A stretch of DNA of 54,071 bases from assembly GCA_905478665.1 (NCBI GenBank), contig CAJQJL010000051.1, positions 1 to 54,071 on the forward strand, given 5' to 3'. Made by a program: the position numbers and the translations under genes. Shown here in pieces: positions 1 to 54,071 of this stretch. The stretch is from an uncultured Flavobacteriales bacterium. Lineage in GTDB: Bacteria; Bacteroidota; Bacteroidia; Flavobacteriales_D; Crocinitomicaceae. A model generated the notes under the pieces. The model was not told the origin of the DNA, ran no database searches, and saw only the letters and a program-made list of their open reading frames with translations. Numbering within the stretch: position 1 is the stretch's first letter; every line of letters begins with the position of its first letter.

Positions 1-375
1 GCGCCAAACATCTTTTTCATAAATGACGGTACACAGAGTTGGGCAAGCAATGTAATTTTTGAAGTATACATTAACAAGTCATCAGCAGGCTTGGAAGAAG
101 CGATTCTTTCCGATGATGTGATCCTCAATGTAAATGTGTATCCGAATCCAGCGAACAAGAAGTTGACTGTTGATTTCTACGGCGCACGCTTAATGGATTA
201 TGAACTTAGTCTTGCCGATTCCAATGGTAAGATTGTGCAAAAAGAACTCGTTTCTGTCGAGGAGATTGGCATGCAAGAAACCGTTTTAAAAGTAGGCTCT
301 TTAGCTCCAGGCGCATATACTTTAACCGTTTTCGACGGACTCCACGGAGCGCAGGTTAAGGTGATTAAGAAGTAA
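1..375 (+). CDS. C-terminal end of a type IX-secreted protein (5' partial)
   Basis: The reading frame is open from the first base of the window to the TAA at 373-375, so the start and most of the protein lie outside. The last ~85 residues form a type A type IX secretion sorting domain: a VYPNPANKKLTV block, a middle beta region, and a closing GAYTLTVFDG stretch ending in lysines. Proteins with this tail are exported by Sec, then moved across the outer membrane by the T9SS, where the tail is usually removed. The ~30 residues before the sorting domain do not identify a catalytic domain, so the function is unknown. Confidence 0.85.
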   Translation, partial: APNIFFINDGTQSWASNVIFEVYINKSSAGLEEAILSDDVILNVNVYPNPANKKLTVDFYGARLMDYELSLADSNGKIVQKELVSVEEIGMQETVLKVGSLAPGAYTLTVFDGLHGAQVKVIKK

Positions 376-414
376 CGATGTTGTTGTTTTAATCAGTGCA
401 TGGGCTTCTGTTAT

Positions 415-499
415 TCAGGTATTTACTGCAATTTATTTCGTTTTAAAATCAGGTATTTATACGCTGAAATAATTGATTTTTTTTAGGCAAATTAGCGTG
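415..499 (+). promoter_or_regulatory. Two-box TCAGGTAT element, copy 1
   Basis: Two copies of TCAGGTATTT (415-424 and 449-458) start 34 bp apart. The first runs into TGCAATTT and the second into TATAC. A T-run and TTAGCGTG (492-499) follow. The same order of blocks occurs at 12584-12648 upstream of the NACHT NTPase gene. Here the element lies 80-165 bp upstream of the GH18-like gene. A shared operator or upstream promoter element is inferred; the regulator is not known. Confidence 0.5.
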
Positions 500-578
500 T
501 TAGAATTGGATTCAGCACATTCATCCTATCAATGGAAATGAGCGATTCAGATAACATAAACCTATAAAACGATTAATT

Positions 579-1385
579 ATGATTAAGACATTTGAAATTG
601 CAACCTGGTATGATACATGGAATCTTACAGGACTTGAGAACCTAAAAAATAGACTAGTGCCTTTAAACTACGCTACGCGGTACAATCTTGCATTTGGGCA
701 ATTGATTGATTCGGGTGCTGGCTATACCGTTCAAATGACTGGACAATATGCAAATGAGGTAAAATCGGAGATTCTTACTCAGGCGCCAGGCGTACTGGTT
801 TATGCTGGATTAGGAGACACAGGTATTGAACAAGCGGTAGCTGACAATAAGGCAAATAATAACCGTTCGACGGATGCGATTGTTTCTTGGTTGCAAACCA
901 ATGGGTACAAGGGGATCTCAATCGATGCTGAAAATTCAGGGATGCCTTATGTAGCAGAATTCGTTACGCAACTAGGGCCTAATTTTCGGAATGCTGGATT
1001 AGGAATTGCGGTTTCAGCTCCATGGCCTGGAGGAGGACCAACAAATTTATATGGACAAGATGCTGTGCAGGCTTTCAATGACAATGTGAATTACATTGAA
1101 CTTCAGGATTATTCATCTTCGGGTACACCCAACGATGTACCTGTATGGATAAAGGCTGGAATCAAAGCAAGTATTCTTATGGGTGGAGTAGCGACGGAAA
1201 ACGGAGGTCCGCAAACATCCCTTGCTGACACGCAAAGCTGGACACAATACGCAATGGACAACGGATTGGGTGGAATGTTTAGCTGGCGTTTGGATAATGA
1301 TCACGGAACGGATGGAGAACAGGAAGATGTCAACCCAACCTTCACAGGCGCAAAGACTATCTACGATACAGTAACGGGAAACTAG
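579..1385 (+). CDS. GH18-like TIM-barrel protein, probably cytosolic
   Basis: This 268-residue protein resembles the glycoside hydrolase family 18 (chitinase) barrel. The hallmark strand-4 motif DGxDxDxE appears at about residues 113-121 as YKGISIDAE. The terminal Asp and catalytic Glu are kept, but the first two acidic positions are Lys and Ser. Other barrel-like segments are GVLVYAGLG, GIAVSAPWP, NYIELQDYS and GGMFSWRLDND. No signal peptide or sorting domain follows the ATG at 579, unlike typical secreted chitinases. It is a single gene followed by a strong terminator. The upstream two-box element suggests specific regulation. It could be an active hydrolase, an endo-N-acetylglucosaminidase-like enzyme or a sugar-binding derivative. 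The fold is fairly sure, the activity is not. Confidence 0.6.
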   Translation: MIKTFEIATWYDTWNLTGLENLKNRLVPLNYATRYNLAFGQLIDSGAGYTVQMTGQYANEVKSEILTQAPGVLVYAGLGDTGIEQAVADNKANNNRSTDAIVSWLQTNGYKGISIDAENSGMPYVAEFVTQLGPNFRNAGLGIAVSAPWPGGGPTNLYGQDAVQAFNDNVNYIELQDYSSSGTPNDVPVWIKAGIKASILMGGVATENGGPQTSLADTQSWTQYAMDNGLGGMFSWRLDNDHGTDGEQEDVNPTFTGAKTIYDTVTGN

Positions 1386-1410
1386 ATACGTCCATTTCTT
1401 AAAAAACGGA

Positions 1411-1446
1411 AAAGAGGGGAGCCAATTGGCTCCCCTCTTTTTTCGT
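1411..1446. terminator. Bidirectional intrinsic terminator
   Basis: Bases 1411-1440 form a perfect 30-bp palindrome (arms AAAGAGGGGAGCC and GGCTCCCCTCTTT around AATT). A T-run follows on the plus strand and an A-run (1401-1406) precedes it, which becomes a T-run on the minus strand. It can end transcription of both the GH18-like gene and the converging sigma-factor/cysteine-peptide unit. Confidence 0.9.
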
Positions 1447-1447
1447 T

Positions 1448-1540
1448 CTAGCAACAACTCTGAGAGCTGCTACACGTGCAGTTACATTGACACGTGCAAG
1501 TACAATTTTCACCTGCGCAACATGATTCTTGATTTTTCAT
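1448..1540 (-). CDS. 30-residue cysteine-rich, metallothionein-like peptide
   Basis: A short frame on the minus strand runs from ATG at 1540 to TAG at 1448 and encodes 30 residues, ten of them Cys. The arrangement is CC, then C-x-C-x-C-x-C-x-C-x-C (CTCTCQCNCTC), then CC at the C-terminus. Dense CxC and CC pairs are the signature of metallothioneins, which bind Zn, Cu or Cd through thiolates. No known bacterial metallothionein family is recognised. It lies 69 bp downstream of the sigZ-like gene on the same strand and ends at the shared terminator, so it is probably co-transcribed with it. The upstream ribosome-binding site is weak, as is common in Bacteroidota. The low sequence complexity means translation is unproven. 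Confidence 0.6.
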   Translation of the reverse strand: MKNQESCCAGENCTCTCQCNCTCSSSQSCC

Positions 1541-1609
1541 AATTGGTTTGTATTTAATGAATACTCTTTACACTACTATAGACGCACATATAATAAATGG
1601 ACGCAAGAT

Positions 1610-2143
1610 TTAGCAAGAGCAATCATCAATTGCTGAAGAAATGATATTCCCGTAGCGGTCAGTCTTTATAGAACAGCATTCTGTAAACAATTCTTTAAGC
1701 ATTTGTCTTGCTCTTTGAACGCGCGATTTTACAGCTGAATATGTGATGTTCAATTCCTCTGCGTATTCTTTTTGTGATAAATCACCGTAAACGGTTTTCT
1801 CCAATGCGTATCGGTATTTATCTGGCAATTCTTTTACGAATGGAATCATACACTTAACAAATTGGGGGGTTAAATCTGCCTCTGGTGTATCAGAACTGAG
1901 TTCAGTAAATTCGCTCGTAACGGGGATTTTTTTCTTCCGATGATAGTCAATAATCGCGTTTCGTGTAATCTGATAGATCCAGCTCGTGAGTTTCCGCTCG
2001 TCTTTAAGCTGATTTGACTTTTCATGTATTTTAATAAAAACTTCCTGAAGGATGTCTTCAGCATTTTCCGGATTATTCACCCTCGCTTTAATAAAACTGA
2101 GAAGTTTGCTACCAAAATCTGCCCAAATAACTTCTGTTGTCAT
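1610..2143 (-). CDS. sigZ: SigZ-type ECF RNA polymerase sigma factor
   Basis: This 177-residue ECF sigma factor has region 2 at about residues 10-75 (DILQEVFIKIHEK, then LTSWIYQITRNAIIDYHRKKK) and region 4 at about 105-150. The region 4 helix-turn-helix reads LSQKEYAEELNITYSAVKSRVQRAR. Length and order fit the SigZ group. The C-terminal extension carries four cysteines, at residues 156, 157, 175 and 177, the last two as a terminal CSC. No anti-sigma gene is adjacent; instead a cysteine-rich peptide follows. This invites, but does not prove, a metal- or thiol-responsive role in which the Cys tail acts as the sensor. The leader has two hairpins. The sigma-factor call is secure; the target regulon is unknown. 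Confidence 0.88.
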   Translation of the reverse strand: MTTEVIWADFGSKLLSFIKARVNNPENAEDILQEVFIKIHEKSNQLKDERKLTSWIYQITRNAIIDYHRKKKIPVTSEFTELSSDTPEADLTPQFVKCMIPFVKELPDKYRYALEKTVYGDLSQKEYAEELNITYSAVKSRVQRARQMLKELFTECCSIKTDRYGNIISSAIDDCSC

Positions 2144-2164
2144 GGTTTTATTTTTAAAGACGTT

Positions 2165-2231
2165 GTCTTTTGGAAAAGACGCATTTTTTGTATTTCTGGT
2201 TTTACAACCAGAGGTTTTTATAACAAAGATA
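2165..2231 (-). promoter_or_regulatory. sigZ promoter box and hairpin leader
   Basis: On the minus strand TATCTTTG (2231-2224) fits the Bacteroidota -7 box TAnnTTTG. No -33 TTG at normal spacing is clear. The leader then contains two perfect hairpins: TCTGGTT/AACCAGA (2195-2212) and GTCTTTT/AAAAGAC (2165-2180). A third AAAGAC lies at 2156-2161. These could be protein-binding or attenuating structures for sigZ. Confidence 0.45.
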
Positions 2232-2308
2232 TCAATCGAATGCTTCTCTGATCAGCGCAAACTGGGGTTGTTTAATCATCATGCGATTAAAATTATTCAG
2301 CCTTACTA

Positions 2309-2338
2309 TTGCTGTTAATAGTAATACTAGTATATTTG
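2309..2338 (+). promoter_or_regulatory. Promoter of the TetR operon
   Basis: TTG at 2309-2311, a 19-bp spacer and TATATTTG at 2331-2338 match the Bacteroidota sigma consensus (TTG, 19-21 bp, TAnnTTTG). The ATG of the TetR gene follows 14 bp later, so the leader is very short. Confidence 0.65.
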
Positions 2339-2351
2339 CAATTGACACTCT

Positions 2352-3020
2352 ATGGAGAATTTACCTGTACATATAAAAGTTGATGAGAATTTATATTCTA
2401 GAAACCCTGATTCCAGTGAGTTAGGAAGAAAGATTATATCGACGAGTATAACAATGATTAACGAGTTGGGTTTCGAAGGATTTACCTTCAGAAAGCTTGG
2501 CGAGCGAATCGGTTCACCAGAAAGTTCTGTGTATCGCTACTTTGAGAGCAAACATGCCTTGTTGGTTTATTTGGTCGCGTGGTATTGGAGTTGGATTGAT
2601 TATAAACTTGTGTTTTCAACGGCGAATATCGTCTCAGCGAATGAACGATTGAAAAGAGCGATTGATGTTCTCGTTCAACCAGTGAAAGTAGATCATTCCA
2701 TATCGCATGTTGATGAAGAGCTCCTCAGTGAGATCATCATTACCGAATCATTTAAAGCGTATCACACAAAAAATGTAGACGACGCGAATAAGAAAGGACA
2801 TTTTAAAAAATACAAGCAAGTTGTTGAACGCGTGAGCAATTTGGTGTTGGAAGTAAATCCAAGTTTTGAGTATCCGCACATGTTGATTTCAACGATTATA
2901 GAAGGAATGCACCAGCAGCGGTATTTTGCCGAGCACCTCCCATCACTCACGGATATTAAACCGGAAGAAGATGCAATTGCCTCATTTTATCATCAATTGG
3001 TTATAAGTTCGCTCAAATGA
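2352..3020 (+). CDS. TetR/AcrR-family transcriptional regulator
   Basis: In this 222-residue protein the N-terminal DNA-binding domain spans about residues 25-72. It has the typical helix-turn-helix ending in GSPESSVYRYFESKHALLVYL, where the YRYFxSK signature follows the recognition helix. The larger C-terminal part is helical and would hold the ligand pocket and dimer interface; the ligand cannot be inferred. The promoter sits directly upstream, so autoregulation is likely. The next gene overlaps by 4 bp (ATGA), which indicates translational coupling to a small acidic membrane protein. The SulP-carbonic anhydrase pair downstream is a possible target. Confidence 0.88.
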   Translation: MENLPVHIKVDENLYSRNPDSSELGRKIISTSITMINELGFEGFTFRKLGERIGSPESSVYRYFESKHALLVYLVAWYWSWIDYKLVFSTANIVSANERLKRAIDVLVQPVKVDHSISHVDEELLSEIIITESFKAYHTKNVDDANKKGHFKKYKQVVERVSNLVLEVNPSFEYPHMLISTIIEGMHQQRYFAEHLPSLTDIKPEEDAIASFYHQLVISSLK

Positions 3021-3370
3021 AAAGGCTGAACCCAAGACCATATAAACTCAATTACTTACTTCTTCTTAGAAGCTTCGTGATTCTGTTGCTTGTTTCTTTC
3101 GCACTCGTTAAGCCGATTCGAACGATTGTATTGGATTTTTCAGAAGACAAAATAGAATATAGTTGCGAGGACAGTGAAGAGCAAGAATCAGATGAGGAGG
3201 AATCCAAAGAAAAGGACGTAGAAGAAGGTGACGAAATGGAGGACAGATTCTCAATCGATTACTGGCATGCCTTAAGTGCTTCTTCGCTTAAACTGTTTGT
3301 CAATACAGAACACCATCGTTCTAGCGAATTTCATTTGGGAGTGGTTTTACCGCCCCCTGAGCTAGTATAG
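3017..3370 (+). CDS. Small membrane protein with an acidic linker, unknown function
   Basis: This 117-residue protein has a basic N-terminus, one hydrophobic segment at about residues 14-32 (LLLLRSFVILLLVSFALV), and then a strongly acidic stretch at about 48-80 with runs of Glu and Asp. It ends in PPPELV. The hydrophobic segment is an uncleaved anchor or a signal peptide. The start overlaps the TetR stop (ATGA). I do not recognise the family. The position suggests a partner or target of the regulator, and the acidic stretch could bind cations. Confidence 0.6.
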   Translation: MKRLNPRPYKLNYLLLLRSFVILLLVSFALVKPIRTIVLDFSEDKIEYSCEDSEEQESDEEESKEKDVEEGDEMEDRFSIDYWHALSASSLKLFVNTEHHRSSEFHLGVVLPPPELV

Positions 3371-3510
3371 CTCACACTAACGGAGCGTATTGACAGGAAA
3401 CACTGTTGATTCCCGCGCTTCATTCTCAATTTTTAAATAAACACTTTGTGAACCGTAGACTTGACGAATAATCGTCTCGCAAGTTCTGGACATGATAACA
3501 ATCTCGAAAA

Positions 3511-5130
3511 ATGAATTCAAATAATAAACTCAATCCGTTTAAACATTTAGGAAAAGATATTCCTGCAGGATTAGTAGTGTTTTTAGTTGCACTGCCATTG
3601 TGTCTAGGAATTGCCTTGGCATCTGGCGCACCTTTATTCGCTGGGATAATTGCAGGGATCGTCGGAGGACTTGTAGTTGGATCTATCAGTGGATCTCCTT
3701 TGGGAGTTTCTGGTCCTGCTGCTGGATTAGCTGTTATTGTTGCTGATTCTATTAAAGAATTGGGAACAAACGCTCAAGGCGATTTTGATATGATGATTGG
3801 CTTTCAAGCTTTTTTAGTAGCTGGAATTATTGCTGGGATTCTTCAACTAATTTTGGGTTTAGTAAAAGCTGGAATTATCGGCTATTATTTCCCTTCATCC
3901 ATCATTAAAGGGATGTTAGCAGGGATTGGAATAACGCTGATCTTAAAGCAAATCCCACATGCTTTAGGTTGGGACAAAAACCCCGAAGGAGAATGGGGTT
4001 TCTATCAGTCTGATGGACATAACACCTTCAGTGAGATTGGATATGCATTGCAAAATCCAACTATAGGAGCTGTAGTTATTGCCGTTGTAGCTTTAATTAT
4101 TCTTATTCTATTTCAGCAAAAATTCATTACCAAGAACAAAATTCTTAAGCTCATACCAGGACCATTGCTTGTTGTTCTCGCTGGAATTTTATTGAATGAA
4201 GTCTTCAAAATCTATTTTACTGATATGGCTTTGATGAATGAAACGGCGCAGATAAATGACAAATTATTACATAATAATCACCTTGTTAATATTAAGTCTG
4301 CAGACCCAAGTCTACCTTACTACGGCCTATTTACATTTCCAGACTGGAGCGTATTATCCAACCCTAGAATTTATATGATTGGTATGACGATGGCAATTGT
4401 AGCGAGTTTAGAAACATTATTATGTGTTGAAGCCACTGACAAACTGGATCCTCTACGACGGGTTACACCAACGAACAGAGAGCTTTTTGCACAGGGAACA
4501 GGAAACATAGTTTCTTCTCTAATTGGTGGTTTACCAGTAACGCAGGTGATTGTTAGAAGTTCAGCAAACATTAACAGTGGAGGAAGAACGAAAATGTCGG
4601 CAATAGCCCATGGTATTTTCTTGGCTACGTTTGTTTTGGCATTGCCGTGGCTATTGAATAAGATTCCACTTTCTTGTCTCGCAGCCATCCTATTGGTTGT
4701 AGGATATAAGCTCACCAACTTAGGACTCTTCAAAGAAATGTACCGAGATGGATGGGGTCAATTTGTTCCATTCATGATCACAATTCTGGGAATTGTTTTT
4801 ACAGATTTGCTCATTGGAATTACAATGGGAATGGTCGTTGCCATCTTTATCATTCTTCGAAACAACTATAAAGTGCCGTATAAAATGCAACATGAGAGCA
4901 AAGACGGACATGACAAAATCAAAATAGAACTATCTGAAGATGTGACATTCTTAAACAAGGCTTCAATGATAAAGACGCTGAAAGATATTCCAGACGGCAC
5001 TGAAGTTGAAATTGATGCCAGCGCAAATCATTTCATTCATCATGATGTACGAGAGATCATCGAGGATTTTGAAATAGGTGCAAAGGCAAGAAATATTCAG
5101 GTAACGACGATTGACCTCTATGAGAATTAG
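3511..5130 (+). CDS. SulP-family anion transporter, probably bicarbonate
   Basis: This 539-residue inner-membrane protein of the SLC26/SulP family has 10 or more hydrophobic segments. The conserved N-terminal core starts with DIPAGLVVFLVALPLCLGIALASGAP, followed by GSISGSPLGVSGPAAGLAVIV. A C-terminal soluble STAS-like domain occupies about residues 455-539. A beta-carbonic anhydrase gene begins 31 bp downstream. In this family that pairing is usually taken to mean bicarbonate uptake, with the anhydrase interconverting CO2 and bicarbonate. Sulfate or another anion cannot be excluded from sequence. The ATG at 3511 places the N-terminus directly before the first conserved helix. Confidence 0.88.
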   Translation: MNSNNKLNPFKHLGKDIPAGLVVFLVALPLCLGIALASGAPLFAGIIAGIVGGLVVGSISGSPLGVSGPAAGLAVIVADSIKELGTNAQGDFDMMIGFQAFLVAGIIAGILQLILGLVKAGIIGYYFPSSIIKGMLAGIGITLILKQIPHALGWDKNPEGEWGFYQSDGHNTFSEIGYALQNPTIGAVVIAVVALIILILFQQKFITKNKILKLIPGPLLVVLAGILLNEVFKIYFTDMALMNETAQINDKLLHNNHLVNIKSADPSLPYYGLFTFPDWSVLSNPRIYMIGMTMAIVASLETLLCVEATDKLDPLRRVTPTNRELFAQGTGNIVSSLIGGLPVTQVIVRSSANINSGGRTKMSAIAHGIFLATFVLALPWLLNKIPLSCLAAILLVVGYKLTNLGLFKEMYRDGWGQFVPFMITILGIVFTDLLIGITMGMVVAIFIILRNNYKVPYKMQHESKDGHDKIKIELSEDVTFLNKASMIKTLKDIPDGTEVEIDASANHFIHHDVREIIEDFEIGAKARNIQVTTIDLYEN

Positions 5131-5161
5131 AGTAAATACTCTTACAGACAAATAAAATATT

Positions 5162-5773
5162 ATGAGAACTCAAACAAAATATACACAAGAAAATATTACT
5201 CCAGATTTCGCATTGCAAATCCTAAAGGAGGGTAACTGGAGATTTGAACAGAACGTGAGAACCTTGCGCGATTTACGTTCGCAAGTAAAAGAGACAAAGG
5301 AAGGTCAGTTTCCATTTGCAGCAATTTTGAGCTGCATAGATTCGCGGGTTCCTGCAGAATTGGTTTTCGATCAGGGAATCGGGGATATTTTTAGTATCCG
5401 TGTGGCAGGGAATATAATAAACGAGGACATTCTCGGATCGCTTGAATACTCCTGCAAAGTGGCAGGATCAAAAATCATTGTGGTGATGGGACATACTAAG
5501 TGTGGTGCAGTAACGGCTGCGTGCAATGGTGTTGAAATGGGCAATATTACACCGCTCTTAAAAAAGATCACTGTTGCTGATGATATTATTGGGAAGAACA
5601 AGGAGCGAATCAGTGAGCAAAGCATTGAGGTTGTTGCTTTAGAAAATGTGAAAGCTTCCGTTGAAAGAATAAAAGAAGAAAGTCCAATTTTATCGGAGAT
5701 GTTGGAAAACAATGAAATTACGATTGTTGGAGCCGTTTATGATGTAGCAAAAGGAAGGGTTACTTTCCTTTAA
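5162..5773 (+). CDS. Beta-class carbonic anhydrase
   Basis: This 203-residue zinc enzyme catalyses reversible CO2 hydration. All zinc and catalytic residues are visible: Cys58 and Asp60-Ser-Arg62 in SCIDSRVP, then His111 and Cys114 in GHTKCGAV. The segment FDQGIGDIFSIRVAGN is typical of the family. There is no signal peptide, so it is cytoplasmic. It is paired with the SulP transporter just upstream and probably co-transcribed. The length is normal, and the protein ends in the usual GAVYDVAKGRVTFL. Confidence 0.95.
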   Translation: MRTQTKYTQENITPDFALQILKEGNWRFEQNVRTLRDLRSQVKETKEGQFPFAAILSCIDSRVPAELVFDQGIGDIFSIRVAGNIINEDILGSLEYSCKVAGSKIIVVMGHTKCGAVTAACNGVEMGNITPLLKKITVADDIIGKNKERISEQSIEVVALENVKASVERIKEESPILSEMLENNEITIVGAVYDVAKGRVTFL

Positions 5774-5913
5774 ATGGATGAATCTTTTTGTTTCACCTTG
5801 AGAGAGGGTATGATGTGGCTTGGGTTTTTGGTTCCGTTTTAGCGACTTGCTTCGGACAAGATTCTCCGAGCCCATTTTACCCGAGGTGAGGAAGCAACAA
5901 CGCGTTATATCAA

Positions 5914-7050
5914 CTAATGACAGATGTACAATTTTTCGCTCCAGGAAGATACGTTTGTTTGCCCCGTTTGCCGAAAGTTTAATTTGACGAGGTACGTTCC
6001 AGACGCCAGCCCCGATTCAAGTTGTAGACTAACTTTTTCTTTTGTTCCGTCAATGGCTGTGTGTTGAATTAGTCTGCCATCGTTTGAATAAATATGCAGC
6101 CTGCAATCTTTAATGACTTGATCTATGAAGATGTTAAGGGTGCCGTTTTTTTGGTCATAACCCATCGAAAAATTGAGCTCATCAACGAGCATTAACCCTG
6201 CTTCTGGATTCATTCTAACTTTCACGGAGTTGGGATCACCCAATCCATTTCCAACTGTAAACGTAGATAGAGGGTTTCCCAAGGAATCAAAGCGATGCAC
6301 CAGGTCCGTTCCCCAGTCCCCAATGAGAATATCGCCATTGGGTAAAAATGCGACTCCCTCGGGTTGTGACATTCCACTAATAAATACGCCTTCATAAATA
6401 CCCAGACTGTCGAATCGCTGTACTTCTCCCGTTGTCCAATCTTCAACAAAAAAATCACCTGTTTCATCTCTCCACATTCCCGTTGGGCCTTGCAAGATGC
6501 TGCTATTGATGAAAATGCCTAAATCGGCACCATTTTTATCAAATTTGTGAACCACTCCGTCCCCTCCATTTCCAAATTCCGCGACATAGAAGTTCGTATC
6601 GGCATCCCATAAATGCATCAAGGCGTTATTTAGTGCCCCAGTAAATTGATCAACATAGTTGCCGTTGAGATCAAACCTGACTATTGAATAATCGCCTCCC
6701 CATTGGGTAACATAAATTAGACTATCGGGTCCAATTGTCATTTTTGAAGGCCCTGTCAAGGTGTAGCCCATTGAAAAATTACCCAGAAAGTTGCCGCTAA
6801 TTCCGTCGTATTCCTTGATGGCGTTGCTATTATAACCCGTCACCAAAACACTCCCGTTTGGGTGAAATAGAATGTCTTCTGTTTGTGCCAATCCGCCAGA
6901 TCCAGCGCTAACAAAATCGCCTAGATAATTGCCGAATTCATCATACTTTTTAACGGTGCTCGTCGTACGTCCGCTAACAAACACTTCGTAGTTCTGAGCA
7001 CAAATAGAAAAGGTTAAAAGAACCGAAGAAACAATAAGTAGTACGCGCAT
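5914..7050 (-). CDS. Secreted NHL/SMP-30-like beta-propeller with sorting domain
   Basis: This 378-residue protein starts with a signal peptide (MRVLLIVSSVLLTFSICAQ). Repeated blades follow across about residues 20-280, each with a pattern like GxxVxRFDxxGNYVxxF, as in NHL or six-bladed propellers. The last ~85 residues resemble a type IX sorting domain: LHIYSNDGRLIQH, then GLASGTYLVKL, then EKLYICH. It is therefore probably cell-surface or released. No catalytic residues are evident; binding of a ligand or matrix is plausible. It is transcribed toward the carbonic anhydrase gene, and I see no strong terminator in the 140 bp between them. Confidence 0.75.
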   Translation of the reverse strand: MRVLLIVSSVLLTFSICAQNYEVFVSGRTTSTVKKYDEFGNYLGDFVSAGSGGLAQTEDILFHPNGSVLVTGYNSNAIKEYDGISGNFLGNFSMGYTLTGPSKMTIGPDSLIYVTQWGGDYSIVRFDLNGNYVDQFTGALNNALMHLWDADTNFYVAEFGNGGDGVVHKFDKNGADLGIFINSSILQGPTGMWRDETGDFFVEDWTTGEVQRFDSLGIYEGVFISGMSQPEGVAFLPNGDILIGDWGTDLVHRFDSLGNPLSTFTVGNGLGDPNSVKVRMNPEAGLMLVDELNFSMGYDQKNGTLNIFIDQVIKDCRLHIYSNDGRLIQHTAIDGTKEKVSLQLESGLASGTYLVKLNFRQTGQTNVSSWSEKLYICH

Positions 7051-7249
7051 TTTGTTGTTTTACGCCAATTTAACTAGCTAATGGCAGATAATTTTGGGTG
7101 TTTTATTAAATGCGCGAGGTTTTATACAGATCTATTGGTAGGTTGTAAATTGGTTTTTTTGTGCGACTTTCAAATTGCCTCTGGTAAGATTTACCAAGAC
7201 TATTGGAAGTGAAACCGAACAATTTATCGTTATCGTGTCAACTTGGCGA

Positions 7250-7780
7250 TTAATCATGATGATTCGGTAAGTATTCCTCAGGAATAGGGTTATCATCGGT
7301 TTCTTGTGTCCAGTAGACATTGAGAATCCACCACCGATTGCCATCATTTAAAAGTTGGATGCTATTTATCCCTCGCATAAAAGGTGCTTTGTCGGATGCG
7401 CTATGAAAAGATTCATACGTGCTAAATACGTGCGTAATATTTCCAAAATTGTCAACCTTACGGTGCAGTTCATTTTCAAAAAAGCCGTTTTCCACTAACC
7501 ATTTTCCACTGCCGTTGATATAATCATCGACTGTCATGTAACGAGCTCCAAAGGTACCCGATAGACTTTTTCCTGAGGGAATTAATTTAGCTTCTGGATG
7601 AAACAAAAAGCGCAGGAGATCCCAATCGCGCTCTTCACCTTTTTCTCCAGAAATGACAGCATAAAGGGTTTCAATCGTGTTATCAAGTGTTTGAACTTTT
7701 TCTAAGTAAATTTCACTTTGAGCGATTGAGGAAATCGTAAATGAAAACATGGCGAAAAGAAGAACGATGTGTTTTTTCAT
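7250..7780 (-). CDS. Exported NTF2/SnoaL-like protein
   Basis: This 176-residue protein has a clear signal peptide (about residues 1-20, ending ISSIAQ). The mature part looks like the NTF2-like alpha+beta cone: an N-terminal helix (TLDNTIETLYAVISGEKG), a motif of the type WDLLRFLFHPEAKLI, then HVFSTYESF and a WWILNVYW strand. Such proteins (SnoaL, DUF4440-like) act as isomerases or ligand-binding proteins. No specific substrate can be named. It stands alone, about 200 bp upstream of the propeller gene and about 60 bp beyond the end of the radical SAM gene. Confidence 0.65.
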   Translation of the reverse strand: MKKHIVLLFAMFSFTISSIAQSEIYLEKVQTLDNTIETLYAVISGEKGEERDWDLLRFLFHPEAKLIPSGKSLSGTFGARYMTVDDYINGSGKWLVENGFFENELHRKVDNFGNITHVFSTYESFHSASDKAPFMRGINSIQLLNDGNRWWILNVYWTQETDDNPIPEEYLPNHHD

Positions 7781-7837
7781 AGAATAAACGTATTGAAAAA
7801 TCCCTTTGGAGGTACTGCCGAAAGTAAGAATAGATTT

Positions 7838-10027
7838 CTACATTATTAGTAATCCAGCTTCTTTTAATGTCATTATCGGTTTTGAATACCAGAAGAGTTC
7901 AAAGTCATCAAACTTGGCTTCGAAGTCTGTTTTTAGTTGAGAAATGGTTCGTTGCTCTTGATTGAAAATGGATAAAATCTCTAGTTGCATCATGAACCAT
8001 TCAGCTTTCGCTTCCTCTAAGTTTATTTCAATGCAATCATCTTTTAAATGGATTATCCATTGCGTCATTTCAACAGCTTTCCCTTTTTTTGAGATTGAAT
8101 AGTTTGATGTCAGAGGAGTCCCGCCCAACCATATTGGTTTTGAACTTGGCTTTGAGGTCGGAAAGGGGTCAGAATTAATTGAATTTTCGATGAAATCGGG
8201 ACGAATTTTAGTTTTTGGAACCTTAAAATCAAACCACTCATTCACGGGAATTTCAAAGCCAATGCCATGCATGAAATTAAACAGCGACTTTTTTAATCCG
8301 AAGCTGAATTTATCGTGGTCTATGCCCGTTTTGTCCTTGAATTGAATGTCGTTATGCGCAAAGGAAATCGACTCATGTTCTGGTGTTAACCCGTATTCAT
8401 CTGGATGCGCTCCAATGGGACTGTGTGCAGTTAATGCAAATTGATGCCAAAAACCAGATTGAATGATACCTAATTCGAAAAGTTGACGTACCATTTCCAA
8501 ACTGTCAATTGTTTCTTGGACCGTTTGTGTTGGATATCCGTACATTAAATACGAGTGTACCAATATTCCTGCATCCGTCAAATTTCGCGTTACACGAGCA
8601 ACTTGTTCGACAGTCACTCCTTTGTCAATCAATGCGAGCAAACGATCAGAGGCAACTTCCAGACCTCCAGAAAGAGCGATACATCCAGCGTGTTTGAGTA
8701 ATGTACAAAGATCTTGCGTGAAGCTTTTTTCAAAGCGGATGTTTGTCCACCACGTTACCACTAGTTTTCGCCGAATGATTTCGATTGCCAAAGCGCGCAT
8801 TAAGGCTGGAGGCGCCGCTTCATCTACAAAGTGAAATCCAGTTTCTCCAGTTTGCTCAATGATTTCCTCCATTCGATCGACAAGAAGTATTGCCGTTAAT
8901 GGTTCATAGAGTTTAATATAGTCTAAAGAGATATCACAGAAGGTACATTTGCCCCAATAACAACCGTGCGCCATTGTGAGCTTGTTCCATCTTCCATCAC
9001 TCCACAAACTATGCATTGGGTTCGCAATACCGATCACTGAAATATAGTCGTCTAAAAAGAGATCAGAATAATCTGGCGTACCCAATTCTGACTGACGGTA
9101 ATCAGGTCGCGTTGATGAATTCGTGTAGACCACGACTCCATTTTCAAGCGTAAAGGTTCGTTTGAAATCGAATGTTTCATTTGAAGAGCTCAAAGAGTTG
9201 TAAATGAGTTCTAGTGGCAATTCACCATCATCCAATGAAATGAAATCAAAGAAATCAAACACACGCGGTTCCGTCAACGATCTCAATTCAGTATTTGCAA
9301 ATCCCCCACCCATTGCTGTTTTGATATTCGGGTAATGCTGTTTTATGTATTGAGCGCATCGGAAGGCACTGAATAAATTACCGGGAAATGGGACAGAAAT
9401 ACAAACCAGTTTGGGCTGAAATTCTTGTAGGCGTAACTCCAGTAATTTAAGTGAAATGGAATCAATATAATTCAACTCTTCTTCCAATTGCTGATGGATT
9501 TCATCAAAATTGTTGGCGCTTCTTCCCAAGCGTTCCGCGTACTGACTAAATCCAAAATTCTCATCAATACATTCTGTAATAAAATCTGAAATGTCTTCGA
9601 GGTATAAGGTTGCCAGATGTTTCGCTTGATCCTGAATCCCCATCGATCCAAATGCCCATTCGAGTTCGTTCAATTGTTCAAATCGAGAAGCCTGAGGAAG
9701 AAAATTACCAGTACATATTTGCCGCGCTAAGGTCGGGTTCTTACCTTGTAGGAATAGAATAACGGAATCTATTGTTCGCGTATACTCATCTCTTAAGGCA
9801 TAGATTCGCTCGGAGTTTTCAGATTGGAGATCATCATTTTCAAATGCAGCTTCAAACAGATAGTGCAAGCGCGCTGAAGTGAAAAGCTCAAGAATTACTT
9901 CAATGCCCAAATCCATTTGATAGGAGCTAATTCCTTTCGTATTCAAAAAACCTTTGAGATAGGGGGTGGCGGGGTAAGGTGTGTTGAGTTGGGTGAAAGG
10001 TGGAGTAATGAGTAAGAAGTCTTTCAT
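7838..10027 (-). CDS. Large B12-binding radical SAM protein with a CX4CX2C cluster motif
   Basis: This 729-residue protein has an N-terminal cobalamin-binding-type domain (PPFTQLNTPYPATPYLKGFL, then VCISVPFPGNLF and a GGGFANTEL strand at about 230-240). The radical SAM domain begins near residue 350. The iron-sulfur motif reads HGCYWGKCTFC, with four rather than three residues between the first two cysteines. HFVDEAAPP, GLEVASDRLL and MYGYPTQTVQETIDSL are radical SAM barrel elements. The C-terminal ~150 residues are an extra domain. Family members perform methylations or rearrangements through adenosyl or methylcobalamin chemistry; the substrate is unknown. It is monocistronic and lies far from the glycan locus that contains its relatives. 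Confidence 0.75.
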   Translation of the reverse strand: MKDFLLITPPFTQLNTPYPATPYLKGFLNTKGISSYQMDLGIEVILELFTSARLHYLFEAAFENDDLQSENSERIYALRDEYTRTIDSVILFLQGKNPTLARQICTGNFLPQASRFEQLNELEWAFGSMGIQDQAKHLATLYLEDISDFITECIDENFGFSQYAERLGRSANNFDEIHQQLEEELNYIDSISLKLLELRLQEFQPKLVCISVPFPGNLFSAFRCAQYIKQHYPNIKTAMGGGFANTELRSLTEPRVFDFFDFISLDDGELPLELIYNSLSSSNETFDFKRTFTLENGVVVYTNSSTRPDYRQSELGTPDYSDLFLDDYISVIGIANPMHSLWSDGRWNKLTMAHGCYWGKCTFCDISLDYIKLYEPLTAILLVDRMEEIIEQTGETGFHFVDEAAPPALMRALAIEIIRRKLVVTWWTNIRFEKSFTQDLCTLLKHAGCIALSGGLEVASDRLLALIDKGVTVEQVARVTRNLTDAGILVHSYLMYGYPTQTVQETIDSLEMVRQLFELGIIQSGFWHQFALTAHSPIGAHPDEYGLTPEHESISFAHNDIQFKDKTGIDHDKFSFGLKKSLFNFMHGIGFEIPVNEWFDFKVPKTKIRPDFIENSINSDPFPTSKPSSKPIWLGGTPLTSNYSISKKGKAVEMTQWIIHLKDDCIEINLEEAKAEWFMMQLEILSIFNQEQRTISQLKTDFEAKFDDFELFWYSKPIMTLKEAGLLIM

Positions 10028-10327
10028 TCAGGTTGCAGATTATCTGATGCAAGATACTGTTTTGATTAGAGAAGAAGATGAAACAAGGTAGCAGAATGAT
10101 AGAAGCTGGTGAACCAATTCTTTGGAAGTAAAAGAGTAAGGTTAATTTCTATTTTATCCTCAATTTGAATTGTTGCGTTTTTTGCAACAGTAGAGTCCCT
10201 ATTGAGTTCCTCCTCCTTGTAAATGGTTTTTAAGTGTTTTGATATTACAGACCTATCTCTACCAAAGAGCTCTGATAAAATATGTTATAGTATACTTAAT
10301 TAGCAGGTCATGGTATTTAATGAAAGA
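10028..10327. other. Intergenic stretch without a recognised gene
   Basis: No convincing coding frame is present. A perfect small hairpin GTTGC-GTTTTTT-GCAAC-like structure lies near 10173-10191, and an isolated ATGTTATAG near 10281 resembles the outer box of the neighbouring attC-like sites. Decayed cassette DNA is possible. Confidence 0.4.
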
Positions 10328-10401
10328 TAACGGTTCTGCGGTAGGAAAAGTGGCGTTTTCTCTCGAGTGCAATCTTGCGCCATTTTTTTTACCGCATGTT
10401 A
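10328..10401 (-). repeat. attC-like palindrome, A-type copy 1
   Basis: On the plus strand the 74-bp unit starts with TAAC (10328-10331) and ends with GTTA (10398-10401). Nested inverted arms are TGCGGTA/TACCGCA and TGGCG/CGCCA, with an asymmetric spacer next to the outer boxes as in integron attC sites. The centre holds TTTCTCTCGAGTG, shared with the second copy. It begins 8 bp after the stop of the broken cassette gene, the usual gene-to-attC distance. No integrase gene is in the window. Confidence 0.55.
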
Positions 10402-10408
10402 TACACAT

Positions 10409-10752
10409 CTAATATAGTTCGATTTCACGAGTGTATTTGTTTTTCAATTCTCTAATACCATCTTCAGAAAGATAGACTTCCTGTGTCAACCGTTTCCCTT
10501 CGCATCAAAATCCTTATACTCATACTCATAGACAGTAGTAACAATACCTTTTTCATCAAGAAATTCCGTCCTTTTCAACTTACAATCTTTGTAGTATTTC
10601 TTAACATGCTCAACTCTACCAGCGTAATGGTCTTCTAGGAGAACTATTGAATCCCCTTCCCATGTCTGATAAGTAATTTCGAATTTTGATGTATCAAAAT
10701 CAGCTCTTTTTTCTGTACTGTAATAAGTTTTCCGTTCAGTAACGGTTGGCAA
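10409..10752 (-). pseudogene. Broken cassette gene (5' truncated and frameshifted)
   Basis: A coding frame running leftward from inside the A-type repeat encodes about 85 residues (YYSTEKRADFD, YQTWEGDSIVLLEDHY, YYKDCKLKRTEFLDEKG). It stops at TGA 10486-10488. A one-base shift near 10490 would continue it as GKRLTQEVYLSEDG and NKYTREIELY, with a stop at 10409-10411 immediately before the next repeat. No ATG starts the frame, so its 5' end is also missing or begins at TTG inside the repeat. The YYKxxKLKRTxF segment resembles the YwqK/MORN-2 repeats of the neighbouring cassette gene. A sequencing error at the shift is possible. Confidence 0.55.
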
Positions 10753-10813
10753 TAGGCTTTGTGGCGCTTTCTCTCGAGTGTAATTGTTGCGCGATTTTGC
10801 TTAGTGCATGTTA
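10740..10813 (-). repeat. attC-like palindrome, A-type copy 2
   Basis: This unit is exactly 74 bp from TAAC (10740-10743) to GTTA (10810-10813), the same length as copy 1. The core GTGGCG(C/T)TTTCTCTCGAGTG sits at the same offset and the right end reads GCATGTTATA as in copy 1. It starts 6 bp after the stop codon of the YwqK-like gene on the minus strand. The outer boxes and the bulged stem suggest a folded single-strand recombination site. Confidence 0.55.
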
Positions 10814-10819
10814 TATTTA

Positions 10820-11398
10820 TTAATAATATGGCTCTTCGGAATCAATAAAAAATTCATTTGATACGCTCGCTGGCCATTCTACAATCCACTTAACATTTTC
10901 ACCTTCATGCTTTTTATCTAATTGCTCTTGTTCCTTTTTATGATCATCTATTTCATCAAATTTTTTCACTTCTTTCAATGTACCATCCTTATTGTAGTAT
11001 GACCAAACTCCCACACGGGCATATCTTTCATAGGTTCCTGTTTTCTCCAATTTACCATTGGAATAATAAACGGATATACTTCCATTACCGATTGAATCAA
11101 TGGTCATATCAATTTGAATACTGCCATTTTCAAAATAGCGTACACAATGACCTTCTAAATCCCAATCCTTATAATTTGCGATAGCACTTTTCTTCCCATT
11201 TTCATAATACTCTTCATAGGCGCCATTTTTTTCACCCTTTTCAAAATGGATTTTGTATTGTAATTGTCCGTTGGGGTAATTTGTATAACAATAGCCGGAG
11301 AATTTTTCATCATCCCACTTCTCACTTTGGCAGGTGACCTGTGCTAATGAATCTGTTAAGCTCGTAATAATGATTAATATTATTAATAGGTTCTTCAT
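10820..11398 (-). CDS. Exported YwqK/MORN-2 repeat protein (cassette gene)
   Basis: This 192-residue protein has an N-terminal signal peptide (MKNLLIILIIITSLTDSLAQ). About five 22-24-residue repeats follow at about 30-155, each of the form YYxNGKLxxxGxYxxxxxxGxW (for example YPNGQLQYKIHFEKGEKNG and YYSNGKLEKTGTYERYARVG). This is the MORN-2 variant seen in YwqK-family proteins, often labelled antitoxins. A toxin partner is not adjacent. The gene starts 12 bp beyond a B-type attC-like repeat and ends 6 bp before an A-type one, so the gene plus one palindrome forms a compact cassette. An envelope-bound or immunity role is inference. Confidence 0.72.
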   Translation of the reverse strand: MKNLLIILIIITSLTDSLAQVTCQSEKWDDEKFSGYCYTNYPNGQLQYKIHFEKGEKNGAYEEYYENGKKSAIANYKDWDLEGHCVRYFENGSIQIDMTIDSIGNGSISVYYSNGKLEKTGTYERYARVGVWSYYNKDGTLKEVKKFDEIDDHKKEQEQLDKKHEGENVKWIVEWPASVSNEFFIDSEEPYY

Positions 11399-11409
11399 CT
11401 AATTAAATA

Positions 11410-11539
11410 TAACGGGATCGGGCTACGAAACGTGCGGCTCGCTACCCAAGTTGATATTTTGAAGGTAAGAATAGATTTTTAAACCAAAACGATTTTCCGA
11501 AGCAAAATTCCGCATGGTTTGTAGGACGTGTGGCTGTTG
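11410..11539 (-). repeat. attC-like palindrome, B-type copy 1
   Basis: The unit runs from TAAC (11410-11413) to GTTG (11536-11539). The arms GGGCTACGAAACGTGCGG (11420-11437) and CCGCATGGTTTGTAGGAC (11510-11527) pair at 13 Watson-Crick and 2 G-T positions out of 18. The central ~70 bp are AT-rich. The plan matches B-type copy 2 at 12291-12424. On the minus strand it lies directly upstream of the YwqK-like gene start. Confidence 0.55.
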
Positions 11540-11654
11540 CGCAACTTAGATTTTTTGAATAATGGTACAATTAGATCAAAACACGATGAGTTAGACTGCA
11601 CGCAATCAGGATATTACCTTTCTGGGGTAGTATGAAAATTGTTCAATTATTGAT

Positions 11655-11695
11655 TTGTTAGGTGTTGTGCAACGGTTACACGTGTTAGCAACTTC
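11655..11695. repeat. Short palindromic boundary after cassette gene 3
   Basis: Immediately beyond the stop of the 195-residue cassette gene lie GTTGTGCAAC and AACGGTTACACGTGTTAGCAAC. They hold TAAC/GTTA and GTTGCTAAC boxes like those at the outer ends of the neighbouring repeats. It may be the start of a truncated or rearranged attC-like site. About 110 bp with no recognised feature separate it from B-type copy 1. Confidence 0.4.
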
Positions 11696-12283
11696 CTATT
11701 TGAACATTGTCATTAGATACGATTTGATTTCGACTTTGTTCTTGAGGTCGATGATTTCTAATTTGAACCAATCTACTAGAATAAGATCATTGTCTTCTCC
11801 TAACTCATACAGTACATTTAACAACCTATCAAACTCAGAAACGGTAACAATTAGACTAACAGAAATCCATATAACACTCAGAAATTCTCCTTCTTGCATG
11901 AAGTGAATTTTCATTGAGTCAGATTTTAGGACCTTGTATTTACTTTCGTTAAAGGATTTTATTCGACCTTTCTCAAGCCTTATTTTGTTACATTTTTTAA
12001 AACCGCAACTGTCTAAATGTGTAACTAAGTAATCTGTTCTAATTTCTTGATTAATAAGTTTATGCGGCTCCAGTTTTCGCTCATGAATTTCGGTAAAACC
12101 ATTTACGTCACCGTCAATGTTAGAGATAATTTTGAATTCATCAAGAATGAGCTGTTTGTTTTCTTCATGTAATAGTTCTTCCTGAGCGATATCGTCCAGC
12201 CAAATTTGAGCTACCTCCTGTTTGGAAGATAACGTTTCAGATTTATCCGAACTTTTGATTTTTCGCTTAAATAACCAGTTCAT
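11696..12283 (-). CDS. Cassette gene of unknown function
   Basis: This gene encodes 195 residues from ATG at 12283. A longer upstream frame exists, but it reads through the B-type repeat and is unlikely to be translated. The ATG is only about 8 bp past the GTTGCTAAC box of that repeat, the normal layout of integron cassettes. The protein begins with basic residues (MNWLFKRKIKSSDK). A helical acidic region follows, then a C-terminal part with a hydrophobic stretch (SVIWISVSLIVTVSEF) and amphipathic strands. There is no signal peptide and no recognised motif. Many cassette-borne genes are orphans of this kind, and no function is proposed. Confidence 0.65.
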   Translation of the reverse strand: MNWLFKRKIKSSDKSETLSSKQEVAQIWLDDIAQEELLHEENKQLILDEFKIISNIDGDVNGFTEIHERKLEPHKLINQEIRTDYLVTHLDSCGFKKCNKIRLEKGRIKSFNESKYKVLKSDSMKIHFMQEGEFLSVIWISVSLIVTVSEFDRLLNVLYELGEDNDLILVDWFKLEIIDLKNKVEIKSYLMTMFK

Positions 12284-12290
12284 TCTAATT

Positions 12291-12424
12291 GTTGCTAACG
12301 TTTCGAGGCTAGGAACCGTGCGGCTCTTTACCAAGGTTGTCTTTCGAAGATAGTAATGATTTTCTAACTAGATTTTATCATACGAAGCATAAACCCCGTA
12401 TGGTTTTTAGGCGCTGTTATAAGT
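12291..12424 (-). repeat. attC-like palindrome, B-type copy 2
   Basis: TAAC (12296-12299) and GTTA (12416-12419) bound the unit. The arms GGCTAGGAACCGTGCGG (12307-12323) and CCGTATGGTTTTTAGGC (12396-12412) pair at 12 Watson-Crick and 4 G-T positions out of 17. Reading the minus strand, it begins TATAACAGCGCC, close to how Vibrio cassette repeats start (TAACAAACGCC), and ends CGTTAGC. It lies directly upstream of cassette gene 3. This is the best-preserved of the attC-like sites. Confidence 0.6.
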
Positions 12425-12430
12425 ACTTCT

Positions 12431-12514
12431 TTTAAAGAGCAGGAACATTTCATATTCTCCAAACCTTTATTGATCCTCCGACGAGCGTTCGCTCATAATA
12501 GTCTTCTTTTTCTT
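12431..12514 (-). repeat. Block repeat shared with 15203-15329 (inverted)
   Basis: Two perfect matches to the region near 15.2 kb occur here in inverted orientation: 21 bp at 12431-12451 (equals 15237-15257) and 18 bp at 12497-12514 (equals 15203-15220). A third block, TACTTATAACA (12414-12424 minus strand; 15319-15329 plus strand), keeps the same order. A 12-bp palindrome GAGCGTTCGCTC (12483-12494) lies between the blocks here only. This looks like the remains of a cassette 3' end. No gene is evident in 12425-12583. Confidence 0.6.
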
Positions 12515-12583
12515 AATTAACTAAGTGAAACACTTGTTTTGAGTAGTTCACGGAACAAAATGGGTATGAAGCGACGTAATATT

Positions 12584-12648
12584 TCAGGTATTTGTTGCAA
12601 TTTCACTGAGTAAAATCAGGTATATGTACCTGTTCTTTTTTAGCGTGA
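12584..12648 (+). promoter_or_regulatory. Two-box TCAGGTAT element, copy 2
   Basis: TCAGGTATTTGTTGCAATTT (12584-12603) and, 32 bp later, TCAGGTATATGTACCTG (12616-12632) are followed by a T-run and TAGCGTGA (12641-12648). The second box is a perfect dyad, CAGGTA-TATG-TACCTG. The same three blocks occur at 415-499. Here they lie 55-120 bp upstream of the NACHT NTPase start and are probably its control region. Confidence 0.55.
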
Positions 12649-12702
12649 GAATGTATAGATTTAATGTGAGAATAATTTTAGTTAAAATTTCAAGAAAACA
12701 AT

Positions 12703-13851
12703 ATGGATGACTTTTTTGTAAGTAGACCCGATATTGATGAACACCTTAAGGATTTCACACAAAGTGGTACAAGCCTAATGTTAATAACTGGAGTGGGAGG
12801 TTCAGGAAAAACGACTATACTAAGATCATACTTTGATCAGCACTTGAAAGAGAAGTCTTTTGAAAATGGGATTTATATTTCAGGATTTAAAATTCGATCA
12901 GTTGACGATTTAGAGCTATTAATTTTGAAAGAATTTGATTCTAACAAATGGAGTAATGTTACAACCAAGATTAATGAGGAGGTTCGTGAGATTCTTCTTG
13001 CAATAATTAGGACACATAAAATGCTATTAATTTTTGACGGATTGGATGAAGTTCCTACTGAAAATCAGCGTCAGGTATTGGATTATTTAATATTTATAAA
13101 TGATCAATTTGCTAATGGATCAAAATTGATTGTTTCATCCCGAAAATATGCGGAAAATCTAGTTAAATCTAGGTCAGTTCATTGTATGTATTTGACAATT
13201 GCCCCCCTCTCTCATAAAGAGCTTATAGAAGCAAAAATAAAACAGTTAAGAAGGACGAGCCCTCGTAATGAAGAATTTTATAAGATATATAAATCACTTC
13301 TTGGAAATTCAAAAGACCTTCCACCAGCAATATTGGAATTGATGCTGAAATTGAATGATGACGATAGAGTGGTCTTAGAATCCTTTCATTCAAACAGTTT
13401 TAGTCCAAGTGATTTGATTGAAAAATTGTTATCAAACCTATGGTCAAAGTTGTCAGAGGGGGCAAAACAATTTGTAAGAGCATTGTTGATTTTTGAAGGA
13501 AGTGTGACAATTGAAAAATTATCCTTACTAGTTGATATTAATGACGAAGAATTCCTTGATTGTATTAATGAATTAAAGAAGTATGCCGTAATAAGTATTT
13601 CAGGTAATGTTGTGACTTTTATTCATAAGACTATTTGCGAAGGTTTATTAAAACTTTTGGAGCAAGATCATGAGGGATTAGATAATACGCTTGATATATA
13701 TATAGACTTAAATTATGTAGATAAAGAACAAGTTGTTGATTTGTTAAAAGTGCTTAATGATGTTTATAAGTCAATTGGAGGAGATGAATTGACAATAACA
13801 GAGAGTGGTATCAATCGGTTTAGCCATTGTCCCATAAAAGTACAAGTTTAA
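12703..13851 (+). CDS. NACHT/STAND-type P-loop NTPase without fused effector or sensor
   Basis: This 382-residue protein begins only ~25 residues before the Walker A motif GVGGSGKTT (30-38). Walker B LLIFDGLDE (108-116) has the acidic DGLDE form typical of NACHT and related STAND ATPases. A sensor-1-like SSR follows at 145-147. Residues about 235-325 form a winged-helix-like segment (LWSKLSEGAKQFVRALLIF, then LLVDINDEEFLDCINELKKYAVI). STAND proteins normally carry an N-terminal effector and C-terminal repeats; both are absent. The next gene starts 7 bp after the stop, so the two likely form one unit in which the partner supplies the missing function. Anti-phage defence or regulated signalling is inferred from the family. 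Base composition is visibly more AT-rich than in the flanking genes. Confidence 0.75.
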   Translation: MDDFFVSRPDIDEHLKDFTQSGTSLMLITGVGGSGKTTILRSYFDQHLKEKSFENGIYISGFKIRSVDDLELLILKEFDSNKWSNVTTKINEEVREILLAIIRTHKMLLIFDGLDEVPTENQRQVLDYLIFINDQFANGSKLIVSSRKYAENLVKSRSVHCMYLTIAPLSHKELIEAKIKQLRRTSPRNEEFYKIYKSLLGNSKDLPPAILELMLKLNDDDRVVLESFHSNSFSPSDLIEKLLSNLWSKLSEGAKQFVRALLIFEGSVTIEKLSLLVDINDEEFLDCINELKKYAVISISGNVVTFIHKTICEGLLKLLEQDHEGLDNTLDIYIDLNYVDKEQVVDLLKVLNDVYKSIGGDELTITESGINRFSHCPIKVQV

Positions 13852-13858
13852 ATCAAGG

Positions 13859-14410
13859 ATGATGGAGGAGCAAAATGATAAAAGAGAGACTAATATCCTA
13901 AAGCTTTCAGCTTCTGGTTTTTCAGATGAAACTTGGAATAGATTGAATGACTCGTTTCTTAATATTATTGAGAACTTTTCAAATAAATTAGAAAATTCAA
14001 CTTCAATTGATAAAGATACTCTCGATACCACATCAAGTATTGTTAAAGATATTTCTACTATAGCAACCCAATGGGCTAAAGCAAAAATAGAAAAGCCAAC
14101 TCTTGAAAATGAAAAGATTAAAGCTGAAATTGCAGAGAAATTTGCACAAACGAAAAAGGTTTTAAAGGAAACGGAAAAAACAGACGAAGAAATAAAGTCG
14201 TTAAGAATTGAAAACCGACACAAGGAACTTTCTTATCATTTGGAAGAGCTTGAAAAAGTATTTGATCTGATGCAGAAATTCAAACAGGCAAAACTGCTTT
14301 TTTCCAAAGATGATGGCAAAGCAAGTTTGTTTATTGGTGGGAAACCTGAGGATTACTCGCAAGAAGAAAAACAGCAGGAAGTCAAGAAAAACAGAAATGA
14401 TGAGCTTTGA
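13859..14410 (+). CDS. Coiled-coil partner of the NACHT NTPase, unknown function
   Basis: This charged protein of 183 residues is nearly all helical. Residues about 75-155 are rich in Lys, Glu and Ala with heptad-like spacing (ENEKIKAEIAEKFAQTKKVLKETEKTDEEIKSL, split here across two helices), pointing to a coiled coil. No transmembrane segment, nuclease, TIR or protease motif is visible. The tail is hydrophilic (DYSQEEKQQEVKKNRNDEL). It starts 7 bp after the NTPase stop, so co-expression is near certain. It could be an adaptor, a structural component or an unrecognised effector. I do not recognise the family. Confidence 0.65.
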   Translation: MMEEQNDKRETNILKLSASGFSDETWNRLNDSFLNIIENFSNKLENSTSIDKDTLDTTSSIVKDISTIATQWAKAKIEKPTLENEKIKAEIAEKFAQTKKVLKETEKTDEEIKSLRIENRHKELSYHLEELEKVFDLMQKFKQAKLLFSKDDGKASLFIGGKPEDYSQEEKQQEVKKNRNDEL

Positions 14411-14436
14411 TAATTATCGTATTGTGAGTTAATTAT

Positions 14437-14643
14437 TTAGTAAGTACTTACCAATAACACCCTCACATCAACCTCAATGACTTTAGCGATCTGAAACAGA
14501 GTTTCAACTCTCGGTTGCATTTCATTTCTGCACCATTTAGAAACAGTTGTTCGGTTCATGTCTAATTGATCGGCTAACCAATTATTCGTCTTTCCCTTTT
14601 CTGCCAAAACTGCCTTGATGCGGTTGTAAACTTCTTTTTCCAT
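14437..14643 (-). CDS. Small XRE-family helix-turn-helix regulator
   Basis: This 68-residue protein is almost wholly a lambda-Cro/XRE domain: IKAVLAEKGKTNNWLADQLDMNRTTVSKWCRN forms the helix-turn-helix (about 8-40), and QPRVETLFQIAKVIEVDVRVLL completes the five-helix fold. It is transcribed away from the 102-residue gene and converges on the NTPase pair. A perfect 14-bp palindrome touches its start codon and a related 12-bp palindrome covers its last four codons. Autorepression is the simple reading; control of neighbouring accessory genes is possible. Confidence 0.85.
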   Translation of the reverse strand: MEKEVYNRIKAVLAEKGKTNNWLADQLDMNRTTVSKWCRNEMQPRVETLFQIAKVIEVDVRVLLVSTY

Positions 14644-14675
14644 GATAAGTACTTATCGTCAATGAATCAAATATA
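14644..14675 (-). promoter_or_regulatory. XRE promoter box and palindromic operator
   Basis: On the minus strand TATATTTG (14675-14668) is a -7 box. GATAAGTACTTATC (14644-14657), a perfect palindrome, lies between the expected transcription start and the ATG. GTAAGTACTTAC (14440-14451), sharing the AAGTACTT core, lies at the 3' end of the same gene. The arrangement fits an autoregulatory operator, possibly with looping between the two sites. Confidence 0.6.
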
Positions 14676-14690
14676 ATCACTTCATTTTAG

Positions 14691-14766
14691 ATGCTTTTAG
14701 CATTATTTTATGCCTTGTAGTATTCAAATCAATATTTTTAATAACTTTGTTATGCTTTAAAAGCAT
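14691..14766 (+). promoter_or_regulatory. Promoter of the 102-residue gene with two dyads
   Basis: TAACTTTG (14742-14749) fits the -7 consensus, with TTG at 14715-14717 (24-bp spacer, slightly long). Dyads ATGCTTTTAGCAT (14691-14703) and ATGCTTTAAAAGCAT (14752-14766) flank it, one upstream and one over the probable start site. They differ from the XRE palindromes, so a second regulator may act here. Confidence 0.45.
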
Positions 14767-14812
14767 ATATAAAACCCATGAAAGAATAATTTGAATATTA
14801 AAACCTAGTATT

Positions 14813-15121
14813 ATGTCCAACAAAGAACTAATTGTTTCTCTTATCCAACAAGACTTAAAACACAGCCAATTAGTCTTAGGACTAGACGACCTAGGAATGG
14901 AAGCATCAGACAAACACTGCTTAGATATATTGGACATCGTAGCCAACCTAATGAACGTGCCCGAAGGGCATGTTGAGCATGATTGGTGTCGGCTGTATGT
15001 TACCTATATGCAGGAATGTAAAACAGTGGGAGTTACGCACACAACGGAAACGATGAAGCCTTTTGCAGTGGCATGCTACAATGGTTTAGTAGAGATTGTA
15101 AATTCAGATAACGTTCGTTGA
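14813..15121 (+). CDS. Conserved-looking 102-residue protein, unknown function
   Basis: ATG at 14813 follows a plausible promoter. The soluble, mildly acidic protein reads like a helical domain (ELIVSLIQQDLKHSQLVLGLDDLGMEAS, CLDILDIVANLMNVP) with conserved-type residues HDWCRLYVTYMQEC. No signal peptide, metal cluster or enzyme motif is evident. It sits between the XRE regulator and the single-stranded-DNA-binding genes, a context typical of mobile or plasmid-derived islands. Function is not inferred. Confidence 0.65.
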   Translation: MSNKELIVSLIQQDLKHSQLVLGLDDLGMEASDKHCLDILDIVANLMNVPEGHVEHDWCRLYVTYMQECKTVGVTHTTETMKPFAVACYNGLVEIVNSDNVR

Positions 15122-15202
15122 TTTCACCACAATTAGCGAGGGCAGGGCAAGGGTATTGCAAACTGAGGTACGAATTTGCGAATACTGTTGCCAGCGTTGG
15201 CA

Positions 15203-15350
15203 AAGAAAAAGAAGACTATTCCCACCAGATGTTTTTGAAATGTTCCTGCTCTTTAAATCTTGTTTTGGCGATACCTGCTTTGGGCATCTCTCGAAAATGG
15301 CGCGCCGAAACCTTCTATTACTTATAACAAGCGAATATAGTGCACTATAT
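15203..15350 (+). repeat. Decayed cassette end matching the 12.4-kb block, with a 16-bp palindrome
   Basis: Blocks at 15203-15220 (18 bp), 15237-15257 (21 bp) and 15319-15329 (11 bp) match 12497-12514, 12431-12451 and 12414-12424 in the same order on the opposite strand. Next comes a perfect palindrome ATATAGTGCACTATAT (15335-15350) where an attC-like stem would be expected. Short overlapping frames exist across 15118-15440, but none is supported as a gene. The rest of 15351-15530 shows nothing recognisable. Confidence 0.5.
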
Positions 15351-15530
15351 CCACATAATATCCAACCCAAGATAATCAATATCCCTTTATCGCCTTCCTT
15401 TAAATTCAACAAATTATTTTACCGCGGGAAAATACCGTAAACATCACTAAATCAACAATAAAACCGATCCTAACCGCTTACAAACGAAAAATAGTCGACA
15501 GAAAACGACAAATAACCAGATAAACTTTTG

Positions 15531-15583
15531 ATGCGTCCTCAACTTTGCACTGTCGATGTCGGTGAATCGCCGTTTAGGACACA
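15531..15583 (+). promoter_or_regulatory. Long hairpin in the leader of the first ssb gene
   Basis: The arms ATGCGTCCTCAAC (15531-15543) and GTTTAGGACACAT (15571-15583) pair at 11 of 13 positions. The 27-base loop contains smaller complementary pieces (CAC/GTG around TCGATGTCG). The structure ends 30 bp before the ssb start. It may be a structured leader, a protein-binding site or a small RNA; an autoregulatory SSB target is one possibility. Confidence 0.4.
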
Positions 15584-15613
15584 TAACTGATTACTGTTCA
15601 AAAAACAAAACAC

Positions 15614-15964
15614 ATGAACGCATTAAGAAACAGAGTTAATTTGATTGGACGCTTAGGAGCGGAGCCAGAAGTAGTAACATTCGATTCGGGGAAGACGCTT
15701 GCACGTTTTTCGTTGGCAACGAATGAGGGCTATAAAAACAAAGATGGCGAGTGGCAGGAGAATACACAGTGGCATAACATCACTGCGTGGGGAAAAACTG
15801 GAGAACTTGCTGCAAAAATGTTGAATAAGGGACAAGAAGTTGCCCTTGAAGGTCGTATCGTAAACAAGAGCTACGAAACCAAAGACGGTGAGAAGCGATA
15901 TGGAACGACCATAGAGCTCAATGGGTTTTTAATAATCTCCTTGAAGAATCAAGATGCAAAGTAA
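15614..15964 (+). CDS. ssb: Single-stranded DNA-binding protein, paralogue 1
   Basis: This 116-residue OB-fold protein begins RNRVNLIGRLGAEPEV. Core strands follow (KTLARFSLATNEGYKNKDGEW, WHNITAWGKTGELAAKMLNKG, VALEGRIVNKSYETKDGEKRY). It binds ssDNA during replication, repair or transfer. The chromosomal form carries a long disordered tail ending in an acidic DDxPF peptide that recruits partners. Here the protein stops just after the OB fold (FLIISLKNQDAK), so it cannot use that tail. It is the first of three tandem paralogues and is separated from the next by a terminator. Confidence 0.92.
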   Translation: MNALRNRVNLIGRLGAEPEVVTFDSGKTLARFSLATNEGYKNKDGEWQENTQWHNITAWGKTGELAAKMLNKGQEVALEGRIVNKSYETKDGEKRYGTTIELNGFLIISLKNQDAK

Positions 15965-15977
15965 ATCACCTAACCAC

Positions 15978-16022
15978 GGAGTTGGTTCTGACAAACCATT
16001 CGGAACCAACTCCATTTTTTTC
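15978..16022 (+). terminator. Intrinsic terminator between ssb paralogues 1 and 2
   Basis: An 11-bp perfect stem, GGAGTTGGTTC (15978-15988) and GAACCAACTCC (16003-16013), is followed by a run of T from 16015. It separates transcription of paralogue 1 from paralogues 2 and 3, or attenuates read-through. Confidence 0.85.
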
Positions 16023-16040
16023 AATGTAATTAATAGAAAG

Positions 16041-16352
16041 ATGAATCACGTAAACTTAATAGGAAAAATGACCTCCGCACCGCGCTTTTATGAATTACCA
16101 AGCGGGAGAAAAGTAGCACAATTTACAATGTCCACGAAGGAGACCTACTTTGATGAAGAAGGAAACTCAAAAGACAAAAAGCATTGGCATCGTATGTCAG
16201 CCTGGGGACGCTGGGTACAGGTGTTGGAAGAGCTGGCATCCGTTGGAATGGAAATCGCCGTTGAAGGCAAGCTCACAACACGCTTCTACTTAAAAAGTGG
16301 CGAGAAACGCTACATCTCAGAAGTGGAAGTCAACGATTTAATAATTCTTTAA
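16041..16352 (+). CDS. Single-stranded DNA-binding protein, paralogue 2
   Basis: The protein has 103 residues from ATG at 16041; an in-frame upstream extension would cross the terminator and is rejected. The OB fold is clear: NHVNLIGKMTSAPRFYELPSG, KVAQFTMSTKETYFDEEGN, WHRMSAWGRWVQVLEELASVG, IAVEGKLTTRFYLKSGEKRY. It ends at VNDLIIL with no flexible tail. It is well diverged from the neighbouring copies, so this is not a recent duplication. It probably forms an operon with paralogue 3, 12 bp downstream. Confidence 0.88.
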   Translation: MNHVNLIGKMTSAPRFYELPSGRKVAQFTMSTKETYFDEEGNSKDKKHWHRMSAWGRWVQVLEELASVGMEIAVEGKLTTRFYLKSGEKRYISEVEVNDLIIL

Positions 16353-16364
16353 TACCTACACACT

Positions 16365-16682
16365 ATGCAAACACTGAAAAATCACGTAACGCTAATCGGG
16401 AACATGGGCAGCGATGCACAAATCACCAACTTCGACAACGGCGGAAAAGTAGCACGCTTTACACTCGCTACCAATAAGTATTCGAACAAGAAGAAAAACC
16501 ACAAACCGGAATGGCACCGTGTATTTGCCTGGGGAAACATGGCTCAGTTCATTGAGAATTATGGACAGAAAGGCAAGGAGCTAGCTATTCATGGACGACT
16601 CGTTAACCGAACCTACCTCAACAAAGAGGGAAAGCAGCGCAGGGTTACCGAAGTCGAAGTGAAACATCTCATAGGGTTATAA
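16365..16682 (+). CDS. Single-stranded DNA-binding protein, paralogue 3
   Basis: This 105-residue OB-fold protein reads LKNHVTLIGNMGSDAQITNF, KVARFTLATNKYSNKKKNHK, WHRVFAWGNMAQFIENYGQKG and LAIHGRLVNRTYLNKEGKQRR. The strand 2-3 loop is Lys-rich (SNKKKNHK), and like the others it lacks an acidic C-terminal peptide. Three small SSB variants in a row could form mixed tetramers or serve natural transformation, plasmid or element transfer. A strong terminator follows at 16728-16773. Confidence 0.88.
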   Translation: MQTLKNHVTLIGNMGSDAQITNFDNGGKVARFTLATNKYSNKKKNHKPEWHRVFAWGNMAQFIENYGQKGKELAIHGRLVNRTYLNKEGKQRRVTEVEVKHLIGL

Positions 16683-16727
16683 GTCAATCAACCTAACCTA
16701 CAACTACACCTATGAGTGTTCACAGAG

Positions 16728-16773
16728 AAGCGAGTCGTTCCGATAGTTATCGGGATTGGCTCGCTTTTTTTAT
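16728..16773 (+). terminator. Intrinsic terminator after the ssb group
   Basis: The stem AGCGAG (16729-16734) pairs with CTCGCT (16760-16765), with an inner CCGATA/TATCGG pairing at 16740-16753. A run of seven T follows. It marks the right edge of the accessory block. Confidence 0.8.
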
Positions 16774-16814
16774 TTGACTGCCAAAATCTCTATATTAGAG
16801 GCAATTCTACCGCT

Positions 16815-18221
16815 ATGAAAACTACCCTAATTATTTTCATTTTCTTTTTGGGATATGGATGTTGGTCTCAGGATTACCATCATTGGTCTGAACACTTTGG
16901 AGCTAGAGCATCCCTCTTGGGTGGTGCGGCTACCGCTGGGCTAGGTGACAATGCAACGTCATATTACAACGCTGCGGCTATGGCTTTTGTAGAGCATCCT
17001 TCCATGTCTGTTTCAGTAAATGCCTACCGAATGCGCTTGTTGAAAGTGGAAAATGGAATTGGAGAAGGCTTCGACTTAGAAGAATCTTCCTTTTCTACAA
17101 TGCCCAATCTAATTGCTGGAATCATGGACTTCAAAAAGCATCCGAAGTTGCGATTGGGTTATTCAGTATTAACACGACGTTCTTTCAATTCCAAGATTGA
17201 TTTTTTGAGTGAGCGTGATGATGAAATCCTCTCTCAGTTTTCGGGAGTAGAGCGGTGGGTTTACGCCTATAATTTGCACCATCAGTTAATGGAATACTGG
17301 GCGGGATTTGGAATCTCGTATCAAGTTTCAAAAGGTTTTTCAATAGGGCTTTCACATTTTGGAATCTATCGAGATGTAAAGTATAATCAATCCTATAGCA
17401 TCAGCATTCTGCCACAGGACTTCTCAGGGCTGGAAGTCTATCAGTTTTCGAATGTAAACAGTTTTAACTACTACAATGTCAAGGGGGTCTTCAAACCTTC
17501 CATCGCACTGAATGTCGAAAATTTTAGGTTTGGGCTAACGTATACAACCCCCTCTTTCAACATGTTTGGAAAAGCGAAGGCATATAGAGAGATCAGCTAT
17601 ATCAACTGGAAAGATATTTCAAGCGACATTAATGTTGATGTCCAAATTGTTGATCGAATTGAAAATATTAAAGTCCAACACAAGGAGTTCGGTTCGTTGG
17701 CGTTTGGTGTAAGTTGGCGTTTGGGTAGAAAAGCGTGGCTTCACTTTACGAATGAAACATATTTCGGAGGAAAAGAATATTACATTTTCGATGCTGATGA
17801 AAAGCCAAGTATATATCCAGACGCTTTGACAGAGGAGGAATTGGAGTCTATTATTCTCGGAGATCAGAATTTCCTTTCCTTGAAAGAACAAACGGAAGCG
17901 AGAACGAATATCGGTATGGGACTCGAAGCGCAAATTGCAAAAAAGTGGAATTTGTACCTAGGAGCTCGAACAGATTTCTTGTACAATGAAATTCCTGAAG
18001 AACGAGATGGGTCAGTCATGTTTATTGAGTCGAGCAGGTGGCAATTGTATCATTTTTCGTTGGGACTGGGATACTTGTCAAAGAAGAACAAACGTTACAC
18101 TGTGGGGATAGAATATGGTGCCGCGGGCATGAATTTTCTAACAGCCTATGGGAAAAGTAATTCGAACTCTTTTAAGCTATTAATGGAAATTGAAGTGGGG
18201 AAACCACCGTCTGATCAATAG
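16815..18221 (+). CDS. OmpP1/FadL-like outer-membrane beta-barrel protein
   Basis: The protein has 468 residues from ATG at 16815; a 33-residue longer frame begins inside the terminator and is rejected. A signal peptide is present (KTTLIIFIFFLGYGCWSQ). The mature start HFGARASLLGGAATAGLGDNATSYYNAAAMAF is the hallmark of the FadL/TodX/OmpP1 class, where an N-terminal hatch plugs the barrel. Many alternating hydrophobic strands follow, to a C-terminal SFKLLMEIEVG. Such proteins pass hydrophobic molecules; PorV of the type IX system is a related barrel. The exact ligand is unknown. Its stop overlaps by 7 bp the stop of the convergent gene. Confidence 0.7.
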   Translation: MKTTLIIFIFFLGYGCWSQDYHHWSEHFGARASLLGGAATAGLGDNATSYYNAAAMAFVEHPSMSVSVNAYRMRLLKVENGIGEGFDLEESSFSTMPNLIAGIMDFKKHPKLRLGYSVLTRRSFNSKIDFLSERDDEILSQFSGVERWVYAYNLHHQLMEYWAGFGISYQVSKGFSIGLSHFGIYRDVKYNQSYSISILPQDFSGLEVYQFSNVNSFNYYNVKGVFKPSIALNVENFRFGLTYTTPSFNMFGKAKAYREISYINWKDISSDINVDVQIVDRIENIKVQHKEFGSLAFGVSWRLGRKAWLHFTNETYFGGKEYYIFDADEKPSIYPDALTEEELESIILGDQNFLSLKEQTEARTNIGMGLEAQIAKKWNLYLGARTDFLYNEIPEERDGSVMFIESSRWQLYHFSLGLGYLSKKNKRYTVGIEYGAAGMNFLTAYGKSNSNSFKLLMEIEVGKPPSDQ

Positions 18222-19633
18222 TTTCGATGATCATTCCATAACAAGCTTCTAATGCCAACTACGAGCGTATAGCGAAGGGCATTGTCCAGTGTCGTATAAT
18301 TCACATGATTTTCAATGAATGCATTGAGCTTTCCGTGGTTCAGAATCTGGTAACCGACCGTTAGTACAGACTTTGTTCCGTTAAATTGCCGCCCTTGACC
18401 AATGTAGTGTCCATATTCATAAGGACGATTTACATACGAAAGGTATGGATCACTCCCGTAGTTAAACCCATCTTGATCTGCACCGCGGACAAAATAGTTG
18501 GTAAACAACTTAGCAAACCATTTTTCGCGCTGCCATTTCGCTTCCAGTAAGAGTTCCATAAAGTTGGAACCATATGGGTGCGCCAAAGATGACCCTTGAT
18601 TCCCATAATTCAATTCTTCCGACAAATGGGCGTACGTATATGGTCGCACAAAATTATATTCAAGGCGGTAGAAGAAATCATTTTTTCCTTTGGATAGTCG
18701 CCCTTTGACACCAAATTGTCCTCCGTATTTACTGGCCCACCATCCACTACGTGCGCGAATTTCCGCTAGAAAAAACTCGTCGAGAATGAACTGAGAATAG
18801 AACATGTGATTCTTCCATTTCGCTGTTAACTCCATCCCAATTAAAACATTATCAGAAGATCCGAGGGAATATTCCTGAGGACGATAGAACACAAATGGGT
18901 TCAAGTATTCAACATCAAAACCACGATTTACCAACGTATCTTTTGGTTGAAAAATTACCGTTTCAAACAGTCCCAAATTCAACCACTTGGCAGCATTAAA
19001 GGACAAATGATGACTCGATGCGAACTTACCTTCCCAGCGATTGTTGTCCCATTCACGTAAAAACTGATAAAGAATGGAGTACTCCAATCGCCAAAAACGC
19101 ATGCGAATTTGACCAAACGGATAAGGTGTTCCGTAATCACTGAGCAACAAAGAGCGTGATCCTTCGCCAATGAAATTGTGGTCAAGTCCAGCCTGAAAGT
19201 TGAAAATATGATTCGGGGTGTACGAAACTCGCCCTCTTAGGTCCGAGTATAAGGTCATCTTACCAATTGAATCGTTGAGATAGGTTCTTGGAGTGTAAAA
19301 CGATCCACTTTGACTCACTCCTTCAACTCCAGCCAATCGGAAGTGCAATTTATCTTTGATCGCACCACTTACTTCCAATCCCAATCCAGTTTTGAAGCCC
19401 AAATTATCGTTCTGGAAGTAGTTTAGATCGCCAAGTCCAGTTACTTGAATGTATGAACCAGTTTTACCATCTGGATTACTTTGCCGAATCATCGGTTTGA
19501 GACTTGTATGCGTTTTGATTGTCGCTTTACCGATTGAGTCACTCGGCATGTCCTCAAACAAACGACCAACTTCGCCCTGCCCAAATAGGCCAAGAGGAAA
19601 CAGACAAATCGCTATGTAAATAAATACGTTCAT
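18215..19633 (-). CDS. Wzi-like outer-membrane beta-barrel, copy 1
   Basis: This 472-residue protein has a signal peptide (FIYIAICLFPLGLFGQ) and dense amphipathic strands ending in LRYTLVVGIRSLLW. The segment AGLDHNFIGEGSRSLLLSDYGTPYPFGQIRMRFWRLEY matches the capsule-assembly Wzi family layout and is shared with the adjacent gene (GDGHRSILLSDNSYSAPYIRL). Wzi proteins attach surface polysaccharide to the outer membrane. ATG overlaps the upstream stop by one base (TAATG), so the pair is translationally coupled. The glycan locus lies 7 kb away, so a role in surface glycan attachment is plausible but unproven. Confidence 0.65.
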   Translation of the reverse strand: MNVFIYIAICLFPLGLFGQGEVGRLFEDMPSDSIGKATIKTHTSLKPMIRQSNPDGKTGSYIQVTGLGDLNYFQNDNLGFKTGLGLEVSGAIKDKLHFRLAGVEGVSQSGSFYTPRTYLNDSIGKMTLYSDLRGRVSYTPNHIFNFQAGLDHNFIGEGSRSLLLSDYGTPYPFGQIRMRFWRLEYSILYQFLREWDNNRWEGKFASSHHLSFNAAKWLNLGLFETVIFQPKDTLVNRGFDVEYLNPFVFYRPQEYSLGSSDNVLIGMELTAKWKNHMFYSQFILDEFFLAEIRARSGWWASKYGGQFGVKGRLSKGKNDFFYRLEYNFVRPYTYAHLSEELNYGNQGSSLAHPYGSNFMELLLEAKWQREKWFAKLFTNYFVRGADQDGFNYGSDPYLSYVNRPYEYGHYIGQGRQFNGTKSVLTVGYQILNHGKLNAFIENHVNYTTLDNALRYTLVVGIRSLLWNDHRNY

Positions 19634-21180
19634 TAAAAGTCTCTATAATGATTGATGAAACCTGTTCGAAGCCCTACGCTGAGAAAGTTAGTTGCCGCCT
19701 GACCATCATCTGCCGTGCGATACGTCCAACTTCCGAAAAGTGTTAAGTTCATTTTACGGTTAAAGCGGTAACCCAATTCAAAATTTTCATAGAAAATGTT
19801 ACTCGTTGAATAAGTCAAATCTCTATCAACGGGCAGTAACGATTCAGCAGAGTAATCTTTTGTGAGATAGTACACAACGGATAAGTCAGCATACAGGCGT
19901 TTGAATTCATAATTTGAGCGCAAAACGAACTCCTGAAATCCATTTCCTTTTACGTGAGCGATGGGCAAATTGAAATGAACATAGTTTAGTCTTCTGTTTG
20001 TTGCTTCATATGTTCCATTTGCGACATTGTTGTATTCAACCTGCACCATGAAATCATTGATGTTGAAGAAATTATATCCACGATATCCCAGTTGAAATGC
20101 AATCTTTTCACCATTATAATCATTAAGAGCAAACTGACCGTAAACACGATGATGATCCATGAATTGATAGTTTGCATTCAACCCAAGTAGTGATACCACT
20201 TCATCTTTCCCCTTTAGAATTAGCCCAGAAAGAAAAGGAACGGGGTTAAAATAGAGCGGATGAGAAGATCTACTTGTAAGCGCATCTCCACGATTCCACA
20301 TGCCACTTTCAAAAAGACTGACACTGATGTTATCCGTTGGTTTATAGGTAAAATAATTCACCGAAAATCCTTTGGCCTCATAGTATGACTCGACGGATCC
20401 ACTTGCTGGTCTTCTTAGGAGATTCATATTTCGAGCGCGATGGTAAACAAAATTGAATTTTGGACTTATTCTCCAATCCAAACGAATGTATGGGGCACTA
20501 TACGAATTATCAGAAAGCAAAATAGAGCGATGACCATCACCTACAAATTGTGCATTATTTCCAGCAGCTACCCTCAGCCATTTGAAAGGACTATATACCA
20601 AATACCCTACTGCAAAGGCATAATCAAAACCGTCACCTTTAAATGGTTTAGTTCTCCCAGCTCCTGGGATTACCCCATTTTGAGTAAGATATGTAGTATC
20701 GGATGTAGGATAGAGTTCTCCAATCGAACTGTAATAACCTGTTTCGTAATTCGTGTATCGTCCTTGATTTTCATAGAGCGATGTGGAAAAGGCGAAGTTC
20801 TTAAACAGATTACCCTCTACGTGTAAGCCACGTGTGTTCTGAAATAGAGTCCTTTTTATTGTGTCTCCAATATCACGACCATACGCAAAGTCAATAGCGG
20901 GGGATATTTTCAAATAATAATCCTTACCCTTTAGTTCGAACAAATACTTCTGAAAGAGAACATGTGTGAAATCGTAATACTGTGGTGTTGAATCGTTGAT
21001 GGCTTTGATGAGGTCGTAATTGTTTTCACAAGCTGGTAGAAAAGAGCCTTCGTTGTATGGTTTGCTGAGTTTGTTGGCAAAGAGATGATCCTTGTAAAAA
21101 GAGTGTAGGGGAATTAATCCTTGCTGTCCAACTAATTGGAACGTACATAAGAGAATCGCTATGGTAAAAATCGATTTCAC
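19633..21180 (-). CDS. Wzi-like outer-membrane beta-barrel, copy 2
   Basis: This 515-residue protein has a signal peptide (SIFTIAILLCTFQLVGQQ). It shares with its downstream neighbour the G(E/D)GxRSxLLSD motif at about residue 210 and the same barrel pattern, ending TNFLSVGLRTGFINHYRDF. It starts at GTG (21180), which overlaps the cysQ stop codon (GCGTGA), so cysQ and the two barrels form one operon. The two paralogues are clearly diverged, suggesting different partners or a hetero-complex. Confidence 0.65.
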   Translation of the reverse strand: MKSIFTIAILLCTFQLVGQQGLIPLHSFYKDHLFANKLSKPYNEGSFLPACENNYDLIKAINDSTPQYYDFTHVLFQKYLFELKGKDYYLKISPAIDFAYGRDIGDTIKRTLFQNTRGLHVEGNLFKNFAFSTSLYENQGRYTNYETGYYSSIGELYPTSDTTYLTQNGVIPGAGRTKPFKGDGFDYAFAVGYLVYSPFKWLRVAAGNNAQFVGDGHRSILLSDNSYSAPYIRLDWRISPKFNFVYHRARNMNLLRRPASGSVESYYEAKGFSVNYFTYKPTDNISVSLFESGMWNRGDALTSRSSHPLYFNPVPFLSGLILKGKDEVVSLLGLNANYQFMDHHRVYGQFALNDYNGEKIAFQLGYRGYNFFNINDFMVQVEYNNVANGTYEATNRRLNYVHFNLPIAHVKGNGFQEFVLRSNYEFKRLYADLSVVYYLTKDYSAESLLPVDRDLTYSTSNIFYENFELGYRFNRKMNLTLFGSWTYRTADDGQAATNFLSVGLRTGFINHYRDF

Positions 21181-21983
21181 GCCAATGTAAATGATTTCGT
21201 TTTAGCAATGAAAGCTGGATTGTACAAGCTCTCCTTATTATAGGTGAGCGGTTTGCCTTCTGTAAAATCGATAACTTCTCCGCCCAAGGCTTCTAAAATT
21301 GCTTGTCCTGCCGCTATGTCCCATTCCATTGTCGGGCCAAATCGAAGATAGAGATCTGCCGTTCCTTTCGCTAGATCGAAAAACTTCAGTGCACTTCCCT
21401 TTTTTAAATAAGAGAGTTCTCCATATTTGAGATGAAGTTCATCAACAATTGGAAACCCCAAACCTTTAAAACTTCTTGAGCAAGCAACAACCAATGGATC
21501 ATTGGTTGTTACAGTTGGTAAAATCTGAGTCCACAAGTTCGAATCTCCGATGCGATCAAAAGGGACAACGAATACGCCATACTTAGGACCTCCAAATAAA
21601 ATTTCCTGATTCACAGGGCTGGTGATAATGCCAAACACGGGCCTTTTATTAACGATGTGAGCGATGTTTACGGAGAACTCTCCATTCTTTTGGAGAAACA
21701 TTTTGGTGCCGTCCAAAGGATCAACACTCCAGTTTTCATTCCATTCCTTACGCACAGAATAATCTGTTTTCTCTCTTTCCTCTCCTGTAACTGGGATCGA
21801 TGTTTTTTCTAAATAAGCAGAAATTATTTCGGATGAACGCAGGTCTGCAACTGTAACAGGTGAACCATCAGCTTTGAAACTAGGCTGAATGTCCGAAGCA
21901 TAGACTTCCATAATTACTTGAGACGCTTCGATAGAAGCTGAAATAGCAGTGGAATAAATCTCTGGCAAGGGAATCACGTTCAT
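21177..21983 (-). CDS. cysQ: 3'(2'),5'-bisphosphate nucleotidase CysQ
   Basis: This 268-residue protein belongs to the inositol-monophosphatase superfamily. Metal-binding motifs are visible: GEEREKTD near 65, DPLDGTKMFLQKNGEFSVNIA at about 92-112 and WDIAAGQAILEALGGEV near 215. The G-T-K-x-F variant of DPLDGT fits CysQ. It removes phosphate from PAP made during sulfate activation. ATG at 21983 is preferred over a TTG nine bases earlier. In other bacteria cysQ often lies with sulfate-activation genes; here it heads an operon with two Wzi-like barrels. Confidence 0.88.
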   Translation of the reverse strand: MNVIPLPEIYSTAISASIEASQVIMEVYASDIQPSFKADGSPVTVADLRSSEIISAYLEKTSIPVTGEEREKTDYSVRKEWNENWSVDPLDGTKMFLQKNGEFSVNIAHIVNKRPVFGIITSPVNQEILFGGPKYGVFVVPFDRIGDSNLWTQILPTVTTNDPLVVACSRSFKGLGFPIVDELHLKYGELSYLKKGSALKFFDLAKGTADLYLRFGPTMEWDIAAGQAILEALGGEVIDFTEGKPLTYNKESLYNPAFIAKTKSFTLA

Positions 21984-22034
21984 TGTAACCAAAGTTAAGA
22001 AAAACCATCGACGCTTTTAGGCTAGGTATGGTCA

Positions 22035-22065
22035 TAAAAAAAGACCGTCAGTAAATTGACGGTCT
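22035..22065 (-). terminator. Intrinsic terminator of the sorted secreted protein
   Basis: The stem AGACCGTCA/TGACGGTCT (22042-22065) is preceded on the plus strand by an A-run (22035-22041), which is the U-tract on the minus strand. It ends the 22088-22816 gene. Confidence 0.85.
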
Positions 22066-22087
22066 CGTAACTATTTTCGAGTTAAAC

Positions 22088-22816
22088 TTAATGTCTAACG
22101 ATCACTTTCCTTGTTACGGCTTTAGCTCCTTCGGCCTCAACCATTACGAAGTAAATTCCATTTCTGAATTTCGTAACGTTTATTTTCTTTCCGTTTGATC
22201 CAACTACTGTTTCTTTCAAAACAACGTTTCCTAAAACATCTACAATTGTAACACTCGCGTTATTTGCACCAGTCGCTTTAATTGAAATGTAATCACTCGC
22301 AGGATTCGGTGCAACATTAACAGATAAGCTTGGCTTTTCTTCTAGGCTTAACACGTTCGTTACGATAAGGTCAACAGAATCAATGAATGTTTGACCATCT
22401 GTTGAAACATAGTATCTGTAAGTTGCTGTACCAGCAGTAGAACAAGTTACATATGTCGAAATACGACCAGAACTGTCTGCCAAAACGTTTTCCGAACCAG
22501 AAGACCACATAGCGTTTGGATCATGAAGGTAACAGTTACCAATAGCACCATTCAACCCCCAGCATAGGTATTCTTCCCATCCAGTTGGATTATTAACGTG
22601 ACGACGTGTAACGATCCAAGATTGATCTGAACCTGTCTGATTGTGTACAATAAAGTCAACGATATGCTCGTCTGAAACTGCTCCAGCGATTTCGTGATTT
22701 ACAGCCGTCCCAGAAATATCTGTTGCGCTTCCATCAAGTGTAATTGTTAAGTTCTGCGCGTAGGTAGAACCTACAAGTGCAACAACTGAAACTATAGAGA
22801 GTAATATTTTTTTCAT
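22088..22816 (-). CDS. Secreted protein with type IX sorting domain
   Basis: This 242-residue protein has a signal peptide (KKILLSIVSVVALVGSTYAQ). An immunoglobulin-like middle domain at about 25-150 contains several Cys and Trp residues (SWIVTRRHVNN, EEYLCWGLNGAIGNCYL). A type A type IX sorting domain starts with VAPNPASDYISI and ends YFVMVEAEGAKAVTRKVIVRH. It is extracellular or surface-attached. No enzyme motif is visible. It is monocistronic, with a -7 box upstream and a strong terminator. Confidence 0.85.
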   Translation of the reverse strand: MKKILLSIVSVVALVGSTYAQNLTITLDGSATDISGTAVNHEIAGAVSDEHIVDFIVHNQTGSDQSWIVTRRHVNNPTGWEEYLCWGLNGAIGNCYLHDPNAMWSSGSENVLADSSGRISTYVTCSTAGTATYRYYVSTDGQTFIDSVDLIVTNVLSLEEKPSLSVNVAPNPASDYISIKATGANNASVTIVDVLGNVVLKETVVGSNGKKINVTKFRNGIYFVMVEAEGAKAVTRKVIVRH

Positions 22817-22847
22817 ATTAATAAGGTATTTCTGAATTCATTCTAAG

Positions 22848-22855
22848 CAAATATA
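22848..22855 (-). promoter_or_regulatory. -7 box for the sorted secreted protein
   Basis: TATATTTG on the minus strand matches TAnnTTTG and lies about 32 bp upstream of the ATG. No TTG at standard -33 spacing is clear. The surrounding 22817-23109 gap otherwise holds only the promoter of the TlpA operon. Confidence 0.45.
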
Positions 22856-23020
22856 TGAATAAATAGATTAGGTTTTAGCATGTTCCAAATATCGATCCAA
22901 AACGGTGAATTTTTAAGAATAGAACTGCCAACATGTGTCATACCCCCTGCACAGCAACAGTTTCAGAAACGCTTACAGCCATAATTCACAGATAGGAATA
23001 CAAGAGTCCAACCGATTATC

Positions 23021-23054
23021 TTGGCGTACAGAACGTAAAATTGGAGTACATTTG
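23021..23054 (+). promoter_or_regulatory. Promoter of the TlpA-DUF6029-Omp28 operon
   Basis: TTG (23021-23023) and TACATTTG (23047-23054) are separated by 23 bp, within the range seen in Bacteroidota. The leader to the first ATG is about 48 bp. Confidence 0.5.
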
Positions 23055-23109
23055 AGTTCGGCAAGATTTTTGAAACCGTGCTGAGGAAATTATTAAACTA
23101 GATACAATC

Positions 23110-23619
23110 ATGAAAAAAATTACATTGCTTTTCGTAGGACTTATTTTTGCTGGTGGTGCTTTTGCACAAGAAGATCACGGGAAAATCTTGGACAAAAAAG
23201 TAGCTTCTGTTGAATTAAAGGATATGGAAGGAAATCAGGTGAACACGGCAGATCTTGGATTTGATGGACCAGTTGTTATCAGCTTTTGGGCGACTTGGTG
23301 CGCTCCATGTAAGCGAGAACTTAATACAATTCACGACCTGTATGTTGATTGGCAGGATGAAACAGGAGTAAATCTTGTTGCAGTATCTATTGATGATGAG
23401 AAAACGAAAAATTCTGTGGCGATGTATGTAAACGGTAAGGCATGGGAATACCTAGTGCTTATGGATACGAATGGAGATTTCAAAAGAGCAATGGGTGTAA
23501 ACAATGTACCGCATACATTTCTTCTTGACAAGGATGGTAATATAGTATACGATCATAACAACTTCGCCCCAGGTGATGAGGAAGCATTGTATGAAGAAAT
23601 ATTAAAGCTTGTTGAATAA
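23110..23619 (+). CDS. Periplasmic TlpA-like thioredoxin
   Basis: This 169-residue protein has a signal peptide (about 1-19, ending GGAFAQ) followed by a TlpA/ResA-type thioredoxin fold. The redox motif is WCAPC with Cys64 and Cys67, and the cis-proline region reads GVNNVPHTFLLDKDGNIVY. It probably reduces disulfides in exported proteins. It is the first gene of an operon with a beta-barrel protein and an Omp28-like lipoprotein that has its own CxxC. A redox relay to that lipoprotein is a reasonable guess. Confidence 0.9.
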   Translation: MKKITLLFVGLIFAGGAFAQEDHGKILDKKVASVELKDMEGNQVNTADLGFDGPVVISFWATWCAPCKRELNTIHDLYVDWQDETGVNLVAVSIDDEKTKNSVAMYVNGKAWEYLVLMDTNGDFKRAMGVNNVPHTFLLDKDGNIVYDHNNFAPGDEEALYEEILKLVE

Positions 23620-23640
23620 ACTGCAGTTTACAAAGTACTT

Positions 23641-25368
23641 ATGAAAAATCTAATTATCTGCGTTTTCGCAGTGAGTGTATCTCTGGTAGGATACGGTCAA
23701 AATGAATTGAACATTACTGGAAATGTTGAAAGTATATTTCAATATTTGAACGAGGATACATTAATTGATGCCAATCAACCTGCTTCAAAGGGATTGTTGA
23801 ATACATACATGAATGTATTTGCAACCTATAAAGGGTTTAAGGCTGGAATGCGTGTAGAATCATATTTACCAAGAATTCAAGGATATCCAAACCGTTTTGA
23901 TGGTACGGGAATCGGGATGCGCTACGTGGGTTATGAGAATAAATTCGTAGACGTAACACTCGGGTCGTTTTATGAGCAATTTGGATCTGGACTTGCCTTA
24001 CGTGCCTACGAGGATCGATCTTTGGGATATGATAACATGCTCGACGGAGGGCGCATCATTATTCGCCCTGCAAGCGGTGTTACGTTTAAAGGAGTATATG
24101 GTTTGCAACGTTTTTCTTTCCAAAGCGGGAAGATTGTACACGGAGCTGGAATCGTAAGAGGATTTGACGGAGAAATAGATTTCAATGCCTTGTTTAAGAA
24201 GCTGAATGGAAAAAAGCTCAACGTTACGATCGGAGGTTCTTTTGTAAGTAAATATCAAGAAGATGACCGAGAAGATTTGATTTTGCCAGAAAACGTTGGC
24301 CTTTATGGTGGACGTCTTAAGTTATCATATCAAGCAGGTAAGGGTAGATTTACACTCGATGGTGAGCACATCATTAAGGAACAAGATCCGTCGACTGATA
24401 ATGGTTACATCTACAATCACGGTCACGCAACACTTGTCAACGCAGGTTATTCGCGTAAAGGATTTGGAATCATCCTTTCTGGGAAGTCGGTTGACAATAT
24501 GAGTTACCGTTCAGATCGATCAAGCGACTTAGCAGACTTATTGATTAACTACCTTCCTGCAATGAACAAGACGCACTCCTATAACTTGGTCGCGTCACTC
24601 TATCCATGGGCAACACAGCCAGTTGGAGAGATTTCCTTTCAAGGAGAGATTTTGTATACAATCAAAAGAGGTTCTGCATTGGGTGGTAAATATGGAACAT
24701 CAATTAATGTAAATTACTCAACATCTTACGAACCAATTAGAAGAGGGGTTGATTCACTTTCTGAAAGTCGATTGGTGACGTATGAAACAAACCTTTTCGA
24801 CAAGAGTAACAGAAAGTATTGGCAAGATTTCAACATCAATATTTATAAGAAGTTCACGAAAAAATTGAATGTGCGTTTGAGCTATTTCAACATTTCAATG
24901 AATAATGACGTTAATAAGATAACGGATGATGCACACGGGATCATTCAGTCGAATGTTGGTGTTTTGGAAATTGGATATAAATTCAACAAGAAGCATTCAA
25001 TAAGATTTGAATTACAAGGGTTACTAATTAACAAAGTGGAAGAGGAGCATGACGGAGAGGCTATTGAAGTATGGAACGACAAAGGAAATTGGGTGACTGG
25101 ATTGTTGGAATACAACGTTTCACCTCACTGGTTCTTTAGTGTGATGGATCAATACAACATTAAAGGATCTACAGAATCTGTAGCATCTCTAAATGGAAAA
25201 GCTGCTGGAGTGCACTATTACTATGTCTCATGTGGATACATAAGAGAGTCGACAAGAATTAGCATTGGATACGGAAGACAACGAGAAGGGCTGTTTTGCG
25301 TTGGAGGTGTTTGTAGATTCGTTCCAGCATCAAATGGTTTAACACTTTCATTTACACATAGTTTTTAA
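23641..25368 (+). CDS. DUF6029-type outer-membrane beta-barrel protein
   Basis: This 575-residue protein has a signal peptide (KNLIICVFAVSVSLVGYGQ). Continuous amphipathic strands end with NGLTLSFTHSF, a typical outer-membrane C-terminal strand with aromatic end. The start NITGNVESIFQYLNEDT and the GSFYEQFGSGLALRAYEDR block resemble the DUF6029 family of Bacteroidota, which commonly sits between TlpA and Omp28 genes. No function is established for the family. It starts 21 bp after the tlpA stop. Confidence 0.72.
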   Translation: MKNLIICVFAVSVSLVGYGQNELNITGNVESIFQYLNEDTLIDANQPASKGLLNTYMNVFATYKGFKAGMRVESYLPRIQGYPNRFDGTGIGMRYVGYENKFVDVTLGSFYEQFGSGLALRAYEDRSLGYDNMLDGGRIIIRPASGVTFKGVYGLQRFSFQSGKIVHGAGIVRGFDGEIDFNALFKKLNGKKLNVTIGGSFVSKYQEDDREDLILPENVGLYGGRLKLSYQAGKGRFTLDGEHIIKEQDPSTDNGYIYNHGHATLVNAGYSRKGFGIILSGKSVDNMSYRSDRSSDLADLLINYLPAMNKTHSYNLVASLYPWATQPVGEISFQGEILYTIKRGSALGGKYGTSINVNYSTSYEPIRRGVDSLSESRLVTYETNLFDKSNRKYWQDFNINIYKKFTKKLNVRLSYFNISMNNDVNKITDDAHGIIQSNVGVLEIGYKFNKKHSIRFELQGLLINKVEEEHDGEAIEVWNDKGNWVTGLLEYNVSPHWFFSVMDQYNIKGSTESVASLNGKAAGVHYYYVSCGYIRESTRISIGYGRQREGLFCVGGVCRFVPASNGLTLSFTHSF

Positions 25369-25378
25369 ATAAGGAGTT

Positions 25379-26305
25379 ATGAAGAAGATATTTTTAATAG
25401 GTTGTTTGGGAATACTAGGCTTTTCATCGTGTGATAAAGTTGAAAATCCATTTCCAGAGGTTATTGCTACTGAGTTAGATTATTCACTCTACCCAGGAGG
25501 TGATTCTACAGCTTATGCAGCTACGGAGTGGCCAACGTTTACAGCAAACACAAACACACAGAGAAATCTGTTAATTGAAGACTTTACAGGTCATAAGTGT
25601 GTTTATTGTGCTCCTGCGGCTGATACGGCTCACTTATTGCACGAGGAGAATCCTACAAGAGTTTATGCAACTGCGGTTCATGCAGGGCCAAGTGGATTAG
25701 GCTCGTTTCAGAATACCGACGCAACATTTACTACAGATTTCACAAATACAGATGGCTTAGACATTGGAATTCACTTCGGAAGCATGGCTGGGACTGTCTT
25801 TACCTCAAACCCAAAAGGGAATGTGAGTAGAATTTTGACAGGAGGTCAGCATTTTTCTTCGCCATCAGAATGGAGATCACTTACAAATAGTAATCTTTCC
25901 ACAGCGTTAAAAGTGAACGTTCAATCACACGCAAATTTCTATCCTTCAACAAGTGGGCTTTTCTTGCACACGGAGGTTGAAATTTTAGATGCTGGACTTA
26001 CTGTCGACGATCTTTATCTTGTTGTCTATCTCGTAGAAGACTCAATTGTAGCTCCGCAAAAAATGCCACCACCAACGCCAACAAACTACGATTACGTTCA
26101 CCGTGATGTTATGCGCGGATGCATTAGCAGTAATTGGAGAGGACGTCAATTGGAAGCGGATGATCTATTGAATGGAAAATATTATTTGGATTACAGTTAT
26201 CAGCTGCCAGCTCAATATGATGCTGATAACATGCACCTTCTGATTTATGTACGTGACAATGTTACTGAAGAAGTTTATCATGTTATTAAGCAGAACCTTC
26301 AGTAA
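25379..26305 (+). CDS. Omp28-like lipoprotein with CxxC motif
   Basis: This 308-residue protein has a lipoprotein signal ending GFSSC, with Cys18 as the lipidation site. After a linker comes a thioredoxin-like Omp28 domain: LLIEDFTGHKCVYCAPAADTAHLL, with Cys74 and Cys77 forming CxxC. A C-terminal beta domain at about 190-308 reads VEILDAGLTVDDLYLVVYLVED. Omp28-related proteins are found in the envelope of Bacteroidota. It is the last gene of the operon, 10 bp after the barrel gene and followed by a strong terminator. Redox pairing with the TlpA-like protein is inferred. Confidence 0.82.
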   Translation: MKKIFLIGCLGILGFSSCDKVENPFPEVIATELDYSLYPGGDSTAYAATEWPTFTANTNTQRNLLIEDFTGHKCVYCAPAADTAHLLHEENPTRVYATAVHAGPSGLGSFQNTDATFTTDFTNTDGLDIGIHFGSMAGTVFTSNPKGNVSRILTGGQHFSSPSEWRSLTNSNLSTALKVNVQSHANFYPSTSGLFLHTEVEILDAGLTVDDLYLVVYLVEDSIVAPQKMPPPTPTNYDYVHRDVMRGCISSNWRGRQLEADDLLNGKYYLDYSYQLPAQYDADNMHLLIYVRDNVTEEVYHVIKQNLQ

Positions 26306-26326
26306 AGCACTGTGAAAAACTTTTCG

Positions 26327-26366
26327 GCCCGTTATCATCAATGATAACGGGCTTTTTAATTTTTTA
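26327..26366 (+). terminator. Intrinsic terminator of the Omp28 operon
   Basis: The 12-bp perfect stem GCCCGTTATCAT/ATGATAACGGGC (26327-26352) is followed by a T-rich tract (26353-26366). Confidence 0.92.
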
Positions 26367-26429
26367 ACACATTTAGGGACAAGAAGGAGCTGATTTTATC
26401 GTTATATTGATAATTCAAACCACAATACA

Positions 26430-26633
26430 ATGCTAGATTTCACAAAAAAAATTCTCCGGGGTGTCAGCTTTGATGCTTACTTATTTCAAAAGGAATTACA
26501 CAAAGCGTTAAAGTGGATTACTGATACGGAGGAAATTAAACGATTTCAAGAGTGGTGCATTACTGAGTTCGGAACGAAGTATCCTGTGATAATAGGAAAG
26601 GCATTCGCTCAAGTAACAACAGCTAAAAATTAG
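26430..26633 (+). CDS. Small conserved-looking protein of unknown function
   Basis: This 67-residue soluble protein (LDFTKKILRGVSFDAYLFQKELHKALKWI, then TDTEEIKRFQEWC) has helical character and a single Cys. It stands alone between two strong terminators, which supports a real transcription unit. Short proteins of this look are common in Bacteroidota, but no function is known to me. Confidence 0.7.
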   Translation: MLDFTKKILRGVSFDAYLFQKELHKALKWITDTEEIKRFQEWCITEFGTKYPVIIGKAFAQVTTAKN

Positions 26634-26663
26634 AAAAAAAGGGATTCATTGAATCCCTTTTTT
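26634..26663. terminator. Intrinsic terminator after the 67-residue protein
   Basis: The stem GGGATTC/GAATCCC (26641-26657) has an A-run before it and a T-run after it, so it can act on both strands. It separates the small gene from the glycan locus that begins at 26725. Confidence 0.88.
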
Positions 26664-26724
26664 ATTTTCAGATTACCTTAACATCCATATTTATCAGTAC
26701 TTTCAGCGAGAAATCCAATAGACA

Positions 26725-27588
26725 TTGAAGGCACTGCGCATTCTTTCGATACAACAATGGCTTAAAAATGGTCTGATCCTAATCCCAGCCTTATTCGCCA
26801 CATCCGAGTGGAATTGGTTGTTGGTTGAACAATTGGCGATTGGAATTCTGGGTTTTTCTCTACTCACATCCGCTGTATACATCAATAATGATCTTGTAGA
26901 TTTAGAATCGGATCGTCAACATCCTGTGAAGAAAAACAGAATGATTGCGGCAGGAGAAATAGAACCGAACAGTGCACGAATTTTTGCAATCATCTTTTTT
27001 ATTCTCGGAATTTCATTGCTGTTTTTAGTTTCCTGGGAAGTAATGCTTGCAGGGGCCAGTTATGTGATCTTAAACCTGTTCTACAGCTTTTTCGGCAAAC
27101 ATATTCCTATTCTTGACCTTATCTTTATTTCGTTTGGTTACATTATCCGATTGCTGATTGGGAGTTTCATAGCGAGTGCACCCTTGAGTATTTGGGTAAT
27201 CATTATGGCCTGTATGCTTTCGTTTTACCTTGTTCTGCTGAAGCGATATGGAGATGTTTCGCTCTATAACGCTACTGGAATTATTGCACGACGAACAGTT
27301 GTATTTTACGCGAAGTTCAATTTACGTTTAATCTCATTTGTGTTTGTACAGCTCATCGCAGTCGTCTACCTCGTATACATCACTTATGTTTTTGGTGCTC
27401 TTGAGAATAACCTGAATTACCTCGCTTTTACGACCGCTCCTCTCGCGTATTATGCGCTTTATCGCTATAATAAAAATGCGATGGACAAAGTTCAGCAGGA
27501 TCCAATCAGTATTTTGTTACAAGATTTCATCGCCGTGGGGCTGTTGGTTCTTAGTTTTTTAATCCTCATAATTGCACTGTATTCGTAG
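26725..27588 (+). CDS. UbiA-type polyprenyl-phosphate phosphoribosyltransferase
   Basis: This 287-residue membrane protein has about eight hydrophobic segments. The UbiA metal-diphosphate motif reads NDLVDLESDRQHPVKKNR (Asn55, Asp56, Asp59, Asp63, His66, Pro67), very like the mycobacterial DPPR synthase Rv3806c. The second half includes LDLIFISFGYIIRLLIGS and LVLLKRYGDV, also in the Rv3806c style. It would join phosphoribosyl pyrophosphate to a polyprenyl phosphate at the inner membrane. It starts at TTG because an in-frame stop lies just upstream. DprE1- and DprE2-like genes follow directly, which strongly supports this role over quinone or heme prenylation. Confidence 0.82.
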   Translation: MKALRILSIQQWLKNGLILIPALFATSEWNWLLVEQLAIGILGFSLLTSAVYINNDLVDLESDRQHPVKKNRMIAAGEIEPNSARIFAIIFFILGISLLFLVSWEVMLAGASYVILNLFYSFFGKHIPILDLIFISFGYIIRLLIGSFIASAPLSIWVIIMACMLSFYLVLLKRYGDVSLYNATGIIARRTVVFYAKFNLRLISFVFVQLIAVVYLVYITYVFGALENNLNYLAFTTAPLAYYALYRYNKNAMDKVQQDPISILLQDFIAVGLLVLSFLILIIALYS

Positions 27589-27589
27589 T

Positions 27590-28870
27590 ATGAAAGTGAG
27601 CAATTGGAACGGAAACCCATCGTTGAAAAATCCAACGATCAATCAGTTTAACGGAAAAGTTGAAACGGAAGAGAAATTTTGTGTGCGTGGAAATGGACGT
27701 AGTTACGGAGATGTTTCTTTATACCCTACGATGCTCTCAATGCTCCATTGTAGAAGGGAATTGAGTTTACACGACGACATTCTTACCGTCAGTTCTGGCT
27801 ATACCCTAAGTGAGGTTTTGAATTTTGTTGTCCCGAAAGGATATATCGTTCCTGTAATTCCTGGAACTCAGAACGTAAGCATTGGAGGAATGATTGCTGC
27901 AGATGTGCATGGAAAGAACCATCAGGAGAATGGCACGATCGGTTGTTGGGTAGAGTCTGTTAACTTACTATTGGCAGATGGCACAGAAATGCACTGTAGT
28001 AAGGACGAAAACTCGACCATTTTTGCAGCTACGGTTGGAGGAATTGGGCTGACAGGAATTATTTTAAGTGCAAAAATTCGCTTGGAGAGAATTAGAAGTA
28101 CCCAATTTACACAGCGTGTTATCCAAGAAGAGAGTTTGATGGATTTGGCCAATACACTAGACACGAGCTCAGCGAAGTACAAGGTTGGTTGGTTTGATTT
28201 TTCCAGAATGTCGAGTTTCTTTCTGATTGAAACTGAAGAGGCGAGTGAAGAGCAGGATATGACCAGTTTTCAACTAAGAAAACCAAAAATCAACATTCCA
28301 CTAAAAACACTTCCTTTTGTCACCGGGCCGCTGATGAACATTTACAACAAGCGTTTTGCAAAAAACATGCGCCGACAAACCACGGAACGTGTGAACATTG
28401 GTTTAGACGAGACTTTTTTCCCACTTGATCGAATCCGGAATTGGAACAGACTCTATGGAACACGAGGGTTCTATCAGTTTCAATTTAGTTTCCCAATGCA
28501 AGGTCTTGAGACGAAGCTCAACGAGATCATGGAGATTATCCAATCTTCAGGGCACATTCCTGTACTGTCGGTTGTTAAAAAACACGGCGATCGAAAATCT
28601 CCTGGAATACTTTCATACGCACACCCTGGAATTTCCATTGCGCTCGACTTCATTAACCGAAAAGATGTGGCTGTTTTCTTGCAGGAATTGTATGGACACA
28701 TTGCACGGCTTGGTGGTCGTGTTTATCTAATCAAAGATGCCTTGTTGGGTGAAACTGATTTTAACCAAATGTATTCAAACGTCAATGAATTCAAGGAAAT
28801 TGTTGCTTCGGTGAATACTGGTAAGATCACATCACTAATGGCAAAAAGACTAAATTTAGTAGCAGAATGA
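27590..28870 (+). CDS. DprE1-like FAD-dependent decaprenylphosphoryl-ribose 2-oxidase
   Basis: The protein has 426 residues from ATG at 27590, 1 bp after the UbiA stop. The FAD-binding PCMH domain shows RGNGRSYGDVSLYP (near 37-50), then PVIPGTQNVSIGGMIAADVHGKNH and a GGIGLTGIIL loop. The C-terminal substrate domain has KKHGDRKSPGILSYAHPGISIALDF and GGRVYLIKDALL, matching DprE1 positions. The enzyme oxidises the ribose 2-OH of the lipid-linked sugar to the ketone that DprE2 reduces to arabinose. Neighbours on both sides support this. The residue equal to the benzothiazinone-target cysteine was not determined. Confidence 0.85.
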   Translation: MKVSNWNGNPSLKNPTINQFNGKVETEEKFCVRGNGRSYGDVSLYPTMLSMLHCRRELSLHDDILTVSSGYTLSEVLNFVVPKGYIVPVIPGTQNVSIGGMIAADVHGKNHQENGTIGCWVESVNLLLADGTEMHCSKDENSTIFAATVGGIGLTGIILSAKIRLERIRSTQFTQRVIQEESLMDLANTLDTSSAKYKVGWFDFSRMSSFFLIETEEASEEQDMTSFQLRKPKINIPLKTLPFVTGPLMNIYNKRFAKNMRRQTTERVNIGLDETFFPLDRIRNWNRLYGTRGFYQFQFSFPMQGLETKLNEIMEIIQSSGHIPVLSVVKKHGDRKSPGILSYAHPGISIALDFINRKDVAVFLQELYGHIARLGGRVYLIKDALLGETDFNQMYSNVNEFKEIVASVNTGKITSLMAKRLNLVAE

Positions 28871-29565
28871 AAAAACAAGTGCTCATTATAGGCGCGAATT
28901 CCGAGATCGGGTATAGTTGCGCAGAGGAATATCTTAAACAGGGTTGTGAGCTTATACTTGCTGCCCATAAACCAGAAGAACTTGCTCCACTGGAAGCTAA
29001 AGTTATTCAGGTAGATGTTACAAATCAAGCTGAAGCTTTGGAGACTTTGGCGGAGATTGATTGCGATATAGTTCTGTATGCGGCTGGAAAAATGGTTGAA
29101 AATGATCAGGCGCTTTTTTCAGAAGCAGGTCAATTGGTGCGTGATGTAAATTATAATGGAGCGGTTGCAATTTTAGGACATTTTGCCGAGAAATTTGCGA
29201 AGAAAGAGGCTGGAGTGATTGTAGGAATTAGTTCAGTGGCGGCAGACCGAGGAAAAAGTTCGAATGTTGTTTACGGCTCTGCAAAAGCTGGTTTTGATAG
29301 TTTTTTAGCTGGTTTACGCCAGTATCTTCACTCATTCGGTGTTCGTGTTCTAACGGTGCGTCCAGGTTATGTCAGTACGAAAATGACAGCAGGTCTCGAC
29401 TTACCCAAAAAGCTCACAGCGACCAAGGAACAAGTTGCACGAAAAATTGTAAAACACAGTTTAAGTGGATCGCGTAATATTGTTTATGTTTTACCAATTT
29501 GGAGACCGATTATGTGGACGCTCAAGCAAATTCCAGAGCGCATCTTCAAGCGAAAGAAGCTATGA
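28867..29565 (+). CDS. DprE2-like short-chain dehydrogenase
   Basis: This 232-residue SDR has the nucleotide-binding start LIIGANSEIGYSCAEEYL (GxNSEIG, as in DprE2). The catalytic Ser is in VGISSVAADRG, and Tyr/Lys in VVYGSAKAGFDSFL near 137-141. The C-terminus is basic with a hydrophobic patch, consistent with membrane association. It would reduce the 2-keto intermediate to polyprenylphosphoryl-D-arabinose. It overlaps the DprE1-like gene by 4 bp (ATGA), in the same order as mycobacterial dprE1-dprE2. Confidence 0.85.
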   Translation: MKKQVLIIGANSEIGYSCAEEYLKQGCELILAAHKPEELAPLEAKVIQVDVTNQAEALETLAEIDCDIVLYAAGKMVENDQALFSEAGQLVRDVNYNGAVAILGHFAEKFAKKEAGVIVGISSVAADRGKSSNVVYGSAKAGFDSFLAGLRQYLHSFGVRVLTVRPGYVSTKMTAGLDLPKKLTATKEQVARKIVKHSLSGSRNIVYVLPIWRPIMWTLKQIPERIFKRKKL

Positions 29566-30149
29566 AAAAACTGGTGATTTTGGATTTTGATGGAACCATC
29601 TATAACGGTGATTCTATGCGCGATTTTGCGCGTTACCTCAATCCCGCTATTTATCTTTTTTCGATTGTAGTTATTGTGTTTCCAGCCCTTATTAATGCCT
29701 TAGGAATTGGATCGCGCGATGGATTGAAACGTATTTTTTTGCGCATTAATTTTGGCAGGCAGACGAAAGAAGTCATGCAAGAAAAAGGGCGCGCATTTTT
29801 TGAGTTGAATAAAAAGAAATGCTTTAAAAAGGCCGTTGATTGGATCGCGGAGAACAAAGCTGAAATGCACATCATTATTGTTTCTGGTTCCTGCCATGAG
29901 TGGCTTCAACCTTTTGCAGATGATTTTGGGCTAGAGTTACTTTGTACTGAGCTCGCGTACGACGACCACGGAAATTGTTCAGGTGAGTGGGTTGACGGTA
30001 ATATTACTGGAAAAGACAAAGTACGTGTTGTGAAGAATGCGGTTGAAATTCAATCGTATGACGAAATCATCGCCTTTGGAGATCAGAAGAGTGATGCTTT
30101 GCTTTCTGAGATAGCGAGTGAGTTTCACATGAATTATTTTCGTTCTTAA
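29562..30149 (+). CDS. HAD-family phosphatase, candidate for the DPPR dephosphorylation step
   Basis: The protein has 195 residues from ATG at 29562, overlapping the previous stop by 4 bp. HAD motifs are I LDFDGTIYNGD (Asp8, Asp10), II VSGSCHEW, III a Lys in GKDKVRVV and IV FGDQKSDALL, as in HAD-IB (SerB-like) enzymes. The middle has a hydrophobic segment (FSIVVIVFPALINALG) that may contact the membrane. In mycobacteria a different phosphatase type removes the 5-phosphate from DPPR before DprE1. This HAD enzyme sits where that step is needed, so the role is inferred from order. Confidence 0.75.
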   Translation: MKKLVILDFDGTIYNGDSMRDFARYLNPAIYLFSIVVIVFPALINALGIGSRDGLKRIFLRINFGRQTKEVMQEKGRAFFELNKKKCFKKAVDWIAENKAEMHIIIVSGSCHEWLQPFADDFGLELLCTELAYDDHGNCSGEWVDGNITGKDKVRVVKNAVEIQSYDEIIAFGDQKSDALLSEIASEFHMNYFRS

Positions 30150-31628
30150 ATGGCTTTTGTCAAAAAATACAGATTGGCGCTGATCGTCATTTTTCTACTC
30201 TGTATACGCCTTTTTCATATTGGAGGAACAATTGACAAGCCTCATGCATGGAGACAATACGACACCAAACAATACATTGATGCCTATTACAATGGTGATG
30301 CGAAATTTTTAGAACCAGCAGTATGTTGGATGGGTGGACATAAAACGCTGGCGTTGGAATTTCCCCTCCCTGAATATCTTGTCGCTCAACTGTACAAAGT
30401 TTTTGGACCTCACCTATGGGTGGCAAGGACTTTTTTCCTCTTGTGTTTCCTTGCATCGGTCGTGTTTTTATATAAGAGTTTGCGCATCGTTTTCAGCAAT
30501 CTTGTTCCAGAAATCAGCATATTGATATATGGATTTGCACCAATGGTACTCTTTTACTCCAGGGCCATTCACATTGATTTCTTTGTTTTCGCATTCACCT
30601 TCGCAATGCTCTATTACAGCGTGAAGGCAATTCAAAGTGAAAAATTCAGGTATTTGTGGTTGGCTTTATTCAGCGCGTCAGTAGCATTCGTTGTCAAAGC
30701 ACCTTATGTATTTTATTTTTCCATTCCCATTCTTCTGTATGCTATTCAACAAGGCAAATTTTTGTGGTTCATCAAACGCTCATTTATTTTTATTCTCCCC
30801 GTTTTTCTGCTCATCAAATGGACGAGTTATGCGAAAGCTCTAAATAGTGAAATCCCCGATTGGTCATTTATTCCAAACTTCAACAATTTCACTGAAATGT
30901 GGTATTGGTATTTCGGAACTTGGCAACAGCGAATGGATTTATCAAATTGGAGTACGATCAGTTCAAGAGTTCTTTGGGAAGTGCTAGGTTATTCAGGCAG
31001 CATTCTTGCCGTACTTGGGTTTGTTCTTTATCCAAAAAACAAGCAGTATTACTGGGCATTATCTCTCGTTTTGGGAACTGTGCTGTACGCGGTACTTTTC
31101 TTCAATTTAAACTTGATACACAATTATTACCAGTTGCCTTTCGTTGTGTGTGCTGCAGTTGTTATTGCCATGGGGATTCAAGCCATAGTTGATCGACTTA
31201 AAAAGCAACAGAAGCTTGCGGTCATCCTACTTGTTTGTACTTTGGGGGTGTTTGGTTTTGAAAGCGTTCACTTCGCTGAGACAAACTACTACCTGCAAAA
31301 CGAAGGGATGCAGCAAATAGCGGACGAAATTCGGTCAAATTCAGGCAAGGAAGATTTGATCATTGTTTCATTTGGTGGTCTTTCACCGCAATGTCCATTG
31401 CTTTTGCAACCTGCAGGTAGATACGGTTGGTCAATTCCCGTTCACGACCTTACACCAAACATGATTTACGAATTATGGAAAAGTGGGAAAGCTACGAAAT
31501 TGGCGGTTGTATACGACGGTTATTTTGAGGGAGAATTTCGAATCTTCTTTGAAGCGATGGAGAATAAAACAGGAATACCAATAGATAATAATGGGCGAGT
31601 GCTCTACATGTGTGATTTGAACTTTTAG
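30150..31628 (+). CDS. GT-C membrane glycosyltransferase, candidate arabinosyltransferase
   Basis: This 492-residue protein has about ten or more transmembrane segments, beginning with LALIVIFLLCIRLF. The first periplasmic loop HAWRQYDTKQYIDAYYNGDAKFLEP carries Asp residues placed as in PMT/ArnT-type enzymes. These use polyprenyl-phosphate sugars. The ATG abuts the phosphatase stop without a gap. Because a polyprenylphosphoryl-arabinose pathway precedes it, this enzyme is the best candidate to transfer arabinofuranose. The acceptor could be a glycan, lipid or pilin-like protein. No soluble C-terminal domain of the Emb type is present. Confidence 0.7.
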   Translation: MAFVKKYRLALIVIFLLCIRLFHIGGTIDKPHAWRQYDTKQYIDAYYNGDAKFLEPAVCWMGGHKTLALEFPLPEYLVAQLYKVFGPHLWVARTFFLLCFLASVVFLYKSLRIVFSNLVPEISILIYGFAPMVLFYSRAIHIDFFVFAFTFAMLYYSVKAIQSEKFRYLWLALFSASVAFVVKAPYVFYFSIPILLYAIQQGKFLWFIKRSFIFILPVFLLIKWTSYAKALNSEIPDWSFIPNFNNFTEMWYWYFGTWQQRMDLSNWSTISSRVLWEVLGYSGSILAVLGFVLYPKNKQYYWALSLVLGTVLYAVLFFNLNLIHNYYQLPFVVCAAVVIAMGIQAIVDRLKKQQKLAVILLVCTLGVFGFESVHFAETNYYLQNEGMQQIADEIRSNSGKEDLIIVSFGGLSPQCPLLLQPAGRYGWSIPVHDLTPNMIYELWKSGKATKLAVVYDGYFEGEFRIFFEAMENKTGIPIDNNGRVLYMCDLNF

Positions 31629-31645
31629 CAGTCTCCGCAATTGTT

Positions 31646-31653
31646 TATTTTTG
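31646..31653 (+). promoter_or_regulatory. Possible internal promoter before the Wzz-like gene
   Basis: TATTTTTG fits TAnnTTTG, with TTG at 31617-31619 (spacing 26 bp, longer than usual). The 44-bp gap before the next gene is the largest break between 26725 and 38951. Confidence 0.35.
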
Positions 31654-31672
31654 AAAAGATTAAAACCAAAAT

Positions 31673-32590
31673 ATGAAAGAATCTCAGAGTTCAGGGTTAA
31701 CGTACTTTTACAAGAACCGAAAGCTTTTTGGAATTGCCCTCGTTGTTGGAGCTGTTCTTGGCTTGTCGTTAACGTTCTTTGTTCCAAAGAAGTATCTTTC
31801 CACGGCGATTATTTATCCGTACAACTCGCACACACGTGGTGACCTTGTGGTAAACCCACAGTTCGGATTTGAAGTAGAAACTGAACAGCTTTTACAGTTG
31901 TTGGAGTCCAAATCTATGCGCGACAGAACAATTGAGAAGTTTAAGTTGTACGAATATTATGAACTTGACACAAACAGTAAATCGTGGAAAGCAGAGCTAG
32001 CTGCACGTTACATAGAAGATGTTTCATTTTTTCGAAGTAAGTACCTGTCTGTTGTTATTCACGCAACGCTAAAAGACCCAGAGCTTGCCGCTGACATTGC
32101 CAATTTTCAAGTAGAGGAAATAAATGATTACCGAGAATCGATTTTTAAAGAAAACCGAGAGGCTGAGTTTAGAGCGATACAATCGGAGTATGATCAAAGT
32201 AAGGATGAACTGCAGAAGTTGAAAGATTCAATCTATGCGCTGAGCCCAAGCGGTGGACTCCTCTACAATTTCATGGAGAATTTGAATAACGAAAATTTTG
32301 ATCCATCGGGATTTGTCGCTGATCCGCGAATGGAAGATGTGGTAGAACAATACGTTTATGAATCACACAGAAATAAAGTACTCCGTAACGAATTCGATCA
32401 GATGAAAACGGCTTTGGAAGAACCATTGCCGTCGGTATATTCTATTGATGTTGCAGTACCTTCGCATAAAAAAGTGTCGCCTTCGTTCTCAGTTAATATT
32501 GCGATTGGTGCAATGCTCGTGTTTTTTATCGTCCTGACGATTCGCCTTGTTCTTGATAAATGGAAGGAGTTGAGAAGTGAAAATCCGTGA
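31673..32590 (+). CDS. Wzz/Lpp chain-length-determinant-type protein
   Basis: This 305-residue protein has two transmembrane segments, at about 19-40 (FGIALVVGAVLGLSLTFFV) and 274-295 (VNIAIGAMLVFFIVLTIRLV). Between them is a periplasmic domain with long charged helices (REAEFRAIQSEYDQSKDELQKLKDS). A Pro-rich turn before the second segment (VAVPSHKKVSPS) is typical of the polysaccharide co-polymerase family. It controls polymer length with the Wzy-like protein of the next gene, which overlaps by 4 bp. Confidence 0.8.
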   Translation: MKESQSSGLTYFYKNRKLFGIALVVGAVLGLSLTFFVPKKYLSTAIIYPYNSHTRGDLVVNPQFGFEVETEQLLQLLESKSMRDRTIEKFKLYEYYELDTNSKSWKAELAARYIEDVSFFRSKYLSVVIHATLKDPELAADIANFQVEEINDYRESIFKENREAEFRAIQSEYDQSKDELQKLKDSIYALSPSGGLLYNFMENLNNENFDPSGFVADPRMEDVVEQYVYESHRNKVLRNEFDQMKTALEEPLPSVYSIDVAVPSHKKVSPSFSVNIAIGAMLVFFIVLTIRLVLDKWKELRSENP

Positions 32591-34050
32591 TAAAGAGCTT
32601 AAAAAATGACCACCATTTAAACTGGATTGTTCCAGTTGTTGCTGCGCTTATGGTTGCGGTAGGTTTTTGGTGGAAAGGTGATTTTTCGGAAATTTCAACG
32701 CTTGTTACCATTGTCTGTGGTGCGGTGATTGTCGTTCTTACCCTCTTTACCCGTCTTCCATGGTACTATTATGCCTTGGTAGCAGCAATCCCACTTTCAC
32801 TTGATCTAGGAGTAATGGGAGGTGCACGATTGAGTTTTCCTGCTGAAGGCATGCTCGTTTTATTGATTCCAGTTTGTTTACTTTTCAATAAAACGTATCG
32901 TCAAAAATTTGGAGAAATGCTGAAACATCCCTTGGCAATACTGCTCATATTGGACATTCTTTTTTTAATCTTCATTTCCCTTTTTAGTACGCACATAGAT
33001 GTTTCGCTCAAACGTGTATTCATTCGTTTGCTATTTTTCTTTGGTTTCTTTCTTATCATTCAGCTTTTTGAGGATAAGAATAAACTTGTTTGGCCATGGA
33101 TCTTTTATGCGATTGGTTTAATTCCAGTCATGTATTTTACACTGAAGAATCACATTCATCATGATTTTAATCCACGAACGGTTTCTAGCATTTGCGCTCC
33201 GTACTACGAAGACCATACAGTTTATGGGGCGTGCTTAGCATTTATGATCCCGATGCTTTCAATCGTACTCATTAAGCGGCGGCTTTTCCAATTGAGTCGA
33301 ACCTTGTTTACGGTATTATTCATCACCTTAATTTTCATTGTTATTTCAGAAATCCTAGCGCTTTCAAGAGCAGCATTGATAAGTATTATTGTCGCTGGGA
33401 TGTTCCTTCTTTTATTAAAATATCGCGTTCGCTTTGTCCATTTGATCCTTGGTTTAGCAATTGCAGGAGGGGTTATTTGGAGTATTAGCGATCAACTGTA
33501 TGATTCATTTCAGGAAAATGAATCGGTCAGTAATGACGGTGAGATGGTCAACCATTTTAGCTCGGTAACCAATGTATCCACTGATGCATCCAACCTTGAG
33601 CGGGTAAACCGATGGGTGTGTGCCTTGAGAATGTTTGAAAAAAAACCATTTACAGGATACGGCCCAGGTACATATCAGTTTGAATACAATCAATTTCAGT
33701 CGCTTGTCAATAAGACATACATCTCAACAAATACGGGAGATCGAGGAAATGCACATTCTGAATACCTTACCTATCTTAGTGAGACTGGTATAATTGGTTT
33801 TCTCATTTTTATCGGGATCATCTTTGTCAGTGTCTATATGGGCATGAACAATCACTACACTGCTTCCGATCCTGTATTGAAAGCGCTAAATCTCGGGGCT
33901 TTACTCGGGCTGATTACCTTCTACTTTCATGGACTTTTCAATTCCTTTATCGACCAAAGTAAAATGGCTTTTTTAGTGTTTACGGCATTGGCAACAATTG
34001 TGTGGGTTAATCAAAAAGTGAAACTGGCATTGAAGAATGAAGTTCAATGA
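32587..34050 (+). CDS. O-antigen ligase/polymerase-family membrane protein
   Basis: This 487-residue protein starts at GTG, overlapping the Wzz-like stop. It has about twelve transmembrane segments and one large periplasmic loop (about 310-395). That loop contains RVNRWVCALRMFEKKPFTGYGPGTYQFEYNQ and GDRGNAHSEYLTYLSETGIIGF, the Wzy_C signature with the functionally important H-S-E. Such proteins polymerise repeat units or ligate polymer to a carrier. Adjacency to Wzz favours the polymerase role. Confidence 0.82.
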   Translation: MIKSLKNDHHLNWIVPVVAALMVAVGFWWKGDFSEISTLVTIVCGAVIVVLTLFTRLPWYYYALVAAIPLSLDLGVMGGARLSFPAEGMLVLLIPVCLLFNKTYRQKFGEMLKHPLAILLILDILFLIFISLFSTHIDVSLKRVFIRLLFFFGFFLIIQLFEDKNKLVWPWIFYAIGLIPVMYFTLKNHIHHDFNPRTVSSICAPYYEDHTVYGACLAFMIPMLSIVLIKRRLFQLSRTLFTVLFITLIFIVISEILALSRAALISIIVAGMFLLLLKYRVRFVHLILGLAIAGGVIWSISDQLYDSFQENESVSNDGEMVNHFSSVTNVSTDASNLERVNRWVCALRMFEKKPFTGYGPGTYQFEYNQFQSLVNKTYISTNTGDRGNAHSEYLTYLSETGIIGFLIFIGIIFVSVYMGMNNHYTASDPVLKALNLGALLGLITFYFHGLFNSFIDQSKMAFLVFTALATIVWVNQKVKLALKNEVQ

Positions 34051-35003
34051 AGCGTTTGAAAAAAATAGGAAAGATTATACTTCGGGTATTCCTGATCGGG
34101 ATAATTACGCTATGTATTTTTGAGCTTTCTTACCGCTATCAGTGGATAGACTTTTACAAATCCGAATGGCGTTTTCACAACAGCGAAGTTTCTGAGAAAT
34201 CTAAAAATTCAATCCTCATTCTTGGAGATTCCTTCTCGGCTGATCCAAATGGTTGGGTGTACATGTTGCGTGATTCGTTGGAAGAAGATGCTATATACAA
34301 TGCAGCCATTCCAGGAGTTGGCCCCGAAACGTATGAGCTTATTTTCAAACGCAGTTTTAATAACGCAAAGCCCAATCATGTGATTGTTCAAATGTACGTT
34401 GGCAATGATCAATACGATTATGAGAAGCCTGTGAGCTGGAGTCAACAACCCTTCTTACGGAATGTTTTTTGGAGTTGGTCGAATCGCTTTCGCGTATTGA
34501 ATTTCTTGAATTATCGAATTGGACAATCCAGTGTTGAAGATTACATTGAGCTTGATCCAAAACTGGACCAGACATTTGCTCCCGAAAAATATTCGCCACG
34601 CACCAAATTGTACATTCGCGGAGATGAAACCTATCCTTCTAATCTTATTTTGTTGGATAACGGGGACATTAGCGGAATCGCATCAGCACTAGAATATATG
34701 GAGGAAATGGCAGGTGACGAATGCAAATTTTCCGTTCTTATCATTCCACATTGTACGCAAGTTTCAGAGGAATATGTAAACAATTATAAGTTACTAGGTG
34801 CGAAAATTGACGATGAGGTTGTTGGTAAAAGCTATTGGAATAAGCGCCTAACAACATTGGGTTTTGATGTGTTAGATCCGCTTTCGTATTTTCAAAAAAT
34901 TGAGGCGGAAGGAGAACAATTGTATTACGCAAATGATCCTCACTTGAACGCGAAAGGAAACTCTTATTTGACATCCTTCATTCTCCAAACTATCGAAGAA
35001 TGA
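34047..35003 (+). CDS. Membrane-anchored SGNH/GDSL-type hydrolase
   Basis: The 318 residues start with an uncleaved N-terminal membrane segment (about 10-27). The SGNH domain follows: block I ILILGDSFSADPNGW with the nucleophile Ser, block III VQMYVGNDQYD, and block V DPHLNAKGNSYL with the catalytic Asp-x-x-His. It would act in the periplasm, adding or removing O-acyl groups on the glycan. It overlaps both neighbours by 4 bp (ATGA), so it is part of the same operon. Confidence 0.78.
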   Translation: MKRLKKIGKIILRVFLIGIITLCIFELSYRYQWIDFYKSEWRFHNSEVSEKSKNSILILGDSFSADPNGWVYMLRDSLEEDAIYNAAIPGVGPETYELIFKRSFNNAKPNHVIVQMYVGNDQYDYEKPVSWSQQPFLRNVFWSWSNRFRVLNFLNYRIGQSSVEDYIELDPKLDQTFAPEKYSPRTKLYIRGDETYPSNLILLDNGDISGIASALEYMEEMAGDECKFSVLIIPHCTQVSEEYVNNYKLLGAKIDDEVVGKSYWNKRLTTLGFDVLDPLSYFQKIEAEGEQLYYANDPHLNAKGNSYLTSFILQTIEE

Positions 35004-35944
35004 TGTTGGTAAAAAAAATAAAATTGAAGCTTAAATGGGCGTGGAATGACTTCCTTGGAATCTTTCAATCAGAAATAAAATGGAAGGCAAAACTAGGAGA
35101 AATTCGAGTGCTATGTCTTCATGGTGTATGCAAGGATGAAGATCCATATATCAATGGGCGATTTATCAAAGAATCGCAATTGCGAACGCTTCTGACAGAA
35201 CTGAAAAAACACGTTCATTTTCTGTCTACAGATCAGTTTGAAAATGCGGAAACGGACCCGAGTAAAATGAATGTATTTCTCACGTTCGACGACGGTTATT
35301 TAAACAACAAAACTTTGCTACTTCCGATCCTTGAAGAATTGCAAATCCCAGCATTGTTTTTCGTCACTGGTCAGTGTGAAAACTTATGGATGGATTTGTT
35401 TGATGTTGCCGATCATGCGCAATTAAATTTGGAGACAATTCGTGAGGAAATGAATTTGCCGGGTGCAAGTTCGAAAGAACTAAAACGAAAAATTATCGAA
35501 TCTAAACCTGAGAAGGTAATGACTATTTTGAAGCTTCTTCATGAGCAGGTAAAACCCGTTTACAAGGACTACAAAATTTACATTGATTTATTATCGGATG
35601 CCGACCTGAAAGAGCTCTCAGAAAATGCATTGATAGAGCTTGGAAACCACACGAAAAACCATTTCAATTTATGTGTTTTAAACGAGGGAGAAATAGCAAG
35701 TGAAATACAAAATTGTGAAGAGAGAATTGAGCATGTTTTTTCCAATAATAAAAAGCGAATTGCGATCCCATTCGCGTTGTATAATTCTACTATATTAGAG
35801 TGCCTAAATGAACTCGGATATTCGGGTGTTTACATCAACGAACCGATGGGGGGAATTAAAGAAAATACAACCGAACGATTTATTATAAATCCATTCATTT
35901 CAACGAGGAATCAACTACGTGCAATTAGCGATGGAAAATACTGA
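35000..35944 (+). CDS. NodB-type polysaccharide deacetylase-like protein
   Basis: This 314-residue protein has a NodB homology domain at about 85-300. Motif 1 is VFLTFDDGYLNN (catalytic and metal Asp pair), and motif 2 ELGNHTKNHFN gives His-x3-His metal ligands. No signal peptide is seen, and the N-terminus is basic and amphipathic (KKIKLKLKWAWNDFL). It may therefore act in the cytoplasm or at the inner membrane face on a lipid-linked or nucleotide sugar. It removes N- or O-acetyl groups; the substrate is unknown. The next gene starts inside its 3' end. Confidence 0.78.
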   Translation: MMLVKKIKLKLKWAWNDFLGIFQSEIKWKAKLGEIRVLCLHGVCKDEDPYINGRFIKESQLRTLLTELKKHVHFLSTDQFENAETDPSKMNVFLTFDDGYLNNKTLLLPILEELQIPALFFVTGQCENLWMDLFDVADHAQLNLETIREEMNLPGASSKELKRKIIESKPEKVMTILKLLHEQVKPVYKDYKIYIDLLSDADLKELSENALIELGNHTKNHFNLCVLNEGEIASEIQNCEERIEHVFSNNKKRIAIPFALYNSTILECLNELGYSGVYINEPMGGIKENTTERFIINPFISTRNQLRAISDGKY

Positions 35945-36869
35945 TTTTAAATTGGAATACTTGACCGATAGTCACACCAAGGGGTTGTGTGATTTATACA
36001 AGCGTGTGTTCCAGAAAGAAGTGACGGAAGAATACTTCTCAATTAAGTATGGACTCTTCGATGCTGAACGAATTCAGTGTGCTACGGTAGCTTTGATTAA
36101 TGACGATATTATAGGTTTTTATGGGGCATATTTGACTGAATTTTGCGATTATAATCGAAAAGACACCTTGAAATTGGTGCACACGTGCGACTATATCCTT
36201 CTCGAAGAGTTCCGAGGAAAAGGTGTTTTGGATCATTTATATTTGCACTCCTTAAAAGAAATGAAACAGCAAAATGCAGATTTCGCTTATGGATTTCACT
36301 CAGTGCAAACCTACAAGTTTTCACAAAAATATTCGTGGGTCGACACTTTGTTTTTTAAACGCTTTCATCTCCAACTTTTTCCGAAAAAAGTGGCGCAGGG
36401 TTTACGGAAAATTGGGATGGAAAAGACGCTTAGAAAACGTCTCGAAAAAGCACTCGAATCATACATCATAAAATGTGATCTTGACACGCTAAATAAGACC
36501 CCAAAAAAGTATACCCAAAAGTACGATTCAGCATTCTTTAAAATGAAGGAGTTTTGCCCACATTATTTAGTAGAAATTGAAGGGTGTACACTTTGGTTAA
36601 AATATGATTTATACATTGCTGTTGGCTTCGTTCATTTTCCAGAAAGTGGAAGAGCAAACTATCTTATTGAAACGCTGAAAAAAATCGTTGGAAAAGTAGG
36701 GATTCATGAGTTGATTTTTCACGTTCAAGATCAGTCACCCGAATTCAGTTTATTGGATAATTGGCAGGAAGCTCAACCCTCTTTTAAAATCAGTTATCTT
36801 CGCCTAAGTGATTCTGACGTAGCATTCGAAAACGTGAAGTTGAATTTTATGGATATGGATATTTTTTAA
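35931..36869 (+). CDS. GNAT-like N-acyltransferase
   Basis: The protein has 312 residues from ATG at 35931, overlapping the deacetylase by 14 bp. The N-terminal half has GNAT-fold features: LCDLYKRVFQ, DIIGFYGAYL and a CoA-binding-like LEEFRGKGVLDHLYLHSL (pattern R-G-K-G). The second half is less clear, possibly a duplicated fold. Together with the deacetylase before it, a swap of acetyl for another acyl group on an amino sugar is plausible. The acyl donor is unknown. Confidence 0.65.
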   Translation: MENTDFKLEYLTDSHTKGLCDLYKRVFQKEVTEEYFSIKYGLFDAERIQCATVALINDDIIGFYGAYLTEFCDYNRKDTLKLVHTCDYILLEEFRGKGVLDHLYLHSLKEMKQQNADFAYGFHSVQTYKFSQKYSWVDTLFFKRFHLQLFPKKVAQGLRKIGMEKTLRKRLEKALESYIIKCDLDTLNKTPKKYTQKYDSAFFKMKEFCPHYLVEIEGCTLWLKYDLYIAVGFVHFPESGRANYLIETLKKIVGKVGIHELIFHVQDQSPEFSLLDNWQEAQPSFKISYLRLSDSDVAFENVKLNFMDMDIF

Positions 36870-38602
36870 TGGCGGTTGTTCTTGGCATATCGGCGTATTT
36901 TCATGATTCATCTGCATGCATTGTTGTGGACGGAGAAGTTGTTGCCGCTGTCTGCGAAGAACGGTTCACGCGCAAGAAACACGATGCCTCTTTTCCAGAA
37001 AATGCAATCCAATTTTGTTTGGAAACGGCGGGACTGAATTCAGCTGATTTGGATGTTGTAGTTTTCCATGAAAAACCTTTTACGAAGTTTGAACGAATTT
37101 TGGATACTTTACTCAAAAAAGCACCTGGTGGATTTCGGCCTTTTGCACGAGCATTGGATGGCTGGATTCGGGAGAAATTTTGGATTGAGGACACCTTCCG
37201 TAGAGCATTTCCTTTTGAAGGAAAATTTCAATATTGCCAACATCATTTGTCGCATGCTTCGGCTGCCGCATATTCAAGTGAGTTTGCTTTAGCAGCTTAT
37301 GTAATTATTGATGGAGTCGGCGAAAAAGCATGTACGTCAATCGGTCGGTTTGAAGAGGGGAAACTTATTCCTGAAGTTGAACAACGCTTCCCACATTCCA
37401 TAGGGTTGCTCTATTCTGCTTTTACACAGTATTGTGGATTTATGGTGAACTCTGGCGAGTATAAATTGATGGGATTGGCACCATATGGTAAACCGCTTTA
37501 CACAGAATTGATATCGGAAAAAATCGTTGAGCAATTTGATGATGGTTCTATAAAATTGGATTTGACACGTTTTGGCTTTTTGGATGATTTGAAAATGATC
37601 AATCGAAAGTTTGAAGAGGCTATGGGTCGACCAGCAAGAAAGGAGCATGAGGAGATGTCGCAATTTTACAAAGATGTCGCAGCTTCCATTCAGAAGGTGA
37701 CGGAGGATTTGGTGATTGGGGTTTTAACTGCTGCTCACCAGCGAACAGGGAATACAAAATTAGTCTACGGTGGCGGGGTCGCATTGAATTGTGTTATCAA
37801 TGCAGAAATTTTGAAGAATACACCTTTTGAGGAAGTATATATTCATGCGGCTTCTGGAGATAGTGGATGTGCTTATGGTGCAGCATTGTGGGCAGCTGGG
37901 ATCATTGAAGAAAAAGTGAAGGCGAAGCCAGAGCAAGAGTTTATTGGTGCTGAATTTGGACGGGAGACTATTTTGAGCGCATTGGAGGATCTGAAAGTGA
38001 GCTATCGTGAACTTAGCGAATCAGAATTGAAAGATGAAGTCAGTGATGCACTTCAAACTGGAAATGTTGTTGGGTGGTATCAAGGACGGATGGAGTTTGG
38101 TCCGCGTGCATTGGGTAACAGAAGTATTTTGGGGAATCCGACGATTGCCGATATGAAGCGAACCCTTAATTTGAAAATTAAGAAAAGAGAAGGATTCAGG
38201 CCTTTTGCTCCAATCGTTTTAGATACACATTTCGATGCTTATTTTGAAGATGAAGGAAATGATTACGCAAGGATGTTAAACGTAACCCGCGTTAAAAAGG
38301 GAGTAACGACAATTCCTGCTTGCGTGCATGAGGATGGTTCCGCGCGTGTTCAGAAGTTGAGTAGAACGTTTAATCCAAAAATCTATGGATTGATGGAACG
38401 TTTTCATGAAAAGAGTGGCGTTCCTGTTTTGATAAACACATCTTTTAATGAACGTGGCGAACCAATGGTAAACACACCAGAAGATGCCATTCATTGCTTT
38501 CTAAATACAGAAATGGATGTGTTGGTGATGGACAACTTTGTGGTACACAAGAAGGAAAACCTAGAAGTTAAATTTGAAGCGAAGACTTATGCAATGGATT
38601 AG
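36869..38602 (+). CDS. NodU/CmcH-family carbamoyltransferase
   Basis: This 577-residue protein has an N-terminal Kae1-like domain with HDSSACIVVDGEVVAAVCEER, the metal-site HHLSHASAAAYSS and DGVGEKACTS. Its C-terminal domain has EFGPRALGNRSILGNP and NTSFNERGEP. Members use carbamoyl phosphate and ATP to carbamoylate hydroxyls of sugars or antibiotics. The ATG overlaps the previous stop (TAATG). SxtJ-like and DUF5989 genes follow, the usual trio in glycan loci. Confidence 0.9.
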   Translation: MAVVLGISAYFHDSSACIVVDGEVVAAVCEERFTRKKHDASFPENAIQFCLETAGLNSADLDVVVFHEKPFTKFERILDTLLKKAPGGFRPFARALDGWIREKFWIEDTFRRAFPFEGKFQYCQHHLSHASAAAYSSEFALAAYVIIDGVGEKACTSIGRFEEGKLIPEVEQRFPHSIGLLYSAFTQYCGFMVNSGEYKLMGLAPYGKPLYTELISEKIVEQFDDGSIKLDLTRFGFLDDLKMINRKFEEAMGRPARKEHEEMSQFYKDVAASIQKVTEDLVIGVLTAAHQRTGNTKLVYGGGVALNCVINAEILKNTPFEEVYIHAASGDSGCAYGAALWAAGIIEEKVKAKPEQEFIGAEFGRETILSALEDLKVSYRELSESELKDEVSDALQTGNVVGWYQGRMEFGPRALGNRSILGNPTIADMKRTLNLKIKKREGFRPFAPIVLDTHFDAYFEDEGNDYARMLNVTRVKKGVTTIPACVHEDGSARVQKLSRTFNPKIYGLMERFHEKSGVPVLINTSFNERGEPMVNTPEDAIHCFLNTEMDVLVMDNFVVHKKENLEVKFEAKTYAMD

Positions 38603-38951
38603 CGCAAAATATTTTCGGTTCTACCGTATCCTGACGCCTTCGAAAATGCGCGTGTTTGGGGCGATATTTATTGCTTTAGCACTTCTGCTTGTTTGGAGAG
38701 AATTACTTGTTGCTGGAATAGTTATTGGATCGGTTCAGCTTGTTGGAATGGTCTTTTTGCCAATACTTAGAACGGAGTACGCCGTGATGAGCCTAGTCAC
38801 CTATCCAATCGGTAAAATTGTTGGCTTCGTAGCCATGGGATTGATCTATTTTCTTGTCATAACACCGATCGGCCTCATTAAAAAGCGAACCTTCGATCAC
38901 GGATGGGTTGAGTCCACAAAAGAAATTTCTCCCGATAAAATGCATGAATAA
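38589..38951 (+). CDS. SxtJ-like small membrane protein
   Basis: The protein has 120 residues from ATG at 38589, 14 bp inside the carbamoyltransferase gene. It has three hydrophobic segments: RVFGAIFIALALLLVW, AGIVIGSVQLVGMVFLPIL and GFVAMGLIYFLVITPIGLI. The ending PIGLIKKRTFDHGW is typical of SxtJ-family proteins that accompany NodU-type enzymes. It may hold the carbamoyltransferase at the membrane. The exact role is not established. Confidence 0.78.
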   Translation: MQWISAKYFRFYRILTPSKMRVFGAIFIALALLLVWRELLVAGIVIGSVQLVGMVFLPILRTEYAVMSLVTYPIGKIVGFVAMGLIYFLVITPIGLIKKRTFDHGWVESTKEISPDKMHE

Positions 38952-38967
38952 TTGTACATTTGCTTCT

Positions 38968-39126
38968 ATGGGCAAGTGGAAAGTACTACGATCGTTTTTT
39001 CGATTTCTTTACGAGAAAAAAATCTATTGGATGTATCCGATTATCATTGTGATCGTTTTGATCGGAATCTTGGTACTTTTGGGTGAAGGATCTGCTGTCT
39101 CGCCGTTTATCTATTCAATATTCTAA
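38968..39126 (+). CDS. DUF5989-type single-span membrane peptide
   Basis: This 52-residue protein reads FFRFLYEKKIYWMYPIIIVI, then VLIGILVLLGEGSAVSPFIY, and matches the compact DUF5989 pattern (FLRFLxxxKKxWxxPIxxVxxL, then GSAxxPFIY). The family regularly follows NodU and SxtJ. One transmembrane helix fills the centre. Its stop overlaps by 3 bp the stop of the convergent radical SAM gene. A structural role in the carbamoylation module is inferred. Confidence 0.82.
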   Translation: MGKWKVLRSFFRFLYEKKIYWMYPIIIVIVLIGILVLLGEGSAVSPFIYSIF

Positions 39127-40193
39127 ACAGCTGAACAACATCGTGTGCAAGCAGGAAGCAAGCCACCATTATCTTTCAATGCCTTGCGCAATCGGATAAG
39201 CTCTCCCGAATTCCAAATTTCTTTAAGACTATCTGAATAAACATTCCCAACCGTTAAATTGAAACAACGACCATGGGCGGGAATCACCGATCCATCCGAT
39301 TTGATCATGATATTGTTGAATGCATCTAGGCATGCTTTTCCAACCTTTTCCTGTGGTCTGAAGTAATACTTTTCCAACTCGGCCTTTTCAACAACGGGTG
39401 GAGTCACAGAAATCGGAAACGGATAGTTACCTTGCGTGATCTCCGTCAATTCGTCGGATAATGCTTGTAAATCAAACGCTTCAAAACTCACTTCTTCAAT
39501 GTTCGACGTTGTGGCAAAGTACTTTGCACCGTAGACTTCATTGTGCAATGTTGCGCTGTCTGGAGTAATGAAATTGGAATGAAGAAACCCGACATGCTTC
39601 AATTTATAAGGCTTCAATTCATCGAGAAATGCTTTTAAATATCCGATGTTCCATTCCGTAATTACACAGTAAACAGAGATCGGAATATCAGATTGGCTTT
39701 GCAATGCTTCTATACCTTCTAGTGCCCGTTGATGACTTGATTTGTGTCCACGGATTTCGTTGTGAATGTCTTTGGGGCCATCGAGGGAAATAAACAATTC
39801 ATTCAATCCGCCACGCACCAGCATTTCAGATTTTTGACGAAGATTCAATGCATTTGTTGTGACAGAAGTGTAAAGTCCCGCTTTGTCAGCGTAAGTCAGC
39901 GATTCTTCAAGATGCTTATACACCAAAGGCTCGGTAAAGGCGTATCCAAGTTTCGTTGATGGATAGTATTTTTTTGTTTGATCAACAATTCGTTCGAACA
40001 ATTCCACTGGCATGTGCAAGGGGTCAGTTCCAACAAGGTTAACAGCAAAATTTGTGTCTAGAGATTGCGTTCCGACATCGCACATTTTGCAATGAAGGTT
40101 ACAGATATTATTTACACCAAGTACGAGCCATTGAGGAGCATAATACAAGTGTTTGGGCCAGACTTTTCTGTTTATTGAACGGATTTTACTCAT
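39123..40193 (-). CDS. SPASM-type radical SAM protein
   Basis: The protein has 356 residues from ATG at 40193; a longer frame reads through the upstream gene and is rejected. The cluster motif is CNLHCKMC (CX3CX2C) near residue 33. FISLDGPKDIHNEIRGHK is a standard SAM-binding element. The C-terminal region, with Cys in GKACLDAF, HGRCF and CTRCC, fits a SPASM auxiliary cluster, and NIMIKSDGSVIPAHGRC is characteristic. Substrate could be a peptide or sugar. It overlaps the upstream methyltransferase gene by 8 bp. Confidence 0.82.
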   Translation of the reverse strand: MSKIRSINRKVWPKHLYYAPQWLVLGVNNICNLHCKMCDVGTQSLDTNFAVNLVGTDPLHMPVELFERIVDQTKKYYPSTKLGYAFTEPLVYKHLEESLTYADKAGLYTSVTTNALNLRQKSEMLVRGGLNELFISLDGPKDIHNEIRGHKSSHQRALEGIEALQSQSDIPISVYCVITEWNIGYLKAFLDELKPYKLKHVGFLHSNFITPDSATLHNEVYGAKYFATTSNIEEVSFEAFDLQALSDELTEITQGNYPFPISVTPPVVEKAELEKYYFRPQEKVGKACLDAFNNIMIKSDGSVIPAHGRCFNLTVGNVYSDSLKEIWNSGELIRLRKALKDNGGLLPACTRCCSAV

Positions 40194-40854
40194 TGCGAAC
40201 GAATTTAAAAATATAATTCCGCTCCTGCATCTTTTTCTCCTCATGAACGATCTCAAGATCGAATTGATTTGCAGAAGCAATTTCCCGAATCTGCTTAAGT
40301 TCACAATCCTCGGAGAGAATCATGTAGATTTCAGTTGAAGCCTTGTTGAGCATCTTCTCGAGTTGACCAAACAAGGCGTGGAAGTATTCGAATTCGTCTC
40401 CACAATAAAACGCCAATTCTGAGTTGGAATTGGGTGCCCTGGGATAATAAGGTGGATTGATCACGATCACATCAAAATCATTCGGGTTCACATTTTCAAA
40501 GAGGTTTGAATGAACAGCCGACACGTTTAATTGGTTCTTCTCAGCATTTGCTTTTAAGCCTTTGATCGCCTCTGGGTTAATGTCCGTAGCGGTCACCAAA
40601 GCGCCGTTTTTTGCTGCAACAAATGAAACAAGTCCACTTCCTGCTCCCAATTCAAGAAAGCTTTTTTGATTTAGATCTTGTCGTAAAATGAACTCAACAA
40701 GAATGGAGGTTGAAAGATAAATTCCTGGATGAAAAACAGTTGGAAGTACTGTCAACACGAGATCTTCGTACCTGTATTCCCTTGGTTTTCGAAAATGCCA
40801 AGCAGCCAATGGCTTGAGGACCGGGTGTAATATTTTCTTAAGGACTTTTCTCAA
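40186..40854 (-). CDS. Class I methyltransferase with NPPY motif
   Basis: This 222-residue protein has motif I FLELGAGSGLVSFVAAKNG, an acidic residue at ATDINPEAI, and NPPYYPRAP at about 135. The NPPY motif places it among enzymes that methylate planar nitrogens (HemK/PrmC- or RsmC-like), though small-molecule substrates are also known. The stop overlaps the SPASM radical SAM start, and its own start overlaps the GT-C gene, so it belongs to the minus-strand operon 39123-44631. Confidence 0.78.
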   Translation of the reverse strand: MRKVLKKILHPVLKPLAAWHFRKPREYRYEDLVLTVLPTVFHPGIYLSTSILVEFILRQDLNQKSFLELGAGSGLVSFVAAKNGALVTATDINPEAIKGLKANAEKNQLNVSAVHSNLFENVNPNDFDVIVINPPYYPRAPNSNSELAFYCGDEFEYFHALFGQLEKMLNKASTEIYMILSEDCELKQIREIASANQFDLEIVHEEKKMQERNYIFKFVRNE

Positions 40855-42256
40855 AGCTAAATGTTCTAATTCCCGCGAAGGATTTTTCTGAAAGATACGT
40901 ATAACGATCGTTTAAGAACTTCATGTTGTCCCAGTTTGGATCCACAACTTGTTGATGGCTGAGAACATAGATGATTTCTTTTGCTTCGATGTATTCAAAA
41001 AGTTCATCACTCAGCTTATTGATGAAAATCACGCCTTTTGGATAGAGTGCTTCAACAAGATCGGGGCGCTGCGAGAAATCTTCAGGACTAAAATAATAGC
41101 CGAATGGACGATACATATATCCTGGAGCGACCATCACCAATTGATTTTCCGTTTTAGTTTCAGAAATATAGTCAACCACTCCCTTCCAATCTTCCGACTT
41201 CACAGGCCATGAGAATATTCCATTTGCAAAGGTTGCAGCAAACGCCAAAACAACAATTCCTTTGAGTCTAGGGGAAATGTTCTGGTTTGTGTAGTGCACT
41301 GCAATTGCTACGAGCACAAGGAAAAATGGAAGTGTGAAGTAAAGATATTTTGCCTGAAAAACAGGAATAACCTGACTCACTGTAAAACTGGCAAACCAAG
41401 AACCTACTGCAAGCATGATAAACACAACCCACGTGAACTTGTATTCAGGTTTTTTCAATTTCACGATTAAATACGAGACGATTGCAGCGAGGAGAAAAAG
41501 GATGACATAAAGCCATGAAGACCCCAACGCAAAGAACTCTATTTTCATAGCTTTCCAATCAGGAACGCCCAACCATGAAGAGGTGCTTGTTAGTTTGGCA
41601 TCGCTTAGGAAGTAGAGTAAGGGTAAAGTTCCCAGTGCCAAAAGAGCAAAAAATCCAATTTTGTAAATAGATTTTGTAGGTGTAAAAAGAAGCAGCATTC
41701 CGAGGAGTCCAATTGGGAATACGGCATTTAAATGAGAGTAGAGTGCTACAAGTGAGAAACCCGCGAATAGTAAGAAGCTCTGTGTTGTTTTTTTCTTGTA
41801 ATATGAGATAAAGTAGGTCGTTGAGAGAAAGACGAGCAATGCGGTCAGTGCAAACGTGCGCATTTCCATGCTCATATCAACTACCATTGGATTTGAGATG
41901 TAAAGCAAGCAGAAAATGAGACTACTTAATAAACCAAAACGTTTGTTGAGCCATCTTCCCGCAACGATCAATAAAATCGTTGAAAACAACAAGCTCAACA
42001 GCCTTCCAGTGAGTACAGATGCTCCGAATGTGTGCACCCATCCGAATAATATGATGTAATACAACGGTGGGTTGGCTTCTCTTGCAAAAATGGAAGAAAG
42101 TCCAGTGAATTCTTGTTGTGTATAATACAGACTGTAGGCCTCATCTAGGTACATACTACTGTTGTCGAGCTTTAAAAAATTGACGATTAAAAACAAAAGT
42201 GCGAATCCCCAGAAATGGTAGTTCCGAAATATGTCCAAAAGTCGACTATTCAGCAT
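40838..42256 (-). CDS. GT-C membrane glycosyltransferase (PMT_2/ArnT-like)
   Basis: This 472-residue protein has about twelve transmembrane helices. The first periplasmic loop MYLDEAYSLYYTQ has the D-E pair used for metal and catalysis, followed by REANPPLYYIILFGWVH, the PMT_2 signature. A periplasmic C-terminal part starts near residue 350 (DWKGVVDYISETK). It uses a polyprenyl-phosphate sugar and is a second candidate user of the arabinose donor encoded 11 kb away. The acceptor is unknown. Confidence 0.8.
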   Translation of the reverse strand: MLNSRLLDIFRNYHFWGFALLFLIVNFLKLDNSSMYLDEAYSLYYTQQEFTGLSSIFAREANPPLYYIILFGWVHTFGASVLTGRLLSLLFSTILLIVAGRWLNKRFGLLSSLIFCLLYISNPMVVDMSMEMRTFALTALLVFLSTTYFISYYKKKTTQSFLLFAGFSLVALYSHLNAVFPIGLLGMLLLFTPTKSIYKIGFFALLALGTLPLLYFLSDAKLTSTSSWLGVPDWKAMKIEFFALGSSWLYVILFLLAAIVSYLIVKLKKPEYKFTWVVFIMLAVGSWFASFTVSQVIPVFQAKYLYFTLPFFLVLVAIAVHYTNQNISPRLKGIVVLAFAATFANGIFSWPVKSEDWKGVVDYISETKTENQLVMVAPGYMYRPFGYYFSPEDFSQRPDLVEALYPKGVIFINKLSDELFEYIEAKEIIYVLSHQQVVDPNWDNMKFLNDRYTYLSEKSFAGIRTFSFEKSP

Positions 42257-43769
42257 AAAAACCTTGTTCTTCAGGTTGTCGGTATTTCCAGATTTTTTGC
42301 ACCAATTTCAGCTCGTAAGGGAAAGCGTAAAACTTTAGATGATAGCGCCAAAATGACAATACTTTCAACAATCCTTTTTTCCATCCGCGAATTTTAAAAT
42401 CCGTTTTTGTTGGATAGTAAGCATTCAACACCGTCTCGAAATTTTTAATTCGATTGATATGTTTTGCCGATAGCCATGGTGTCAATGGGTTTTTCCGGAG
42501 ATCAAATCGCTCCCAAGCTGGTGAAAGCCAATCTTCCAATTCAGTGGGAAAATGAAATCCTTGTGCTTGAATTTCTTCATATAACTCACTTCCTTCGGTC
42601 GGTACAGGACTATACACATAGATGATAATCTCTGTATCTGGATTAATCCGTTTGATTTCACGAATGAAGTTAATGTCCTCCTTAATTTGTTTGTAAACTT
42701 GTGCTTCATTACCTCCGGGAAGTCCTAGAACGAAGCTGTATTCAGGGATAATTCCGATTCGGCCCAGCCTTCCAGCAAACTCTTTGATCTGTTGTCCAGT
42801 TTGCGTGCCTCCCTTATCCATTTGCTTCAAAACTTCATCGTTGCCGGTCTCGGCACCGAGGAAGATCATCTTCAATCCCGCATTTTTCATCAACTCCAAA
42901 TCCTCGTCTGAATATTTATTGATGGTGTCAATTCTTCCTTCCCCCCACCAAGCAATGTTGAAATCGAGGACTTCCTTCGCAAATTCAACAACGCGTTTGC
43001 GTGAAGTGAAAAAATTATTGTCGTGAAATTCTACGGCGTCAATACCATATTGTTCTTTAAACCACCTGACGTCTTTCACCATTCGCTCAGGCTTTAAGCC
43101 TTTCCAGCGTGCATTGTATATGGGAACAACGGCACAAAAAGAACAGGTGAATGGACAGCCAAAACTCGAATGGTATGACAATGTTTTAGTCCCCATAAAC
43201 GTCTTCGCCAAGTAGTTTTTCAACGGATATCGTTCGTTCAATTTTGTGTACGGGAAATCGGGCAGATTATCCATATCGGGCAAAGCCTCTTTCCGTGTTG
43301 TAATGAACTTATCTTCTGCCTTATAAATGAGGTTCGGAATAGTTGAAATCTCCTCTGAGCTTTCGCGTTCAAGTGCCGTGAGCAATTTTGGGAAAGCTTC
43401 ATCAGCTGGACCGCTAATCACATAATCTACGAAACCAGAATTCAGTACTGATTTGTGTTGATTTGCGGCAAAATATCCACCCCAAATCACAGTTAGATTC
43501 GGATATATTGACTTCAATTCCTTCGAAAAGGGTATGGCTTCTTTTAATTGAGGACCCGGCATTACGGTCATTCCCAAAACTGGGTTTTCGCGGTTTTCCA
43601 AAAGCTCCTTTAAACGACTGAGCGGTTCTGCTTCAAGGTTCCCATCGATAAACGTATAGTCGAATTTACCATCAATGGAGCCTCCAACTTGTACAATTGA
43701 GTTGGGAATTCGGTGTTTTGCATCCGCACTGCGCGGGTTAAAGAGAACGACTTTGTCGATTCTATTCAT
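42246..43769 (-). CDS. B12-binding radical SAM protein
   Basis: This 507-residue protein has an N-terminal B12-binding domain at about 1-140 (VLFNPRSADAKHRIPNSI, then VLGMTVMPGPQLKEAI and TVIWGGYFA). The radical SAM domain carries FGCPFTCSFCAVVP (CX3CX2C) near residue 203, EFHDNNFFTSRKRVVEFAKE and IFLGAETGNDEVLKQMDKG. The ~90-residue C-terminal extension is typical of BchE/P-methylase relatives. It shares overall design with the genes at 44720, 51556 and 53689. It overlaps the flanking genes by 8-11 bp. Methylation or ring chemistry on a glycan or lipid is inferred. Confidence 0.82.
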   Translation of the reverse strand: MNRIDKVVLFNPRSADAKHRIPNSIVQVGGSIDGKFDYTFIDGNLEAEPLSRLKELLENRENPVLGMTVMPGPQLKEAIPFSKELKSIYPNLTVIWGGYFAANQHKSVLNSGFVDYVISGPADEAFPKLLTALERESSEEISTIPNLIYKAEDKFITTRKEALPDMDNLPDFPYTKLNERYPLKNYLAKTFMGTKTLSYHSSFGCPFTCSFCAVVPIYNARWKGLKPERMVKDVRWFKEQYGIDAVEFHDNNFFTSRKRVVEFAKEVLDFNIAWWGEGRIDTINKYSDEDLELMKNAGLKMIFLGAETGNDEVLKQMDKGGTQTGQQIKEFAGRLGRIGIIPEYSFVLGLPGGNEAQVYKQIKEDINFIREIKRINPDTEIIIYVYSPVPTEGSELYEEIQAQGFHFPTELEDWLSPAWERFDLRKNPLTPWLSAKHINRIKNFETVLNAYYPTKTDFKIRGWKKGLLKVLSFWRYHLKFYAFPYELKLVQKIWKYRQPEEQGFYAE

Positions 43770-44631
43770 CGACTTTTAATTTTGTGAACATGGTGTCAAC
43801 CACTTCAGATTTATGATTTTGAAGGTAGATTAATTCTGTATGAACGATCTCGTTTTTAACAGAAACTTTTAAGATGTTGTCCCATTTTTCACCTCCCATG
43901 CCTGAAGCGATCAGATGAACCCGTTCATGTTTTAACAGAGACAGTTCGCTTCCTATTGCGTTCGCACCGACATCACCACCGTATATGTAAACATTACTGC
44001 GAATGGATTCTAACAGAGGAAGTGTCTTCGTGTAAAAGAGTAACACATCGTTTTTTGCGTAGAGTGAATTAGGCTTAATCTTGGGTGTTATTTCTTCGTC
44101 ATACCAGAAAATATGGTGACTAAAAATGAACACATTTTCATACCTGTGCTCGTCACATTTGTTCCATATAGCGTTCATTCGACCTTCAGGAATATTCCAT
44201 CCAGATTCTAATAAATCCAAGATGAGAAAAAGATTATTGCCGATCTCAAAAGAGTAATTGCTCCGACCGTAGCGTTCTGTATACAACTCGCGATCGGTGA
44301 GATCGTGATTTCCGGGTGCAAATATGACTCTCATGTCAAGTCCAGCCAAATAGTTATCTACCTTATCCCATGAACGGGTGTTTGACTTCTGGACGATATC
44401 TCCTGTCAGAACCATAAAATCAATGCTATCCGAATTCTTTAATGAGTCCATCGCCTTCATAAAAGGAGGGTGAAACGGATCATTTTTTGAGTTGGGAGCG
44501 CCGTATACATGACCTGCGACAATAAACGTGAAATCGTTCGGGTCCGTCTTGCTATCCATATCTTGCGCATGTACTGAATTGGCAAGCCAAATCAAGTAAA
44601 AACACATCAAGCTTCTTAGGACAGAGTTCAT
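43762..44631 (-). CDS. Exported metallophosphoesterase
   Basis: This 289-residue protein has a signal peptide (about 1-22, ending ANSVHAQ). Calcineurin-like motifs are VAGHVYG (first motif with His but without the usual Asp), LTGDIVQ, FAPGNHDLT, FSHHIFW and GGDVGAN. Most metal ligands are present, the N-terminal D-x-H being atypical. It is the first gene of the minus-strand operon ending at 39123 and lies opposite a divergent B12 radical SAM gene. It could remove phosphate from an exported glycan or recycle the lipid carrier. Confidence 0.75.
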   Translation of the reverse strand: MNSVLRSLMCFYLIWLANSVHAQDMDSKTDPNDFTFIVAGHVYGAPNSKNDPFHPPFMKAMDSLKNSDSIDFMVLTGDIVQKSNTRSWDKVDNYLAGLDMRVIFAPGNHDLTDRELYTERYGRSNYSFEIGNNLFLILDLLESGWNIPEGRMNAIWNKCDEHRYENVFIFSHHIFWYDEEITPKIKPNSLYAKNDVLLFYTKTLPLLESIRSNVYIYGGDVGANAIGSELSLLKHERVHLIASGMGGEKWDNILKVSVKNEIVHTELIYLQNHKSEVVDTMFTKLKVDE

Positions 44632-44656
44632 TTCTTTAACAGATCAGGTTCATTTT

Positions 44657-44674
44657 GTGTATACAAATATACAC
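44657..44674. promoter_or_regulatory. Divergent-promoter dyad with an embedded -7 box
   Basis: GTGTATA-CAAA-TATACAC is a perfect 7-bp dyad in the 88-bp gap between divergent genes. On the minus strand it contains TATATTTG (44671-44664), a -7 box placed 33 bp before the metallophosphoesterase ATG. A protein bound at the dyad would block that promoter and could also affect the plus-strand gene. Confidence 0.5.
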
Positions 44675-44719
44675 GCATTCTTTATTTCACTAATTTCGTT
44701 CGAATCATAATTTATTGCC

Positions 44720-46138
44720 TTGTCAAAAAAACGCACAATTCTTCTCTACAATCCTAAGGCCGTTTTCTTCGACATGCCTCTCGCGCTAATTTCAATTGGG
44801 ACGCAAGTATGTGATAGTTACAATGTGATAATTATTGACGCGCGTGTTGAACAAAACGTTGACGATTTACTTAAAAAACACATTGGAGAAACGCTTTTAG
44901 TGGGTGTAACATCTTTGACAGGAGCACCGTTGAAGGATGCGATTACATTCTCTGAAAAGGTGAAAGCCTTAAACGCGGAAATTCCTGTTATTTGGGGAGG
45001 ATGGCACACGTCGCTTTTTCCAGAGCGCGTTTTAAATGACGTTCCACAAATTGACATTGCAGTACAAGGTCAGGGGGAAGCAACATTTAAAGAGTTGGTT
45101 GAAGCGATAGACAGCGGAAAGGATTTAAAAGAGGTAAAGGGAATTAGTTACCGCAAGGATGGGGAAGTTGTGAAAACTCCTCCGCGGGCGATGATAGACA
45201 TGAATGAATTCCCTCGATTGAATTACGACTTGATTGATGTCGAACGTTATTTTTCGGCAAAAGGAATGCGTCAGTTTGATTTCATTACATCCATTGGTTG
45301 TTTTTTTCGATGTACATTTTGCGCCGATCCTTTCGTGTTCAATCGCAAATACAGTGGATTGTTACCAGAGCGCGTTGTTGACGATTTAATGTATTACCAT
45401 GACAAGTACAAGTTCGATGACTTGAATTTTCAAGACGAAACATTCTTCACCTACCGTGAGCGTATCGTTGAAATGGCGAAGCGTTTGAAGGAGTATGGAA
45501 CGCCATTTAGCTGGGCTGCTACAATGCGAGCTGATCAAGGCCGAAGAATGGAACTTGAGGAGTTGAAAATTTGTAAAGAAGGAGGATTACGCCGTTTGCT
45601 AATCGGTGTAGAATCAGGCTCTCAGGAAATGATGGATTGGCTCAAGAAGGACATAAAGTTGGTTGATGTATTTCAATGCGCAAAGTGGTGCAAAGAACTT
45701 GACCTGCAAGTCATCTTTCCTTTTATTGTTGGCTTTCCAGGAGAAACGGATGAAAGTGTGGAAGCAAGTAAAAAGGTAATTAGAGAGTTGGCATTTATGT
45801 CAGACGGATTCGAAACTCCCATATTTTATTTCAAGCCTTATCCAGGAACGGCGATTACACAGGATGTTGTTGACAAAGGAGAATATGAAATGCCAGAATC
45901 GATTCAGGAATGGGCAGAGTTCGACTACGTTGGTTCCCGCGGTCCTTGGGTAGATGAGTCTAAATTTGATTTCTTTGAAAACTATAAGTTCTATCTGCGT
46001 TTGCTCCGTCAGCGAAAGCGGATTTGGTTGCGTCCTATGACGACAATTGCACGCTGGAGACTGAAGCGTTACTATTTTGGGTTCCCAATTGAGAAGTGGA
46101 TCTACGACCGAAGTAAAGTTTCTAAAAAACTGAGCTGA
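44720..46138 (+). CDS. B12-binding radical SAM protein
   Basis: The protein has 472 residues from TTG at 44720, where the conserved N-terminal RTILLYNPKAV begins; no better start is visible. The B12-binding domain (about 1-140) includes VGVTSLTGAPLKDAI, VIWGGWHTSLFPE and AVQGQGEATFKEL. The radical SAM motif is IGCFFRCTFCADP near residue 193, with LNFQDETFFT and LLIGVESGSQEMMDWL downstream. A hydrophilic C-terminal extension follows. Its stop overlaps the start of the CotH-like gene (TGATG), suggesting a shared task. The substrate is unknown. Confidence 0.82.
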   Translation: MSKKRTILLYNPKAVFFDMPLALISIGTQVCDSYNVIIIDARVEQNVDDLLKKHIGETLLVGVTSLTGAPLKDAITFSEKVKALNAEIPVIWGGWHTSLFPERVLNDVPQIDIAVQGQGEATFKELVEAIDSGKDLKEVKGISYRKDGEVVKTPPRAMIDMNEFPRLNYDLIDVERYFSAKGMRQFDFITSIGCFFRCTFCADPFVFNRKYSGLLPERVVDDLMYYHDKYKFDDLNFQDETFFTYRERIVEMAKRLKEYGTPFSWAATMRADQGRRMELEELKICKEGGLRRLLIGVESGSQEMMDWLKKDIKLVDVFQCAKWCKELDLQVIFPFIVGFPGETDESVEASKKVIRELAFMSDGFETPIFYFKPYPGTAITQDVVDKGEYEMPESIQEWAEFDYVGSRGPWVDESKFDFFENYKFYLRLLRQRKRIWLRPMTTIARWRLKRYYFGFPIEKWIYDRSKVSKKLS

Positions 46139-48429
46139 TGAGAAGAGTGGTGCTATTCCTTTTTCTTGGAATCCAAATCAATGGGTTTGCAGCAGAATGG
46201 GATACCATTCACATAACGTATGCAGATTCCGTAGAGGCGTTTTTTGCGTCAGCGGTTCCAAAGGCGCTTGAGCAGGGAATTATCAGCAAAGATTTAAAAA
46301 AGAAGCAGCCTGCAACATTAGATTTTAAAGGAAGTTCCTTTCCCGCAAAAATTAGATTGAAAGGAGATTGGACCGACCATATTAAGCCAGACAAATGGTC
46401 TTTACGTGTCAATTTGAAAGAAGGAAATGTCTACGATGCACGAAAATTCTCGCTCCAATTTCCAGAAACAAGAGGTGGTGAAAACGAACGTGTCTTTCAC
46501 GAAGAACTTAAAAAAAGAGATATTCTCACAACTTACTACACGTACGTTCATCTGTACGTGAATGAAACTTATTGGGGGGTATTTGCCTTCGAGGAGCATT
46601 TTGACGAACCTTTATTGGAGCGCAATGACAGATCGGGTGGACCTCTGCTAAAATTTGACGAGGACGGATTTTGGGAATGTCGTCAACAGACCACTCAATT
46701 GACAGAGGATATGTGTGTTGAATATCCCATTTTTGATGCTTCTCGCATTCGACCGTTTGGCAAGAAAAAGACCTATGGTGATACAGTTCAATTTGCTCGA
46801 TTCAGTAGCGCGCGAAATGTTTTGGAAGATTGGCGTAACGGAAAAATTGACAAGAATAAAATTGATTTAGAACGTTTCGCGGAGTATTACGCCTTGTGTG
46901 ACGCATTTGGCTTCTATCATGGGCTTCAATGGCACAATCAACGGTTTTATTATCGGGCAGCAGACGGAAAAATTGAGCCCGTAGCCTTTGACTGTTTTTC
47001 GGAGACAAATGAACTGATCGGGAAAGATCTTCTCGGGCAGTTCAATGAACAATACGATACGGTTTACTTCAATGAATTGTGGTTTAATTACCAGCTCTTT
47101 ACGATTCCTGAATTCACAGCGTATTATGAGATGTGCATGGCTCGCTATGTAACTGAAGAAGAGTGGGAAATCAAGAATATGCCTGAAGAGGTTCGCACTC
47201 GAATAGAATCCAGAACTGCATTGATTGAAACTTACAATAAACAGATGAAGCAGAGCAAGGGTCGAGTAGTCCCCCAGTTTTATCCTTACGAACAGTGGAA
47301 GAAAGATCATCCAGATTTAAAGAAAAAGTACGCTATAGAAATTCCAGATCGACCTTTGAAAAGCGTACAGCTTGTCCCAGTTCTGGAGGGCGATATTTTG
47401 AGCGTTCGAAATTATCATCCAAAGCCGTTGAAAATGATTGGCTATCAGTTAGACTCGCAAAAAGTTTGGCTTACAACTGGATATGATATTGCTCCTAATG
47501 AAACATTGAAGTTTGCTTATGGACGTCCTAAAAAGGTCTATGCACGAACTTCCGCAGGAGACACAATCTCTTCAAGGGTAGATCGTATTGCAGCGAGATC
47601 TGATTCATCGGAAATCATTGGAGATTGGAGAAATTACTTTATAAAGGAAAAACAAGATTGGCATTGGCGGGTAGATGTAAAGAATTTAGATAAACGCATT
47701 GAATTGCCGACAGGAAATACGTTTGTGATGGATAGTATGGAAATCGAATTTCTTGAACATGGATTAATTATCTGCTACGGTGATTTGGAAATCAATAATT
47801 CCCGCTTAGAATCGCATCGTCGTGGAAATGTAGGTGTCAGAATGTTTGGTTCGTCACTGCAAATTAAGAATTCAACAATACTAGGTTTTAGCCTTAGTGA
47901 GAAGGATGGAAACAGCCCGTTTCAAGTAATTGGTTCTAAGGTTTTTTTGTTGAAAACTGTATTTCATGATATCGAAGCTGAAGATGCTATGAATCTTGTT
48001 AACTGTGACGTAACAATTGAAGATATCGGTCTGTATAATTGCTCCAGCGATGGATTGGATCTGGATTTTTGTCAAGGCACCATCTCCAAGGCGAAGTTGG
48101 CGTACTGTTGGGGAGATGGCATCGATGTTTCGTATTCGAATCTTACGTTGAGCGAATTGGAGATTTCAAATTGTGGTGATAAGGGAGTCAGTGTGGGAGA
48201 GCGCTCAAACGTAAAAATGAATGGTGTTGATATTTCGTATTGTGGATTCGGAATTGCGGTTAAGGATGAATCTATAGTGGATATCGAAAAGAGCTTTATT
48301 CAAGAATGTCCAACACAACTAATCGCATTTCGAAAAAAGGAGTTTTATAAATTAGGAGGAACTGTTTATCTTAATGACATGGCAATTGATACAGACGTAG
48401 ACGAATATTCAAAGATCATATATGAATAA
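46138..48429 (+). CDS. Exported CotH-like kinase with C-terminal beta-helix
   Basis: This 763-residue protein has a signal peptide (RRVVLFLFLGIQINGFAA). Residues about 50-345 resemble the CotH kinase domain: ATLDFKGSSFPAKIRLKGDW, KWSLRVNLK, YTYVHLYVNETYWGVFAFEEHF, and later RFAEYYALCDAFGFYHGLQWHNQ. The downstream catalytic region reads IEPVAFDCFSETN instead of the usual D-x-D. Residues about 535-735 form a right-handed parallel beta-helix of ~20-residue turns rich in Asn, Ser, Asp and Gly (NSTILGFSLS, NCSSDGLDLDF, YCWGDGIDVSYSNL). CotH proteins phosphorylate secreted spore-coat proteins; beta-helices often bind or cut glycans. The combination is unusual and suggests a glycan-linked envelope role. 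Confidence 0.72.
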   Translation: MRRVVLFLFLGIQINGFAAEWDTIHITYADSVEAFFASAVPKALEQGIISKDLKKKQPATLDFKGSSFPAKIRLKGDWTDHIKPDKWSLRVNLKEGNVYDARKFSLQFPETRGGENERVFHEELKKRDILTTYYTYVHLYVNETYWGVFAFEEHFDEPLLERNDRSGGPLLKFDEDGFWECRQQTTQLTEDMCVEYPIFDASRIRPFGKKKTYGDTVQFARFSSARNVLEDWRNGKIDKNKIDLERFAEYYALCDAFGFYHGLQWHNQRFYYRAADGKIEPVAFDCFSETNELIGKDLLGQFNEQYDTVYFNELWFNYQLFTIPEFTAYYEMCMARYVTEEEWEIKNMPEEVRTRIESRTALIETYNKQMKQSKGRVVPQFYPYEQWKKDHPDLKKKYAIEIPDRPLKSVQLVPVLEGDILSVRNYHPKPLKMIGYQLDSQKVWLTTGYDIAPNETLKFAYGRPKKVYARTSAGDTISSRVDRIAARSDSSEIIGDWRNYFIKEKQDWHWRVDVKNLDKRIELPTGNTFVMDSMEIEFLEHGLIICYGDLEINNSRLESHRRGNVGVRMFGSSLQIKNSTILGFSLSEKDGNSPFQVIGSKVFLLKTVFHDIEAEDAMNLVNCDVTIEDIGLYNCSSDGLDLDFCQGTISKAKLAYCWGDGIDVSYSNLTLSELEISNCGDKGVSVGERSNVKMNGVDISYCGFGIAVKDESIVDIEKSFIQECPTQLIAFRKKEFYKLGGTVYLNDMAIDTDVDEYSKIIYE

Positions 48430-49819
48430 ACTGTCGACATATGGCTATTGGATAACCCCCATTTTATTGATGGTTGGTCTTGCTGGTTTTTTCGGCTTCA
48501 ATGGTTTATATGGTCAAGACAGTCATGAATATTTACGTTTCGCCACTGATTGGAAAGCGTCTGGTTTGGACCGAGTCTTGGTTTCTGATTTTCAATGGCC
48601 AGTTGGTTATCCACTTTTGGGAATTTTGTTGAGTTATCTCGGAGTTCCTCTGATGTGGTCGTTGAACATCATCTCTTTGTTGGCAGCGGTGGGAGTATTG
48701 ATCTACACCAATAAAATCATCGTGCTGGTTTATGGTAAAAGCGGTCGACTTTGGTTATTGTTGGCAGCAGCTACTCAGGTTTATTTCATTCGAGGTGGAA
48801 TCCTTGTCATGAGTGATATGCTGAGTTGTCTTTTTATTGTTCTGACCTACTATCACCTTTTTAGGTACAGAGAGAATAATCGTTTGCTGTCCTTATTATA
48901 CCTATTGCTGGCAGCGACCTTCGCCTTTTTCTCTCGATATGCATCCGTTCCTTTACTCATTCCTCCTGTGATTTATGGGTTCTATCTTCTTTTCAAAAAT
49001 TCGGATAAAGTGGTGAAAATTGGAGCGGCATTAGTCCTTGCAACGGTAGCCATCATTTTCTTATGGCTCAATAACCGTTTGCTATCCTTGAGTTCAGAAC
49101 TATTCAATCAATGGAACATCCGTACTATTTTTAGTCGCTCAGTTGAAACACAGGACGGAACGTTTCACAGGACAGTACCCAATGTGCTATACATTTTTGG
49201 AAACTTCTTTCACATAGGTTATCTGGCGCTAGGTGTGTTGCTAATTCCGTTTTATAAATACAGTTCGGGAGCACTGCGTGAAAAGGTTCTGTTGATTGCT
49301 TTGGTCCTTTACTTTCTAACGCTAGTTGGTTTGGAAACACAGAATTATCGCTTTCTCATTTTAAGTCACCCGCTTGTTCTTGTTCTTTTGTTTGGGGCGT
49401 TTGACCGTTTCTATGGAAAGCTCTCGTTAAGACGGTTAGACGAAGTGTTTGTTGTTGGAGTATTACTGTTCAATGCCGCATTTTTCTACTATTCTTTTCG
49501 AAAGACCTTTGCTGTGCACAAGACCGAAAAGGAAGTGACAACAGCCCTAAAAGAACTGAACCACGATGGAGTAATTTATGCGTTTTATGTTGACCAGTCC
49601 TTCTCCTCTTATGACATTAGCAACGAAGTGAAGAACCTCTACATGAATACGTTTACGGAGTTCGAATCGGGTGCTTTGATTGTGTACAATCCCGTTAATT
49701 TTGCAGACCAATGGGCGGGGACTAAAGTTGAGATGAATTGGAAGCAGTTGATTTCAAATTACGAACTCGATACTTTGGTATACTTAAATAGCAATTGGAG
49801 AATCTATGAAATTAAATAA
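48422..49819 (+). CDS. GT-C-like polytopic membrane glycosyltransferase
   Basis: This 465-residue protein has about ten transmembrane segments. The first loop GLYGQDSHEYLRFATDWKASG has the D-x-H/E placement of PMT_2/GT39-like enzymes. The C-terminal ~100 residues are periplasmic (HKTEKEVTTALKELNHDGVIYAFY). It overlaps the CotH-like gene by 8 bp and the GT4 gene by 14 bp. It is the third GT-C-like protein in the locus and uses a lipid-linked donor by family rule. Confidence 0.68.
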   Translation: MNKLSTYGYWITPILLMVGLAGFFGFNGLYGQDSHEYLRFATDWKASGLDRVLVSDFQWPVGYPLLGILLSYLGVPLMWSLNIISLLAAVGVLIYTNKIIVLVYGKSGRLWLLLAAATQVYFIRGGILVMSDMLSCLFIVLTYYHLFRYRENNRLLSLLYLLLAATFAFFSRYASVPLLIPPVIYGFYLLFKNSDKVVKIGAALVLATVAIIFLWLNNRLLSLSSELFNQWNIRTIFSRSVETQDGTFHRTVPNVLYIFGNFFHIGYLALGVLLIPFYKYSSGALREKVLLIALVLYFLTLVGLETQNYRFLILSHPLVLVLLFGAFDRFYGKLSLRRLDEVFVVGVLLFNAAFFYYSFRKTFAVHKTEKEVTTALKELNHDGVIYAFYVDQSFSSYDISNEVKNLYMNTFTEFESGALIVYNPVNFADQWAGTKVEMNWKQLISNYELDTLVYLNSNWRIYEIK

Positions 49820-50840
49820 GCACATCGCTCTTGTTGTTCCTGGATTTCCAAAGGATGAATCCGACAGTACATGTTTGCCAGCAGTGCAACATTTTGTGCG
49901 AGGGATGTCCAAAAAAATTGAGCGCATCACGGTTTTCGCGTTGCATTATCCCTATTCTGATGAAAGCTATACATGGAACGGCGTAACCGTTCTCCCAATG
50001 AAAGGGAATAACAGCTTTTGGAAGCGAAAGTTCACCTTGTACAAAACATTGAAAACGGCTTTTTCACATGTCTATGGGGAACATCCCGTTGATGGAATTC
50101 ATAGTTTTTGGTTGAATGAAGCAACGGCGTTCGGTGCTAAACTAGCTGAAGAGTATGGACTTCCAATTTTGGCAACTGCTCATGGAAAAGACGTGTTGAA
50201 GGAGAACAAATTTTTAAAAGAACTGAAAGGAAAAGACATTCGCTTTTTCTGTCTCTCAGAATTTCAACTTTCGTATTTGAAGAAAGCTGGATTAGAAGAT
50301 GTTGAGGTTACGCCATGGGGAATAGAACCAAGCATAGTTGATGAAGAAAAAGAGATTGATTTAATTACCGCCGGGAATTTAATTCCCTTAAAAAACATGG
50401 ACTATTTTGTCAGGTTGTGCAAGGCGCTTCATGCTGAAAATGCCAACTTCAAGGCATTGATTGTCGGTGACGGTCCACTCAGAAAACAACTAGAAAATTC
50501 TGTGGAACAAGCCCTTATGTCATCAGCAGTGAAATTTGCAGGAATGATAGATCACGAAAGAACGATTCGGTTGATTGGGCGCTCTAAAGTTCTAGTTCAT
50601 GCATCCAATTTTGAGGGTTTTGGAATGACAATGATTGAAGCCTTATCGGTTGGAACGAAAGTATTGGCTACTCCCGTTGGTGTTGCGCTCAACAATAGAA
50701 ACGTGACACATCTTACGTTAAATATAGCCAAGGATTTGGCTTTGCTAAAAGAACTATTGGCTCAAAAACCAAGTGCTCCTGTGATGTATTCCATTGATAC
50801 TACAGTGGATCGATATTTAGAAATTTACGAAGGTTTCTGA
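49806..50840 (+). CDS. GT4-family glycosyltransferase
   Basis: This 344-residue soluble GT-B protein has an N-terminal acceptor domain (HIALVVPGFPKDESDSTCLPAVQHFVRGM; LATAHGKDVL). The C-terminal donor domain reads LITAGNLIPLKNMDYFVRLC, ALIVGDGPLRKQLE, and HASNFEGFGMTMIEALSVGTKVLATPVG, where the E-x7-E motif holds the nucleotide sugar. It would work in the cytoplasm on the lipid-linked intermediate. It is the last gene of the plus-strand run, and its stop overlaps by 16 bp the stop of the convergent methyltransferase. Confidence 0.9.
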   Translation: MKLNKHIALVVPGFPKDESDSTCLPAVQHFVRGMSKKIERITVFALHYPYSDESYTWNGVTVLPMKGNNSFWKRKFTLYKTLKTAFSHVYGEHPVDGIHSFWLNEATAFGAKLAEEYGLPILATAHGKDVLKENKFLKELKGKDIRFFCLSEFQLSYLKKAGLEDVEVTPWGIEPSIVDEEKEIDLITAGNLIPLKNMDYFVRLCKALHAENANFKALIVGDGPLRKQLENSVEQALMSSAVKFAGMIDHERTIRLIGRSKVLVHASNFEGFGMTMIEALSVGTKVLATPVGVALNNRNVTHLTLNIAKDLALLKELLAQKPSAPVMYSIDTTVDRYLEIYEGF

Positions 50841-51577
50841 ATTGAAAGCCAAGGAAAAGGAGATCGATTTTTGAAAATTTTGTTCAGAAATTTATTTGGA
50901 GTGTAGTGAATTTGTCTGTTTTCAGGAATGTTTTCCCAGCACACATGATAGTAGAATTCTGCTGCTTCTGGAACTTCCATTTGTTTAAAATAGCGCTTCG
51001 AACGATCTTTGGCGGAGTCACTTTCAGATTGACTGTAAACGCGGGAATCAAGCAGGTGAATTTCACCATTGGGCTTTAGAATTCGATAAAGCGACGCCCA
51101 GAAGTCTGGGGTCAATTCGAAATAGTGAACACTTGCGTTGAAGGTGATACAATCGAAATGGTTTGCTGGGAGTTTCCCCCAATCGGTGCAGCATACAAAG
51201 TGAGTGTTCTCATTTGCAAAGCAACGTGAAGCTTGTTCTAACTCTAGTTTTCCGACATCAAGTCCAACCACTTCCGCACCTGTTTCTGCCATGCGTGCTG
51301 TGAACCATCCATTTCCACACCCAATGTCAAGGATGCGTTTTGGTTTTAGTTCCTGGAGGTGCTTTTCAAAACGATCGATTGTTCCAAGCCGCTTTTTCCA
51401 TTCATTTGAATGAGGATTCGTTTCTTTAGGAAAAGGAAGTTCGCGCACTTGCTCATCCGTCAGCATTCGGTTCTCTTTAGCGCGAACAGAAGTATACGCT
51501 TGCTCGAATTTAGCAGACGACGGTGTCAAATAAAACACCCCATTTTCTTTATTGATCAGCCAGCTTTTTTCTTCCAT
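50825..51577 (-). CDS. Class I SAM-dependent methyltransferase
   Basis: This 250-residue protein has motif I RILDIGCGNGWFTARMAETGAEVVGLDVG at about 85-112, then FVCCTDWGKLP, a Methyltransf_11-type motif CITFNASVHYFE, and LKPNGEIHLLDSRVY. The start overlaps by 22 bp the end of the B12 radical SAM gene at 51556, so the two are coupled. The substrate may be the same glycan or lipid precursor. Confidence 0.85.
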   Translation of the reverse strand: MEEKSWLINKENGVFYLTPSSAKFEQAYTSVRAKENRMLTDEQVRELPFPKETNPHSNEWKKRLGTIDRFEKHLQELKPKRILDIGCGNGWFTARMAETGAEVVGLDVGKLELEQASRCFANENTHFVCCTDWGKLPANHFDCITFNASVHYFELTPDFWASLYRILKPNGEIHLLDSRVYSQSESDSAKDRSKRYFKQMEVPEAAEFYYHVCWENIPENRQIHYTPNKFLNKIFKNRSPFPWLSIQKPS

Positions 51578-52914
51578 TTCATCAATAAATAGGCAAGCTT
51601 GCTTTTCAAGGCGAACTTTGCTGATTGCTCACGGTTTGCTTTCCATCCATTGATCAAGTAACGAATGGCATTGGTATAATAATCATCGCGGTAGGCCAAT
51701 GGAATTCGTGTGTCACGATCCGTATGACTTTCCCATTCTGGGAATACCTTGATGGAATCTTTTATTTCCTCATACAAAGCTGTTCCCTTGATTGGATAAG
51801 CTTTTGTAATCGTTAAGTGCGATGGATTAGATGCTTTAATGTGTTCCATGGTCTTAACAATATCTTCGTGCGTTTCACTAGGGTAGCCTACCATAATAAA
51901 CGTTCCAGCTTCCATGCCCATTGCTTGTGTTTTGACAATCATTTGTTGAACGGTTGCCAGATCAACACGTCTGTCCATTTTGTCGATGATACGTTGAGAT
52001 CCACTTTCTGCACCAATCCAAATACGGAAACACCCCATTTCTTTGAGCTGCTTCAAAACGGCTTCGTTCAGACGCTCAGCGCGTGTAATACACTCGAAAG
52101 GAATGACCAAATTGTGCTTTTTGAAGGCTGTATGCAGTTCTGTCAGCCACTTGTGACTGACCGTGAAAACATCGTCTACAAACCACAAAGCCTCGACTCC
52201 GTATTTTTCTTTTAAATGGAGAATTTCTTCAACTACTTTTTCTGGAGAATTTCGGCGATAACTTTTTCCATAAACTGCCGTGCTACACCATTTGCAAGTG
52301 TATGGACAACCTCGTTGTGTCGAAATATTCAGGGTGCGCTTTCCATGGTGTTTCTTCCAAACATCCAAATATTTTTCGATGGGAACGGCATCGCGATCGG
52401 GCATGGCTAAGGTATCCATCTCGCGAATTTTTGTTCGAGCTTCATTCTGTACGACTTCATCACCTTGTCGATAAGAAATCCCCTGAACGCTTGAAATATC
52501 ACTCTTGGACTTCAATGCACCAACCAATTCCAACATCGTCTGCTCTCCTTCACCAGAAATTGCAAAGTCAAAGTCAGCTTTTAGGTAATTTTCGACATTG
52601 TAAGTTACGTCAGGACCACCTGCCACCAATATGCAATTTGGCAACACTTCTTTTACCTTTTTGACAAGCTGAATGATATTTACCTTTGTCATCAGGTTAG
52701 TATAAAAAGCAATGATTTCTGGTTTCTTTTCAGTGATGCTAGTCAACCAAGCTTCTTTTGACAAAAATGTACTATCAATAACATCAACGTCTTCGCCATT
52801 TTCTTTCAGGTAGGCACTTACGTACAACAAGCCCAAGGTTGGGTACGGTCGCATAATTTCCAATTCTTTTGGATCATCATTGAGAAAATAACCGTGTGTA
52901 AGCGCGATTTGCAT
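51556..52914 (-). CDS. B12-binding radical SAM protein
   Basis: The B12-binding domain of this 452-residue protein shows YPTLGLLYVSAYLKENGEDVDVIDST and LVAGGPDVTYNVENYL, as in the hopanoid/BchE-like class. The cluster motif RGCPYTCKWCSTAVYGKSYR lies near residue 201. WFVDDVFTVSHKWLTEL, IWIGAESGSQRIIDKM and MVGYPSETHEDI follow. It lies in a four-gene minus-strand run with two methyltransferases and another B12 radical SAM gene. Likely a C- or P-methylase or ring-forming enzyme; substrate unknown. Confidence 0.85.
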   Translation of the reverse strand: MQIALTHGYFLNDDPKELEIMRPYPTLGLLYVSAYLKENGEDVDVIDSTFLSKEAWLTSITEKKPEIIAFYTNLMTKVNIIQLVKKVKEVLPNCILVAGGPDVTYNVENYLKADFDFAISGEGEQTMLELVGALKSKSDISSVQGISYRQGDEVVQNEARTKIREMDTLAMPDRDAVPIEKYLDVWKKHHGKRTLNISTQRGCPYTCKWCSTAVYGKSYRRNSPEKVVEEILHLKEKYGVEALWFVDDVFTVSHKWLTELHTAFKKHNLVIPFECITRAERLNEAVLKQLKEMGCFRIWIGAESGSQRIIDKMDRRVDLATVQQMIVKTQAMGMEAGTFIMVGYPSETHEDIVKTMEHIKASNPSHLTITKAYPIKGTALYEEIKDSIKVFPEWESHTDRDTRIPLAYRDDYYTNAIRYLINGWKANREQSAKFALKSKLAYLLMKWKKKAG

Positions 52915-52927
52915 TGGCTGAAGATGC

Positions 52928-53692
52928 CTATTTTTTAGTTAAGCTAATGTAATAGTGATCCGAAAAATTACTAAACAGCGGTAAACGAACAAAGCGATCT
53001 TTGAATTTCAGTAGTGAAAGAAGGAAACCTTTTTTTTCAAAAAACGGAGCCATGTAGGACGGAGGAACGTATAGTCCAATTGGTTTGACATGCTTGACGG
53101 TGAAGTTTTCTCCGAGCATCCGCTTTACGTCTTTTGGGGAGTAATACCACGTCTTGACATGTGTTTCTCCAACGCTTACTTCAAGTGGCTTGGTCGTATT
53201 TCGCCGTCTAAGTTTGGACCATTTTCCTTTCATCAAAAGGTAAAAATTATCCCACCAACATTTCTTTCCCATGATGACAAGAACCAGATAGCCATTGTCT
53301 AATAAGCACGCGCTTGTATCACTTAAAAACTGCTTGAACTCTTCTGGTGAAAGACAGTTGATTCCACCAAAATTGGAAAAAATCAGTGAGTACTGGTTTT
53401 CGAGATTTCCGATGTTTTTCATGTCCAGCTGCGCAAAGTCTCCCTTAGGAAATTTCTTTCGTGCAACTTCCAACATTTCTTCGGAAAAATCTGTGGCGAG
53501 AACCGTATTCCCCCAGTGGTGGAATTGAAGTGCATCTTCCCCCGTACCACAATTAATTTCCAATACAGATTGATTTCTAGTGAGTCCATCTGCTTTCAAT
53601 GCTCGATAAACCTGTTCGCGCTGTGCTTGACCTACACGTGTTTTTGTGAACTCTAAATCATACCCCGATGCTGCGCTGTCAAACTCGCTCAT
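52928..53692 (-). CDS. Class I SAM-dependent methyltransferase
   Basis: This 254-residue protein has motif I VLEINCGTGEDALQFHHWGNTVLATDFSEEMLEVA at about 40-75. FAQLDMKNIG and SLIFSNFGGINCLSPEEF follow as motifs II and III. The C-terminal half has a hydrophobic patch (VKPIGLYVPPSYMAPFFEKKGF), suggesting membrane-associated substrates. It overlaps the upstream B12 radical SAM gene by 4 bp and ends 13 bp before the next. O- or N-methylation of the locus product is the plain inference. Confidence 0.85.
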   Translation of the reverse strand: MSEFDSAASGYDLEFTKTRVGQAQREQVYRALKADGLTRNQSVLEINCGTGEDALQFHHWGNTVLATDFSEEMLEVARKKFPKGDFAQLDMKNIGNLENQYSLIFSNFGGINCLSPEEFKQFLSDTSACLLDNGYLVLVIMGKKCWWDNFYLLMKGKWSKLRRRNTTKPLEVSVGETHVKTWYYSPKDVKRMLGENFTVKHVKPIGLYVPPSYMAPFFEKKGFLLSLLKFKDRFVRLPLFSNFSDHYYISLTKK

Positions 53693-54071
53693 TTTTTGAA
53701 CTGAAGTTTAGCGCCAAGAAGTTGTTTGAGAGCAAAATTATAGGGGATTAAATACACATAGCGCAATGAAACATGTGACTTAGCTCCACGAAGTTTTTCC
53801 CAGCCTAATTGCAATCGAAAAAGATGATGAACATAGCGTTGAAGTGTCCGGTAATAGTCAGATGAATACGTTCCATTAAACATCAAATCGAGGTCATCCG
53901 AATCTTCCCAGTTTGATTTCGCTCCCATTTGTTCTTTTACGCGGTCATAGAATTTAGTTCCTGGCAATGGGTAAGAAACAGAAATTCCGATATCATCGGG
54001 TTTATCTTCCCGTACCATACGAATGGTCTTGGCGATGTCCTCTTTGGTTTCACCGAGGTAACAAAATTGAA
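53689..54071 (-). CDS. B12-binding radical SAM protein, C-terminal part (5' partial)
   Basis: The minus-strand frame is open to the window edge, so only the last 127 residues are seen. It begins QFCYLGETKEDIAKTIRMVRE, then PDDIGISVSYPLPGTKFYDRVKE, which is the characteristic late segment of B12-binding radical SAM enzymes. A basic, aromatic C-terminal extension follows (YVHHLFRLQLGWEKLRG). The iron-sulfur motif lies outside. It is the fourth such protein in the glycan locus and the first gene visible in the 50825-54071 operon. Confidence 0.8.
   Translation of the reverse strand, partial: QFCYLGETKEDIAKTIRMVREDKPDDIGISVSYPLPGTKFYDRVKEQMGAKSNWEDSDDLDLMFNGTYSSDYYRTLQRYVHHLFRLQLGWEKLRGAKSHVSLRYVYLIPYNFALKQLLGAKLQFKK

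Follow-up and report, generated by a model that had tools for sequence, protein, structure and literature searches.

The cassette array and its genes

The window, that is, the whole 54,071-nt stretch of DNA that was analyzed, carries a row of genes on its minus strand in which each gene is flanked by a palindromic site running from TAAC to GTTA. Read along this strand, the order is B2, a gene for a protein of 195 amino acids (aa), B1, a 192-aa MORN-repeat gene, A2, a decayed stretch, and A1 (Table 1). The palindromes reported here by the initial annotation (between 10328 and 12419) are present, the two A-type sites are exactly 74 bp each as it had given, and its length for the B-type sites holds for B2 (124 nt) and also for B1, once the 148-bp insert is set aside. 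The close spacing that it described between genes and palindromes was also found, as the 195-aa gene starts 12 nt past B2 and stops 8 nt short of B1, and the 192-aa gene starts 11 nt past B1 and stops 6 nt short of A2. It had counted three minus-strand genes; two of these stand, while the third is weak, as the sole open reading frame (ORF) between A2 and A1 (10486-10752) starts with TTG, overlaps into A2, and belongs to a cassette with unmatched ends. Just outside the array, on the plus strand (12703-13851), lies a P-loop gene (GVGGSGKTT) that by eye has the look of a STAND-type ATPase.

Table 1. Features of the window array and copies of the element end
Feature	Position	Strand	Description
attC-like site A1	10328-10401	-	74 nt, TAAC...GTTA on the coding strand
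Decayed or hybrid cassette	10402-10739	-	No end-start complementarity; only ORF is 88 aa with a TTG start
attC-like site A2	10740-10813	-	74 nt; 3' spacer one nt shorter
Cassette gene, 192 aa	10820-11398	-	MORN_2 repeat protein
attC-like site B1	11410-11687	-	124 nt without the inserted element 11532-11679
Mobile-element remnant, 148 bp	11532-11679		Inside B1; 6-bp duplication ACGTGT
Cassette gene, 195 aa	11696-12283	-	No Pfam family at E 0.01
attC-like site B2	12296-12419	-	124 nt
Element-end copies	Window 11532-11679; L023:2785-2810, 1009-1034; L027:1089-1114; L262, L263, L264		

A fixed geometry of the sites

The site geometry was derived from 106 distinct sites found in recombinase loci, in the arrays of relatives, and on two other contigs of the window's genome, with the window itself left out. 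Four sites shorter than 66 nt were omitted, and the remaining 102 share a single register consisting of TAAC, an A, 13 bp, an A.C position, 6 bp, and the loop, followed on the far side by a 5-nt spacer and GTTA. The base at position i after TAAC pairs with that at i+4 before GTTA, for i = 2-14 and 16-21. At position 15, A (88%) lies opposite C (72%); these bases mismatch in the coding strand and read T.G in the other, and the spacer consists of one A on one side versus five nucleotides on the other, CAAAA when read inward. Covariation within the palindromes, whose absence the initial annotation had named as counting against its reading, was found, as Watson-Crick pairs occupied 70.6% of cells at the fixed register in 75 sites free of near-duplicates, versus 37.4% (maximum, 42.2) with shuffled partners and 25 to 35% in slid registers.

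All four window sites have the A.C centre and pair to a degree that was reached in 0 of 5,000 shuffles. A1 forms 16 of 19 pairs in the consensus register, B1 forms 14 of 19 (insert left out), and B2 forms 13 of 19; for A2 the count is 12 of 19 at offset 3 (its shuffles could use either offset) and 1 of 19 at offset 4. The scan for this geometry permits two spacer lengths, the shorter of which was introduced in view of A2 and of one site from contig C155, and in the 54-kb window it returned exactly three matches, all on the minus strand and all among the array sites; 20 shuffled windows, one strand each, gave none. By folding energy, A1 surpassed its shuffles (z of -4.43 for the plus strand and -3.14 for the minus strand), and by this measure alone A2, B2, and B1 (taken with part of its insert) were no better than theirs.

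The consensus for the R boxes of canonical attC sites is RYYYAAC and GTTRRRY. Each of these motifs fits only 8 of the 106 sites, which places the sites outside the canonical box definition; the departure from GTTRRRY noted earlier for the R' boxes of the window is thus a general rule. The layout of an inverted repeat with paired arms, a spacer, and a variable loop is present in modified form. The conserved A.C (T.G on the bottom strand) may play the strand-choosing part of extrahelical bases. Site lengths are mostly 60 to 145 nt, within a scanner limit of 45 to 150 nt; the length given for canonical attC in PMC2727003 is 57 to 142 nt.

Cassette ends and exchange of a whole cassette

In 54 cassettes pairing continues beyond the boxes for about 11 positions, between the bases that follow a GTTA and those preceding the TAAC at the end of that cassette; position 7 of this extension is an A in 99% of the 106 sites. 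An end-start match of at least 6/7 was found in 54 of 68 cassettes, versus a shuffled-partner mean of 2.9 (maximum, 8); under other criteria, a previous count was 25 of 36 versus 2.3. A cassette start that is the reverse complement of the cassette's own end is expected if the circular form contains a single complete palindrome that is opened at GTT. In the window, the 192-aa cassette starts with GTTATATTTA, the reverse complement of its own end, and the start GTTAGCAAC and the end GTTGCTAAC of the 195-aa cassette are reverse complements. By eye the signature is present in two of the three window cassettes, the exception lying between A2 and A1, and in all four on contig C155 of the same genome; an automatic check of contig C84 returned one site pair plus one spurious pair.

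Exchange at the boxes, proposed at the outset as a check between strains, was identified for one cassette in a comparison of three genera. A 187-aa gene together with its A-type site is common to genomes G032, G046, and G040, with identities of 98.0% over 664 bp and 90.8 to 91.4% over 650 to 653 bp. Upstream of this cassette lies a 71-nt site, a 129-nt site, or unrelated DNA, and identity extends from GTTA (or a few nucleotides earlier where the neighbors end alike) to GTT, where it switches. In G040 (locus L039, around position 925) the cassette follows AAGTAA|GTTA, and the 3-kb locus contains no upstream site or recombinase; this is perhaps a secondary insertion target.

Further copies and a mobile element within the sites

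The genome from which the window comes is 89% complete and in 185 contigs. Further A-type sites were identified on contigs C155 and C84, and B-type sites, some of them degenerate, on C147, C2, C155, C69, C61, C84, and C179. Copies that fit the geometry are those on C155 (17, 17, and 14 pairs), C84 at 11154 (16 pairs), and C179 (15 pairs). The C147 site has 13 pairs and no A.C centre (2 of 5,000 shuffles), the fit is absent or partial in the copies at C84 8769 and 9704 and on C2 and C61, and a candidate fit on C69 lies on the opposite strand. The A-type site was present in 21 of 149 genomes, its own included, at no more than 95% identity; among the 38 non-self alignments listed, 24 start at query positions 7 to 11 and end at 82 to 84, approximately at TAAC and GTTA. 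The cassette genes of this genome include one for a caspase-domain protein (Peptidase_C14; C155, L023:2830-4236), and an IS110-family transposase fragment (PF01548) lies within the array on C84 (L028:9952-10332).

The element whose remnant interrupts B1 is located solely in attC-like sites, as its end, GTTGTGCAACGGTTAC, lies 4 nt before a GTTA in all seven copies in the genome (Table 1). Related pieces are a DUF772 transposase fragment on C34 and a DDE_Tnp_1_6 fragment on C61. IS1111-type elements are described as targeting canonical attC (PMC11187229); the element in B1 likewise lies at attC-type sites and is of another family.

A recombinase linked to the arrays in relatives

In relatives, tyrosine recombinase genes accompany the arrays. 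A broken one lies upstream of the array in genome G039 (L065), and an intact one precedes the first cassette in G027 (L091, L116). In a sample of 40 loci collected after a search with the integron integrase family TIGR02249, which gave many sub-threshold matches, sites were mostly downstream and on the strand of the recombinase. Those with the HWLRH motif had downstream sites in 9 of 15 cases (23 sites in 77,455 bp), and those without it, which encode less related recombinases, in 8 of 25 (14 sites in 128,970 bp); the activity may therefore extend beyond the clade.

A second sample was obtained by comparing six array-linked proteins (alignment A4) with named genomes, and the best 80 of at least 559 confirmed relatives were used for the counts that follow. 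They came from Flavobacterium, Cecembia, Belliella, Crocinitomicaceae, Chitinophaga-labelled metagenome-assembled genomes (MAGs), Bacteroidales, and others. In these loci the geometry scan identified 105 sites downstream (290,360 bp) versus 2 upstream (639,792 bp); for the opposite strand the counts were 1 upstream and none downstream, and shuffled sequence gave 1. At least one site was present in 18 of the 23 loci with 5 kb or more of downstream sequence, and two or more in 15 of them; in 45 of the 80 loci a geometry site was not found. A simpler scanner, which uses TAAC-to-GTTA complementarity only, gave 75 sites downstream and 2 upstream over the same sequence, with 1 in shuffled downstream sequence; by locus, sites were found downstream in 36 of 80 and upstream in 1 of 80. 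The distance to the contig end is 2 kb or less on the downstream side in 43 of the 80 loci and on the upstream side in 8, an excess of the kind that repeats would cause.

At a threshold of E ≤ 1e-120, the linked recombinase was found in 89 of 396 genomes and 49 of 199 genera of Bacteroidia. A genome of the same genus as that of the window, G030, encodes the recombinase with downstream sites. The search of the whole genome for IntI or another tyrosine recombinase, suggested earlier, yielded XerC- and XerD-like proteins and others but no member of the linked clade in the 89% that is assembled; the link to the window therefore rests on shared site geometry and on relatives. An array-linked recombinase with one downstream site was also seen in a MAG labelled Ignavibacteria (L176), a case of transfer or a binning error.

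The recombinase protein

The catalytic residues R, K, H-x-x-R, H, and Y are invariant (alignments A3 and A5), and the proteins match PF00589, which identifies them as tyrosine recombinases. The IntI-specific additional domain around patch III, a hallmark of canonical integron integrases, is absent from all 93 sequences compared. The KDR-to-HxLRH distance is 58 to 59 residues in these 93, 74 to 101 in nine IntI, and 62 to 66 in three Xer proteins, with two non-IntI exceptions of 105 and 75 residues, so that length alone is no proof of the insert. None of 299 genomes had a protein reaching the TIGR02249 cutoff. The array-linked recombinase of L116 has IntI4 (2a3v) as its best solved match (E of 4.7e-45), aligned in two pieces with chain residues 214 to 242 omitted. 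In a quick tree the array-linked clade falls with Bacteroidota recombinases and IntI forms a separate clade (support of 99), and in an AU test a single group of the recombinase clade plus IntI was not rejected (p of 0.061).

Five of the recombinases scored 207.7 to 240.9 bits (cutoff, 220) against NF040815 (recomb_XerA_Arch); those above the cutoff, L116 and L083, are both outside the array-linked clade proper, and two clade members lie just below it (219.8 and 207.7). NCBI names this family "site-specific tyrosine recombinase/integron integrase." As the name already contains "integron integrase," parts of the system may have been sensed before; it is the name of a protein family and implies neither an array nor a site. 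Many members carry an extra N-terminal domain of about 66 residues (L211:9800-9997 and relatives), modelled as beta-beta-alpha-beta-beta-alpha, with weak hints of HARP below the cutoff. The HARP family binds DNA structures.

An attI-like site and a promoter-like box

In Flavobacterium loci, about 101 nt past the recombinase stop codon are conserved, up to ATATA.ACAA|GTT, after which the sequences diverge. Candidate attI-like sites were identified in 43 loci, and in 18 of the 22 that could be evaluated the start of the first cassette matches its own attC at 6 to 7 of 7 positions; in the other four the search pattern seems to have picked a wrong site. An attI next to the integrase with a GTT crossover point is thus seen in relatives and not in the window. 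The motif TAnnTTTG occurs within 60 nt of the recombinase stop in 34 of 78 loci, in 30 of them at 7 to 14 nt; the background is 37 of 484 at the ends of other ORFs on the plus strand and 539 of 14,168 in control windows. TAnnTTTG is given as the -7 box of flavobacterial sigma A in PMC9723704, and the motif is a putative promoter from which cassettes could be expressed, a possible counterpart of the cassette promoter Pc.

Interpretation of the array

The window very probably contains an orphan cassette array of a Bacteroidota integron-like system that would be moved in relatives by the linked recombinase. In those relatives the system has at its head a tyrosine recombinase that is related to IntI and XerA but lacks the IntI-specific insert. 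In many cases the promoter-like box lies just past its stop; an attI-like site ending in GTT comes some 100 nt downstream, and then a row of genes, each with an attC-like site behind it in the orientation of the recombinase gene. The enzyme would bind the folded bottom strand of the attC-like site and exchange strands at the AAC/GTT triplet, and a cassette released in circular form could then be inserted again at attI or another attC-like site. Strand choice and chemistry of this kind are inferred, and the window sites would be, or have been, substrates of the linked recombinase. The proposal of integron-like cassettes without an integrase, perhaps of a Bacteroidota-specific variant, is supported by site geometry, covariation, cassette ends, the exchange of one whole cassette between genera, and the linked recombinase and attI-like site of relatives.

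It is extremely improbable that the sites are dispersed repeats (MITE, REP, or terminator-like) that lie by chance between the genes of an ordinary row. They are palindromic, multicopy, and intergenic, as such repeats are, but in the loci scanned nearly all of them follow one kind of recombinase and share its strand, each cassette's end pairs with its own start, and a whole cassette moves together with its site; a MITE explains none of this linkage, end pairing, or movement. Movement of the array by host XerC/XerD or a phage-type integrase, with the linked recombinase unrelated, would agree with the recombinases found in the window's own genome. In loci with an array, however, the linked recombinase stands at one end, the attI-like site separates it from the first cassette, and almost no sites lie on its upstream side, which makes this very unlikely.

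Where the recombinase comes from is a closer matter. It is possible, if on the doubtful side, that this is a true integron with drifted sites, whose IntI lost the insert and forms a divergent branch inside or beside the IntI family. The IntI4 match, the AU test, the common AAC/GTT triplet and attI, and the inverse layout also described for Treponema (PMC3607928) are in its favor; the separate IntI clade of the tree, the absence of the insert in 93 of 93 sequences, and the TIGR02249 result argue against it. Alternatively, at a likelihood somewhat short of even, a second integron evolved in Bacteroidota or was kept from before IntI, in which an insert-less XerA/IntI-type recombinase would act on its own class of single-strand hairpin, whose geometry is fixed at 13+6 bp and in which T.G wobbles would stand in for extrahelical bases. 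We class the orphan array and its relatives as an integron-like variant of Bacteroidota, of one or two origins; judged from its parts it appears integron-like in its workings, and under definitions based on the IntI domain and the R boxes it falls outside the canonical class.

Should the arrays be functional, current tools would largely be missing a gene-capture platform in a major phylum, and the recombinase would test the need for the IntI-specific insert in folded-site recombination. Were the second-integron account true, folded sites would be recombined without the insert held necessary for them, by an enzyme present in about a fifth of the Bacteroidia species sampled. The cultured strains Flavobacterium saccharophilum DSM 1811 and Cecembia rubra DSM 28057 make experiments practical.

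Comparison with known systems

No description of the Bacteroidota system was found in the literature searched, preprints and subscription journals being outside its scope. The RefSeq survey with IntegronFinder 2.0 (PMC9024848) names one complete integron for Bacteroidetes proper, that of Salinibacter ruber M1, and a review includes Bacteroidota among the phyla with integrons (PMC8618304). With chromosomal (sedentary) integrons, as portrayed in PMC9024848, PMC9668308, and PMC2727003, the system shares a recombinase, an attI, and cassettes in one orientation, as well as AAC/GTT triplets, palindromic sites, and a cassette start complementary to its own end. It differs from them in a recombinase that lacks the IntI-specific insert, often has the extra N-terminal domain of about 66 residues, and points the same way as the cassettes, and in sites with R boxes off RYYYAAC/GTTRRRY, a fixed 13+6 bp inner stem, a conserved A.C position, and a 1-nt versus 4- or 5-nt central spacer. 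The inverse layout is shared with the Treponema inverse integrons, whose integrases, unlike those described here, are treated as IntI and whose R' box, GTTAGGT, fits the usual consensus (PMC3607928). Like CALIN elements, described as two or more attC-like sites without a nearby integrase (PMC9024848, PMC8618304), the window has at least two sites within 4 kb and no integrase, and the array is CALIN-like in a genome in which no cognate integrase was found; unlike in CALIN elements, the sites are defined by the new geometry and not by the attC model of IntegronFinder.
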